A stretch of 43,480 nucleotides of DNA from a virus, in IMG/VR virus record IMGVR_UViG_3300033997_000552, positions 1 through 43,480 of that record, one strand, 5' to 3'. How positions within the stretch are numbered: position 1 is the stretch's first letter; each line of letters begins with the position of its first letter. Both the position numbers and the translations under genes were made by a program. Of this stretch, positions 1 through 43,480 are shown in pieces. Under the pieces are notes generated by a model. It did not search any database. It had not been told where the DNA came from and worked only from the letters and a program-made list of their open reading frames with translations.

Positions 1-957
1 TCATGCCCGCTTTTTCTGTCCCATACGCGCTATCGCATCGGTTAGCCGTGACTGGTCCAGGTGGGCATATCGCTTTGTGCTGCGCGGGTCCTTGTGGCCG
101 AGGATAGCACCGACCGTATACAGGTCAACATCGTTGTTGATCAGCTCGCTGGCCGTGCTGTGGCGTAGGTCGTGGAAATGGACGTGGCCCAATCCTACCT
201 TCTCGCGGCTGATCCGTGCCCACTTCTGGATCGTGGATTTTGCGCACTGGATCGGCCAGCCAGCACGATACCGAGCTAGCTTCGGATGCATTGGCACGCG
301 CCGTATCATGTCGCCGTTCTTGGTGTCGTGGACTACGAATGAGTCTCCCTCAATCTTGGCTCGCAGGATCTCGGACAGCCGCATGCCGGTATAGAACGCA
401 ACCACCATTGCGATTCTGGCCTGCTTGTTAGGGCAGTGGCGGATCATCCCCAGCATCTGCCGAACAGTGATGTAGACATGGCGCTCATTCCGCACCATAG
501 GGACTTGCACGCGGGCTCCCGGGTCGTGTTCGCCCTGGTTGTGTTTCTTCCATGCCCAGCGCCCCGCAGCGCGCAGCAAGGAGATTTCATACTTGATGCT
601 CGCTGGGGCCTTTGCCTGCTTGGAGATCTCTGAACAGATCTCCGGCAGTTCATCTAGGAACTTGCCGGCGTAGTAGCCATAGAGCGACGAGAAGACCCGC
701 ATGACCTCCTTGTAGGTCTTTAGGTGCTTTTTGTCCGCCAGGTACAGTTCAATCGCCCGCTCTACTGTTGCCCGATCACGCGCAATGCCGGACGCGACTG
801 CGTAGAGACGCGCGGATTCTTTGCGGTCGAAGGCGTCGGCTTCGGTTCGAGTCCATGCTTTCGGAAGACGGCTACGAGCCCGGATTCTCTTACCTTCAAT
901 CGTGCGGTCGAATTCAAAGATGAACTGACCGCGTTTTGTGTCGCGATGGATCGACAT
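1..957 (-). CDS. int: Tyrosine-recombinase phage integrase
   Basis: This 318-residue protein should catalyse site-specific integration and excision of the phage at attP/attB. The catalytic set is readable: an Arg in TGMRLSE near residue 191, HDLRH with His262 and Arg265, His288 in LGHKD, and the nucleophile Tyr297 in KRYAHL. The N-terminal half carries the usual SAM-like core-binding region. Length is normal for the family. It is the last gene of the leftward early operon, and its stop codon is the first three bases of the window, so any attachment site lies outside or beyond. Its start at 957 lies well inside the upstream excisionase-like frame (196-bp overlap). Family assignment is secure; the target site is unknown. 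Confidence 0.97.
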   Translation of the reverse strand: MSIHRDTKRGQFIFEFDRTIEGKRIRARSRLPKAWTRTEADAFDRKESARLYAVASGIARDRATVERAIELYLADKKHLKTYKEVMRVFSSLYGYYAGKFLDELPEICSEISKQAKAPASIKYEISLLRAAGRWAWKKHNQGEHDPGARVQVPMVRNERHVYITVRQMLGMIRHCPNKQARIAMVVAFYTGMRLSEILRAKIEGDSFVVHDTKNGDMIRRVPMHPKLARYRAGWPIQCAKSTIQKWARISREKVGLGHVHFHDLRHSTASELINNDVDLYTVGAILGHKDPRSTKRYAHLDQSRLTDAIARMGQKKRA

Positions 958-1127
958 GATTGCCTGTACTCCAGCAGATCCGTGAGTTCAAAGGAGATGC
1001 GCCGTCCTACCCGATAGCATGGTATCGGGCCATCAGGGGCAGCGAGATCATAGACATGGCGGGGAGATACCCCAAGGAGGCGAGCGGCCTCCAGCGCCGA
1101 GATCGGTTCTGATACGGGGTGGTTCAT
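762..1127 (-). CDS. Excisionase-like helix-turn-helix protein
   Basis: The protein (121 residues as read) begins with a MerR/AlpA-type DNA-binding helix: residues 9-29 contain ALEAARLLGVSPRHVYDL, followed by the strand-turn region GRRISFE. Small proteins of this type next to an integrase act as directionality factors. Only the first 60 or so residues look domain-like; the rest overlaps the start of the integrase by 196 bp in another frame and is low-complexity. The start ATG shares one base with the stop of the upstream gene (TAATG). The excisionase role is inferred from fold and position; a transcriptional regulator is the alternative. Confidence 0.75.
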   Translation of the reverse strand: MNHPVSEPISALEAARLLGVSPRHVYDLAAPDGPIPCYRVGRRISFELTDLLEYRQSCRSIATQNAVSSSLNSTARLKVRESGLVAVFRKHGLEPKPTPSTAKNPRVSTQSRPALRVIGQQ

Positions 1128-1348
1128 TATTCCCCCTTCAAATAGTCGTCCACAATGCCGATTCGGTCGCCGCCGATATACGGCGCGACTAAGTCGATAT
1201 TGTGATCATTGTCTGTGAGAGTCCACATAGCCCGCCGTGTCCACTGCACCAGCGCGTCCCTCTCCGCGCGCGACAGGCTCACGGTCTCGCCAAATGGGTG
1301 GCAAGTAGTCTTGCGTTGGGCGATGGCTTCGAGTTCTTCGGGGGTCAT
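1127..1348 (-). CDS. Small conserved phage protein, unknown function
   Basis: A 73-residue acidic protein beginning MTPEELEAIAQRKT. I recognise no domain. Its stop codon overlaps the start of the excisionase-like gene (TAATG) and its start abuts the stop of the gene at 1349-1999, so it is translated as part of the leftward operon. The upstream sequence supplies a GGGAGAAAT-like ribosome site overlapping the previous gene's end. Operon position suggests a non-essential early function. Confidence 0.7.
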   Translation of the reverse strand: MTPEELEAIAQRKTTCHPFGETVSLSRAERDALVQWTRRAMWTLTDNDHNIDLVAPYIGGDRIGIVDDYLKGE

Positions 1349-1999
1349 CTATTTCTCCCTCTTGCCGGTGCCGGTCTGGCGGAACTCGATAACCCATACC
1401 CAGGGGTTTGCTCGCCAGGATTCCGGGCCGTTGATCTGTTTCCACAGCTCGTAGAACGCGCGCCGGTAGCCGTGGGCCCTCTCGCCTACGGTCACATTCG
1501 GCACGCCGGCCAGGTCATTCCACGGGTCGCATCCCTCGGCTTGTGCGTCCGCGTCGCTGATGTCCTGCAGCCGCTCCACGCGCACGGCGGCGACCTCGAG
1601 CACTAGGCGGCAAGCCGAACGCGGCATATGGATGCTGGGGCGCCATTCGCGGGGCGACAGTTCGCCGTCAAACCCGTGTGGGTCGTCATCGTAGTCGGCA
1701 CGGAAGAACACCGGCGTGCCATCCTGGTAAGGGCCGAATTGATGGTTCGCGTGCTGCCATGTTTCCCGAACCCAAAGACGTTCCCCAGAGGTGCCGTAAG
1801 GACACGGCTGGCACCAATCGAGCAGCGAGCCACCATCGGCAGCCCAGAAATGCGGGCGCGGGTCCGGATGGTGATAGCGATGGACACTCACAGTGCTGCT
1901 CGGGGGCTGGCGCTTGATGATGCGCCGCGTCTGCGTCTTCCTGCCAGCGAGAATTGCGCGAACCATCGGGCCTGTGAAGAGTATCGGGCGCTCAGCCAT
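1349..1999 (-). CDS. ASCH/PUA-like phage protein
   Basis: A 216-residue protein that opens with ILFTGPMVRAILAGRKTQTR, a signature seen in many phage proteins related to the ASCH (PUA-like, RNA-binding) fold; some are labelled morphogenetic protein without experimental support. Further conserved stretches are the WVRETW segment near the middle and a C-terminal NPWVWVIEF. ASCH domains bind nucleic acid or modified nucleotides, so a role in RNA or nucleotide handling is possible but unproven. It overlaps the upstream gene's 3' end by 8 bp and lies just before a short gene leading to the excisionase. Confidence 0.75.
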   Translation of the reverse strand: MAERPILFTGPMVRAILAGRKTQTRRIIKRQPPSSTVSVHRYHHPDPRPHFWAADGGSLLDWCQPCPYGTSGERLWVRETWQHANHQFGPYQDGTPVFFRADYDDDPHGFDGELSPREWRPSIHMPRSACRLVLEVAAVRVERLQDISDADAQAEGCDPWNDLAGVPNVTVGERAHGYRRAFYELWKQINGPESWRANPWVWVIEFRQTGTGKREK

Positions 2000-2252
2000 G
2001 TCCCTGCTCCTTACGCCGGACTTGAACCGACGTGATCAGCTGCCGCGAAATCTGCGCGCCTGCTGCAAACAAAATCCGTTGCTCCGGCGTCTGGTAATCC
2101 GGCTGGATGCACTCAGTCCGCAGCTTGCCTTGGTTGTCGATGTAGACCCACAGTGGCGAATTGGCCCACCCTGGGCCGGACGCGTACTCCGGCACAACAG
2201 CGACGATGTGCTCGCCGCGACTGAGCTAGATCTGCGGCTTGGGCTTGGTCAT
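1992..2252 (-). pseudogene. Conserved small early gene interrupted by an amber codon
   Basis: Reading from ATG at 2252 gives MTKPKPQI, then TAG at 2226-2228, then LSRGEHIVAVVPEY and on to a stop at 1992. The ATG overlaps the upstream gene's TGA (ATGA) and has a strong AAGGAG site seven bases before it, so 2252 is clearly the intended start. Without the amber codon the protein would have 86 residues. The part after the stop still looks like protein (WVYIDNQGKLRTECIQP). GTG at codon 20 (2195) could restart translation to give 67 residues, but it has no good ribosome site. A point nonsense mutation, suppression or a sequencing error would all explain this. Confidence 0.75.
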
Positions 2253-3241
2253 GACTGCTCCTTGTGTGCGTCCAGTGCGGCGCGCTGAAGCAGCGCTTCA
2301 CCGGCCTCAGTCAATGTCCATTTGTCGAACGAAATCCGGCCGTGCTCGATGTTGTGGTCGCCGTACTCGCTCAGGATTCCGAGAACATCGATATCCGCGG
2401 GCTTCTTGGCGCTGGCCTGTGGTTGTCGCAGCAGCAGCAACGCATGTTGCAGCAGCAACTCGGCGCTGTAGTCGTGCGATGCGTATTCGGCTTCGATTTG
2501 CTCCAGCGTCAGGGGCTGCTTGATGTGCGGCAGCTTGCGGGCATTGGCGCTGACCTGGGGCGTGGCATGGAGCGACACTGGCTCGACTTCGTAATCGTCG
2601 AATATCTCGTCCGGCGCTTTGGTGACGCGGAACCGCTCGGTCCAGGATCGTATAGACGCCTGCAACTCGTATTCATCGCCGACCCTGAGGCCGTAGGTAA
2701 GTTCAACATCGGCGGGGCTGTCGAACCAAGAGTCTCCATCGTCATTGGACCAGCAGTCCGCCACGGGCTGCGCCTCCCCGGCTACAGGGGCGCTCGCCTT
2801 CGATTCCAGCACGTTGCAGCGGTTGCAGCGGCGTTCCTTCACCTGATCGCCGAAGTAGTAGAACTTGTGATCGCAGGCCATAGGGGCGCTTGCCAGGGCG
2901 GCACGGGCGTCCCGGACTTCCTTGCAAACGTCCCCATCGCCGGCATAGCGCTGATGGTTTTCCTCGTCGAGTTGCAACATGCCTCGCAGAGCGGATGCAA
3001 GACGGTCCCCGCGCGCAGCCTCGGCGTGCATGACCTTGTCGGCGGCCTCAAACAGCGAGCGCAGCCTGGACAGCACACGGCGCTCGATTTCGCGGATGCA
3101 AACTCCAGCGCCGCCCTGGGTGCTGCTCTGGAAAAAGCAGTGCCAATCTTGGCGGATTTCTTCGAGGTCCGCGTCCGTCAGCACGGGCTGGATGAAGTCG
3201 TCTTGTTGGGTTGCCTGGGTGGCGTGGTTCCGGTTGGTCAT
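2249..3241 (-). CDS. Mosaic early phage protein, unknown function
   Basis: A 330-residue protein. I place the start at ATG 3241, which overlaps the upstream stop as ATGA and follows GGAG; an ATG 39 bases earlier is less likely. Visible parts are an N-terminal helical region, a CDHKFYYFG...CNRC cluster near residues 140-160 that could bind zinc, and a C-terminal region ending ALDAHKEQS. It resembles the mosaic Ea22-type early proteins of lambdoid phages in organisation, not in any motif I can name. It belongs to the leftward operon. Confidence 0.7.
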   Translation of the reverse strand: MTNRNHATQATQQDDFIQPVLTDADLEEIRQDWHCFFQSSTQGGAGVCIREIERRVLSRLRSLFEAADKVMHAEAARGDRLASALRGMLQLDEENHQRYAGDGDVCKEVRDARAALASAPMACDHKFYYFGDQVKERRCNRCNVLESKASAPVAGEAQPVADCWSNDDGDSWFDSPADVELTYGLRVGDEYELQASIRSWTERFRVTKAPDEIFDDYEVEPVSLHATPQVSANARKLPHIKQPLTLEQIEAEYASHDYSAELLLQHALLLLRQPQASAKKPADIDVLGILSEYGDHNIEHGRISFDKWTLTEAGEALLQRAALDAHKEQS

Positions 3242-3420
3242 CGTGCGTATCTCCAAGCTTTGATTTCGTGAGGTGCCCAATGGTCGGCGTCGTCTTTGCT
3301 CCAGTAGCGGCCGGCCTCGAAATACCCGTCGATGCCGTGTTCAGTGATATCCAGGCTGATCGAGCGACTGGTGACAAAGCGCACCGGAGTGCCGGGGACG
3401 GGGTTGCAGTTTGCAAGCAT
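3238..3420 (-). CDS. Small early protein, unknown function
   Basis: A 60-residue protein starting MLANCNPVPGTPVRFVTSRS. ATG at 3420 is preferred because GGGGAGGT lies just upstream and the previous gene stops two bases before it; a longer frame begins at 3468 but would overlap that gene. The C-terminal half (GYFEAGRYWSKDDADHW) is aromatic and acidic. No domain is recognised. Its stop overlaps the start of the next gene as ATGA. Confidence 0.65.
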   Translation of the reverse strand: MLANCNPVPGTPVRFVTSRSISLDITEHGIDGYFEAGRYWSKDDADHWAPHEIKAWRYAR

Positions 3421-3422
3421 GC

Positions 3423-3677
3423 TCACCTCCCCGCGCCCTGTTGTGCTGGCTTCAATTGCATGCGCCACTCTTTGATCTTCGCCTCGCAGTTCTGCGCGTC
3501 GCGGACGTACTCAGCCACCCGCCCCTGGGCGTCGAACACGGCTAGCGGGTCTTTGCTTCCGATCGGTCGCGCTTTCAGATCCCTGATGAGTCTTCGCTTC
3601 CTGGCCGCAAGATCGCGGAAATGTCGCGCCTCGTACCGCAGGCGTGCGATTTCGTCTTTGATCGCTTGATCCATCAT
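3423..3677 (-). CDS. Small coiled-coil early protein
   Basis: An 84-residue, strongly basic and helical protein (AIKDEIARLRYEARHFRDLA) that probably forms a coiled coil over residues 4-35. Two consecutive ATG codons are present; the first, at 3677, overlaps the upstream stop as ATGA. Function is unknown. It is one of a run of four overlapping small genes between 3238 and 4482. Confidence 0.65.
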   Translation of the reverse strand: MMDQAIKDEIARLRYEARHFRDLAARKRRLIRDLKARPIGSKDPLAVFDAQGRVAEYVRDAQNCEAKIKEWRMQLKPAQQGAGR

Positions 3678-3916
3678 TCACTCCCTTCGCCCTGCTGGAC
3701 GATGGCCCAACCGGTCTTGTGGCTGTACGCGATCCGGCCGGCTTTGCGTAGGGCCTGAAGCCTGCGGTCAATGATGCGAAACATGGGCGTGTTTTGCGAC
3801 GTGAAACTGCGCGCTTCCTGCCATACGAGACCGCCTTCGATGTCGCTGGCGAACGTGTGGCCGCGATTGATGCGCGCGAGAATTGCGGCGTCCAGCGCCG
3901 AGTAGTCGTGCTTCAC
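3674..3916 (-). CDS. Small winged-helix-like early protein
   Basis: An 80-residue protein. The order helix (SALDAAILARINRG), helix (MFRIIDRRLQALRKAGRIAY) and short strand pair (HKTGWAIVQQ) fits a small winged-helix fold, so DNA binding is possible; this is an impression from the pattern, not a family match. It starts by ATGA overlap with the gene at 3913-4482 and ends by ATGA overlap with the coiled-coil gene. Confidence 0.65.
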   Translation of the reverse strand: MKHDYSALDAAILARINRGHTFASDIEGGLVWQEARSFTSQNTPMFRIIDRRLQALRKAGRIAYSHKTGWAIVQQGEGSE

Positions 3917-4482
3917 TGTGCATCCCCCTGCCGCTGGGCGGCGCTCGGCTGCGGTGTGTACGCGGGATTCACGGGGAATAGGCGAAGGATGGCATCACGC
4001 ACCTTCGTGGCCTTGTCAGAATCCCAGCCAGCCGGCGTCACGATGATGTAGCCCCCCGTGATCGACGCGCCTTTGATCGTCGGCAGCGGGTCGTTGCCAT
4101 CCACGGCATGCGTCGCAAGGAACGAGGCGGATACCTCGGGGAACAGCCTCGCGTAGGCTCGCCACCGCGCTGCATCCAGCGCATCGCCAGCAGCGGGAGC
4201 GCCGGCGTCTTCGCACGCAGCGCGCAGCACATTGATCAGCTGCGACGTGAGCGCTTGGTCATCATCTGCTGCAACGACTGCACGGGCAGCGCAAAGCAAC
4301 GTGGAGCTGGGCGCGCCGGCGTCTTGCTCAGCGCTGGGAGCTGCGGGGGCAGTGGCCAGCATGGCGGCGTAGATGAAGTACGGCTCGTCCTGGTGCGACA
4401 GCCCGGCGTTCACGCCTTCTACAACCATCGCGTCGGTCGGCTCAATGGGCACCAGCTTCCAGCCGGCGAGGAGGGTGGTCAT
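3913..4482 (-). CDS. Conserved early phage protein, unknown function
   Basis: A 189-residue protein. The frame stays open far upstream of ATG 4482, but that part is antisense to or out of frame with neighbours; ATG 4482 has a TTGGAG site eight bases away and starts MTTLLAGWKLVPIEPTDAMV, a beginning common in phage early proteins of unknown function. The middle is Ala-rich; the C-terminal third (YIIVTPAGWDSDKATKVRDA) looks folded. It is the first leftward gene after the oppositely oriented gene at 4537-4818. Confidence 0.65.
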   Translation of the reverse strand: MTTLLAGWKLVPIEPTDAMVVEGVNAGLSHQDEPYFIYAAMLATAPAAPSAEQDAGAPSSTLLCAARAVVAADDDQALTSQLINVLRAACEDAGAPAAGDALDAARWRAYARLFPEVSASFLATHAVDGNDPLPTIKGASITGGYIIVTPAGWDSDKATKVRDAILRLFPVNPAYTPQPSAAQRQGDAQ

Positions 4483-4536
4483 ATCAGACTCCAAGGGGTT
4501 CGGGTACGATTTGCCGGCAAAGACCGGGAGAGGGCG

Positions 4537-4818
4537 ATGGGAACCAATGATCGAGACGTGTTTTTCCAAATGCTTGAAGACCGCGGCGAGGCCGCTGTCA
4601 GAGCCGACATGAGCGCCCGGAAGTGGGGCGAAAAGAATCTGCGCTGGGTGAACGAATGGCTTTTGCTCAAGGAGCAGGGCGCCAACGCGGAGCAGATCCG
4701 CCTGCAGATTCGGGCCGTGGAGGCCGCTGAGCGCCAGGCGCTGACCAGCAAACTTGCAGCCTGGGCCGCCGGGCTCTCGCTCGTCGTGTCTATCGCCGCG
4801 CTTATCAAAGCGTGGTAG
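4537..4818 (+). CDS. Membrane-anchored small protein, opposite to its operon
   Basis: A 93-residue protein encoded on the plus strand in a gap of the leftward operon. ATG 4537 follows GGGAGAGGGC. Residues 1-72 are soluble, charged and helical (FFQMLEDRGEAAVRADMSAR). Residues 73-90 (LAAWAAGLSLVVSIAALI) form one C-terminal membrane helix, as in tail-anchored proteins. The minus-strand neighbours stop or start just outside it (4482 and 4820), which argues that the gap is kept for this gene. It needs its own promoter; a weak TACGAT lies at about 4505. It may be a moron or exclusion-type gene, by inference only. Confidence 0.65.
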   Translation: MGTNDRDVFFQMLEDRGEAAVRADMSARKWGEKNLRWVNEWLLLKEQGANAEQIRLQIRAVEAAERQALTSKLAAWAAGLSLVVSIAALIKAW

Positions 4819-4819
4819 T

Positions 4820-5269
4820 TCATCTGGCCTCCATCTCCGCCAGGATCCGCGTCTGCTGTAGCAGGTCGGTAGCGTCGGCCTGGTCGAGGCCGGCGCCGAT
4901 CCTGCGCAGGGTGGGAATCTCGGCGCGCAGTGCGGCCAGCAGCGGCATGTCGACGGGCATGCCGACCTCAAGGCGCTTGGCGAGCTGACGCAGGGCCGCG
5001 GCCTTGAACGCGCGCCCGTGGCGCACTGCCCACATATCGAAGAAGTCGGCCATACCCGCGAGCGCGGGCGCGCTGGCATACCACTGGCCGTCCTCGATGC
5101 AGTAGAAGATCGGCACGCCGCGGGCGTCGGTCGAAATCGTGCCTTCGGCGTCGATCTGGTCGATGATGAATTCCAGCGGTGCCAGGGTCTGCTGGGCCTT
5201 GATCAGCATCGGAAGACGGGCCGGGCGCGGCCGGTACTGCTTGCGGCGGGGCTTGCGGGCGTGTGTCAT
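4820..5269 (-). CDS. Conserved early phage protein, unknown function
   Basis: A 149-residue protein with a very basic N-terminus (RKPRRKQYRPRPARLP) that could touch nucleic acid, a beta-rich centre (VPIFYCIEDGQWYASAPAL) and a helical C-terminus. ATG 5269 overlaps the preceding gene's stop as ATGA. I recognise no named family. It stops 2 bp short of the end of the convergent gene at 4537-4818. Confidence 0.65.
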   Translation of the reverse strand: MTHARKPRRKQYRPRPARLPMLIKAQQTLAPLEFIIDQIDAEGTISTDARGVPIFYCIEDGQWYASAPALAGMADFFDMWAVRHGRAFKAAALRQLAKRLEVGMPVDMPLLAALRAEIPTLRRIGAGLDQADATDLLQQTRILAEMEAR

Positions 5270-5874
5270 AGCGCGTTCGCTTTGAGGATGGCGGCCTTGC
5301 GGCGCTCGTAGGAGGGCGACCAGCTACGGCGGCCGGTCTCGTCCTTGAAGATGCGCACGCCGCGGCGGCGCAACTGGCGCGCACGCTTTGCGCAGATGGA
5401 ACGATTCCCCGCCGAGTACTTCGCGTGGGCCTCGTCCAGCCATTCCACCGTATGCTTGGGGTCGTATTTGTAGTAGTTGCCGCTGGGCGTGTTGTTGTCC
5501 AGCCAGGCCTGCAGCTTGGCCGCCGACACGCAGCCAGCCATGAAGACGTAGCACTTGTGCAGCGCTTCAACCGTGGCGACGCCGACCTCTACGACGGGCT
5601 CGGACACGTGGCCACCGTGGCCAGAGGACCATACCTGGCCCTGGCAATGGAATGTGGTGCCGTCTTCCAGATTGATGTGAAACTCGCGGCCCGCGAAAGC
5701 ATCGCCCACGCCGGCGCGTCCCGCCAGGAAGTCATAGAAGCCGTCGTCGTGCGCGATGAAATGTTCGCCGCGGCGCGCGTAAACGTGCTTGGGCATGACG
5801 TCCAGGATTAAGCAGTAATGCGGCTTGCCGCCGGGGTAATGGGTCCGGGCGATCACGTCGATGATGTTGGGCAT
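5266..5874 (-). CDS. Early phage protein, unknown function
   Basis: A 202-residue protein starting MPNIIDVIARTHYPGGKPHY. The frame is open to an ATG at 5952, but those 26 residues are a Pro/Gly/Ala tail without a ribosome site, so I prefer 5874. It has a beta-rich N-terminal half and a basic C-terminus (CAKRARQLRRRGVRIFKDE) that suggests nucleic-acid contact. It follows the recombination genes in the leftward operon. No family assigned. Confidence 0.6.
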   Translation of the reverse strand: MPNIIDVIARTHYPGGKPHYCLILDVMPKHVYARRGEHFIAHDDGFYDFLAGRAGVGDAFAGREFHINLEDGTTFHCQGQVWSSGHGGHVSEPVVEVGVATVEALHKCYVFMAGCVSAAKLQAWLDNNTPSGNYYKYDPKHTVEWLDEAHAKYSAGNRSICAKRARQLRRRGVRIFKDETGRRSWSPSYERRKAAILKANAL

Positions 5875-5957
5875 GTCGTTCTCGGTATAGGGCGGCCGGG
5901 CACCGGCGGCGGTAGGAGTAGGGGGAGGGAGTCCCGCCGCCGGGCCGGCCATAGTCG

Positions 5958-6497
5958 TTACGCGGTTTCCGCCTCGGGCGCCAGCTCCAGAGAACCCTGC
6001 TTTTCCTGGGCCGGCGTGACACTGATATCGACCTCGCCGCCCAGGACCTCATACAGGCGCTTGATCTGCTCGCCAGTGGGGTTGCACTTCACCCGGAAGC
6101 CGTAGCGCGCGCTGCCGCCTTCCATCAGCTCGATGGAAAAATGATCCACGTCGGCAGTCTCGAAGTTGATGTCCGACGCACCGCCCAAGCCGAAGCCGAT
6201 CACGACTTCTGCGCCTTTGAGTTCGTGCTTCAGACGCAGCGCGCCGATCAGGTCGCCGAACTTGCGCACGGTCAGCTGGTCGGCCGGGCTGCCTTCGAAG
6301 ATCTCTTCCTGGTCCGGCGGCGTCTCTTCGCGGCGGTAGAGGGCATCGCGCAGCACGGGGTGGAACATGGCCAGGTGGCCGTTGCTGGCGATGAAAGCGA
6401 TCTTCAGGTCCGCGCCGCCGACCTTCTCGTCGCCGTGGTTCTCGGGGCGCACGTTCAGGTGCGCGAGGGTGACTTTCTGGCTTTCCAGGCTGAACAT
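5958..6497 (-). CDS. Conserved early protein next to recombination genes
   Basis: A 179-residue, acidic protein starting MFSLESQKVTLAHLNVRPEN. Proteins of this sort sit beside annealing/exonuclease pairs in phages of Burkholderiales, so a helper role in recombination or single-strand handling is possible. No catalytic motif is visible. A GGAGACTGACG sequence precedes the ATG. A gap of 93 bp separates it from the RecT-like gene; that gap holds an imperfect GGGCGGC/GCCGCCC stem-loop and no gene. Confidence 0.65.
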   Translation of the reverse strand: MFSLESQKVTLAHLNVRPENHGDEKVGGADLKIAFIASNGHLAMFHPVLRDALYRREETPPDQEEIFEGSPADQLTVRKFGDLIGALRLKHELKGAEVVIGFGLGGASDINFETADVDHFSIELMEGGSARYGFRVKCNPTGEQIKRLYEVLGGEVDISVTPAQEKQGSLELAPEAETA

Positions 6498-6590
6498 TTC
6501 GTCAGTCTCCTGTGGGTGCTGCGTTAGGGAATAGGGCGGGCGGCGCCCAGGAATGCCTCCGTTGGTTGAGGTGCCGCCCAGGGAGAACGG

Positions 6591-7631
6591 TTACGCGGAC
6601 GGGTCCAGCTCGGCGCGGCGGTTGTCGTAGGCTTTCTTGAGCGCGTCGTAGTGCTCGTCCGGCGCGTCGCGGAAGCTGTCGGCGACGAGGTCGAGCGCGT
6701 CGACACTGTCGGCCGCCGCGAGCTGCTGCAGGATGGGCGCGGGCTCGAAGGCAACAGACTGATCTGCCGGCGGCGCATCCTGAGCGGCTTTCTTGCTCGC
6801 GGCGCGGCTCTTGATGTCCTTGAGCGACTGGCCCTCGGGCGCGCCGGTCGATTCCTCGACCTCGAACCAGTCGGCCGCCGCGCTCATGCCGTCGCGCAGG
6901 CTGGCGTAGATCTTCTTGAGGCTGACGACCTGGGCCGGTTGGATCGATTCCAGACGCCGCTGGATGCGCTTCTCGATGTGGTCTTTGCTGACGCCGAACG
7001 GCGCGAAGGCATCGATCATCTTCTGCATGGCCTCCGGGCTGGTGTCGGCCTTGGACTTCAGCGTGATTTCCGCCTGCTCCATGGCAGCGTCGATCACGTC
7101 GCCGGGCACGATGGCCAGGATGCAGGCGCGCACGCGGCGCTGGGCCATGTTCGACATCAGCTCGTAGATGTCGCGCTCGTCCTTGATCGGGTAGCCGCCC
7201 TTCTTGGTGTCGCGCCAGTGGCGAACCTGGAATTGCAACTGGCGGCGGGTGCGGGATTGCAGATCGAATGCGAACGCCTCGACCTCGCTGTAGGTGACGC
7301 CGTCCGTACCACGACCGCGCGCGACCTCGCGGAAGCCGAATTCCATGTTTCCCCAGTTCTGGGCGATGGTTTCGGCGGAACGGATGCTGGGGCCGTCCAC
7401 CTCGCTGCCGCCGCGGCTGAACTGGTATTTCGCCACCTCGGCTAGGCGCGGCCGGGTGAAGGCGTTCAGGATGTTGTCCATGGCCTGCACCTGGTCGCGG
7501 GGGAATTGCTGTGCCATCAGGAGCTTGGCCTGCACCTCAGCCACGCCGCGGGCCTGATCGCTCACCGCCAGCGCGCTGCTGGCATCGTTGCGCGGCGCCA
7601 CGGCGAAGGGGTTTTGTACGTGGTCGTTCAT
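6591..7631 (-). CDS. RecT-like single-strand annealing protein
   Basis: A 346-residue protein. ATG 7631 follows CGAGGACC; the open frame further upstream is antisense noise over the exonuclease. The segment GPSIRSAETIAQNWGNMEFG, the later RTRRQLQFQVRHWRDTKKGG, and RRVRACILAIVPGDVIDAA are shared by phage annealing proteins that are remote relatives of RecT. These coat single-stranded DNA and anneal it to the replication fork. The adjacent upstream exonuclease makes this a two-component recombination system. The C-terminal 90 residues are low-complexity, perhaps for contacting host SSB. Family is known; activity is inferred. Confidence 0.82.
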   Translation of the reverse strand: MNDHVQNPFAVAPRNDASSALAVSDQARGVAEVQAKLLMAQQFPRDQVQAMDNILNAFTRPRLAEVAKYQFSRGGSEVDGPSIRSAETIAQNWGNMEFGFREVARGRGTDGVTYSEVEAFAFDLQSRTRRQLQFQVRHWRDTKKGGYPIKDERDIYELMSNMAQRRVRACILAIVPGDVIDAAMEQAEITLKSKADTSPEAMQKMIDAFAPFGVSKDHIEKRIQRRLESIQPAQVVSLKKIYASLRDGMSAAADWFEVEESTGAPEGQSLKDIKSRAASKKAAQDAPPADQSVAFEPAPILQQLAAADSVDALDLVADSFRDAPDEHYDALKKAYDNRRAELDPSA

Positions 7632-7645
7632 GTGGTCCTCGGGGA

Positions 7646-8545
7646 TCAAAGCGCCCAGCTGGGCAAGGAAACTTGGTGGATCGCCACGCCATAGCCCGGC
7701 CAGTCGCCGGCAGCGGCGCAGCGCGCGTAGGTGTCCAAGTCGCGGCGGTACTGGGCGCGGCCCGCTTCGCGGCCCTGCTCGTCCAGCATCACGGCGCTGG
7801 CCGCATAGGGCCATTCGGTTTCGACGGCCACGAAAACGAAACCCAGCACGTCGACGCCGGCGGCGCGCGCGAAGCCGTCGCTGTAGAACGCGTCCTGCAC
7901 GTGGTAGCGCTTGCGCGCGATCTGGCGGGCGAACTCGGCCGGGCTGGCGTCGCTGAAGGTCTTGACGTCCAGCAGCACCACGCCGGACTCGCCGGCCGGG
8001 TGCACCCAGTCGGGCCGGCAGCGGCACAGCACACCGGTGTCCGGGTCGATCCAGTAGGCGGACACCTCGGGGCGGCCGGCGGCCAGGGCCTCGGCCACGT
8101 CGGGCAGGCGGCGCACGCTCTCAGCCTGGCGCAGCGCCGTCTCGCGCTGGTCGTGCGTGATGACCAGCCGGCCGGCGTTCGCCGCGTTCCAAGCGCGCCA
8201 CCACTCCATGGCGGCGATGCTTTCCTCGCTGGGCTTCTTGGCGTTCCACTGGGCCTCGGTGGGCCGGCGCGGCGCGTCAGCGGGCAGCACGGCATAGCGC
8301 TTGTCGAATTCGGCCGGCTCCAGGATGGCGCAGTGCGCGAGCTGGCCTTCCAACTGGCCGGCGCGCTCCTTCTCGGCCGGCCGGCCCGGGTCCAGGTGCA
8401 GGGCGTAGAACAGCGCCGGCGAGCGCGCCACGTGATCCAGGCCCGTCTTGCTGATGCCCGGCCCGCGGTGGTAAGCCTCGATGTCCTGGCCATCGATCGT
8501 GCAGGGCGCGTCGATGAGGGCGATCGGTTCGGTGATGGCGTTCAT
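7646..8545 (-). CDS. RecE/YqaJ-like PD-(D/E)XK exonuclease
   Basis: A 299-residue nuclease that should chew one strand of duplex DNA ends to feed the annealing protein next to it. ATG 8545 has AAGGA seven bases upstream and sits 1 bp after the previous stop. Nuclease core motifs are visible: HRGPGISKTGLDHVARSPAL near the N-terminus, then CRCRPDWVHP and VVLLDVKTFSDA, giving the D...(D)xK pair, and the helix YHVQDAFYSDGF with the QxxxY-like element. It matches the RecE C-terminal domain type. It is followed 14 bp later by the RecT-like gene. Confidence 0.9.
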   Translation of the reverse strand: MNAITEPIALIDAPCTIDGQDIEAYHRGPGISKTGLDHVARSPALFYALHLDPGRPAEKERAGQLEGQLAHCAILEPAEFDKRYAVLPADAPRRPTEAQWNAKKPSEESIAAMEWWRAWNAANAGRLVITHDQRETALRQAESVRRLPDVAEALAAGRPEVSAYWIDPDTGVLCRCRPDWVHPAGESGVVLLDVKTFSDASPAEFARQIARKRYHVQDAFYSDGFARAAGVDVLGFVFVAVETEWPYAASAVMLDEQGREAGRAQYRRDLDTYARCAAAGDWPGYGVAIHQVSLPSWAL

Positions 8546-8546
8546 G

Positions 8547-8750
8547 TCATTCCTTGGCGGCGACGGCGGTCTTGCCGCAGCCTTCGCAGGCGGTGAGGGT
8601 GGGGCGGGCGTCGAGCGAGGGGCCAACCACGCCGGTCAGCGCGGCCAGCATCAGCACGCCGCCGGCGATGCCCATGGCGTAGCCAGCGATATCCAGGTCG
8701 CGGCCGGTGCGGCGCGCGCGGCGCCAGAGGATCGATAGGCGGCGGATCAT
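8547..8750 (-). CDS. Small membrane protein with a C-terminal CxxC
   Basis: A 67-residue protein starting MIRRLSILWRRARR: a basic N-terminus, one hydrophobic helix (residues 27-45, YAMGIAGGVLMLAALTGVV), and a C-terminal CEGCGKT motif. ATG 8750 overlaps the HNH gene's stop as ATGA. The cysteines could bind metal or form a disulfide. The function is unknown, and a position between two nuclease genes is unusual for a membrane protein. Confidence 0.65.
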   Translation of the reverse strand: MIRRLSILWRRARRTGRDLDIAGYAMGIAGGVLMLAALTGVVGPSLDARPTLTACEGCGKTAVAAKE

Positions 8751-9232
8751 TGGGCGCCTCGCGCGCGTTCGCGCATGCGGATCTTCTCCATGGCGCTCAG
8801 GTGGCCGGCGCGTTGGTTGCACGCGCCGTGCGCCAGCACCAGGTTGCTGATGTGGTTCGGGCCGCCGTGCGCCACCGGCACCAGGTGTTCGACAGACCTG
8901 TCGGTGTCGGACGTATGGCCGAAGCAGTAGAAGCAGCGGTCGCCGTCGCGCTCCAGCAGCGTGCGCACCACCGGGCTCAGCTTCACGCGCCGCGTGCGCG
9001 CGCCGGCCGACCAGGCGCCGTTACTCTTGAACGCTTCCCAGGCCTTGAGCGCTTCGCCGGTGAACGTGGTGCCTCCCTTGGAATTCCCGTAGACGATGGC
9101 CACGCCGCTGGCGCAATCGAAGCGCACCAGCTCCCATTCATTGGTCGGGCGCAGCACCTGGGCACCGCGCGCCACCAGCCATTCGATGAACTTGGCGCGC
9201 GCGCCCTCGACCTTCTTGCGGCTCGGGGTCAT
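8747..9232 (-). CDS. HNH endonuclease
   Basis: A 161-residue protein with a C-terminal HNH nuclease domain: CFYC at residues 100-103 (zinc pair), EHLVPVAHGG around 115-124 with the catalytic His, ISNLVLAH near 128-135, and GACNQ with Cys138. The N-terminal 70 residues (FIEWLVARGAQVLRP...EAFKSNGAW) look like a separate substrate-recognition part. A GGAG site lies in the preceding small gene. It may be a free-standing homing nuclease or an early phage DNA-processing enzyme. It overlaps genes on both sides by 4 bp. Confidence 0.88.
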   Translation of the reverse strand: MTPSRKKVEGARAKFIEWLVARGAQVLRPTNEWELVRFDCASGVAIVYGNSKGGTTFTGEALKAWEAFKSNGAWSAGARTRRVKLSPVVRTLLERDGDRCFYCFGHTSDTDRSVEHLVPVAHGGPNHISNLVLAHGACNQRAGHLSAMEKIRMRERARGAQ

Positions 9233-9330
9233 GCATTTCTCCGGTGCAGGGCCATCGCGGCGTCGCCGATCAGGCCAATCAGGTACGCCGCGGCCAGGCC
9301 GCCGGCGATGAATTGGAAGAGGGCGGTCAT
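9229..9330 (-). CDS. 33-residue membrane peptide
   Basis: A very short gene, MTALFQFIAGGLAAAYLIGL..., encoding one hydrophobic helix and ending AMALHRRNA. ATG 9330 overlaps the stop of the 23-residue gene (ATGA), and its own stop overlaps the HNH start (ATGA). The exact double coupling is the main evidence that it is translated. It may simply keep ribosomes moving to the HNH gene or may act in the membrane. No homology claimed. Confidence 0.55.
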   Translation of the reverse strand: MTALFQFIAGGLAAAYLIGLIGDAAMALHRRNA

Positions 9331-9398
9331 TTCCCGGACCGCCAGTCGACGATCGCGTCGTACAGCGCCAGCGCGCCGATGATCAGGAAGGCGATCAT
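9327..9398 (-). CDS. 23-residue membrane peptide
   Basis: A tiny gene, MIAFLIIGALALYDAIVDWR..., with a hydrophobic helix and a charged tail. It has a strong GGAGGTG site before ATG 9398, overlaps the upstream stop as ATGA, and its stop overlaps the next tiny gene as ATGA. The good ribosome site and clean hydrophobic stretch make translation likely. Function unknown. Confidence 0.5.
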   Translation of the reverse strand: MIAFLIIGALALYDAIVDWRSGK

Positions 9399-9763
9399 GT
9401 GCGCACCTCCGGGCGTTCGAACGTCACAACGAAGAAGCCACGGTCCGGATCTTCGATAGCCTCGGCCGTCGATTCAACGTAGTGCTCAGACGCGGCGCGC
9501 AGGTACTGCACGAAGGCCTGGCCAATCTCGCCCAGGGTCTTGCCGCCGGCATAGGCCGCAGCGGCGCGGGCAAACAGCGGATCCAGCGCCTTGTAGCCGA
9601 CGCTCGCTTGGTACACAGCATTGGCGGCGCCGTCGCGGTTGCACGTGCGGCTGGTCTTGATCTGCTCTTCCAGGCCATCGCGCAGCGCGACAAGCAGGCC
9701 CTGCGCCAAGCTCTGGCGGAGATCCCGTGCGATCTGGTCGCGGTCGAGGATGAGGGTGTCCAT
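9395..9763 (-). CDS. Early phage protein, unknown function
   Basis: A 122-residue, mostly helical protein starting MDTLILDRDQIARDLRQSLA. ATG 9763 has AAGGAGACACC before it, an excellent site; longer readings of this frame enter the pentapeptide gene and are discounted. The only Cys lies in RTCNRDGA. It is the second gene from pL. No family recognised. Confidence 0.7.
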   Translation of the reverse strand: MDTLILDRDQIARDLRQSLAQGLLVALRDGLEEQIKTSRTCNRDGAANAVYQASVGYKALDPLFARAAAAYAGGKTLGEIGQAFVQYLRAASEHYVESTAEAIEDPDRGFFVVTFERPEVRT

Positions 9764-9795
9764 GGTGTCTCCTTGCCCGCCGCGCGGGCGGTGGG

Positions 9796-10800
9796 TCAGG
9801 CGGGCGTCTTGGGCAAGAAGGCGGCTTGCATGCGCGCGAGCCATTCCTCGGCCCACTCCAGCGCCAGCTTGCTGAACTGATTCGTTTCTGGCGTATCGCC
9901 CTGGCGGATACCCATGAAGAATCGCTCGATGGGGCGGGAGGCGTTCGGAGACAGCCCTTCGATGCTGGTGTGCTCTACGCCGCGCGCGTTTGCCAGAGTG
10001 CCGACCAAGCAGGCGCAGGAACCGTGATAAGTGCTGCCGTCGACACGGCCGGCCTTCAGCGCATCGATCAGTGCGGGAACCTCGCCCGGCGTGGCGGACA
10101 GAACCGCCCACATGTCATCGCGGATGGGCGTGAGGTCGGCACCGCCCAGGTCGGCACCGCGCAGGTTGGCACCGCCCAGGTAGGCACCGCCCAGGTCGGC
10201 ATCGCGCAGGTCGGCACCGCGCAGGTCGGCACCGCCCAGGTCGGCATCGCGCAGGTCGGCACCGCGCAGGTTGGCACCGCACAGGTTGGCACCGCCCAGG
10301 TCGGCACCGCCCAGGTCGGCACCGCGCAGGTTGGCACCGCACAGGTTGGCACCGCGCAGGTCGGCACCGCGCAGGTTGGCACCGCACAGGTTGGCACCGC
10401 GCAGGTCGGCACCGCGCAGGTAGGCACCGCCCAGGTAGGCACCGCCCAGGTCGGCATCGCGCAGGTCGGCACCGCCCAGGTAGGCACCGCCCAGGTCGGC
10501 ATCGCGCAGGTCGGCACCGCGCAGGTCGGCACCGCGCAGGTTGGCACCGCACAGGTTGGCACCGCGCAGGTCGGCATCGCGCAGGTCGGCACCGCGCAGG
10601 TTGGCACCGCACAGGTTGGCACCGCGCAGGTCGGCATCGCGCAGGTCGGCACCGCGCAGGTTGGCACCGCCCAGGTAGGCACGGGCCTCCACAGCCTGCT
10701 CCAGCGCCACGCGGGCAACCATGCCGCTCTCGGTGCCCTCGGGCACATCAGCCGTGAAGAGCACGGCGCCGGTCCAGCGGTTCTTGATCTCGTAAATCAC
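9796..10800 (-). CDS. Pentapeptide-repeat protein, first gene of pL
   Basis: About 334 residues from GTG 10800, which has GGGAGAAG upstream; another GTG at 10821 lacks a site. After an N-terminal region (IYEIKNRWTGAVLFTADVPE), residues about 40-225 consist of some 37 pentapeptides of the form A(D/N)Lxx, with Leu at the centre and Ala two before it, the pattern that folds as a right-handed quadrilateral beta-helix. A 110-residue C-terminal domain follows (DDMWAVLSA, YHGSCACLVGT, SKLALEWAEEW). Some such proteins mimic DNA and block gyrase (MfpA, Qnr); that role is only a possibility here. Being first after pL, it should be made early and strongly. Confidence 0.9.
   Translation of the reverse strand: MIYEIKNRWTGAVLFTADVPEGTESGMVARVALEQAVEARAYLGGANLRGADLRDADLRGANLCGANLRGADLRDADLRGANLCGANLRGADLRGADLRDADLGGAYLGGADLRDADLGGAYLGGAYLRGADLRGANLCGANLRGADLRGANLCGANLRGADLGGADLGGANLCGANLRGADLRDADLGGADLRGADLRDADLGGAYLGGANLRGADLGGADLTPIRDDMWAVLSATPGEVPALIDALKAGRVDGSTYHGSCACLVGTLANARGVEHTSIEGLSPNASRPIERFFMGIRQGDTPETNQFSKLALEWAEEWLARMQAAFLPKTPA
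10134..10681 (+). repeat. 15-bp tandem repeat inside the pentapeptide gene
   Basis: On the plus strand the unit reads about GGTCGGCACCGCGCA with variants at positions 3, 8 and 12. About 37 units run without interruption. A higher-order 60-bp unit is duplicated almost exactly at 10561-10620 and 10621-10680 (identical for roughly the first 50 bases), showing recent expansion. Each unit encodes one pentapeptide, so copy changes keep the frame. Confidence 0.92.
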
Positions 10801-10836
10801 GGGCTTCTCCCTGTTTCTCACCGGGTGGTGAGGTGT

Positions 10837-10873
10837 TGGAAGAATATTAAGCGAGTCGCTTAATGGCCGTCAA
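10837..10873 (-). promoter_or_regulatory. Early leftward promoter pL
   Basis: On the minus strand, -35 TTGACG (complement of 10868-10873) and -10 TAATAT (complement of 10844-10849) are 18 bp apart. The perfect operator at 10847-10863 fills the space between them, exactly as the matching operator does at pR. Transcription would start near 10837, ahead of the pentapeptide gene. Repression by the S24 repressor and Cro-like protein is inferred from the shared operators. Confidence 0.75.
10847..10863. promoter_or_regulatory. Operator oL1 (perfect palindrome)
   Basis: TTAAGCGAGTCGCTTAA, a perfect 17-bp palindrome around 10855. It differs from the pR operator at 12363-12379 only at the central base. 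It covers the spacer and -10 of pL. Confidence 0.85.
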
Positions 10874-10886
10874 GCGTATCGCTTAA
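10870..10886. promoter_or_regulatory. Operator oL2
   Basis: TCAAGCGTATCGCTTAA, centre 10878, two mismatches to the consensus, 23 bp from the centre of oL1. It overlaps the -35 of pL. Confidence 0.78.
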
Positions 10887-10892
10887 ATATTT

Positions 10893-10909
10893 TTAAGCGA
10901 CGTGCTTAT
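10893..10909. promoter_or_regulatory. Operator oL3 (left half strong)
   Basis: TTAAGCGACGTGCTTAT, centre 10901, again exactly 23 bp from oL2. The left half is perfect and the right half has three mismatches. The even spacing supports cooperative binding on one DNA face. Confidence 0.7.
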
Positions 10910-10925
10910 GCAAATTTCGCGGGCG

Positions 10926-10950
10926 AAAAAAAAACCGCCCTTAGGCGGTT
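10926..10950 (-). terminator. Terminator of the repressor transcript
   Basis: On the minus strand, AACCGCC TAAG GGCGGTT is followed by an unbroken run of T. It ends the leftward repressor and signal-peptide-protein transcript just before the pL operators, so lysogenic transcription should not run into the lytic operon. Confidence 0.9.
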
Positions 10951-10964
10951 GGAGTGACTTGCAG

Positions 10965-11309
10965 TCATCTCGGGGTTGTTTTGGCTCGGTCTATGCAGGT
11001 GCGGAACACGCGAAGGCGCGCTTCGACTGGGTCTTCTGGCTTGCCCTTGTACGCAGCACGAATCAGTGCGTGATAGACCTCGACTTGAGTGGCGGTCACG
11101 TTGGGAACTTCGGACATGATCGCGTCAGCGCCATCGTGCGCATTCTTCTCTGTGACGCCGCTCTTTCGCAGGGATGCGGCCTGTTCGGCTGCTTTGCCGA
11201 GAAATCGGCAGCTGAGACCGACCTCGGGATCCATCGCAGGGCTTTCGGCATTGGCGCTTTGGAAGCCCAGCGCCAATAAGACAGCGGCAATCCAACAGGC
11301 ACGGCTCAT
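10965..11309 (-). CDS. Signal-peptide protein coupled to the repressor
   Basis: A 114-residue protein with a clear N-terminal signal peptide, MSRACWIAAVLLALGFQSANA, probably cleaved after ANA near residue 21. The mature part is helical with two cysteines (SCRFLG and FRTCID) that may pair in the periplasm. Its ATG overlaps the repressor's TGA by one base (TGATG), and a terminator follows, so it must be expressed with the repressor in the lysogen. That points to lysogenic conversion or superinfection exclusion from the periplasm. No family is recognised; the role is inference. Confidence 0.8.
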   Translation of the reverse strand: MSRACWIAAVLLALGFQSANAESPAMDPEVGLSCRFLGKAAEQAASLRKSGVTEKNAHDGADAIMSEVPNVTATQVEVYHALIRAAYKGKPEDPVEARLRVFRTCIDRAKTTPR

Positions 11310-12301
11310 CAGAACTCCCTGACTTGACTGGGCGGGAAAACGCCCACGATGGGGTGAATCTTCTCCACTTCTGTCGCGGAGAAACTGAGCCTCAAATTGC
11401 CATTTACTGACATCACTTCGACGCCGCCATCACGGTGCTGAAAAAGCAATTCCTTGGCCATTTTTCTACCGTCGGCGAGCATGAGCGCCACATACTCACC
11501 TGGCCTGGGAGGGGAGTTCGGCTCGACCAAAACATACCAGCCATTGCGAATGGCGGGTGTCATGCTGTCACCCCGAACCTTCAGGGCATAGGCCTGGGTG
11601 TCACGCGAATGATGCACCAGATAGCCGTCCCCGTGCCCCACCGGGAACTCCAATTCGTCGTAATACCCGTTCTCCCCCAGCTGCGCTATTCCCACGACAG
11701 GGATTCTCCTTGGCTCTTTTGTGATGGGCCCGATGTACTCGAGGTCTTGATCGCCGGCGACGTCCGCGCCTTGGTGCTGTCCAATGCCATTGTGGACTCG
11801 ACTCTGGGCAACGTCCAGAAGGCGACGAGCCTCGTCAAGTGACATTACCGCGCGCTGGGAAAGCTCTTCTCCCGATAGATCGAACACCGCTGCTAGGGCG
11901 TGGCGCTCTTCATTGGACGGATCGACGCCACCTTCGATCGATTCCAGGTGCGACACGACCAGTCCAGCCTGAGATGCCAATTCCGGCAACGTCATCCCGC
12001 GCGCCATGCGCAGCAGGCGAAGCGAGCGGGCCAGCGATGGCTCAGGCGCACCGGTTCCGGCGTGCTGGGCGTCCATCCAACCCACTGGCTTCCCCATCCC
12101 GCTTTCGAGTTTGCGGGCGGCTTTATCGCCAAGATTCCGGGGCTTCCCGGTTTTACGGTCGATTGTGCGGCTGCGAATTTGGCTCAGGTAGACCGGGGAA
12201 AGTTCGGACCGCTCGGCCAAGTGTTCGGCGGTCCCGGCCTCCCGGACAAGGGCTTCAAGGTTCTCAAGGCGGATTTCGGAGACGGCTTTCATGGCCGCCA
12301 T
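11309..12301 (-). CDS. cI: Phage repressor with two HTH regions and S24 domain
   Basis: Read from ATG 12301 (330 residues; ATG 12292 is possible, and an upstream frame to 12409 runs through the operators and is rejected). Residues 10-60 hold one DNA-binding module (LSPVYLSQIRSRT). Residues 92-126 hold an Xre-type helix-turn-helix (MTLPELASQAGLVVSHLESI). From about 187 comes a LexA/CI-type S24 peptidase with Ser246 in RGDSM and Lys283 in MAKEL. RecA-stimulated self-cleavage would inactivate it; the expected Ala-Gly site is replaced by Ala206-Gln207 in VVGIAQLG. It should bind oL and oR and hold pL and pR off. No good ribosome site is seen, so its message may have little or no leader. Confidence 0.93.
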   Translation of the reverse strand: MAAMKAVSEIRLENLEALVREAGTAEHLAERSELSPVYLSQIRSRTIDRKTGKPRNLGDKAARKLESGMGKPVGWMDAQHAGTGAPEPSLARSLRLLRMARGMTLPELASQAGLVVSHLESIEGGVDPSNEERHALAAVFDLSGEELSQRAVMSLDEARRLLDVAQSRVHNGIGQHQGADVAGDQDLEYIGPITKEPRRIPVVGIAQLGENGYYDELEFPVGHGDGYLVHHSRDTQAYALKVRGDSMTPAIRNGWYVLVEPNSPPRPGEYVALMLADGRKMAKELLFQHRDGGVEVMSVNGNLRLSFSATEVEKIHPIVGVFPPSQVREF

Positions 12302-12303
12302 TT

Positions 12304-12344
12304 GATAGCAATTCGCTAAATATGAGGATGAGCGAATTGCTGTA
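12304..12344. promoter_or_regulatory. Repressor promoter region with weak operators and dyad
   Basis: AGCAATTCGCT (12307-12317) and AGCGAATTGCT (12331-12341) form a perfect 11-bp inverted repeat with a 13-bp spacer. Each arm also resembles half of the phage operator, with site centres near 12312 and 12336. A minus-strand -10 TATTTA (12317-12322) lies between them and would start the repressor message about 10 bases before ATG 12301, as for lambda PRM. The -35 is poor, so activation by bound repressor is plausible. Confidence 0.55.
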
Positions 12345-12356
12345 TTTGTCGCTTGA
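12340..12356. promoter_or_regulatory. Operator oR2 (half site)
   Basis: The right half TCGCTTGA matches 7 of 8 bases of the operator; the left half is poor. Its centre (12348) lies 23 bp from oR1, the same spacing as at oL, which is the main reason to accept it. Confidence 0.5.
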
Positions 12357-12382
12357 CTGACGTTAAGCGAATCGCTTAAGCT
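12353..12382 (+). promoter_or_regulatory. Early rightward promoter pR
   Basis: -35 TTGACT (12353-12358) and -10 TAAGCT (12377-12382) lie 18 bp apart with operator oR1 between them, the same layout as pL. The expected start, near 12389, falls at or next to the cro ATG at 12390. Confidence 0.7.
12363..12379. promoter_or_regulatory. Operator oR1 (perfect palindrome)
   Basis: TTAAGCGAATCGCTTAA, centre 12371, a perfect 17-bp palindrome. It occupies the pR spacer and the start of its -10. Confidence 0.87.
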
Positions 12383-12389
12383 AGGCGCC

Positions 12390-12653
12390 ATGAAACTCTC
12401 CGAATACATCGCTCAAGAGCGCGGTCGCCAGGCAAAACTCGCCAAGGCGCTGAATGTTCCTTCCGTATCGGTCTACCAATGGGCCGCTGGAATCCGTGAG
12501 GTTCCGGCGAAGCGATGCCCCTCCATCGAGCGCCACACCGGCGGTGCGGTGACTTGCGAAGAGCTGCTGCCGGATGTCGACTGGGCATACCTGCGCCGCT
12601 CGAAGCGGCAACGTCGCGCCGCGCCGGCCCAGCAGGAGCCGAGCCATGCGTGA
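12390..12653 (+). CDS. cro: YdaS/Cro-like regulator
   Basis: An 87-residue DNA-binding protein of the YdaS/Cro type: KLSEYIAQERGRQAKLAKAL and VPSVSVYQWAAGIREVP form the helix-turn-helix, then CPSIERHTGG and TCEELLPDVDW, a run typical of the family. It is divergent from the repressor and first on the pR message, so it should act as the lytic switch protein on the same operators. No Shine-Dalgarno sequence precedes the ATG, and the predicted +1 is at the ATG, so it may be translated from a leaderless message. Confidence 0.9.
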   Translation: MKLSEYIAQERGRQAKLAKALNVPSVSVYQWAAGIREVPAKRCPSIERHTGGAVTCEELLPDVDWAYLRRSKRQRRAAPAQQEPSHA

Positions 12654-12702
12654 TCCGGATCCGCAGGACAACCGCATCCCCATCGGCCCGACCGATATCT
12701 GA
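12646..12702 (+). CDS. Possible 18-residue peptide after cro
   Basis: ATG 12646 has AGGAG seven bases upstream and reads MRDPDPQDNRIPIGPTDI before a stop. It overlaps the last 8 bases of cro. The good ribosome site is the only support; it may serve as a relay or be chance. Confidence 0.3.
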   Translation: MRDPDPQDNRIPIGPTDI

Positions 12703-12720
12703 CCTATCCAGGAGAACGAA

Positions 12721-12939
12721 ATGTCTGACGTGAACCACATCCCTTTGCCCAAAGAAATCCAGCACAGCGTGGTGACAGGGGCAGTTGAGGCGGCAATGGT
12801 CGCCGTGCGAAACGGCGGTGAAGACGATCCGGTGAAGGCCGCCCGCCAGGTGGCGGAAGCGGCCGTTGCTGCATGGCAGATCGTGAACGGCGTTATCCCT
12901 TCACTTTCTCCTCGAACTGACGATGGAACTCGTCGATGA
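12721..12939 (+). CDS. Small early protein, unknown function
   Basis: A 72-residue, mainly helical protein starting MSDVNHIPLPKEIQHSVVTG with a strong AGGAGAACGAA site. Residues 18-55 are Ala-rich helix. The last 15 residues are read through sequence that also encodes the end of the convergent minus-strand gene at 12893-13069 (47-bp overlap). No family recognised. Confidence 0.65.
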   Translation: MSDVNHIPLPKEIQHSVVTGAVEAAMVAVRNGGEDDPVKAARQVAEAAVAAWQIVNGVIPSLSPRTDDGTRR

Positions 12940-13069
12940 ATGCCCACGCTGTTTCGGCAATTTTCTGGCCGGCCTTCTCGCCATGTCCAGCCGTGCCCAG
13001 CAGTCCAGGTTGAGCCTTGAGGATTTCGATGAAGAACTCTTTGTGGCCCGTGTATTGCACATGCTTCAT
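12893..13069 (-). CDS. Small minus-strand protein inside the rightward operon
   Basis: A 58-residue protein, MKHVQYTGHKEFFIEILKAQ..., with GGAGGGG before ATG 13069. It is helical and charged, ending FHRQFEEKVKG. A longer reading from 13132 lacks a site. It lies against the direction of pR transcription and overlaps the end of the gene at 12721-12939. A second minus gene lies just upstream (13185-13349). The 115-bp gap between them contains a GCCCGGG/CCGGGC stem-loop at 13114-13130 and no gene. Confidence 0.6.
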   Translation of the reverse strand: MKHVQYTGHKEFFIEILKAQPGLLGTAGHGEKAGQKIAETAWAFIDEFHRQFEEKVKG

Positions 13070-13184
13070 GAGAACCCCTCCTGTGGGGAAAGTTGGTAGT
13101 GGTTGGTCGCCACGCCCGGGAAATCCGGGCAACGCCGATCGTAGCCGCGGGAAGGGGTTCTCGCCAGTTTCTGGCCGTCATCGC

Positions 13185-13349
13185 TCAGTGCACCGTCGCG
13201 CCGACGCGGTCGTCGGTGGCCCATGCCATGCGGTCGCGCTCGGCGCGCAGCTCTTCGAAGATGGCCATCACCGCGGCCTCGGACGGGTCGACGAACGTGC
13301 GCCGGGCCATGTCCTGGGCGGTGATCAGCAGCTTTTCGGTTTCGGTCAT
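13185..13349 (-). CDS. Small minus-strand protein, second of a pair
   Basis: A 54-residue protein, MTETEKLLITAQDMARRTFV..., ending RVGATVH. GGAG lies six bases before ATG 13349. The acidic, helical sequence (DPSEAAVMAIFEELRAERDR) looks like real protein. It is divergent from the CII-like gene, with an 86-bp intergenic region between the two starts. Function unknown; no promoter is convincing. Confidence 0.6.
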   Translation of the reverse strand: MTETEKLLITAQDMARRTFVDPSEAAVMAIFEELRAERDRMAWATDDRVGATVH

Positions 13350-13435
13350 TCCGGGCTCCGTTGTTTCGATGCCGCCAGTTTGCGCAGCCCCGCGTGCAAC
13401 CGCACGCAGCTCTTTTTGAACAAGGATGTATCACC

Positions 13436-13744
13436 ATGAACGCGCCTGCACCGGTGCACTTCCATATGCAAAAGCCTTCGATGGAACGGGCCTTTCGCCA
13501 AGCGCTGACCGACCCGTCTACGCGAGCAAAGGCCCGGGAACGGCTTGGCTGGGATGACAGCCAGGTGAGCCGCTTCCTGTCGAACCAGATGGGCATCACG
13601 ATCGACAAGATCGACGCTGCGATAGAGGTCCTTGGGATGGTCGTTACTTCCCCGGGCTACATGGACTTCTTGGCCTACGGCGCCAAGATCGGTGCGAACT
13701 GCCATTGCGCACGCGCCGGCATGGGCGAGTGCGGGACGAGGTAA
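13436..13744 (+). CDS. CII-like regulator
   Basis: A 102-residue protein starting MNAPAPVHFHMQKPSMERAF with AAGGATG upstream; the open frame before it is discarded. The region ARERLGWDDSQVSRFLSNQ then ITIDKIDAAIEVLG matches the helix-turn-helix of the lambda CII family, which activates repressor and integrase promoters. The C-terminal CHCARAGMGECG cluster is not usual for CII and could bind metal. Position after cro and before replication genes fits CII. I did not find a convincing direct-repeat target site. Confidence 0.75.
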   Translation: MNAPAPVHFHMQKPSMERAFRQALTDPSTRAKARERLGWDDSQVSRFLSNQMGITIDKIDAAIEVLGMVVTSPGYMDFLAYGAKIGANCHCARAGMGECGTR

Positions 13745-13746
13745 GC

Positions 13747-14154
13747 ATGCGCTACCCGCTGAACTCCCGCACGCGCCAGCGCGCGCATCAGGCGATCGAT
13801 GCGGCGCCGGATGGTCACTACTTCGCGCCTCCTGTCGAACCCACGCGCACGCTCAGCCAGTCGGCCAAGCTGTACGCGATGCTGGGCGACGTCTCGCGGC
13901 AGCTTGAATGGCCCGTGAACGGCAAGATGGAGCGTCTGAGCGTCGATGACTGGAAGGCCGTGGTTGTGGCCAGCCTCATGCAGGAGAAGCGCATGGCGGC
14001 CGGTTTGCGCGGCGGCTTCGTCATCCTGGGCAAGCGCACCAGCTCGATGAGCATCCGGGAAATGTCCGATGCCATCGAGTTCCTGTACAGCTTCGGCGCG
14101 GAGCAGGGCGTGCAGTGGTCTGAGCCGGTCGACGTGCCGGGATGGGTGCGCTGA
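13747..14154 (+). CDS. ninB: NinB-like recombination protein
   Basis: A 135-residue protein. ATG 13747 follows GAGGTAAGC and lies 2 bp after the previous stop. Residues 52-125 (RQLEWPVNGKMERLSVDDWK, MQEKRMAAGLRGGFVILGKR, SIREMSDAIEFLYSFGAEQG) match the NinB family, whose lambda member (Orf) helps the phage load recombinases onto single-stranded DNA. The N-terminal 40 residues are extra and poorly ordered. It shares one base with the next gene (TGATG). Confidence 0.85.
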   Translation: MRYPLNSRTRQRAHQAIDAAPDGHYFAPPVEPTRTLSQSAKLYAMLGDVSRQLEWPVNGKMERLSVDDWKAVVVASLMQEKRMAAGLRGGFVILGKRTSSMSIREMSDAIEFLYSFGAEQGVQWSEPVDVPGWVR

Positions 14155-14792
14155 TGAGCCAATTCGAAAACTTGGCAGGCCAGCGCTTCGGCATCTTGAC
14201 CGCCGTTCAGCGCGTTGACGGGAAATGGCAGTGCATCTGCGATTGCGGTTCTGTCCGCATGGTGCTGGCCAACAACCTGAAGACGGGAAACTCGAAATCG
14301 TGCGGCTGTGTCGGCCGGGCGAAGTGCGCGCGGCGCATGGCGAGCCTCAATCGGGTACACGGCGATGCAGGATCCAAGGAGCACCAGATTTGGGCCGGGA
14401 TCATCAAACGATGCACGCGTCCGTCGGACATGCATTGGCCGAAATATGGCGCCCAAGGCATAACGGTGGCCCCGGAGTGGATGTCTTACGAGCAGTTCCT
14501 TGCTGATATGGGGCGTGCGCCCACGGCAGCCCACACCATCGACCGAATTGATAACGACGCTGGGTATTCGGCAGCCAATTGCCGTTGGGCGACACCCTTC
14601 CAGCAGGCACAAAACCGGTCGACCAACCGATACACCGTCGTTGACGGGAAGGTTGTGTGTTTCTCCGAGGCCGCACGTCTTTTGGGTATTGAGAGGTCGC
14701 GAATCTTTTCCATGGCTCGTCGTGGCTTGGTGGAAGAGGTCCCCTACATCCCGGGCGGCGGCGCAACCTTGAGCAGAGAGGAGGCGGCATGA
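14154..14792 (+). CDS. HNH-type homing endonuclease-like protein
   Basis: A 212-residue protein starting MSQFENLAGQRFGILTAVQR. An N-terminal zinc-like part has CICDCG and CGCVGRAKC. The middle has IWAGIIKRCTRP and YGAQGITVAPEWM, then HTIDRIDNDAGYSAANCRWA, the signature of phage HNH/AP2-related homing nucleases. The C-terminus has a small helix-turn-helix (FSEAARLLGIERSRIFSMAR) as in NUMOD-type DNA-binding modules. It sits between NinB and the initiator, overlapping each by 1-4 bp, and is probably a mobile insertion in the operon. Confidence 0.82.
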   Translation: MSQFENLAGQRFGILTAVQRVDGKWQCICDCGSVRMVLANNLKTGNSKSCGCVGRAKCARRMASLNRVHGDAGSKEHQIWAGIIKRCTRPSDMHWPKYGAQGITVAPEWMSYEQFLADMGRAPTAAHTIDRIDNDAGYSAANCRWATPFQQAQNRSTNRYTVVDGKVVCFSEAARLLGIERSRIFSMARRGLVEEVPYIPGGGATLSREEAA

Positions 14793-15673
14793 GCCACCAA
14801 GCCGTCGAATGGGCGCTCAGTCAGCCCATCAGCCACGCGCCCGCCAAGCAGATCCTGACGGTGATGGCGCACTACGCGCACAAAGACCAACGCCCCTGGA
14901 CGGCCTATCCGTCCGTCACGCAACTGGTCCGCGATACTGGGCAGGACCGAAAGACCATCCTGGCCAACCTCGTCCGCCTGGTCGAATGCGGCGCGCTGCG
15001 CGACACCGGCGAACGCGCCGGGATGACCAAATCGGTGACAGTCTACGAACTGTCCGAGCCGACAAGCAATACCAAAACTGGCACCGCTTCGAGGGGCAAA
15101 AGCAGTACCAAATCCGGTACCGCTTCCAACGCCGAAGCAGTCCCAAAACTGGCACTGCTAAGCAGTACCGAAACTGGTACCGCTTTGGGTGATGGAAGCA
15201 GTCCCAATTTTTCCGGAAGCAGTACCAGTTTTGCCGGGAAGCAGTCCCAAAATCCACCCGAAGCAGTACCAGTTTTCCCTACAGAACAGGTAGAACAGGT
15301 ATTAGGAACAGGTATAGGAACAGGTAATCGCGCACCTGCGCGAGCCCCTTCCGAAAAGGCGCAGCGCAAGACCAAGTTGCCCGATGGGTTCGGGATCTCC
15401 GAACGGGTCCGCCGCTGGGCCGCGGAGAAGGGCCATTTGTACCTGGACCGCCACCTCGAGCATTTCATCGGCAGCGCCAAAGCGCGGGGCTACACCTACG
15501 TCGACTGGGACGAGGCCCTGATGAACGCCATCCGAGCGAACTGGGCGAAGGTGCCGGTTGCCAACACTCGCCCCGGCTCTGGCTTGCCCCCAACAGACCC
15601 ATCCGCCATCAACGCGCAGGCCAAGCGCATGCTGCTGGCGCGCCGTCAGCAACAGGAGATCATCGATGTCTGA
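14789..15673 (+). CDS. O-like replication initiator containing the origin
   Basis: A 294-residue protein. Residues 1-90 form a winged helix-turn-helix of the phage initiator type (LTVMAHYAHKDQRPWTAYPS, RDTGQDRKTILANLVRLVEC). Residues 90-180 are Ser/Thr-rich and low-complexity because the DNA there is the iteron array. The C-terminal domain (KLPDGFGISERVRRWAAEKG ... FIGSAKARGYTYVDWDEALM) is shared with DnaD/O-like proteins. As in lambda O, the N-terminal domain should bind the iterons inside its own gene and the C-terminus should recruit the helicase loader encoded next. The gene starts by ATGA overlap. Confidence 0.85.
   Translation: MSHQAVEWALSQPISHAPAKQILTVMAHYAHKDQRPWTAYPSVTQLVRDTGQDRKTILANLVRLVECGALRDTGERAGMTKSVTVYELSEPTSNTKTGTASRGKSSTKSGTASNAEAVPKLALLSSTETGTALGDGSSPNFSGSSTSFAGKQSQNPPEAVPVFPTEQVEQVLGTGIGTGNRAPARAPSEKAQRKTKLPDGFGISERVRRWAAEKGHLYLDRHLEHFIGSAKARGYTYVDWDEALMNAIRANWAKVPVANTRPGSGLPPTDPSAINAQAKRMLLARRQQQEIIDV
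15064..15326. other. Replication origin: iterons plus unwinding-type repeats
   Basis: Eight copies of AAGCAGT(A/C)CCA start at 15064, 15100, 15135, 15160, 15196, 15217, 15239 and 15261. The first four are completed by an inverted half, GGTACCGCTT or close, making 26-bp dyads; the last four are direct repeats 21-22 bp apart, two helical turns. They are followed by four copies of GAACAGGTA (15284, 15293, 15306, 15318) in a more AT-rich stretch. This is the arrangement of a lambdoid origin: initiator sites, then a region that melts. Confidence 0.8.
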
Positions 15674-16436
15674 CGACGATTTCGACGCCTTCATGGCGCT
15701 GCTGGACGACGTTGCCGCGCTTCGGCAACTGCCCGTGCTGAGCGACCGCGCCAAGCTGCTTTTCTTCGATGCGGTGCGCCGGTACCCGCTGCACCTGGTC
15801 GAGAAGGCGATTCAAGCGCACCTGATCGACCCGGATGCCGGCAAGTTCCGCACGATGATCCAGCCCGCGCACATCGTGGCGCAGATCGAGGGCGCGGCGG
15901 CGCAGGACGGCCGGCCGGAGGCGGATGAAGCATGGTCGATCGCCATGCAGGCCGACGACGAGGCCGTCACCGTGGTCTGGACGGACGAAATCGCCGCGGC
16001 GCTAGCGGCGGCCCGGCCCGTGCTGGCGCGCGGCGACGAGGTCGGCGCCCGGATGGCGTTCAAGGCCGCCTACGGCCGGATGGTCAGCAAGGCCCGCGCC
16101 GAGTTCCGGCCGGTGCGCTGGGTGGCATCCCTGGGACATGACCTCGCGCAGCGCGAGGCCGTCTTGCAGCACGCTGTGGATCTGGGCCAACTGCCCGCGC
16201 CGCACGTGGCCGGCCTGCTGCCGCCGCCGGCGGCCGAGTTCGGCGCTCCCGACGACGAGGTCGCGGCCGAGAACATCCGCAAGCTGCACCAGATGCTGGC
16301 CAAGGCCATCACGCCGTCCGAGAAGCGCCGCCGCGAAGCCGAAGCGGCCAGCCAGGCCGAGCGTGACCGCCTTGACGTCCTGAAGGCCGAGACGGCGGCC
16401 AAGGTCGCCCAGCACCAGCAAGGGGCCCGCGCATGA
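15666..16436 (+). CDS. Probable P-like replication protein
   Basis: A 256-residue protein. ATG 15666 has AGGAG nine bases upstream and overlaps the initiator's stop. The N-terminal part (LSDRAKLLFFDAVRRYPLHL, FRTMIQPAHIVAQIEG) resembles phage replication proteins that deliver the host helicase. The centre is Ala-rich, and the C-terminus (SEKRRREAEAASQAERDRLD) is a long helix or coiled coil. The P-like role rests on gene order after an O-like initiator and on this weak likeness; no ATPase motif is present. Confidence 0.6.
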   Translation: MSDDDFDAFMALLDDVAALRQLPVLSDRAKLLFFDAVRRYPLHLVEKAIQAHLIDPDAGKFRTMIQPAHIVAQIEGAAAQDGRPEADEAWSIAMQADDEAVTVVWTDEIAAALAAARPVLARGDEVGARMAFKAAYGRMVSKARAEFRPVRWVASLGHDLAQREAVLQHAVDLGQLPAPHVAGLLPPPAAEFGAPDDEVAAENIRKLHQMLAKAITPSEKRRREAEAASQAERDRLDVLKAETAAKVAQHQQGARA

Positions 16437-16909
16437 GCAGCTACGCCGAAGCCAGCGCCGCCGTGGGCGGCAACGAGAGCGGGGGCTATGGCATCTGCGC
16501 TGCCTTCGGCTGCTGCCTGCCGGGCACGATGACCGCCAGCACCCAGGGCGGCAAGGATTGGCACTGCCGCCTGCACTTCGGCGCGCCGCGGTCCGAGTTC
16601 GACGACATCAGCGCGCGCGCCCAGAACCGCAAGGCCCTGTTCCTGGCCGCCTACTGGCTGGTCAATCGCCCCAAGGGCGACACCGTCAGCCGCAAGGTGC
16701 GCGATCGCATCAAAGCCCTGGGCCGCGCCGACCTGCTGGAGAAGGTGCCCAGCGTGCGCGGCGTCACCGCCTACCACCTTGGCGTCCACATGCTCCGCGT
16801 GCTGGGCGACGAGTGCCGCCAGCCCCAGGAACACATGGGCACCCCGAAACGCGCCGGCCAGGGCACCACCTGGCTGGAACAGACCCAACCCGAGGAAACC
16901 GACGCATGA
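16433..16909 (+). CDS. Conserved early phage protein with Cys/His cluster
   Basis: A 158-residue protein starting MSSYAEASAAVGGNESGGYG. CAAFGCCLPG and WHCRLHFGAP could form a zinc site (Cys22, Cys27, Cys28, Cys45, His48), suggesting nucleic-acid contact. The remainder is helical (NRKALFLAAYWLVNRPKGD, VRDRIKALGRADLLEKVP). It overlaps both neighbours by 4 bp in the replication operon. No named family. Confidence 0.65.
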   Translation: MSSYAEASAAVGGNESGGYGICAAFGCCLPGTMTASTQGGKDWHCRLHFGAPRSEFDDISARAQNRKALFLAAYWLVNRPKGDTVSRKVRDRIKALGRADLLEKVPSVRGVTAYHLGVHMLRVLGDECRQPQEHMGTPKRAGQGTTWLEQTQPEETDA

Positions 16910-17553
16910 ACGCTTCACCCAACCTCACCGACCCCTACGACCCGATGGCCGGCACGCTGGCCAGGACGGCGATGCAGTGCCAGGCGCGGGGCTGCGACGG
17001 CTGCTCAGTTTGCCAACTTGACGAAATCGTCAAACCGGACAGCTTCGCGCGCGCGCAAGGGCCGGCCGGCGTGCTGCTGACCCTGCCGTATCCGATCAGC
17101 GCGAACCGCTACTGGGCCAGCCGGACGGTCACGCCGCGCGGCAAGCCGGCCTTCACCAGCACCTACGTCACGCCCGAGGCGAAGGCCTACAAGGCGCAGG
17201 TGCAGAAGCTGGCCCTGGTGGCCGGCGTGCGCAAGCCGATCGCCGGCCGGGTGCGGGTGGAGTTCACCCTGTACCCGAACCGCCCGCAGGACTGGCAGAA
17301 GCGCATGCGCAAGGACGGCGCGGCCTGGGATGACACCGTGCAATGCCTGGACCTGGACAACGCCCAGAAGGTGGTGCTGGACAGCCTGAAGGACGTCGTT
17401 TTCCAGGATGACGCCTGGGTGCGCGAGATCAGTGCCCGCCGGGCCGAGCCGGACGAGTTCGGCGCGCGGCTGGTAGCGGTCGTCACGCCGCTGGCCGTCG
17501 AGCGGCCGCAGACCGACCTCTTTGGCGCCGTGGCGCAGGAGCGCAAAGCATGA
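16906..17553 (+). CDS. rusA: RusA-type Holliday junction resolvase
   Basis: A 215-residue protein. The core begins LTLPYPISANRYWASR near residue 61 and includes YVTPEAKAYKAQV and LDLDNAQKVVLDSLKDVV (about 148-165) then FQDDAWV, which supply the acidic metal ligands (DxDN and DD) and the Lys of RusA. It cuts four-way junctions made by recombination or replication. RusA proteins are usually about 120 residues; here a 60-residue N-terminal extension carries CQARGCDGCSVCQ, a Cys4 zinc-like motif. It fits with the NinB and RecE/T-like proteins. Confidence 0.93.
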   Translation: MNASPNLTDPYDPMAGTLARTAMQCQARGCDGCSVCQLDEIVKPDSFARAQGPAGVLLTLPYPISANRYWASRTVTPRGKPAFTSTYVTPEAKAYKAQVQKLALVAGVRKPIAGRVRVEFTLYPNRPQDWQKRMRKDGAAWDDTVQCLDLDNAQKVVLDSLKDVVFQDDAWVREISARRAEPDEFGARLVAVVTPLAVERPQTDLFGAVAQERKA

Positions 17554-17801
17554 GCGGCCACCTTGCCCTGGGCGTGTGGCCCGTCGTCCGCCTGGAGGGC
17601 TGGGGCCTGCTGCCGTTCCGCGGCGACAAGGCCCACTACTTCCAGCGCGGCGCCGAAACAGGCGAGGGCGGCCGGTTCGTGTATTCCACCTGCGGCCTGC
17701 GCGGCGCCGAAACCCACCAGATCACGGTGCTGGTGCCGGGCAATTTCCCGCGCTGCCAGCGCTGCGCGCAATCGCTTCCCCACGCGAAGAGGTTCTCATG
17801 A
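17550..17801 (+). CDS. Small early protein with paired cysteines
   Basis: An 83-residue protein starting MSGHLALGVWPVVRLEGWGL. It has a beta-rich middle, CGLRGAETHQITVLVPG, and a C-terminal CQRCAQSLP. The single Cys in YSTCGL with the CxxC could hold zinc. It starts by ATGA overlap with rusA and ends by ATGA overlap with the next gene. Function unknown. Confidence 0.65.
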   Translation: MSGHLALGVWPVVRLEGWGLLPFRGDKAHYFQRGAETGEGGRFVYSTCGLRGAETHQITVLVPGNFPRCQRCAQSLPHAKRFS

Positions 17802-18166
17802 GTCGAACCAACGAGCAGATCACCCAGGCCCGCAAGGCGCGCAACGCCTGCGCGCGCAAGCTGCGCCGCCTGGGCTACAAGTTCCCGAAAAGGACCGTGC
17901 GCGAGTACGACGTCATCGCCGCCATCCACCGCATCACCGGCTGGGCGCGGCCCGCGCGCGGCGAGTCGATCGACTACCTGCAGCGCTACGCCAGCATGCC
18001 CGAGGGCCAGCCGACGCCCAGCCGCCAGCACGACGCCCTGCACGCGCCGGAATACCGGCCCGACCGCTGGTTGCGCGCCGCCGCCGAGCGCGCGGCCACG
18101 TCACAGCGGCCACTGGTGCACGCAGTCAGCCGCATCCCTGGCACCACGCGGGAGGCCACCGCATGA
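17798..18166 (+). CDS. Basic early protein, unknown function
   Basis: A 122-residue, highly basic protein starting MSRTNEQITQARKARNACAR. The first 50 residues are helical and Arg-rich (KLRRLGYKFPKRTVREYDVI), then AAIHRITGWARPARG; the rest is loose. It could bind nucleic acid. AGAGGT lies before ATG 17798. Its stop overlaps the start of the next, damaged gene. Confidence 0.6.
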   Translation: MSRTNEQITQARKARNACARKLRRLGYKFPKRTVREYDVIAAIHRITGWARPARGESIDYLQRYASMPEGQPTPSRQHDALHAPEYRPDRWLRAAAERAATSQRPLVHAVSRIPGTTREATA

Positions 18167-18320
18167 AACACGCCGCCGAAGTGATGGACCTCCTTCAATC
18201 CCAGCCGCCACGCGCGCACCGCATGGCGCATTTGGTCCAGGCCGCCGCGTCCTGCGCTGCGCCCTGGGCGAGGAGATCGGCCAACGTTGTTCGAAGTACG
18301 AGGAGCGCACCGCGCCATGA
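18163..18320 (+). pseudogene. Frameshifted remnant between two coupled genes
   Basis: ATG 18163 overlaps the previous stop as ATGA and reads MKHAAEVMDLLQSQPPRAHR, a typical start of a small phage DNA-binding protein, but this frame then runs through without a natural end. Two bases on, another frame reads RRVLRCALGEEIGQRC and ends in TGA at 18318-18320, overlapping the next gene's ATG (ATGA). The two good junctions in different frames suggest one former gene that lost part of its middle or carries a frameshift. Confidence 0.5.
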
Positions 18321-18754
18321 CCATTCCCAAACTGCTGTTGGACCGTCTGCCGGCCGACTTTCACGAACGGCTGGAGAACTGGGGGGAGGTGATGCGCAGC
18401 CGCGGCGGCTACGGCGTGTCGCCCACCTACGAGATCTGCCGCATGCTGGCCAAGCAGGCCGGCAAGCTGGCCGAGGTCGAGGAGCCGCAGAAGGAGGTGG
18501 ACGAGGCCGACGGCGCCTTCATCGAGGCGGCCTGGCGCAACGCCGTCTACCGGATGTTGCACCAGCACCGCGAGCTGCTGCGGGCCCACTACGTCCAGCG
18601 CGCCTACTGGAAGGCCACGTGCCGCGCCCAGGGCATCAGGTTGCGCGAGTACGACGACATCCTGGTGCGCGCCGTGGGCAACTTCGAAGATTTTGTTGCG
18701 CAGTACGCAAGCCGGGTGCATAATCGTCGCCAAGACAACCTGACTACCGTCTAA
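18317..18754 (+). CDS. Q-like late antiterminator
   Basis: A 145-residue protein from ATG 18317 (MTIPKLLLDRLPADFHERLE). It is helical and charged, with YGVSPTYEICRMLAKQAG and YVQRAYWKATCRAQGIRLRE. I assign a late antitermination role mainly from position: last gene of the early operon, with a promoter at its 3' end followed by a strong terminator and then the late genes, the Q-pR'-tR' plan of lambda. The sequence resembles small Q-like proteins of other phages only loosely. A GAGGAG site lies twelve bases before the ATG. Confidence 0.6.
   Translation: MTIPKLLLDRLPADFHERLENWGEVMRSRGGYGVSPTYEICRMLAKQAGKLAEVEEPQKEVDEADGAFIEAAWRNAVYRMLHQHRELLRAHYVQRAYWKATCRAQGIRLREYDDILVRAVGNFEDFVAQYASRVHNRRQDNLTTV
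18696..18724 (+). promoter_or_regulatory. Candidate late promoter pR'
   Basis: -35 TTGCGC (18696-18701) and -10 CATAAT (18719-18724) with a 17-bp spacer, inside the 3' end of the Q-like gene. Transcription would start near 18731 and meet the terminator at 18803 about 70 bases later. Confidence 0.6.
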
Positions 18755-18802
18755 CGACGTGACCCGATGCCCATGGCGGGCGTCGTGCGTCCGAAAGAAA
18801 CG

Positions 18803-18833
18803 AGCCCCGAGCGAAAGCCGGGGCTTTTGTTTT
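18803..18833 (+). terminator. Strong terminator before late genes (tR'-like)
   Basis: AGCCCCG and CGGGGCT form a 7-bp stem with a 9-base loop, followed by TTTTGTTTT. In the absence of antitermination it would stop the candidate late promoter's transcript. Confidence 0.88.
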
Positions 18834-18874
18834 CCCGGTACGATGTCCACTCCAAACCCTACATGGAGTGCGAC

Positions 18875-19078
18875 GTGTCGAAGAGAACCTTCACAGCAGA
18901 AGTGAAAGAGCGCGCAGAAGGCGAGCCATGCTTCATTTGGATTGCCGCGAACAACGATATCGGCATCGGTGATGAGAGCATCCTGCTCGAATTGCAGGAG
19001 CCGGCCACGATCGAGCACGCGAGAAAGGTTGCGCAGTTCCTTCACGAGAACGTCCGTTCGTTCAAGTTGTCCACTTAG
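18875..19078 (+). CDS. Small protein between two terminators
   Basis: A 67-residue protein from GTG 18875 (SKRTFTAEVKERAEGEPCFI), chosen because GGAG lies six bases upstream; ATG 18863 would add four residues but has no site. It is compact and alpha/beta (IWIAANNDIGIGDESILLEL). It is flanked by terminators at 18803-18833 and 19098-19119, so it depends on read-through or on its own weak promoter. Function unknown. Confidence 0.65.
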   Translation: MSKRTFTAEVKERAEGEPCFIWIAANNDIGIGDESILLELQEPATIEHARKVAQFLHENVRSFKLST

Positions 19079-19097
19079 CGTCGCCGTACGTCCAATG

Positions 19098-19119
19098 AGC
19101 CGCCTTCGGGCGGCTTTTT
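19098..19119 (+). terminator. Terminator after the small gene
   Basis: AGCCGCC TTCG GGCGGCT followed by TTTT. The second barrier to late transcription before terminase, consistent with a need for a processive antiterminator. Confidence 0.87.
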
Positions 19120-19528
19120 GTTTCCAGAGAGCAGGGGCCAGAGAGAACCGTCCGCCGGGCCGCATGGGCACCGGCTGGCAGACGTCACGCTCCGGCCTCT
19201 GCTCTGTGGGAACAGCCGCCGCAATCGACCAGACAGCAGTGAGCCGCCGCGGCCGCTGCGCACGGGGATGGCCCCGTACCACTGGCTCCGACCGGCGCCG
19301 CCCGAAGTCTCCCTGCGCCACACAGCGCCACGCGCAACGCGTGCTTGGGGGAGGGGCCCCACACCAACAACACCCCCATGAGTCGCCTCAGCTGGCCTGG
19401 CGCCCGCGCAGGGGCAAATGCGCGGGGCACTTCTTTCCGGTCTTGTCGCCGGCGGCCAGCACGACGAGAACCGCCGCGCCCAGCCCGCCGTGGCGGGTAG
19501 TCGGATGGGGGCAAACCAAGGATTCAAC
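19120..19528 (+). other. Gene-poor leader before terminase with nested stems
   Basis: No convincing gene on either strand; long frames here have no ribosome sites and compositions typical of antisense frames. AGAGCAGGGGCCAGAG (19128-19143) pairs with CTCCGGCCTCTGCTCT (19190-19205) at 14 of 16 positions, enclosing a smaller CCGG stem. Position just before terminase would suit a packaging site or a structured leader RNA. Several GGGGCCCC-like short palindromes follow up to 19370. Confidence 0.4.
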
Positions 19529-19687
19529 ATGGCAAGGCTCGAGCTCCAGCTTACGGTCGCGGTTGCATGGTGGCTCCGCGCCTATGTGCGGTGGCTGAAC
19601 CTGCGGCATAGGATTACCGGCCATCGCCCCAGCATCGGCCGCGCTATTTGGCTGATCGAGAGGGGCATCAAAGCAAAGGTGGATTAG
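19529..19687 (+). CDS. Small protein preceding terminase
   Basis: A 52-residue protein starting MARLELQLTVAVAWWLRAYV with AAGGATTC upstream. The hydrophobic-aromatic first half and basic C-terminus (RAIWLIERGIKAKVD) are seen in small proteins encoded just upstream of terminase in other phages; none has a proven role. It ends 2 bp before the terminase start. Confidence 0.65.
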   Translation: MARLELQLTVAVAWWLRAYVRWLNLRHRITGHRPSIGRAIWLIERGIKAKVD

Positions 19688-19689
19688 GC

Positions 19690-20241
19690 ATGGGACGACC
19701 TTCGAAGCTGACGGACGCCCAGTGGGAGGCAATCGGCAAACGCCTGCTGGCTGGTGACACCACGTCGGCCTTGGCGCGGGAGTTCGGCGTCAGCAAAGGC
19801 GCCATTTCGACGCGTTTTTCTAAACGCACGGAAACGATAAAAGCTGTTGCCAATCAATTGGTTGCAGCCGATCGCGCAATGGCGAATCTGAACGTTTCTG
19901 AACAGATTGCGGCCCGTTCACTTGCAGATGACCTGAAGGCGGTATCCGAGCACCTCGCCGGCGCGGCACGGTATGGAAGCGCCACCGCGCACCGCCTGCT
20001 GGGTGTCGCCCACGGCAAGGTCGCGCAGATCGACGACGCCGACCCGCTAAATGCGGCGAGCGTGGAAGCGATGAAGGGCATCGCGGCCATGACCAGGCTG
20101 GCGAACGAATCCAGCGAAATCGCGGTGAACCTGCTGCGAGCCAACAAGGACAACATCGAAGACTTGAACCGGGGCGGCAAGGACGTGCCGGCGGGTCTCG
20201 ACCATTTCTATGGAGCTTCTGCCGTCCCGACCGACGCTTAA
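19690..20241 (+). CDS. Terminase small subunit
   Basis: A 183-residue protein. Residues 1-45 form a helix-turn-helix (GRPSKLTDAQWEAIGKRLLA, ALAREFGVSKGAISTRFSKR) that should recognise the packaging site. The remaining helical part (NVSEQIAARSLADDLKAVSE, EAMKGIAAMTRLANESSEIA) fits the oligomerisation region. It overlaps the large subunit by 32 bp. The role is clear from fold and order; the recognised site is not known. Confidence 0.87.
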   Translation: MGRPSKLTDAQWEAIGKRLLAGDTTSALAREFGVSKGAISTRFSKRTETIKAVANQLVAADRAMANLNVSEQIAARSLADDLKAVSEHLAGAARYGSATAHRLLGVAHGKVAQIDDADPLNAASVEAMKGIAAMTRLANESSEIAVNLLRANKDNIEDLNRGGKDVPAGLDHFYGASAVPTDA

Positions 20242-21601
20242 CCCGGCGCTGCGCGATTTCTGGCTCAAACCCGCGCGCAACCGTGTGCTGTACGGCGGCC
20301 GGGCTTCGTCGAAGTCGTGGGACGCGGCGGGCTTCGCGACCTTCCTGGCCAATACCTACCGCTTGCGCTTCCTGTGCGTGCGGCAGTTCCAGAACAAGAT
20401 CGAAGAGTCGGTATACACGCTGTTGAAGACCCAGATCGAGCGGTTCGGCCTGAACCCTCAGTTCCGGGTGCTGGACAACAAGATCGTCAGCCGCAAGACC
20501 AAGAGCGAGTTTCTGTTCTACGGCTTGTGGCGCTCGATCGACGAAATCAAGTCGCTGGAGGGAATCGACGTCCTCTGGATCGAGGAAGCCCACAACCTCA
20601 CCGAGGAACAGTGGAAGATCCTCGAGGCGACCATCCGCAAGCAGGGCAGCCAGATCTGGGTCATCTTCAACCCCAAGCTGTCGACGGACTTTGCCTACAA
20701 GCGCTTCGTGACCAACCCGCCGCCGAACACGGTTGCGCGGAAAATCAACTACGACGAGAACCCGTTCCTGAGCGCCACGATGCGCGAGGTGATTGAGGCG
20801 GCCAAGGCCGAGGACTACGACGAATATCTGCACGTCTACGAGGGCGTGCCGAAGGATGACGACGACGACGCCATCATCAAGCGCTCGTGGCTCATGGCCG
20901 CGCTGGATGCCCACAAGGCGCTGGGGCTGGAGATTACCGGCCGGCGCAGGTTGGGCTTCGACATCGCCGACTCGGGAATCGACAAGTGCGCGCTGCTGTA
21001 CGCCCATGGCCCTCTGGCGTCCTGGGCTGACCTCTGGAAGGCCGGCGAGGACGAACTGCTGAAGTCTTGCACTCGGGCCCACGGGGCCGCCAGGGAACGC
21101 CAGGCGTCCATTACTTACGACTCGATCGGGGTGGGCGCGGCGGCCGGAGCGAAATTCAACGAGATCAACGCGGCGTCCCCGACGGCGCCGCGGGTGTCGC
21201 ACTCGAAGTTCAACGCCGGCGGCGCGGTCTACCGGCCTGATGCGCTGTACATGCCGGGCACCAAGAACAAGGACATGTTCGCCAACATCAAGGCGCAGGC
21301 CTGGTGGGGCGTTGCCGATCGCCTGCGCGCCACCTTCAATGCGGTGCGCAACGGCGCCAAGGTGAAGCCCGAAGACATGCTGATCCTTGATAGCGCGATG
21401 CCCCACCTGTCGCACCTGATGGACGAGCTTTGCACGCCCAAGCGCGACTACGACAAGGCGGGCCGTGTGATGGTGGAAAGCAAGAAGGACCTGGCCAAGC
21501 GTGAGGTGCCGTCTCCCAACCTGGCGGACGCCCTGGTGATGGCCTATGCCCCGGGCGCTACCCCGATGAATATCAACCCCGACGCATTGAGGCGTGCATG
21601 A
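20210..21601 (+). CDS. Terminase large subunit (Terminase_3 type)
   Basis: A 463-residue packaging motor and nuclease. Walker A-like GGRASSKS at 29-36, Walker B VLWIEE at 121-126, coupling region FNPKLS at about 160, and nuclease core GFDIADSG near 250, TYDSIG near 305 and NLADALVMAY near the end. This is the PBSX/phage Terminase_3 type. Length is usual. Its stop overlaps the portal start as ATGA. Confidence 0.96.
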   Translation: MELLPSRPTLNPALRDFWLKPARNRVLYGGRASSKSWDAAGFATFLANTYRLRFLCVRQFQNKIEESVYTLLKTQIERFGLNPQFRVLDNKIVSRKTKSEFLFYGLWRSIDEIKSLEGIDVLWIEEAHNLTEEQWKILEATIRKQGSQIWVIFNPKLSTDFAYKRFVTNPPPNTVARKINYDENPFLSATMREVIEAAKAEDYDEYLHVYEGVPKDDDDDAIIKRSWLMAALDAHKALGLEITGRRRLGFDIADSGIDKCALLYAHGPLASWADLWKAGEDELLKSCTRAHGAARERQASITYDSIGVGAAAGAKFNEINAASPTAPRVSHSKFNAGGAVYRPDALYMPGTKNKDMFANIKAQAWWGVADRLRATFNAVRNGAKVKPEDMLILDSAMPHLSHLMDELCTPKRDYDKAGRVMVESKKDLAKREVPSPNLADALVMAYAPGATPMNINPDALRRA

Positions 21602-23148
21602 AACTACTCGACTGGATCCTCCGCAGGACGCCGGCGACGGCCCCCGCGGCGGAGCCGGCTGCGCGCCGCGAGCCCGGGATGAAAATCAGCCTGGAGGCGC
21701 TGGGCCTGGCCAACGTGCCGCCGGCTGCGCCCGTCGCCGCCGCGGTAGGCGAGTTCAAGCGCCCGGCCGTGGCGCCGTTCGTCATTCCCGCCGACAAGGA
21801 GCAGGCGATGCTGGCGATGGACGAGGCCATGAGCCCCGTCTATGCCTACGTGAGCGAGGCCTACGCCGGGATGGGCTTCATCGGCTACCCCTACCTGGCC
21901 GAGCTGTCCCAGCGGCCCGAGTACCGCAAGATGTCCGACGTCATCGCCAAGGAGATGACCCGGAAGTGGATCAAGCTGGAGGTCAAGGGCGAAGACGACA
22001 AGAGCGACAAGCTCGAGGTCATCGAGAAGGCCATGCGCCGGCACCGCCTGCGCGCCAAGTTCCGCCTCGCTGCGCTGCAGGACGGTCTGTTCGGTCGGTC
22101 GCAGATCTACATCGACGTGAAGACGCCCAGCGGCATGCTGGCGTGGGCCGACCCGGACGAACTGAAGTCCATCCTGGTCAAGAGCCCGGCCAAGATTGCC
22201 AAGGGCTCGCTGGTGGGTTTCAAGGTCATCGACCCTGTCTGGACGACGCCGTACCTCTACAACAGCGACAACCCGATGCGGCCGGACTTCTACAAGCCGA
22301 CGTCCTGGTTTGTGCTGGGGCGCCAGGTGCATTCGAGCCGCCTCCTAAACATCGTGTCGCGCGAGGTGCCGGACCTGCTGAAGCCGTCGTACAACTTCGG
22401 CGGCATGTCGTTGACCCAGCTGACGATTCCCTACGTCAACAACTGGCTGAAGACGCGCCAGGCGGTGGCAAACCTGATCGATGGCTTCTCGGTGGGGGTC
22501 TTCAAGACGAATCTGCAGTCGATCCTTTCGGGCGATCCCGGCGACGACGTATTTGCGCGAATCGACGTGTTCAACCGGACACGGACGAATCGCGGGGTCT
22601 TCGCCGTCAACAAGGAAGACGAGGAATTCGGGTTCGAGAACGTGCCTCTGTCTGGCCTGGACGCGCTGCAGAACCAATCGCTGGAGCAGCTGTGCGTAGT
22701 GCCCGGTATTCCGCTGGTGAAGTACACGGGCATCACGCCGAGCGGCCTGAACGCCACAGCCGAGGGCGAAATCCGCGTCTTCTACGACGAAATGCTGTCG
22801 GCCCAGGAGGCGGTATTCCGCGACCCGCTCCAGCAGTGCCTGGAGGTGATCCAGCTGAGCGAGTTCGGCGAGATCGACCCCGACATCACCTTCAGCTTCG
22901 TGCCGCTGTGGCAGATGAGCGAGAAGGAACAGGCCGAGGTGCGCAAGCTGGACGCGGACACCGGCGCAGTGCTGATCGAGTCCGGCGCCATCAGCCCGCA
23001 GGAAGAGCGCGAGCGCGTGGCGGCGGACGAGACGAACGGCTATCACTCGCTGGACCTGGCCGACGACGACGGCGATGGCGTGCCCGACCTGGTGCCCGTC
23101 GCGCCGCCACCCCTGGACGATGAACCGCAGGACAACGCCAATGCCTGA
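21598..23148 (+). CDS. Portal protein (DUF1073 type)
   Basis: A 516-residue protein that forms the dodecameric ring at one head vertex. The region YRKMSDVIAKEMTRKWIKLE and later LEQLCVVPGIPLVKYTGITP match the DUF1073 portal family. A Pro/Ala-rich N-terminus (about 60 residues) and an acidic C-terminus with DDDGDGVPDL are variable ends. Databases sometimes attach the anti-CBASS Acb1 name to this family; nothing in this sequence shows a nuclease of that kind, and its place after terminase supports portal. Confidence 0.93.
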   Translation: MKLLDWILRRTPATAPAAEPAARREPGMKISLEALGLANVPPAAPVAAAVGEFKRPAVAPFVIPADKEQAMLAMDEAMSPVYAYVSEAYAGMGFIGYPYLAELSQRPEYRKMSDVIAKEMTRKWIKLEVKGEDDKSDKLEVIEKAMRRHRLRAKFRLAALQDGLFGRSQIYIDVKTPSGMLAWADPDELKSILVKSPAKIAKGSLVGFKVIDPVWTTPYLYNSDNPMRPDFYKPTSWFVLGRQVHSSRLLNIVSREVPDLLKPSYNFGGMSLTQLTIPYVNNWLKTRQAVANLIDGFSVGVFKTNLQSILSGDPGDDVFARIDVFNRTRTNRGVFAVNKEDEEFGFENVPLSGLDALQNQSLEQLCVVPGIPLVKYTGITPSGLNATAEGEIRVFYDEMLSAQEAVFRDPLQQCLEVIQLSEFGEIDPDITFSFVPLWQMSEKEQAEVRKLDADTGAVLIESGAISPQEERERVAADETNGYHSLDLADDDGDGVPDLVPVAPPPLDDEPQDNANA

Positions 23149-24025
23149 GACCGATCGCGCCAAGATGTTGCGGCGTCGCCGCTATGTCACGGCCGACGGG
23201 CGCCGCCTACAGGCGGAACTGGCTGCCGGCCTGGTGTCCCCCACGGGGCGTGACCAGACGCTGCGCCCCGTGCACGCCAATCAGGGGATCGAGGCGGCCT
23301 ACCGCAAGCGCCTGGACCGCCTCATCGATGAGATGCAGCGGTCCCTAGTGTACTGGCTGACGGCGGCATACCGGCGCAACGTGCCGGAGATCGCGCAGGA
23401 CGAAAGCCCGGCTATGGCGCTGACCAAGATGATGCGACGCCTGGCCAAGCAATGGCAGCGGCGTTTCGACGAGGCGGCCCAGCCGGTGGCCACGGAGTTC
23501 GCCGAGACCTCGATGAGTGCGGCGGACATTTCGCTGCGCAACGCCTTGCGGCAAAAGGGGTTCAGCGTGCAGTTCCAGCTGACCCGGGCGGCCAACGACG
23601 TCTTCCAGGCCACCGTGCAGGAGAACGTCGGGTTGATCAAGTCGATCGCCGCCGAGCACCTGCAGGACGTGCAGGGCATGGTCATGCGGTCGGTCACGCA
23701 GGGCCGTGACCTGGAAGGGCTGGTCGAGGACCTGCAGAAGCGGTATGGCGTCACCAAGCGGCGCGCGGCGTTCATCGCCCGCGACCAGAACAACAAGGCC
23801 ACGGCCACCATCACGCGGGTACGCCAGCAGGGCCTGGGCATCAAACAGGCCAAGTGGCGGCACTCGCGTGGTGGCAAGCACCCGCGCAAGTCGCACCAGG
23901 ACGCCGACGGCAAGGTCTACGACGTGGACAAGGGCATGCTCATTGACGGCGAGTACATCCGCCCCGGCGAGCTGCCGAACTGCCGCTGCGTGGCCATCAG
24001 CATCATCCCGGGATTCGACCCATGA
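23141..24025 (+). CDS. Head morphogenesis protein (Mu gpF-like)
   Basis: A 294-residue minor head protein starting MPETDRAKMLRRRRYVTADG; the start overlaps the portal's end by 8 bp. The C-terminal region from about 215 (RRAAFIARDQNNKATATITR, WRHSRGGKHPRKSHQDADGK, PGELPNCRCVAISI) is the phage Mu F-like (SPP1 gp7) domain. Such proteins are few per capsid, bind the portal and may be injected. Confident assignment. Confidence 0.92.
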   Translation: MPETDRAKMLRRRRYVTADGRRLQAELAAGLVSPTGRDQTLRPVHANQGIEAAYRKRLDRLIDEMQRSLVYWLTAAYRRNVPEIAQDESPAMALTKMMRRLAKQWQRRFDEAAQPVATEFAETSMSAADISLRNALRQKGFSVQFQLTRAANDVFQATVQENVGLIKSIAAEHLQDVQGMVMRSVTQGRDLEGLVEDLQKRYGVTKRRAAFIARDQNNKATATITRVRQQGLGIKQAKWRHSRGGKHPRKSHQDADGKVYDVDKGMLIDGEYIRPGELPNCRCVAISIIPGFDP

Positions 24026-25389
24026 CACAGCAGAACCACCACGGCCTGGCTTTCGACCGCGCCACCGTCCGCCGGATCGACGTGGACGGGCGGCTGCACG
24101 TCGAAATCAGCAATATCAGCAAGGCCACGGTCAACCCGTACCGCGGCATCGAAATCCCGGACTGGGAGGCCCTGGGGCTCGACGCCAACCGCATCTATTT
24201 CCTGCTGCGTGATCCGCAGGAACTGGAAAAGGCGGCGCCGACCTTCAACAACATCCCGCTGCTGTCCAAGCACATCCCCGTCTCGGCCGCCGAGCCGCAG
24301 AAAGAGTTCGTGGTCGGGGCCACGGGTTCGAACGCCTCCTACCAGGCGCCGTACCTGAAGAATTCCCTCGTCGTGTGGGACGCCGTCGCGATCGCGCTGA
24401 TCGAATCCGAAGAGCAAAAGGAGCTTTCGAGCGCCTATCGCTACCGGGCCGACATGACGCCCGGCGTCTATGAAGGCGTCGCACACGACGGGGTGATGCG
24501 AGACATCCGCGGCAATCACGTCGCGCTTGTCGAAGTGGGCCGCGCAGGCCCGGACGTCGTCGTAGGCGACAGCAGTACCCTCAACCCTTCGGAGATCCCG
24601 AAAATGAAACTGAGCAAAACCGCCGCCATCGTCGCCGGGGCACTCGGGGCGCATATCCGGCGCCGGCTGGCCCAGGACGCGGCACTGGGCGACCTGACCC
24701 CCTTCCTGAAGGGCGTCAGCCGCAAGAACCTGAAGTCCGAGCAGCCGCGCATCATCCGCGCCATGCAGAACCACTTCAAGGGCAAGCTGGCGCAGGACGC
24801 CGACCTGGAAGACCTGAAAGAGGTCATCGAGGTCTTCACCGACCCGGCCGTGGCGCCGATCGGCGAGGACGAGGACGACGACACCGTCGAGCCCAAGCCG
24901 GTCGCCCAAGACGACGAACTGATGGGCAAGATCCGCGAAATGCTCGGCGAGAAGCTGGGCCCGGAAGAAGCCGCGCGCGTCATGGCCGCCCTCGGCGAGC
25001 CGGCTGCGGCCAATGACGAACCGCCGCACACTCCTGACACGCCGCCGGCGCCGGTGACCAAGCAGGCCATGGACGCCGCTCTGGCCAAGGCCACGAAGGC
25101 CGGCGAGGAAGGCGCCATCGCGCGCATGACCGCGATCCGCACCGCCGAGCAGGAATGCCGGCCCATCCTCGGCGAAATCGTCGCCCAGGACTCGGCCGAG
25201 GCGGTCTACAAGATGGCCCTGGACGCCAAGGGCATCGACCTGACCGATACGCCGCCCTCGGCGTACCGTGCGCTGGTCAAGATGGCCCTGGCGCAAGACC
25301 AGGCTCCCCAAACCCCGCGCGTGGCGATGGACTCGGCCTCGGTGCAGAGCTTCAACCAGCGCTACCCCCATCAGCCGAAGGTGATCTAA
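24022..25389 (+). CDS. Prohead protease and scaffold fusion (DUF2213)
   Basis: A 455-residue protein. Residues 1-185 are the DUF2213 head-maturation protease (VNPYRGIEIPDWEALGLDAN, NNIPLLSKHIPVSA, YRYRADMTPGVYEGV, GNHVALVEVGRAGPDVVVGD). The rest is acidic, helical and scaffold-like (DPAVAPIGEDEDDDTVEPK). Met195 at 24604 has its own GGAG nine bases upstream, so a separate scaffold could be made from the same frame, as lambda C makes Nu3. Protease self-cleavage would then clear scaffold from the prohead. Confidence 0.9.
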   Translation: MTQQNHHGLAFDRATVRRIDVDGRLHVEISNISKATVNPYRGIEIPDWEALGLDANRIYFLLRDPQELEKAAPTFNNIPLLSKHIPVSAAEPQKEFVVGATGSNASYQAPYLKNSLVVWDAVAIALIESEEQKELSSAYRYRADMTPGVYEGVAHDGVMRDIRGNHVALVEVGRAGPDVVVGDSSTLNPSEIPKMKLSKTAAIVAGALGAHIRRRLAQDAALGDLTPFLKGVSRKNLKSEQPRIIRAMQNHFKGKLAQDADLEDLKEVIEVFTDPAVAPIGEDEDDDTVEPKPVAQDDELMGKIREMLGEKLGPEEAARVMAALGEPAAANDEPPHTPDTPPAPVTKQAMDAALAKATKAGEEGAIARMTAIRTAEQECRPILGEIVAQDSAEAVYKMALDAKGIDLTDTPPSAYRALVKMALAQDQAPQTPRVAMDSASVQSFNQRYPHQPKVI

Positions 25390-25875
25390 ATGGGCTTCCA
25401 GAAACAGGTCTACATCGAACCCGCCGCCGCGGTGGCGGGCGACTTTGCCAGCTCGAACCCGCGTTCGACTGTCCTGGCCGGCCCCGGCGCGCTGGTGGCG
25501 GACACCGCCGGCGTGACCGTCGGCCGCTTCGCCTGGGCTGACGCCAACGGCAAGGTCACCAATGCCGGCACCGGCGTTCCCACGGGCTTCGTGCACCGTG
25601 AGCAGCAGGGCGTCATCACCATCTGGCTGGCCGAGTCCACCATGGCCATCCCGGCCGGTCTGGGCGTCACTCTGCACAACCTGGGCGATTTCTGGGCCGC
25701 CACCAAGACCGTGGCGACTATCGGCCAGAAGGTTTTCGCCTCCAACACGGACGGCACCATCTCCACCGGTGCCGCTGGCGACACCATCGCCGGCAGCACC
25801 GAAACCGACTGGTTCGTTGCCAGCGCAGGGGCCGTCGGCGCGCTGATCAAGATCACCTCCACCAACCTGGGGTAA
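25390..25875 (+). CDS. Capsid cement (decoration) protein
   Basis: A 161-residue, Ala/Gly/Thr-rich beta protein ([40 protein letters not shown]) of the type called structural cement protein in contractile phages, related to DUF2190. It should bind the outside of the capsid lattice. It begins directly after the scaffold stop and lies immediately before the capsid gene. Its exact place in the virion is inferred. Confidence 0.85.
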
Positions 25876-25879
25876 TGAC

Positions 25880-26905
25880 ATGAAACGACATCAAGACCTC
25901 GCGATGCTGGAGAAGCGCTTCGGCATCGTGTTCCCGGGCGCTCAGGACTACCTGCCCGACGGATTCCGCAGCGACTACGGCTTCGCCATGGACGCGGCCG
26001 GCCCGCTGGTGACGGTCAGCAACTCGGGTATCCCGGGCTACCTGCTGAACTACATCGACCCCGAGCTGACCCGCGTCCTCACGACGCCGATGCAGGGCGC
26101 CGTGATCCTGGGCGAGTCGAAAAAAGGCGACTGGACGACCCTGACCGCCACCTTTCCGGTCGTGGAATCCACGGGCGAAGTGTCGTCCTATGGCGACTTC
26201 AACAACAACGGCCGCGCCGGCGCGAACACTAACTTCCCGCAGCGCCAGTCGTACCACTACCAGACCATGACGGAATGGGGTGAGCGCGAGCTGGACATGG
26301 CCGGCCAGGCGAAGATCAACTGGGCGTCCGAGCTGAACATCGCGTCGGCCCTGGTGCTGAACAAGTTCCAGGACAACAGCTACTTCTTCGGCATCGCCGG
26401 CCTGCAGAACTACGGCCTGCTGAACGATCCGAACTTGTCGGCGCCGGTGGCCCCGATCTCGGTCGGCGGCGTGACCCTCTGGTCGGGCAAGGATGGCCAA
26501 GCGGTCTACGACGACATCGTGAAGATCTACGGCCAGCTGGTGGCGCAGACGCGCGGCCTGGTCACGCGGCGCGACAAGCTGAAGCTGTGCATGTCGCCCG
26601 AGATCGAAGTCAACCTGACGAAGACGAACCAGTACAACGTCAACGTCAGCGACATGCTGGCCAAGAACTTCCCCAACCTGACCGTCGAGACCGCCGTGCA
26701 GTACGCCACGGGCTCGGGCCAGCTGGTGCAGCTCATCGCCGACTCGATCGAAGGCCAGAACGTGGGCACCGCCGCCTTCACCGAGAAGATGCGCGCCCAT
26801 GCCATCGTCCGGGACACCTCCAGCTTCAAGCAGAAGAAGTCGCAGGGCACCTGGGGCGCCGTCATCAAGGTTCCGATGGCCATTGCCAGCATGATCGGCG
26901 TGTAA
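25880..26905 (+). CDS. Major capsid protein (DUF2184)
   Basis: A 341-residue protein of the DUF2184 HK97-fold family. Typical stretches are [40 protein letters not shown] and [17 protein letters not shown]. The C-terminal ALIVRD-like and [14 protein letters not shown] parts belong to the fold. Codons are strongly biased to GC-rich optimal ones, as for highly expressed proteins. A terminator follows the stop. Confidence 0.94.
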
Positions 26906-26927
26906 CGCAGGTCTCCAGCAACGACCA

Positions 26928-26953
26928 GGGGCGCCAATCCGGCGCCCCTTTTT
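26928..26953 (+). terminator. Terminator after the capsid gene
   Basis: GGGGCGCC AATCC GGCGCCCC then TTTTT. It lies between capsid and connector genes, and should reduce downstream transcription relative to capsid. Confidence 0.88.
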
Positions 26954-26968
26954 ATTCGAGGAAGAGAA

Positions 26969-27301
26969 ATGTCGACCGTTACCGTCGCGTGCAAGTTGCC
27001 CAATGGGCTGATCCTGGACATCCCCGGCGCCAAAGAGCCGGTGGTGCTGAACGGCGCCAATCACCCGGACGCCATCGCAGGCCATGGCCTCACCGAAGTG
27101 CCCGCCGACTTCTGGGAAGCCTGGACGAAGCTGTACCCCGACTTCCAACCCCTGAAGAAGGAGCTGATCTTCGCCCAGGGCGGCGAACGCAGCGCCATCT
27201 CGAAGGCCAAGGAACGCAAGGGCGAAAAGAGTGGCCTGGAAGGCCTGGACCCCGACAAGCCCGGCAAGGGCCTCGAGCGGGTGCCCGATCAGAAAAACTA
27301 G
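26969..27301 (+). CDS. Head-region protein, unknown function
   Basis: A 110-residue protein starting MSTVTVACKLPNGLILDIPG, a start widespread in phage head operons. The N-terminal half is compact; the end (KAKERKGEKSGLEGLDPDKP) is charged and loose. GAGGAAGAG lies upstream of the ATG. It is placed where head-completion proteins sit, and no more can be said. Confidence 0.75.
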   Translation: MSTVTVACKLPNGLILDIPGAKEPVVLNGANHPDAIAGHGLTEVPADFWEAWTKLYPDFQPLKKELIFAQGGERSAISKAKERKGEKSGLEGLDPDKPGKGLERVPDQKN

Positions 27302-27310
27302 GAGCGGCCC

Positions 27311-27742
27311 ATGGCTGTCGTCGTCTTTGACCCCGCCGAGTTTCGGCAGATCTACCCGTCCTTCACGACGCTCACGGATCAGCAGCTGAACCATGCATTC
27401 AGCATGGCCACGCTATACCTGAGCAACAAGGACAGCAGCGCGGTCTGTGACGTCGACGAGCGCAAGGTGCTCCTGTACCTGCTGACGGCCCACATCGCGG
27501 CGCTGACCTATGGCGAGAACGGCCAGGGCCCGCGGCCGCTGGTGGGCCGGATCAGCAGCGCCACCGAGGGCTCGGTTTCGGTGTCGGCCGAGTACAACGT
27601 GGCGCCGGGCTCGGCGCAGTGGTACGCGCAGACCGGCTATGGCGCCCAGTATTGGGAGGCCACGGCCAAGTACCGGGTGGGCCGCTACCGGCCCGCGCCG
27701 ACCGGCTACGCGGTCCCCGTGGTGATTCCATGGCGACCGTAG
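27311..27742 (+). CDS. Head-tail connector protein (DUF4054)
   Basis: A 143-residue protein, DPAEFRQIYPSFTTLTDQQL at the start and LLYLLTAHIAALTYGENGQG in the middle, then WYAQTGYGAQYWEAT, matching the DUF4054 family that binds the portal to complete the head. Its stop lies in the next gene's first codons (13-bp overlap). Confidence 0.88.
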   Translation: MAVVVFDPAEFRQIYPSFTTLTDQQLNHAFSMATLYLSNKDSSAVCDVDERKVLLYLLTAHIAALTYGENGQGPRPLVGRISSATEGSVSVSAEYNVAPGSAQWYAQTGYGAQYWEATAKYRVGRYRPAPTGYAVPVVIPWRP

Positions 27743-28182
27743 GCCTGAAGGGCGGCCAGGCCCTGGTTCGGCGGCTGGAGGACATGGCCAAGAAGCTGGG
27801 CGACGGCGGCTCGCTGCGCGTGGGGTTCCTGGAAGGGGCGACATACCCAGACGGCACGCCGGTCGCGCTGGTGGCCGCCGTCAACGAGTTTGGCCGGCCG
27901 GACCGAAACCAGCCTCCGCGGCCGTTCTTCCGGGCCATGATCGCCGAGAAGCAGAAGGACTGGCCGCGCGCCCTGGGTGCCGTGGCCAAGAACAACGACT
28001 ACGACATCGACAAGACGCTCGGCCAGATGGGCGAGGGCATCAAGGGCCAGCTGCAGGAATCCATCCGGCAGTTGGATAGCCCGGCCCTCTCGCCTGTCAC
28101 TGTGGCTCGCAAAGGCTTCGAGAAGCCTCTGGTCGATACCGGCCACATGATGAACAGCGTGGACTACGAGGTCGACACATGA
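27730..28182 (+). CDS. Neck/tail-completion protein (HK97 gp10-like)
   Basis: A 150-residue protein starting MATVGLKGGQALVRRLEDMA. SLRVGFLEGATYPDGTPVAL, NEFGRPDRNQPPRPFFRAMI and RKGFEKPLVDTGHMMNSVDY are the usual signature of gp10-like completion proteins. Ends by ATGA overlap with the next gene. Confidence 0.85.
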   Translation: MATVGLKGGQALVRRLEDMAKKLGDGGSLRVGFLEGATYPDGTPVALVAAVNEFGRPDRNQPPRPFFRAMIAEKQKDWPRALGAVAKNNDYDIDKTLGQMGEGIKGQLQESIRQLDSPALSPVTVARKGFEKPLVDTGHMMNSVDYEVDT

Positions 28183-28556
28183 ACCTGCATGGAATCGCGG
28201 GCCCGATCATTGCAGCGGTCAACCCGATGATCGACGGCACACTGCGCGCCAGCGACGGCTACGAGCCGGGCCCGGGGCTTAAGCAGGTGCCCAAGTACAA
28301 GCCGGACGCGGCCGCGCGACTCCAGGTGCAGCCGCTGAGTGGCAAGGACCTGGCGCACCTCGACGCGCAGAACATCCAGGGCGTTCAGCGCAGCGTGTAC
28401 ATGTACGGCGACACCCAGGGCGTCGTCCGTCCACTGGCGAAGGGCGGCGACATGCTGATCTTCGGCGGCAGGGTTTGGCTCGTGACCGTGGTCTTCGAGA
28501 CGTGGCCCGACTGGTGCAAAGTCGGCGTGACCCTTCAGATGGACGCGGCGCCATGA
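28179..28556 (+). CDS. Neck-region protein
   Basis: A 125-residue protein starting MNLHGIAGPIIAAVNPMIDG. DAQNIQGVQRSVYMYGDTQG and FGGRVWLVTVVFETWPDWCK occur in proteins at this place in contractile phages. It probably joins head and tail. Starts and ends by 4-bp overlap. No named domain is certain. Confidence 0.78.
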   Translation: MNLHGIAGPIIAAVNPMIDGTLRASDGYEPGPGLKQVPKYKPDAAARLQVQPLSGKDLAHLDAQNIQGVQRSVYMYGDTQGVVRPLAKGGDMLIFGGRVWLVTVVFETWPDWCKVGVTLQMDAAP

Positions 28557-29086
28557 GCCTCCCTGTCTCCCTCACCGAAGACGCACTGGTCGATGCGCTG
28601 GGCGCGTTTGTGCAGGTGATCGTCGGCGACCTGGTCGCGGTGGTGCGCGGGCAACAGAACCGCGTGCCGCCGCCCAAGGGCCGCTACGTGTACATCACGC
28701 CGATCCTGGCGCCCGCGCTGTCGTTGCCGCGCACCACCTACGTGGACGTGCCGAGCGCCGGCACCATGACCCTGACGCGGCCGACCCAGTGGAATGCTCA
28801 GGTCGACTGTTACGGCGACGGCGCGCAGGACCTGGCCCTGGCCATCTGCATAGCGCTACGCAGCTCCTACGGCTGCGACGCATTGAAGGCGAGCGGCTGC
28901 GCACCGCTCTATACCGGCGAGCCGCGGCAACTGCCGTTCATCACCGGCGAGGATCAGTACCTGGAACGCTGGTCAGTCGACGCGGTCCTGCAGTTCAACC
29001 CATCCATCACCATGCCGCAGCAGTTTGCGGATCAACTTCGCGTTGACTTCGTCGAGGTCGACACTAAATACCCTCCCGGAGCTTAA
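28553..29086 (+). CDS. Neck/tail-terminator protein (LIC_12616-type)
   Basis: A 177-residue protein starting [20 protein letters not shown]. The later [20 protein letters not shown] and [19 protein letters not shown] match phage neck-terminator proteins. It should cap the tail before head joining. It is directly before the sheath gene, as expected. Confidence 0.82.
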
Positions 29087-29090
29087 AGCT

Positions 29091-30569
29091 ATGTCCATTC
29101 CCGCCAGTGAAATCGTCCAGGTCGTCCCTGGCGTGATCGGCGCCGGCGGATCGGCGCTCGACCTGAACGGCCTGATCCTCACCACCGATACGGCTGTGCC
29201 GGTCGGCACCGTCCAAAGCTTCGCCACGGCGCGCGATGTGGAGCGCTTCTTCGGCGCCACCTCGATCGAGGCGACGCTGGCCAGCATCTACTTCAACGGC
29301 TTCGACAACTCGACGCGCAAGCCGGGCAACCTGCTGTTCGCCCAGTATCCGACCGAGGCCGAGGCCGGCTACGTGCGCGGCGGTTCGATGGCCTCGACCA
29401 CGCTGACGCAGCTGCAGGCCCTGACGGGCGTCCTCACCGTCTCCGTGGACGGTACCCCGAAGACGTCCAGCACGATCAACCTGTCGGCCGCCACCAGCTT
29501 CTCAAACGCCGCCTCGATCATCCAGGCTGCTTTCACGTCGTTCGGTGCGTCGTGCACCTATGACGCCCAGCGCGCCGCCTTCGTGATCACTTCGGCCACC
29601 GATGGCGCTTCCAGCACCATCAGCTACGGCAGCGGCACGATCGCGGCCGGCCTGAAGCTGACGCAGGCCACCGGCGCGGTGCTGTCGCAGGGCGCGGTCG
29701 CCGGCGTGCCGGCCACGAACATGAGCGCGATCACGGACATCACCCAGAACTGGGCGTCGTTCATGACTACGTTCGAACCGGACACCGACGGCAAGGTCGC
29801 CTTCTCGGCCTGGACGAACAGCCGTGGCAATCGCTACGCCTATGTGGGCTGGGATACCGACGCGGCGGCCGCGCAGCAGGGCAGCACCACCAGCTGGGCC
29901 GCGCGCATCCGGGCCAGCGAGTATTCCGGCTCGGTGCCGGTCTACAAGGATGTCCAACACGCGGCCTTTGTGCTGGGCGCCGTGGCTTCGATCGACTTCG
30001 AGCGCACGAACGGCCGAATCACGCTGGCTTTCAAGAGCCAGTCGGGTCTGACGTTCTCGGTGACCGACGCCACGACCGCGCAGACGCTGATCGACAACGG
30101 TTACAACTTCTATGGCGACTACGCGACCAGCAACGACCAGTTCCGCTTCTTCTACCCTGGACAGATCAGCGGCAACTGGAAGTGGATCGACACCTATGTG
30201 AACCAGATCTGGCTCAACGCCGCTTTCCAGCAGGCGCTGATGACGCTGCTCACGCAGGTGAACTCGATCCCCTACAACTTGGACGGGTACACGCTCATCG
30301 ACGCGGCCTGCCTGGATCCTATCAATGCGGGCGTGAACTTCGGCGCCATCCGCGCCGGCGTGGCGCTGTCCGCGCAGCAGAAGGCCCAGGTGAACAACCA
30401 GGCCGGCGTGGACATCTCGGAAACGCTCCAGACCCGTGGCTGGTACTTGCAGATCAAGGACGCCACGTCGCAGGTGCGCGAGGCGCGCGAGACACCGCCC
30501 ATGACGTTCTGGTACATGGACGGCGGCTCCGTCCAGCAGATCACCCTGGCCTCGTTGGCCGTCCTGTAA
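29091..30569 (+). CDS. Tail sheath protein (DUF3383)
   Basis: A 492-residue protein starting [20 protein letters not shown] with GGAG upstream. [38 protein letters not shown] and [20 protein letters not shown] match the DUF3383 family, the contractile sheath of many Burkholderiales and Haemophilus-type myophages. It is the key evidence that this phage has a contractile tail. Confidence 0.93.
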
Positions 30570-30581
30570 GGGCTACACATC

Positions 30582-31013
30582 ATGACGACTCTGACCAGTG
30601 CCAATTCCGTCCTCATGCTGGCGGTGGGTGGCGTTTATCCCACCCCGCGCAAGATCGAGGGCTATGCTACGGACGACGCCTTCGCGTTCGACGCCGTGCA
30701 GCTCGCCCAGGCGGTGATGGGCGTGGATGGCTATATGTCCGCCGGCTACACGCCGCAGCCCGTGATCCAGACCATCACGATCCAGGCGGATTCGCCTTCG
30801 AAGGACATTTTCGAGGTATGGATCGCTGCGATGAAAACTGCGCGGGAGGTCTTTTACTCCAACGGCTCGCTGGCCATTCCGTCGCTGGATCGCAAGTACA
30901 CGCTCCAACGCGGGGTGCTGACCCAAGCGCCGCCGGTGCCGACCGCGCGCGCCATCCTACAACCCATGACGTTCCAGATCACCTGGCAAAACGTCAGCCC
31001 GTCGGTGGTGTGA
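30582..31013 (+). CDS. Tail tube protein (DUF3277 type)
   Basis: A 143-residue protein starting MTTLTSANSVLMLAVGGVYP. GYATDDAFAFDAVQLAQAVM and QADSPSKDIFEVWIAAMKTA match proteins after the DUF3383 sheath that form the inner tube. Short spacing to the sheath gene (12 bp) and to the chaperone (1 bp) supports this. Confidence 0.86.
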   Translation: MTTLTSANSVLMLAVGGVYPTPRKIEGYATDDAFAFDAVQLAQAVMGVDGYMSAGYTPQPVIQTITIQADSPSKDIFEVWIAAMKTAREVFYSNGSLAIPSLDRKYTLQRGVLTQAPPVPTARAILQPMTFQITWQNVSPSVV

Positions 31014-31014
31014 T

Positions 31015-31452
31015 ATGGCGCGCAAACAAAAGACCATCACCATCAGCGCGTCGGGGCGCGACAAGGGCAAGGCGTTCTTGATCACCGAGCTGTCGGCGGC
31101 CGACGCCGAGGAGTGGGCCGGCCGCGCGATGTTCGCGCTGATGAATGCGGGGGTAGAGATCCCCGACAACATCGCGCAGGCCGGCCTGGCCGGGCTCGCG
31201 TCGATCGGCCTGAAGGCGCTCCAAACCCTGAAGTTCGAACAGGCGAAGCCGCTTTTCGACAAGATGATGGAATGCGTCGAGCTGGACATGGGCCGCGCCG
31301 GCACGCGGCGGCTGGACGACGACGACATCGAGGAAGTGGCCACGCGCCTGCTGCTGCGCCGCGAGATCGTAGCGCTGCACCTGGATTTTTCGCAAGCCGC
31401 CGGCCAATCGACTTCGGCGTCCAGCCCTGGCACGGCGGCAACCACCGGCTGA
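31015..31452 (+). CDS. Tail assembly chaperone, short form (G-like)
   Basis: A 145-residue protein starting MARKQKTITISASGRDKGKA. It is helical (AADAEEWAGRAMFALMNAGV, EEVATRLLLRREIVALHLDF) and lies between tube and tape measure, the position of lambda gpG. The sequence after about residue 125 reads as weak low-complexity. A -1 slip at T TTT TCG (31386-31392) would join it to the frame ending at 31619. Confidence 0.82.
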   Translation: MARKQKTITISASGRDKGKAFLITELSAADAEEWAGRAMFALMNAGVEIPDNIAQAGLAGLASIGLKALQTLKFEQAKPLFDKMMECVELDMGRAGTRRLDDDDIEEVATRLLLRREIVALHLDFSQAAGQSTSASSPGTAATTG

Positions 31453-31619
31453 TCAGCTACGCCAATGTGCCGCCCAACATCGCCGCGGTCATCTCCCGGC
31501 ACCCGCACATGCTGCATGACCTGCAGACCGTGTATGGGGCTGAGGATCTCTACAACCTGCTTGAGGTGATCGCGGTGGACGCGCACAACAGGCGCGTGCT
31601 GTCCGAAGTGAGGAAGTAG
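31389..31619 (+). CDS. Frameshift extension of tail chaperone (GT-like)
   Basis: The -1 frame encodes FASRRPIDFGVQPWHGGN and then LISYANVPPNIAAVISRHPH, a folded-looking 76-residue piece with no start site of its own. Joined to residues 1-125 of the short form it gives a protein of about 201 residues, like lambda gpGT. The join at the five-T run (31386-31390) is the best slip site visible. Function would be to bind the tape measure during tail assembly. Confidence 0.72.
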   Translation, partial: FASRRPIDFGVQPWHGGNHRLISYANVPPNIAAVISRHPHMLHDLQTVYGAEDLYNLLEVIAVDAHNRRVLSEVRK

Positions 31620-31621
31620 CA

Positions 31622-33442
31622 ATGGCCACCATTCTGGATGCCCTGTTCGTCGAGCTGAAGCTGAACGCCAAGGGGTTCAAGCAAGGCGTGGCGGAGGTCG
31701 ATCGTTCGCTGAAGCACACGACGGAGGAATCCGGCCGTGCCGCACGGACGATGGAGGCCAACGGCAAGCAGGCGGCCATGTTCTTCAGCCGCATGCGCAA
31801 TGAGGCGCTGGCGTTGCTCGCGGTGTTCACGGCCGGCATGGGCCTGAAGAACTTCACCGCCAGCACCATCAGCGGCGCCGCGGGCCTGGGGCAAATGTCC
31901 AAGAACCTGGACATGAGCACCGAGCGCCTGCAAGCCTGGCAACGGGCCGCCGAGCGCGCGGGCGGGTCGGCGGAAGGCATCACCGCCCAGCTGCGCCAAT
32001 CGTCCAGCGAGGTGGCGAAGTTCCGCCGCGGTATGTCCGCCGAGACCCTGCCGGCGTTCTTCCAGTTTGGCGGCAAGGTCGAAGACCTGAAGGACGGCAA
32101 CAGCTATCTGCTGGCGCGCTCGCGCATCGTGTCGGAGATCTACAAGACCGACCGGGCCCGCGCCGCATTGGCCGCCCAGATGATGGGCATTTCGGACGAC
32201 CAGTTCGACCTGATCAAGCAGGGGCCTGCAGCAATCCAGCAGCTGGTGCTGGCGCAGGAAAAGCGCTCGGCCATCTCGTCGAAGGACGCCCAGGACGCCC
32301 AGCGCCTGCGCAACATCTACCTGGATCTGCGCGACACCTTCGAATCGGTGGGCACCAAGGTGCTGATCGCGCTGATTCCCACCTTCGAGAAGCTGCTGAA
32401 GGCCGCTCAGAAGGTCGGCGACTACTTCCTGGAAAATCGGCAGCAGATCGTGCAGTGGATAGATCGAGCTGTCGACGGCCTGGGCAACCTGGTAGAGAAG
32501 GCAGACCAGGCCGCCCAGGCAGTGGGCGGATGGAAGAACGTGCTGATCGGCCTGGCGGCCCTGAAGCTGCTGTCGATCGTGGCGCCCATGGCATCCCTGG
32601 CGACCGCACTGGCGTCGATTGGCGCGTCGCTGGGGGTGATCGGTGGCGCTTCGGGCGCGGCCGGCGTCGCGGCGCTGGGGACGATTGCCACGGTCGCGGG
32701 TGGCGTGGCCCTGGCCACCTACAGCAAATCGCTCAATCAGGGCGAGGGAGCGCAGTTGGATGCCCTGAACAATCCGGCCTACCAGAGCGGCAACAAGGCC
32801 GCTATGGATGCAATCAAGTTCTTCGAGGGGAAAGGCTACTCGCGCGAGCAGGCGGCCGGCATCGTGGCCAATCTGATGGCCGAAAGCAACCTGAACCCGA
32901 AGGCGGTGGGCGACAACGGGCAGGCGGTTGGTATAGGGCAGTGGCATCCCGTGCGCCAGGCCGACTTCAAGAAGGCGTTTGGCATGGACCTGAAGGACGC
33001 GACGCTGGCCCAGCAGTTGGCATTCGTGGACTGGGAGCTGCGCAACACGGAGCGCACGGCCATGGAAAAGCTGCAAGCGGCCAAGACGCCGCAGCAGGCT
33101 GGCGATGCCGTGTCGCGCTACTACGAGCGCCCGAAGGACAAGGACGGCGAAGCCGAGAAGCGCGCGGCTGCGGCCGGCGCATTGTACGGCGCGGCGCATA
33201 TCGCGAGCGTGGAAGCGGCGGCGGGATCTTCGACCGCTGCGTCCGCCCAAGCTGCGCCGGTGATTGCGCAGGCCGGCGGGAAGCCGTTGCCACTGAACAC
33301 CGAGAACAATCACGAGGTCAACATCAACGGGCCGGTGACGATTCACACGCAGGCGACCGACGGTCAGGGCATTGCCCGCGACCTGGGCGCGCTGGGTGGG
33401 AGCCAGGGATTGGTCAACCAGGCGAATACAGGGACTTTCTGA
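31622..33442 (+). CDS. Tape measure protein with tail lysozyme domain
   Basis: A 606-residue protein. Helical N-terminal 250 residues (FFSRMRNEALALLAVFTAGM), hydrophobic stretches at about 295-375 (VLIGLAALKLLSIVAPMASL, GVAALGTIATVAGGVALATY), then a tail-lysozyme domain at about 395-510 (FFEGKGYSREQAAGIVANLM, ESNLNPKAVGDN, GIGQWHPVRQADF) whose Glu in AESN is the probable catalyst. It sets tail length and could open peptidoglycan during entry. It is short for a tape measure, so the tail is probably short to medium. Confidence 0.9.
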   Translation: MATILDALFVELKLNAKGFKQGVAEVDRSLKHTTEESGRAARTMEANGKQAAMFFSRMRNEALALLAVFTAGMGLKNFTASTISGAAGLGQMSKNLDMSTERLQAWQRAAERAGGSAEGITAQLRQSSSEVAKFRRGMSAETLPAFFQFGGKVEDLKDGNSYLLARSRIVSEIYKTDRARAALAAQMMGISDDQFDLIKQGPAAIQQLVLAQEKRSAISSKDAQDAQRLRNIYLDLRDTFESVGTKVLIALIPTFEKLLKAAQKVGDYFLENRQQIVQWIDRAVDGLGNLVEKADQAAQAVGGWKNVLIGLAALKLLSIVAPMASLATALASIGASLGVIGGASGAAGVAALGTIATVAGGVALATYSKSLNQGEGAQLDALNNPAYQSGNKAAMDAIKFFEGKGYSREQAAGIVANLMAESNLNPKAVGDNGQAVGIGQWHPVRQADFKKAFGMDLKDATLAQQLAFVDWELRNTERTAMEKLQAAKTPQQAGDAVSRYYERPKDKDGEAEKRAAAAGALYGAAHIASVEAAAGSSTAASAQAAPVIAQAGGKPLPLNTENNHEVNINGPVTIHTQATDGQGIARDLGALGGSQGLVNQANTGTF

Positions 33443-34080
33443 TGCCGCTGATCGAATTTCCGAATGTGCCGCAGGTGCCGGGTGTGCCGGCGGTGCTGCG
33501 CGGGCTGACGATCCCGTCGCTTGGTGAGCTGGCCAATCTTGGCCTCGGCGCCATCGCCGCACTGATCTTCGGCATCCCGCGCTGGGGGCTGTACGACCAG
33601 GATGGCCAGCAGGTGCTTCTGTTCGACACCTTCCTGGGAATCCGCTTTCGCAACGGGTCGCGGATCTCGAGCTTCCCGGTGGAGCAGGGCTCGTTCTCGT
33701 CGTTCAACAAAGTGGACACGCCGTTCGACGCCATGCTGCGGTTTGCCCTAAGCGGCGATATGGCATCGCGCAGTGCGCTGCTGAACACCCTGGAGGCTTT
33801 GAAGGGGAGCGTCGACCTGTTCTCGGTGGTGACGCCAGAGATCGTCTATCCGGCTGCCAACGTCGTGGCCTACTCCTACGAGCGGAATTCTCGTTCGGGG
33901 CCCAGCCAGCTGATCGTGGATCTGTATGTCGAGGAAGTGCGGCAGACGGCGCAGGCAGCCTTCAACAGCACCGCGGAGCCGGACGGCGCCGGCGAGCAGA
34001 ACAACGGGCAGGTGCAAACCTTCCCGGTTTCTGAGCCTGCCGCGATCGACGCAGTACCGATCGATGGGAGTATCCAATGA
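33442..34080 (+). CDS. Baseplate hub-region protein
   Basis: A 212-residue protein starting MPLIEFPNVPQVPGVPAVLR (TGATG overlap). A hydrophobic patch at residues 27-42 (LANLGLGAIAALIFG) is followed by GLYDQDGQQVLLFDTFLGIR and a region of hub-like strands. Proteins after the tape measure in DUF3383 phages form part of the hub. Not identified further. Confidence 0.78.
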   Translation: MPLIEFPNVPQVPGVPAVLRGLTIPSLGELANLGLGAIAALIFGIPRWGLYDQDGQQVLLFDTFLGIRFRNGSRISSFPVEQGSFSSFNKVDTPFDAMLRFALSGDMASRSALLNTLEALKGSVDLFSVVTPEIVYPAANVVAYSYERNSRSGPSQLIVDLYVEEVRQTAQAAFNSTAEPDGAGEQNNGQVQTFPVSEPAAIDAVPIDGSIQ

Positions 34081-34376
34081 GGCAGATTCCACTGCGCGCC
34101 GTGCCGGCGCAGGCCTGCAGCGTTGTGCTGGGCGGTCAGAATTGCCAGGTCAGCGTCTACCAGAAGTCCACGGGGGTATACCTCGACCTGCAGGTGAATC
34201 ACGAGCCTGTCGCCATGGCGGTGCTGTGCCATGACCGCGTCTGGCTGATCCGGGAGACCTACAGCGGCTTCGTGGGCGACCTGACCTTCGTCGACACCCA
34301 AGGGCGCGATGACCCCGTCTACACCGGTTTCGGTGGCCGCTTCCAATTGATGTACCGAGAAAGCACAGACCTATGA
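34077..34376 (+). CDS. Baseplate plug protein
   Basis: A 99-residue beta-rich protein, RQIPLRAVPAQACSVVLGGQ then YLDLQVNHEPVAMAVLCHDR and GDLTFVDTQGRDDPVY, matching the phage baseplate plug (DUF6983) family. It lies between two hub genes with 4-bp overlaps. Confidence 0.85.
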   Translation: MRQIPLRAVPAQACSVVLGGQNCQVSVYQKSTGVYLDLQVNHEPVAMAVLCHDRVWLIRETYSGFVGDLTFVDTQGRDDPVYTGFGGRFQLMYRESTDL

Positions 34377-35236
34377 GCTTCGTAAAACGCCGGATCGACG
34401 TGACGATCAACCTGGCCGAGGGTCAGTTCGGTGACAATGCCGGCCCCGCTGTCACCCTGTCCGGCTACCGTGTTCAGGCGGCCGTCGTGGCCTACAACGG
34501 GGACGCGCAGGCCCAGCTGCAGCTGCGCATCTTCGGCCTGTCGCAGGACATGATCAACAAGCTGACCGTGGTTGGGCCAATCCTGACCGAGCGGCGTAAC
34601 AACCGCATCCTGGTCGCGGCCGGAGACGTGGGCGGTGACGCACTGACCGTTGTCTATGAGGGAACTATCTCCCAGGCCTGGGCTGACTACAACCAGGCGC
34701 CCGAGGTGGTCTTCAATGTGGTGGCGCTCGCGGCAGCGTTCGAGGCAGTGAAGCCAACCAACGCGCGCAGCTACCGGGGAGCGATACAGGCGGCAACCGT
34801 CGCGCAGGACCTGGCCAAGGCCATGAATCTGGCCTTCCAGAACAACGGTGTGGATGTGGCGCTGTCCAATCCATATTTCCCCGGCACCGCGCTGGACCAG
34901 CTGAAAGCCTGCGCTCGCGCGGCGCGGTTCAACTACACGATCGACCGTGGGGTTTTGGCAATTTGGCCGCTGGCGGGCGCCCGCGCCGATGAGCCCGTGC
35001 TGATCCAGGCGGGCGACAACCTGGTGGGCTACCCGACCTTCACCGGAGGCGGCGTGGAGTTCACCGTGCTGTACACCCCACAACTGGGCCTCGGAAACCG
35101 CGTGCAGGTGATTTCGGTCATCGAGGCGGCCCACGGGGAGTGGACGGTAGTGAGCCTCGTGCATCAGCTCGAGGCGGAGGTCCCGGGCGGCGCCTGGGTG
35201 TCAAGAATCTTGTGCCAGAGGCCCGTAAATGGCTGA
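34373..35236 (+). CDS. Baseplate hub protein (gpD-like)
   Basis: A 287-residue protein starting MSFVKRRIDVTINLAEGQFG. QLQLRIFGLSQDMINKLTVV and YEGTISQAWADYNQAPEVVF are typical of hub proteins, followed by NYTIDRGVLAIWPLAGAR and LLYTPQLGLG-like strands. It should form the trimeric hub that carries the spike. It overlaps the spike gene by 8 bp. Confidence 0.86.
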   Translation: MSFVKRRIDVTINLAEGQFGDNAGPAVTLSGYRVQAAVVAYNGDAQAQLQLRIFGLSQDMINKLTVVGPILTERRNNRILVAAGDVGGDALTVVYEGTISQAWADYNQAPEVVFNVVALAAAFEAVKPTNARSYRGAIQAATVAQDLAKAMNLAFQNNGVDVALSNPYFPGTALDQLKACARAARFNYTIDRGVLAIWPLAGARADEPVLIQAGDNLVGYPTFTGGGVEFTVLYTPQLGLGNRVQVISVIEAAHGEWTVVSLVHQLEAEVPGGAWVSRILCQRPVNG

Positions 35237-35966
35237 TCCTCAATCCGGGTACCGCGGACAGGCCGCGGCCGCCGACGGTTCCCAGGACTTCGGTGCGCTC
35301 ACGTTCCTGGTGACCCAGATGCTGAACCGGCTGAACACCTGCACGCTGGTGCGCGTGATCGCGGTGACGAACAACGGCGGGGTGTCGCCGGTCGGCTTCG
35401 TCGACGTGCAGCCGCTGGTGAACCAGTTGGACGGAAACGGGAATGCGGTGCCGCATGGCCAGTTGTTCCAGCTGCCGTATTTCCGGCTGCAGGGCGGCAC
35501 TGACGCCGTGATTCTCGACCCCAAGGTCGGGGACATCGGCATGGCGGCATTCGCCAACCGGGACCTGTCGGCAGTCAAGGCCAGCAAGCAGCAAGCGAAC
35601 CCCGGGTCCTGGCGGACGCACGATATGGCCGACGGCCTTTACTTCGGCGGCCTGCTCAATGGCGCGCCGGTGCAGTATGTGCAGTTCACCGAGGGCGGTA
35701 TCAACGTGGTGTCGCCTTCCAAGGTGACAGTGGTGGCTCCCCGCGTCGAGGTGGACGCCAGCGAACAGTGCGCCCTGAACTCGCCTCAGATCGTGCTGAA
35801 TGGCACGGTGCAACAGGGGGCCGGCTCATATGGCGGCACCTCGACCTGGCAGGGCAACATGAATACGCTGGGCACGCTGCGCAACAATGGCAAGGACGTC
35901 GGCTCGACGCACACCCATCCTGGCGTGCAGACGGGCCCCTCGAACACCGGGACACCGAACCCATGA
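35229..35966 (+). CDS. Baseplate spike protein (Gp138 type)
   Basis: A 245-residue protein. An OB-like N-terminal part (LVRVIAVTNNGGVSPVGFVD, VQPLVNQLDGNGNAVPHGQL, QLPYFRLQGGTDAVILDPKV) and a beta-helical C-terminus (INVVSPSKVTVVAPRVEVDA). The tip ends STHTHPGVQTGPSNTG, the HxH that in P2 gpV-type spikes holds iron. It should pierce the outer membrane. Confidence 0.93.
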   Translation: MADPQSGYRGQAAAADGSQDFGALTFLVTQMLNRLNTCTLVRVIAVTNNGGVSPVGFVDVQPLVNQLDGNGNAVPHGQLFQLPYFRLQGGTDAVILDPKVGDIGMAAFANRDLSAVKASKQQANPGSWRTHDMADGLYFGGLLNGAPVQYVQFTEGGINVVSPSKVTVVAPRVEVDASEQCALNSPQIVLNGTVQQGAGSYGGTSTWQGNMNTLGTLRNNGKDVGSTHTHPGVQTGPSNTGTPNP

Positions 35967-36313
35967 TTACGTTGTTACTGGATCGCACCGCCTGGGATCT
36001 CGTTCTGGATGCCGCGGGCAACATCGCAATGGCTTCGAACCCCTACGCGGTGGCGCAGGACGTGGCCAGCGCCATCAAGCTGTTCCGTGGCGAGCTGTTC
36101 TATGACACGGCCAAGGGCATACCGTACTGGACCGAGGTTCTGGGCCAGTTGCCGCCCCTGGCGCTGGTGCGCGAACGGCTGCGCGCCGCGGCCCTGACTG
36201 TGCCGGACGTGGCCGATGCCGTACCAACCATCACCGCATTCGAGAATCGCCGCCTGAGCGGCTATGTTGAAGTCACGCTGACCAACGGCACGACGTCGAC
36301 CATCACTTTCTAG
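35963..36313 (+). CDS. Baseplate wedge protein (gp25-like)
   Basis: A 116-residue protein starting MITLLLDRTAWDLVLDAAGN. ASNPYAVAQDVASAIKLFRG and ELFYDTAKGIPYWTEVLGQL are the signature of gp25-like wedge proteins, whose fold also tops contractile sheaths. It precedes the J gene, as usual. Confidence 0.88.
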   Translation: MITLLLDRTAWDLVLDAAGNIAMASNPYAVAQDVASAIKLFRGELFYDTAKGIPYWTEVLGQLPPLALVRERLRAAALTVPDVADAVPTITAFENRRLSGYVEVTLTNGTTSTITF

Positions 36314-36320
36314 GGACCCC

Positions 36321-37529
36321 ATGGCTACCTCCCAAGTACCGCGCGTGCAGTTCACGCCGGAAGGCCTCGTATTGCCTCAAGAATCCGAGATCCTGGCCGG
36401 CGTGCTGGCGGACATGGACAGCGCCTTCGGTGGCGGCCTGAACAAGAGTCTGGAGACGCCACAGGGCCAGCTGGCCAGCACCACCACGGCGATCATTGGG
36501 GACAAGAACAGCGAGTTTGCCTCGTATGTGAACCAGGTGGACCCGGCCTTCGCCGCTGGGCGGATGCAGGATGCTATCGGCCGCATCTACTTCCTGGATC
36601 GCAAGCCCGGAACGGCCACCACAGTGATCGCGACCTGCATGGGGCTGACGGGCGTCACGATTCCGGTGGGAGCGCGAGCGCAGGCGGTCGACGGCAATAT
36701 CTACCTGTGCACGCAGGCCGGCACCATCCCATCCTCGGGCAGCATCGACCTGCCGTTCTCCTGCTCGGTCAACGGTCCGATCAGCTGCGCGGCCGGCACA
36801 TTGAACCAGATTTATCAGGCGATCCCGGGCTGGGACTCGGTCTTGAACGCGGACGCGGGCACCGTGGGCAGCAATGTGGAGTCGCGTGCCGAGTTCGAAG
36901 AGCGCCGGCGCCAGTCTGTGGCTATCAACGCCCGAAGCTCGCTGCAGTCCATCTACGCTGCCGTGGCAAACCTGGACGGCGTCATCGACGTCTACGTGAC
37001 GGAGAACAATCTGTCCATCGCCCAGACCATCGGCGGCGTGTCGCTCGTGCCGCATTCCATCTGGGTGGCGGTGGTGGGCGGCGAGGCGGCGGATATCGCC
37101 ATGGCTATCTGGCGCAAGAAGAGCAATGGTGCCGATTACAACGGGAACACCTCCTACACGGTCGAGGACAAGGATGGCTACGCCTATCCATATCCTTCCT
37201 ACGTTGTGGAGTGGGAAACGCCCGTCGCGCTGCCTGTGAAGTTCGCGGTGCAGCTGGCGGCCAACCCCGCGCTACCTTCCAACATTGTTGATCTGACCAA
37301 GCAGGCCATCATCGACGCCTTCAACGGCGCTGATGGGGGGCAGCGCGCGCGTATCGGGTCCACCATCTATGCCAGCCGCTTCTATGCGCCGGTGTCGTTG
37401 CTGGGGCCGTCGGTTTCGATTCTTTCGCTGCTACTCGGTGGCAGCACACCGACGGCGGCCAGCCTGACCGTGCCTATCAACCGGCGACCGACCGTATCGG
37501 CCGCCGACATTTCGGTGACCTTGATATGA
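36321..37529 (+). CDS. Baseplate J-like protein
   Basis: A 402-residue protein of the P2 J/T4 gp6 family, forming the baseplate ring. GGLNKSLETPQGQLASTTTA, DRKPGTATTVIATCMGLTGV, PIGARAQA-like VPVGARAQAVDGN, ESRAEFEERRRQSVAINARS and a C-terminal ligand of strands are visible. The start follows TAGGGACCCC. Length is usual. Confidence 0.94.
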   Translation: MATSQVPRVQFTPEGLVLPQESEILAGVLADMDSAFGGGLNKSLETPQGQLASTTTAIIGDKNSEFASYVNQVDPAFAAGRMQDAIGRIYFLDRKPGTATTVIATCMGLTGVTIPVGARAQAVDGNIYLCTQAGTIPSSGSIDLPFSCSVNGPISCAAGTLNQIYQAIPGWDSVLNADAGTVGSNVESRAEFEERRRQSVAINARSSLQSIYAAVANLDGVIDVYVTENNLSIAQTIGGVSLVPHSIWVAVVGGEAADIAMAIWRKKSNGADYNGNTSYTVEDKDGYAYPYPSYVVEWETPVALPVKFAVQLAANPALPSNIVDLTKQAIIDAFNGADGGQRARIGSTIYASRFYAPVSLLGPSVSILSLLLGGSTPTAASLTVPINRRPTVSAADISVTLI

Positions 37530-38203
37530 GCGTGCAGCCGAAGACTGGGCTGGTGGCGCGGACCATCATCAGCCAGTACGCGAACAGCCCCACACTCGTC
37601 CTGTTGGCCAACAACATGGACGACTACATCAACCCGGACGCAGATTTCGACGCCTTCTATGACTTCGTGTGGAACGTCGAGACCGCACAGGGGTTCGGGT
37701 TGGACATCTGGGGCAGGATCGTCGGCGTGGGACGGATGCTGACAGTCCCAGGCGATGTGACATGCCTTGGGTACAAGGAAGCCATCAGCTGGCAGCCGTT
37801 CAACCAGGCGCCATTTTTCAATGGCATGCAGGCGACACACACCTATCGGTTGGCTGATGACGCGTACCGAAAGCTGATCCTTGTCAAAGCGCTGGCCAAC
37901 ATCTCGGATTGCACCTCGCCGAGCCTGAATCGGCTGCTGTCCAATCTCTTCACCGGCCGGGGGCGGTGCTATGTGTCCGACACGGGAAAGATGGAGTTCC
38001 GATACGTGTTCGAGTTTGCGCTCGAGCCCTATGAAATCGCCATCCTGACGCAGTCGGGCGCGATCCCAAAGCCGGCGGCTGTCTTGGCAAACGTCTTGCA
38101 GGTCGACCTATCAACAACCTTCGGATTCAACGAGGCGCTGATGCAACCCTTCGGATCCGGCGTTTTCTTCACATCATCGGGGCTTATCAATGCAAGCCAG
38201 TAA
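37526..38203 (+). CDS. Baseplate/tail protein (DUF2612)
   Basis: A 225-residue protein. QTVQGFGL-like ETAQGFGLDIWGRIVGVGR, AYRKLILVKALANISDCTSP and VFEFALEPYEIAILTQSGAI match DUF2612, a family encoded between J and the tail fibre, thought to link fibres to the baseplate (like gpI). It overlaps the fibre gene by 14 bp. Confidence 0.9.
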   Translation: MSVQPKTGLVARTIISQYANSPTLVLLANNMDDYINPDADFDAFYDFVWNVETAQGFGLDIWGRIVGVGRMLTVPGDVTCLGYKEAISWQPFNQAPFFNGMQATHTYRLADDAYRKLILVKALANISDCTSPSLNRLLSNLFTGRGRCYVSDTGKMEFRYVFEFALEPYEIAILTQSGAIPKPAAVLANVLQVDLSTTFGFNEALMQPFGSGVFFTSSGLINASQ

Positions 38204-39326
38204 CGCACCTACCAAGTCGGCCGTCCCGTTCGCGGAGAGCGGTGCCAAGAACACTATTCCAGTCGCATCTCAGATCGGAGTGACGCCTGGGGCCGCATCG
38301 TTTACCGATGGATTCCCCCCCCTGACTATGATGCCTCTAGCTGCTGGCGGCGTGCCGCCATATGGGCGAGACTTTAATGGGATCCTCTACTTCCTGAGCA
38401 GCGCGGTGCGATGGGGTCAATCCGGGGGCCTATACAAGTTCGATGCGGCACATGCAGCAGCAGTAGCCGGCTACCCGAAGGGGGCTGTAGTACTGGGCGG
38501 TGATGGGAACACAATATGGATCAGCCAGGTAGACAATAACGTGGTCAATCCAGATGCAGGGCCATCTGCGAACTGGACGGGACTCCGGTTGTCTGGGGCT
38601 TTGGAATTCACCGATACTCCCACCGCGCCCACGCCGGGGACGGGAGACAACTCTAAAAAGCTTGCCACGACGGAGTTTGTGTCGCGGATCCTCGGGTCGT
38701 ATCCGATGATGGTCTCGATCGTCGCTGTGCCGACTACGAATATGGGCCCCATCATGATTGCGGAAGCGGGCGAAATGTGGCTGTGGTCGTCGTCCGCGTA
38801 CTACACCGGCTACCGCTCGCCACTGTGCGGCCGGCCGCTCATCGGGCACACGCCTGCTCCGCTGGTCAACGAGATTGACGCGACCGGCGGGCTGTTGACG
38901 AAAGCCGCGTACCCCGCGCTGTGGGGGTACGCACGCGAAGCCGGCCTCGTAGTGTCTCAAGCGACGTGGTCCGCAAACGTCGGCGCGTACTACTTCGTGG
39001 ATGTCAACTCGACGCAATTCCGCGTGCCGGATCTCCGCGACATGCACATGCGATTCACTGGCACGAACGCAGACGGCGGCGCGCGCGTGCTGGGCACGAA
39101 GCAGATGGACGCTGGCCAGCGGCTGCAGGGCGTACTTGGAGCGCCACAGGAAGTTGGCATCAATGGCGTATTTGCCGCGCTCCCGGGGACCGCATCACAG
39201 TTCGCGGGAAGCCCCACGCCGGCGCAGAGCTTCACGCAAGTCCAAATGGACACGGCACGTACAGCGCGGGTATCGAGCGAGACGCGTGGCATCAACGTCG
39301 CTTTCAACCCACGCATCCACATTTGA
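38190..39326 (+). CDS. Tail fibre protein
   Basis: A 378-residue protein. N-terminal region (VPFAESGAKNTIPVASQIGV, PPYGRDFNGILYFLSSAVRW) binds the baseplate in related fibres. A linker with TDTPTAPTPGTGDNSKKLAT, the common repeat of phage fibres, is followed by a C-terminal collar-like domain (FRVPDLRDMHMRFTGTNADG). Its base composition is less GC-biased than the flanking baseplate genes, as expected for a recently exchanged receptor-binding gene. Confidence 0.88.
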   Translation: MQASNAPTKSAVPFAESGAKNTIPVASQIGVTPGAASFTDGFPPLTMMPLAAGGVPPYGRDFNGILYFLSSAVRWGQSGGLYKFDAAHAAAVAGYPKGAVVLGGDGNTIWISQVDNNVVNPDAGPSANWTGLRLSGALEFTDTPTAPTPGTGDNSKKLATTEFVSRILGSYPMMVSIVAVPTTNMGPIMIAEAGEMWLWSSSAYYTGYRSPLCGRPLIGHTPAPLVNEIDATGGLLTKAAYPALWGYAREAGLVVSQATWSANVGAYYFVDVNSTQFRVPDLRDMHMRFTGTNADGGARVLGTKQMDAGQRLQGVLGAPQEVGINGVFAALPGTASQFAGSPTPAQSFTQVQMDTARTARVSSETRGINVAFNPRIHI

Positions 39327-39333
39327 GGCACGT

Positions 39334-39666
39334 ATGCACAAGCACATCATCGTCTATCAGACTGACCGAGACGGGATCTATCTCTATGAGACAGTCGCGC
39401 ACGAGCTGGGTCTCGACGAAGACGTCTACAACGTGCCCTACGGGGCTTACACCGATGCGCCGCCACCGGCGCCTGCGGGCCGCGTTGCGCGTCGCGTCGG
39501 CGACGCCTGGAAATCGGTGCAGGACTATCGCGCCGTGCCGCTCTGGGTTACGGCCACGAAAGCGCCGTATGTCCTCGGTGCTGTCGAGAGGGCCGGTGAC
39601 AAGGATGTCAGCTATCCAGGATGGGGACCGTTGCCCGCATGGCTGACCGACGTGCAGCCCGTATAG
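39334..39666 (+). CDS. Tail fibre assembly protein
   Basis: A 110-residue protein starting MHKHIIVYQTDRDGIYLYET with GAGGCACGT upstream. It contains ELGLDEDVYNVPYGAYTDAP and VPLWVTATKAPYVLG and resembles fibre chaperones encoded after fibre genes. Assignment is from position and style. A terminator follows 24 bp after the stop. Confidence 0.7.
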   Translation: MHKHIIVYQTDRDGIYLYETVAHELGLDEDVYNVPYGAYTDAPPPAPAGRVARRVGDAWKSVQDYRAVPLWVTATKAPYVLGAVERAGDKDVSYPGWGPLPAWLTDVQPV

Positions 39667-39689
39667 CTCGTTGACGATGCAACGATAGC

Positions 39690-39715
39690 GCCCGCCATGT
39701 GCGGGCCTTTTTTTT
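39690..39715 (+). terminator. Terminator between tail and lysis genes
   Basis: GCCCGC CATGT GCGGGC followed by CTTTTTTTT. It separates the structural genes from the lysis cassette. Confidence 0.9.
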
Positions 39716-39731
39716 CGTCTAGGGGAAACGA

Positions 39732-40043
39732 TTGAACATTCAAGAATTCGACGCCCTGGCGGCGAAGCTGGCCGGAGTCGTCGGCGCCATGGTCTCCATG
39801 CGGTTTCTGCAGGGATCGCGCACCGCGAAGATCAGCATGGCGGCGACCGGCGCGGTGCTCGCGTACTACGGCTCGCCATGGCTCGCAGGCTTTCTCGGGA
39901 TTCCCGAGGGGCTGTCGGGCTTTCTCTGTGGCTTCCTCGGCATGGCCATCATGTCGCGGCTATGGCAAGTCGTGCAGGAAGCGCCCATTGGTGCGCTGTG
40001 GCAAGCGCTGCTCGACCGTGTTCGAGGCAACAGGGGGGTGTGA
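39732..40043 (+). CDS. Holin-like membrane protein
   Basis: A 103-residue protein starting at TTG 39732, which has AGGGGAAACGA directly upstream; no ATG serves. It has about three membrane helices (LAGVVGAMVSMRFL, SMAATGAVLAYYGSPWLAGF, GFLCGFLGMAIMSRL) and a charged tail, like class I holins. It should time lysis by opening the inner membrane. The weak start codon would keep its level low. Confidence 0.78.
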   Translation: MNIQEFDALAAKLAGVVGAMVSMRFLQGSRTAKISMAATGAVLAYYGSPWLAGFLGIPEGLSGFLCGFLGMAIMSRLWQVVQEAPIGALWQALLDRVRGNRGV

Positions 40044-40044
40044 C

Positions 40045-40323
40045 ATGGAAAGCACCATCTACATCACGTTGTGGGCCGTCCTCGCGTTCGTGAGCTGGCT
40101 CATCGTCGCCGGCGGCACTGCGCTGGCGGTCTTTTCGAAATCTATCAAGGACAGCGCGCTGGAGCGCATCGGGCTGTCGGCTGTGTGCCTGACGGCCACG
40201 GGCGCGGCGTGTCGCATCGTGGCCGCAGGCTGGGCCAGCGCCGGCGATGCTGCGCTCGCAGTCGCTGCGGCGTTTTATGTCGCTGCGGTGACGATTAAAC
40301 ATATCAGGGAGACCAAGCAATGA
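40045..40323 (+). CDS. Second holin-like membrane protein
   Basis: A 92-residue protein starting MESTIYITLWAVLAFVSWLI, with GGGGGGTG upstream. It has three hydrophobic segments (residues 5-28, 44-62, 65-85). With the preceding gene it may form a holin/antiholin pair. Which one makes the hole cannot be told from sequence. It overlaps the endolysin start by 4 bp. Confidence 0.72.
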   Translation: MESTIYITLWAVLAFVSWLIVAGGTALAVFSKSIKDSALERIGLSAVCLTATGAACRIVAAGWASAGDAALAVAAAFYVAAVTIKHIRETKQ

Positions 40324-40796
40324 CCTTGTCGCAAATCATCGAGACCGTCATCGATCCCTCGCTGGCCCTGCTGCCGGCCGCCATGAACACGCCGCAGGCG
40401 CGCGTCATGCTGCTGGCGATCGGCCTGCAGGAAAGTCGCTTCATCCATCGCCGGCAGATCGGCGGCCCGGCGCGCGGCTTCTGGCAGTTCGAACAAGGCG
40501 GCGGCGTGCGCGGCGTGCTGGCGCATCCGTCGAGCAGGGACTATGCGATTTCCGTGTGCGATGAGCGCGAGGTCGCCGCGACCGCGCGCGACGTATACAA
40601 CATGCTGGAGCATGACGACGTGCTTGCAGCCGCATTCGCGCGGCTGCTGCTTTGGACGGATCCGGCGCGCTTGCCGCGCATCGGAGACGCCGACGCGGCA
40701 CTGGCGCTGTACTTGCGGACTTGGAGGCCGGGAAAGCCGCATCCGGCGAGCTGGCCAGGTCTGTACGCGCAGGCCGTGGCCGCCGTGGGGGCATGA
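40320..40796 (+). CDS. Endolysin (lysozyme-like)
   Basis: A 158-residue protein. The conserved Glu38 in LAIGLQESRF and the GPARGFWQFEQGGGVRGVL segment are those of lysozyme/transglycosylase-like phage endolysins of Burkholderiales. No signal peptide or SAR helix is evident, so it needs the holin to reach the peptidoglycan. Adjacent holins and spanins confirm the role. Confidence 0.9.
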   Translation: MTLSQIIETVIDPSLALLPAAMNTPQARVMLLAIGLQESRFIHRRQIGGPARGFWQFEQGGGVRGVLAHPSSRDYAISVCDEREVAATARDVYNMLEHDDVLAAAFARLLLWTDPARLPRIGDADAALALYLRTWRPGKPHPASWPGLYAQAVAAVGA

Positions 40797-40797
40797 C

Positions 40798-41064
40798 ATG
40801 CAAGCATTCATTCAGCGCGCCTGGGGCTACACAGTGACCGCCCTGGGCACTATCGCGGCTGTGGTGATGGTGTACCTACAGGGGCGCAGCGCGGGCCGCG
40901 CAGACGAGCGGCAGGACCGCGCGGAACAGATCGACAAGCAAGCCGCTCAGGCGCGGCAGGAGGTGCGCAATGTGCAAGACGACGTGGCACTCAAGGACGA
41001 TGATGCTGTTGCTGATCGTCTCAAGTCTGACTGGTTGCGCGGCCCCGGCCCGCGTGGGCGTTGA
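40798..41064 (+). CDS. Rz: Inner-membrane spanin (Rz-like)
   Basis: An 88-residue protein with an N-terminal membrane anchor (YTVTALGTIAAVVMVYL, residues 10-26) and a coiled coil in the periplasm (DERQDRAEQIDKQAAQARQE). It pairs with the lipoprotein encoded in the +1 frame inside its 3' half to fuse the membranes in the last step of lysis. It is somewhat short for an Rz. Confidence 0.88.
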   Translation: MQAFIQRAWGYTVTALGTIAAVVMVYLQGRSAGRADERQDRAEQIDKQAAQARQEVRNVQDDVALKDDDAVADRLKSDWLRGPGPRGR

Positions 41065-41197
41065 ATACTGCGACCATGCGCGACCGATCTACTTCGACTC
41101 GGCCGCGCAGGTTGACGCAACGCCCGCCCAGGTGCGCAGGCAAGTGCTGACTGTCAATGAAACATGGCGTCGCTTGTGCGAGCAGCGGCGGTCTTAG
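40970..41197 (+). CDS. Rz1: Outer-membrane spanin lipoprotein (Rz1-like)
   Basis: A 75-residue lipoprotein whose signal ends in the lipobox SSLTGC, with Cys23 the acylated residue. It starts inside Rz and extends 133 bp past it, unlike lambda, where Rz1 is wholly nested. The mature part (PARVGVEYCDHARPIYFDSA) is longer than lambda Rz1 and less Pro-rich. Its stop overlaps the convergent lipoprotein gene's stop. Confidence 0.88.
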   Translation: MCKTTWHSRTMMLLLIVSSLTGCAAPARVGVEYCDHARPIYFDSAAQVDATPAQVRRQVLTVNETWRRLCEQRRS

Positions 41198-41568
41198 CGG
41201 CGCGGCGGGGCACAGGTATTCAGTAGCTTTCTGAATTCGCCTTCGGAAACTGAGATGGAATCCTGACCGGAAAAACGGGCACTGACCTTCGACCCCGACG
41301 GCAGGCGGTCAAGAGTGGCCATATACAAGACGCGTGTCTTGAACATCTGATATGTCTCAACAGTGATGTCCACGCTGCCGGAGTCGGGGTAGGGGGTGAC
41401 TTGGATGTAGTCGGCCCCGCTGATCTTCATGCATCGAATAGTATTGTCGATTGATGCTGTGGATTCGTACACCTCTGGGGCTGTCGCTCGGATTTCCTTG
41501 GGTGTCATCGCTACGCATCCGGCCAGGCCGGCGGTAAGCGTGAAGAGGGCCGCTACTTTCTTGGTCAC
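41194..41568 (-). CDS. Accessory lipoprotein
   Basis: A 124-residue lipoprotein: MTKKVAALFTLTAGLAGCVA with the lipobox LAGC and acylated Cys18. The mature beta-rich part (VDITVETYQMFKTRVLYMAT) has two more Cys (RCMK, NTCAP). GGAGACTGACGC precedes the ATG. It is on the opposite strand to the lysis genes and probably expressed in the lysogen; surface changes or superinfection exclusion are possible. No family recognised. Confidence 0.75.
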   Translation of the reverse strand: MTKKVAALFTLTAGLAGCVAMTPKEIRATAPEVYESTASIDNTIRCMKISGADYIQVTPYPDSGSVDITVETYQMFKTRVLYMATLDRLPSGSKVSARFSGQDSISVSEGEFRKLLNTCAPPRR

Positions 41569-41623
41569 GCGTCAGTCTCCAAGTTGATGCGAGACCTTTT
41601 AACACAGCAGTTCGAAAGTGGGT

Positions 41624-41956
41624 TTAGCCGGTTGTGTGAGTGGCCTCCGTGGTCCACTGGATCCACCAGCCCTGGTAGTAGCGCACTCCAGCGATTTCCT
41701 CGAAGCCACAGACCATCATCCCTCTGTCGCTGCCGAACGTCAGGAGCTGCGGCTCAATGAGGTCAGGAATTGCCGCTTTCTGCGTCGCCCCGAACTTGAG
41801 CATGCTGTCCATCGTCAGGACCGACACGTAGCGGTTGAGTGCCTTGTTGAGGATCGAGTACATGCGCACGGCACCGACCACGGGCGCGGCCTGGTCATGA
41901 TCGTGTCGGCGCTCGCCGAGGTGGTGGGTCCGGACGACGGAGCAGAGCAGTTGCAT
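41624..41956 (-). CDS. Gene behind a LexA-type box, unknown function
   Basis: A 110-residue protein (or 79 from ATG 41863). It contains MYSILNKALNRYVSVLTMDS, GATQKAAIPDLIEPQLLTFG, then SDRGMMVCGFEEIAGVRYYQ and GWWIQW. ATG 41956 lies 17 bp from a near-consensus SOS box and has no good ribosome site. The sequence resembles small unknown proteins in phages of related bacteria. SOS control would make it inducible with the prophage, so an induction helper or antirepressor is a possibility, by inference only. Confidence 0.65.
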   Translation of the reverse strand: MQLLCSVVRTHHLGERRHDHDQAAPVVGAVRMYSILNKALNRYVSVLTMDSMLKFGATQKAAIPDLIEPQLLTFGSDRGMMVCGFEEIAGVRYYQGWWIQWTTEATHTTG

Positions 41957-41957
41957 G

Positions 41958-42005
41958 GACTTGCTTGAAATACTGTATGGATAAACAGTATATTTCAGAC
42001 AAGTC
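41958..42005. promoter_or_regulatory. LexA-type SOS box within a 48-bp dyad
   Basis: TACTGTATGGATAAACAGTA (41971-41990) has the CTGT-N8-ACAG form known for gamma- and betaproteobacterial LexA. The symmetry goes on outwards: GACTTGCTTGAAATACTGT on one side and ACAGTATATTTCAGACAAG on the other, with two small offsets. A minus-strand -35 TTGTCT (complement of 41997-42002) and a weak -10 CATACA overlap the box. Confidence 0.8.
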
Positions 42006-42224
42006 CTAGCGCAATTTGGCCCCGTTTTTCGATTGATTGTCCAGATCGTCCCGGATGGCCATCAGATCAAGCGCCTTGCATGCAAGCTCAAGCATGTGCG
42101 GCAGCTCGTCGGCTTTCGCAAGATATCCCGCGTATGTCCGCCGACTGACGCCCAGGGCGACGGCAGCGGTGTCGTATGTATAGCCATGGCGCGCTTGCCA
42201 CTCTCGTAGATCATTTGCTGTCAT
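42006..42224 (-). CDS. Small helix-turn-helix protein
   Basis: A 72-residue protein starting MTANDLREWQARHGYTYDTA. AAVALGVSRRTYAGYLAKAD is a clear helix-turn-helix, then PHMLELACKALDLMAIRDDL. It overlaps the upstream gene by 14 bp and stops next to the SOS-box dyad. It resembles small Xre/YdaS-like regulators; targets unknown, although regulation of its own block is possible. Confidence 0.72.
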   Translation of the reverse strand: MTANDLREWQARHGYTYDTAAVALGVSRRTYAGYLAKADELPHMLELACKALDLMAIRDDLDNQSKNGAKLR

Positions 42225-42738
42225 TGCGTTTTGCTCGCTGCATCCATTCGTTCGCCCGCTCCCCCCAGCCAGCCGGCTTGGGCGCTTTCGCAGCGGCGAG
42301 CAGCGCGGCCGCAGTTGTGGGGTGCATGGGCTTGCCGCGCTTTGTCTCAGCCATCTTTGCGCGGCTCTCGGCGGATGCCGCTCGTTCCCGGCCACGCGCT
42401 GCGGCTTCGGACGGGACGCCGGTGCGCTCTTGCTTGAGCTTGCGCGTTCCCGGCGTAGTCTGGCCGACGCCCAAGGCTTGCCGCCACATCCATACTTTTG
42501 TCGCTCCGACGCCCCAATGATGCCGAATGGCCGCGACGCTTTCCGTTCGCACCGCGCGCGCCAGCTCCCCGGTCAAGATCAGGGCCGCGCGGCCGGTTTT
42601 TTTTCGGCGAGGCCAGGGAATCGGCGCGTCGGTCCAGCCGCCGACCTCAAGCCGCCCGTCAATTTCGTCGTCGATCCAGTCGCCGGGGCGGCACCGGGGC
42701 GCGACGTAGGGACCGCCGATCAGTTCAGGCGCTTGCAT
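42211..42738 (-). CDS. Accessory protein, unknown function
   Basis: A 175-residue, basic protein starting MQAPELIGGPYVAPRCRPGD. It has WIDDEIDGRLEVGGWTDAPI, then a helical stretch (AALILTGELARAVRTESVAA) and GATKVWMWRQALGVG, with a charged C-terminus (AAASAESRAKMAETK-like). I know similar proteins only as hypothetical, scattered in mobile regions. The WGVGATKVWMWRQ piece could be a DNA-binding helix pair. Confidence 0.65.
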   Translation of the reverse strand: MQAPELIGGPYVAPRCRPGDWIDDEIDGRLEVGGWTDAPIPWPRRKKTGRAALILTGELARAVRTESVAAIRHHWGVGATKVWMWRQALGVGQTTPGTRKLKQERTGVPSEAAARGRERAASAESRAKMAETKRGKPMHPTTAAALLAAAKAPKPAGWGERANEWMQRAKRNDSK

Positions 42739-42961
42739 GCTTGGCAGCCTCAAGCGCCGCCTGGACCTTGCGCTGATCAAGCACGGACGCCGCGCCAGCG
42801 CGCATCATGACGAGTACGCCCGTCTGCCTGTTGCGCGCCAGAGCGCCTATTTCGTCCCCTCGCTGCACTGTCCCAAGCATGTCCCAGCCGGGGAGTGCTG
42901 CGTGCTGATAGAGACGCCAGGCGCCGCCTGGCGTCACCAAAAGGCGTGCCCTATTGCTCAT
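42725..42961 (-). CDS. Small accessory protein, unknown function
   Basis: A 78-residue protein starting MSNRARLLVTPGGAWRLYQH. It ends in a helix (LDQRKVQAALEAAKHASA). It overlaps the genes on both sides by 14 and 11 bp, so it is read as part of the leftward block. A beta-rich centre suggests a compact fold. Function unknown. Confidence 0.65.
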   Translation of the reverse strand: MSNRARLLVTPGGAWRLYQHAALPGWDMLGTVQRGDEIGALARNRQTGVLVMMRAGAASVLDQRKVQAALEAAKHASA

Positions 42962-43241
42962 TGCTAGCCTTGTACAGCCTCATCGCGTAGTCGGCCGCTG
43001 AATTCTCGTCGAATTGCGCCCCTGCTGAAGCGATGAATTCCAAGTGGGCCATGATGCTTTCGCGGTCGCCTTTGTGATCTTCAGCGGCGAAGTGTGCATA
43101 CTGGCCGGCCAGCATTTCGGGGGTGAATTCGTGTCCCCCCTGGATATCCAAGCCCTCGCAAGTCCCCGCGTTGATGAGTTCCACGACTCGCTCGACGGTA
43201 TGGGCATTTTGAAGGGCGCGGCTGATGGTGATGTTTTCCAT
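42951..43241 (-). CDS. Small acidic accessory protein
   Basis: A 96-residue protein starting MENITISRALQNAHTVERVV from ATG 43241, which has GGAG eight bases upstream; ATG 43253 has none. It is acidic and helical (HFAAEDHKGDRESIMAHLEF). Acidic small phage proteins sometimes mimic DNA, but nothing specific supports that here. Confidence 0.65.
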   Translation of the reverse strand: MENITISRALQNAHTVERVVELINAGTCEGLDIQGGHEFTPEMLAGQYAHFAAEDHKGDRESIMAHLEFIASAGAQFDENSAADYAMRLYKASNEQ

Positions 43242-43281
43242 GATCGACTCCAAAAAGGGATGCTGCCTGTTCGGCAGAAAG

Positions 43282-43297
43282 GCCCGCCGTAGCGGGC
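43282..43297 (-). terminator. Weak hairpin after the last small gene
   Basis: GCCCGC TACG GCGGGC on the minus strand, followed by CTTTCT. The stem is good and the T tract poor, so it may act as a partial terminator between the genes at 43307 and 43241. Confidence 0.45.
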
Positions 43298-43306
43298 TGT
43301 CCTCGG

Positions 43307-43480
43307 TTAAGCGAGACGGTCAGAAAGGTCGCGGTCAGTCAGATGACCGAACAGGAACCAACCTTCGGTGTTGGTGTTCGGCATGGTGCCGTAGACATGG
43401 ATATCTCCGTTGGAGACGATGCGGTACTTGCGGGCGCCGAACTTAGCGATCAGAGCGCTGCGGATTTGCGTGGTCGTCAT
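43307..43480 (-). CDS. Small conserved phage protein at window edge
   Basis: A 57-residue protein, MTTTQIRSALIAKFGARKYR, then IVSNGDIHVYGTMPNTNTEG and WFLFGHLTD. The start codon is the last three bases of the window, so the gene is complete but its ribosome site is not visible. The same kind of short protein occurs in other phages of Burkholderiales. Function unknown. Confidence 0.72.
   Translation of the reverse strand: MTTTQIRSALIAKFGARKYRIVSNGDIHVYGTMPNTNTEGWFLFGHLTDRDLSDRLA

Follow-up and report, generated by a model that had tools for sequence, protein, structure and literature searches.

In the DNA analyzed here, a stretch of 43,480 nucleotides from a viral record (the window), the 20 bp at 41971-41990 are very likely a conserved LexA operator of the gene downstream, as judged from the sequence and its counterparts in related phages. 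We further propose that the intergenic element as a whole may be a two-layer off switch of an SOS-inducible prophage gene, a reading for which we see the chances as evenly balanced. The LexA layer is well supported by conservation, and the hairpin layer is predicted. The features that enter the argument are the following.

41971-41990, no strand assigned: predicted LexA operator, 20 bp, TACTGTATGGATAAACAGTA, from matrix score and conservation in relatives
41973-41988: operator core, CTGT-N8-ACAG
41987-41992, minus strand: predicted -10 hexamer TATACT, overlapping the operator, proposed from conservation
42009-42014, minus strand: possible -35 hexamer TTGCGC, 16 nt before the -10 and within the end of the upstream gene
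41957-42006, no strand assigned: extended dyad, 50 bp, a predicted hairpin in mRNA ending at the start codon, from predicted folding and flank shuffles
41624-41956, minus strand: predicted SOS-controlled gene, 110 aa, PHROG 5560, predicted all-beta
42006-42224, minus strand: upstream co-directional gene for a small HTH protein, PHROG 6962; its stop codon adjoins the dyad
41194-41568, minus strand: downstream lipoprotein-like gene, possibly co-transcribed, with a weak match to PHROG 27124
11309-12409: S24 repressor, with PHROG 12107 at residues 40-132 and HTH at 126-183

The LexA box and its conservation

A near-consensus LexA box had been predicted within 41958-42005, and this was borne out. 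By direct count, 17 of the 20 positions of TACTGTATGGATAAACAGTA are identical to the E. coli consensus TACTGTATATATATACAGTA. The motif scores 33.1 bits, a value slightly flattered by a 20-bp scoring matrix built from the boxes of the family including that of the window, and the best of 20 Markov-simulated windows reached 12.3 bits. It is the sole LexA-type box in the window. The core CTGT-N8-ACAG taken alone is weak evidence, because one copy is observed where 0.38 are expected and at least one arises in 27 of 100 shuffled sequences.

More than 80 Achromobacter/Bordetella prophage relatives were found for the product of 41624-41956. The relatives comprise 71 from IMG/VR contigs, one from Bordetella phage PHB09, and 24 loci of bacterial genomes. 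Apart from one Pigmentiphaga locus, these genomic loci are from Achromobacter or Bordetella. Most are 58-75% identical to the 110-aa product of the window, and three distant copies are 40-45% identical. The exact core lies close to the start codon in 64 of 78 distinct upstream regions, at an approximately constant distance. When a core mismatch is allowed, a box stands at the matching place in all tested loci with upstream sequence except L080 and L096. Among the 40 phage records checked whole, 35 contain the exact core, which is usually single in the phage. Boxes of the same type were found in the lexA and recA upstream regions of seven Achromobacter/Bordetella genomes, a host type inferred from relatives. 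LexA control is the natural reading, because the box is conserved in relatives and the same type of box occurs at host lexA and recA; the position of the box and the matching host boxes thus support the earlier suggestion that this gene is probably under SOS control. The distant copies (L093, L094, and L096) come from Bordetella genomosp. 1 and Pigmentiphaga, and the two Bordetella copies retain a LexA-like box. A neighbor in L093 weakly resembles Mu Gp27, and L096 adjoins a tannase gene.

The box is also conserved beyond its own limits. TATACT is a conserved extension on the gene's upstream side, and conservation is lopsided, with 1.83 and 1.70 bits at positions -4 and -3 on this side and 0.69 and 0.88 bits at the mirror positions. 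This hexamer would be a good -10 for 41624-41956, judging by its conservation. The candidate -35, TTGCGC, is a weak match to TTGACA, and its TTGC is common to the flank cluster that includes the window. If TATACT is the -10, transcription would start mid-box, approximately 7 nt downstream of it, and the full hairpin described below would therefore be present only in read-through RNA.

The extended dyad and its predicted hairpin

The original prediction extended the box into a 48-bp dyad at 41958-42005. The symmetry is real and occupies the intergenic gap, but its extent had been set one base short on each side. The dyad runs from 41957 to 42006. It thus reaches from the base that immediately precedes the ATG (41954-41956) to the upstream gene's stop codon (42006-42008), the gap between the two minus-strand genes being 49 bp. 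Its arms (41957-41972 and 41991-42006) are 88% complementary, with the LexA-like 20-mer at the center, and the sequence on the minus strand is GGACTTGTCTGAAATATACTGTTTATCCATACAGTATTTCAAGCAAGTCC. In 4000 shuffles of the flanks that left the box untouched, the hairpin of the window gave p = 0.0015 (z = -4.1), compared with p values of 0.03 to 0.71 for 14 host recA/lexA boxes treated in the same way as controls. Replacing one flank by that of unrelated relatives never produced a fold as good as the native one. The flanking dyad is a layer separate from the LexA box and unlikely to be there by chance (p about 0.0015).

Folding in RNA had been raised as one use of the dyad, and modeling supports it. 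Opening the start region is predicted to require 23.0 kcal/mol in read-through RNA with the hairpin and 3.9 kcal/mol in an RNA that starts mid-box and thus lacks the upstream arm. With the upstream arm shuffled, the predicted value is about 10 kcal/mol, and the predicted hairpin contribution of this arm in the window is +13.7 kcal/mol. The gene is almost without a Shine–Dalgarno sequence (-0.2 kcal/mol; the median of 16 other genes in the window is -5.9 and the family median is -1.0) and should therefore be sensitive to structure at its start.

In the proposed two-layer switch, host LexA on the 20-bp box would block the gene's own promoter, as the box overlaps both TATACT and the predicted start, and DNA damage would release this layer by inactivating LexA. 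The second layer would operate in RNA. The flanks of the box would complete the long hairpin only in RNA read through from the upstream co-directional gene, burying the start codon region with its missing Shine–Dalgarno sequence, so that leaky read-through would yield little protein. Transcripts of the gene's own promoter would start mid-box, without the upstream arm, and be translatable. Based on the predicted folds, a hairpin acting as a read-through lock is plausible, at close to an even chance.

Similar hairpins are predicted in relatives, where the gene directly upstream is often SRAP (YedK/HMCES). Phages with SRAP in this position have a different outer stem, GATTCTGCTGC/GCAGCAGAATC, immediately before the ATG, and individual loci of this group were matched by as few as 0 of 300 shuffles. 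In the group's alignment, 89% of cells are paired, versus 24-53% with slid partners. One pair shows a C-G to U-A double change, in 9 sequences, and there are several G-U forms. The covariation score was matched by 16 of 500 shuffles, which is modest support, and RNAalifold gave only 8 pairs, none with a double change. An excess of G-U over A-C mismatches was also considered as a sign of selection at the RNA level. The counts (18 versus 39) reveal no preference for RNA over DNA pairing and are dominated by misaligned inner loops, which makes them unusable for this purpose.

The predicted hairpin contribution is above 4 kcal/mol in 85% of the loci where SRAP lies within 100 nt, in 17% of those with SRAP further away, and in 17% of those where the SRAP query found none. 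The first two classes differ with a Mann–Whitney p of 5.5e-6, a value that ignores kinship, and the correlation is not phylogenetically independent, because a single clade supplies most of the strong cases. Among independent cases of a hairpin with an abutting co-directional gene, the window is the best. Bordetella phage PHB09 is a counterexample, as the hairpin is absent there though SRAP abuts. The hairpin is weak in L039, L045, and L058, and for the most part also among loci with a divergent neighbor. Several loci of the two classes without a nearby SRAP have a small gene (MADVTDW...) in the opposite orientation directly before the box. In L006, L013, L022, L029, and L075, a small conserved gene, MADVTDWQQRDEYYWAGPGGWTICRVF..., diverges from the PHROG 5560 gene, and the box may therefore serve both directions in those loci.

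A simpler account is that of a plain LexA-controlled prophage gene, with an extended dyad that is incidental or plays no part by itself. In its favor, only the box is kept throughout, and many relatives have no extension. However, the native flanks of the window stand apart from their shuffles at p = 0.0015, no comparable extension is found at host lexA boxes, and the hairpin recurs with different sequences and correlates with an abutting co-directional gene. Consequently, we consider the plain account possible but doubtful. Returning to the read-through lock, a broader form of the proposal can be put forward tentatively, as we hold it to be somewhat short of an even chance. A LexA operator that doubles as the top of an mRNA hairpin would combine LexA repression with translational silencing, would have arisen more than once where a co-directional gene lies directly upstream, and would keep the SRAP-linked gene strictly SOS-dependent.

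The downstream gene, its partner, and other readings

SRAP was found in 37 of the 40 phage records carrying PHROG 5560, and in most fetched loci it is located just upstream of the PHROG 5560 gene in the same direction. The two genes are a conserved pair located toward the end of Achromobacter/Bordetella prophages, with SRAP often the terminal gene of the record. The phage of the window is one of the three records among the 40 without SRAP. No second LexA box controlling SRAP was found upstream of it in about 50 loci; its transcription should therefore escape the shut-off and would otherwise leak into the gene. In the viral contig L074, a LexA-type box (10697-10726) with GAAATA...TATTTC flanks lies directly before a SRAP-like gene (L074:10652, minus strand). 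Earlier work describes SRAP in prophages and connects it to SOS mutagenesis genes (PMC3765255). Because the gene usually travels with SRAP, the most likely role of the PHROG 5560 product, and our best guess, is in prophage or host handling of DNA damage.

The product of 41624-41956 had no match over the cut-off in Pfam or NCBIfam, including to any antirepressor family, and PHROG 5560 has no assigned function. Its AlphaFold2 model is a small all-beta fold (pLDDT 80), for which a fold search of PDB and BFVD gave no hit at E<=0.001; the RanBD/PH-like and lipocalin folds that came up are weak suggestions. Sequence relatives in PDB were found neither for this product nor for the repressor of the window. 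The lipoprotein-like gene at 41194-41568 has relatives in L021 and L043. Elsewhere in the window, 9796-10821 encodes a pentapeptide-repeat-like protein in which GADLR/GANLC repeats form long runs.

The original prediction likened this gene to the tum antirepressor, as a second input for induction in a phage whose repressor was taken to be self-cleaving. Such a system, following the logic of the Gifsy antirepressor and phage 186 tum, would place a LexA-controlled antirepressor beside the repressor's own response as a second route to induction. A LexA-controlled gene in a temperate phage would be in keeping with it, as would a window repressor that cleaves itself poorly. LexA and CI repressors are expected to cleave themselves at Ala-Gly or Cys-Gly. 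The window's repressor has an S24 domain with GDS...K and carries L-G (VVGIAQLGENG) rather than either pair at the likely cleavage position, so it may self-cleave inefficiently. The AQLGENG motif is common to this repressor and those of PHB09 and L119. Trans-acting prophage antirepressors are established (PMC3121763). However, the gene is distant from the repressor gene, and its product, predicted to be all-beta and without an antirepressor match, remains about 60-75% identical across phages whose repressors, in most of the cases examined, are related to that of the window only in the peptidase domain. Ten of the 40 phage records, which may be fragments, yielded no S24 repressor. With diverse repressors and a DNA-damage protein, SRAP, as the conserved partner, the antirepressor idea is not supported, and we consider it unlikely.

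The flanking arms could instead be a site at which a second DNA-binding protein joins LexA, for example the phage repressor or the product of the adjacent HTH gene. Long dyads are typical of operators, an HTH gene adjoins the dyad in the window, and a phage protein assisting LexA is known in GIL01 (PMC4551915). The arm sequences, however, vary between phages while their pairing is kept, and the HTH gene (42006-42224), which occupies the place of SRAP in relatives, was found only in the window among the loci compared. We therefore regard a second-protein site as quite improbable. A role of the hairpin as a terminator, either for the upstream gene or for late transcription coming from the opposite side, was rejected, as the stem is stable on both strands but no T-run follows either arm and a terminator scan made no call.

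Comparison with known systems

PHROG 5560 emerges as a conserved, predicted SOS-controlled family of Achromobacter/Bordetella temperate phages that is tied to the abasic-site protein SRAP and has no described function. If the hairpin layer is true, a DNA operator doubles as an RNA lock, a simple route to strict damage-dependence of a prophage gene despite neighboring transcription. Our literature search found nothing relevant on LexA boxes that serve as RNA hairpins, with coverage that was incomplete and an earlier precedent possible.

The element resembles the LexA operators of the SOS regulon in sequence, in palindromy, and in its overlap with a predicted -10 and start, and is of the type found at host lexA and recA. 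It differs in that the box sits inside a longer dyad and would regulate a prophage gene of PHROG 5560. In IS10 and IS50, the transposase gene is protected from read-through transcription. The likeness is that a mobile-element gene is insulated against outside transcription; those elements have no LexA operator within the hairpin and do not concern a prophage damage gene. Phage 186 tum and the Gifsy antirepressors (PMC3121763 for Gifsy) are likewise LexA-controlled genes in temperate phages, whereas the gene in the window has no sequence or context link to a repressor and the partner of its family is SRAP. SRAP/YedK in prophages (PMC3765255) is also a prophage-borne DNA-damage gene and adjoins PHROG 5560 in relatives. 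However, the LexA box here comes after SRAP and before PHROG 5560, and the phage of the window has no SRAP.

The proposed logic has a precedent in phage T4. For I-TevI, soc, e, and segB, a hairpin covers the start only in upstream-initiated transcripts, with experiments for I-TevI, soc, e, and others, and a promoter inside the element gives translatable RNA (PMC2988022). In both cases, the start codon is sequestered in the long RNA and free in RNA from the inner promoter, which in our case is a prediction. The inner promoter of T4 is a phage late promoter, whereas the one proposed here would be a LexA-repressed, sigma70-like promoter. In contrast to the T4 hairpins, the operator itself would form the top of the hairpin, and there is no Shine–Dalgarno sequence.
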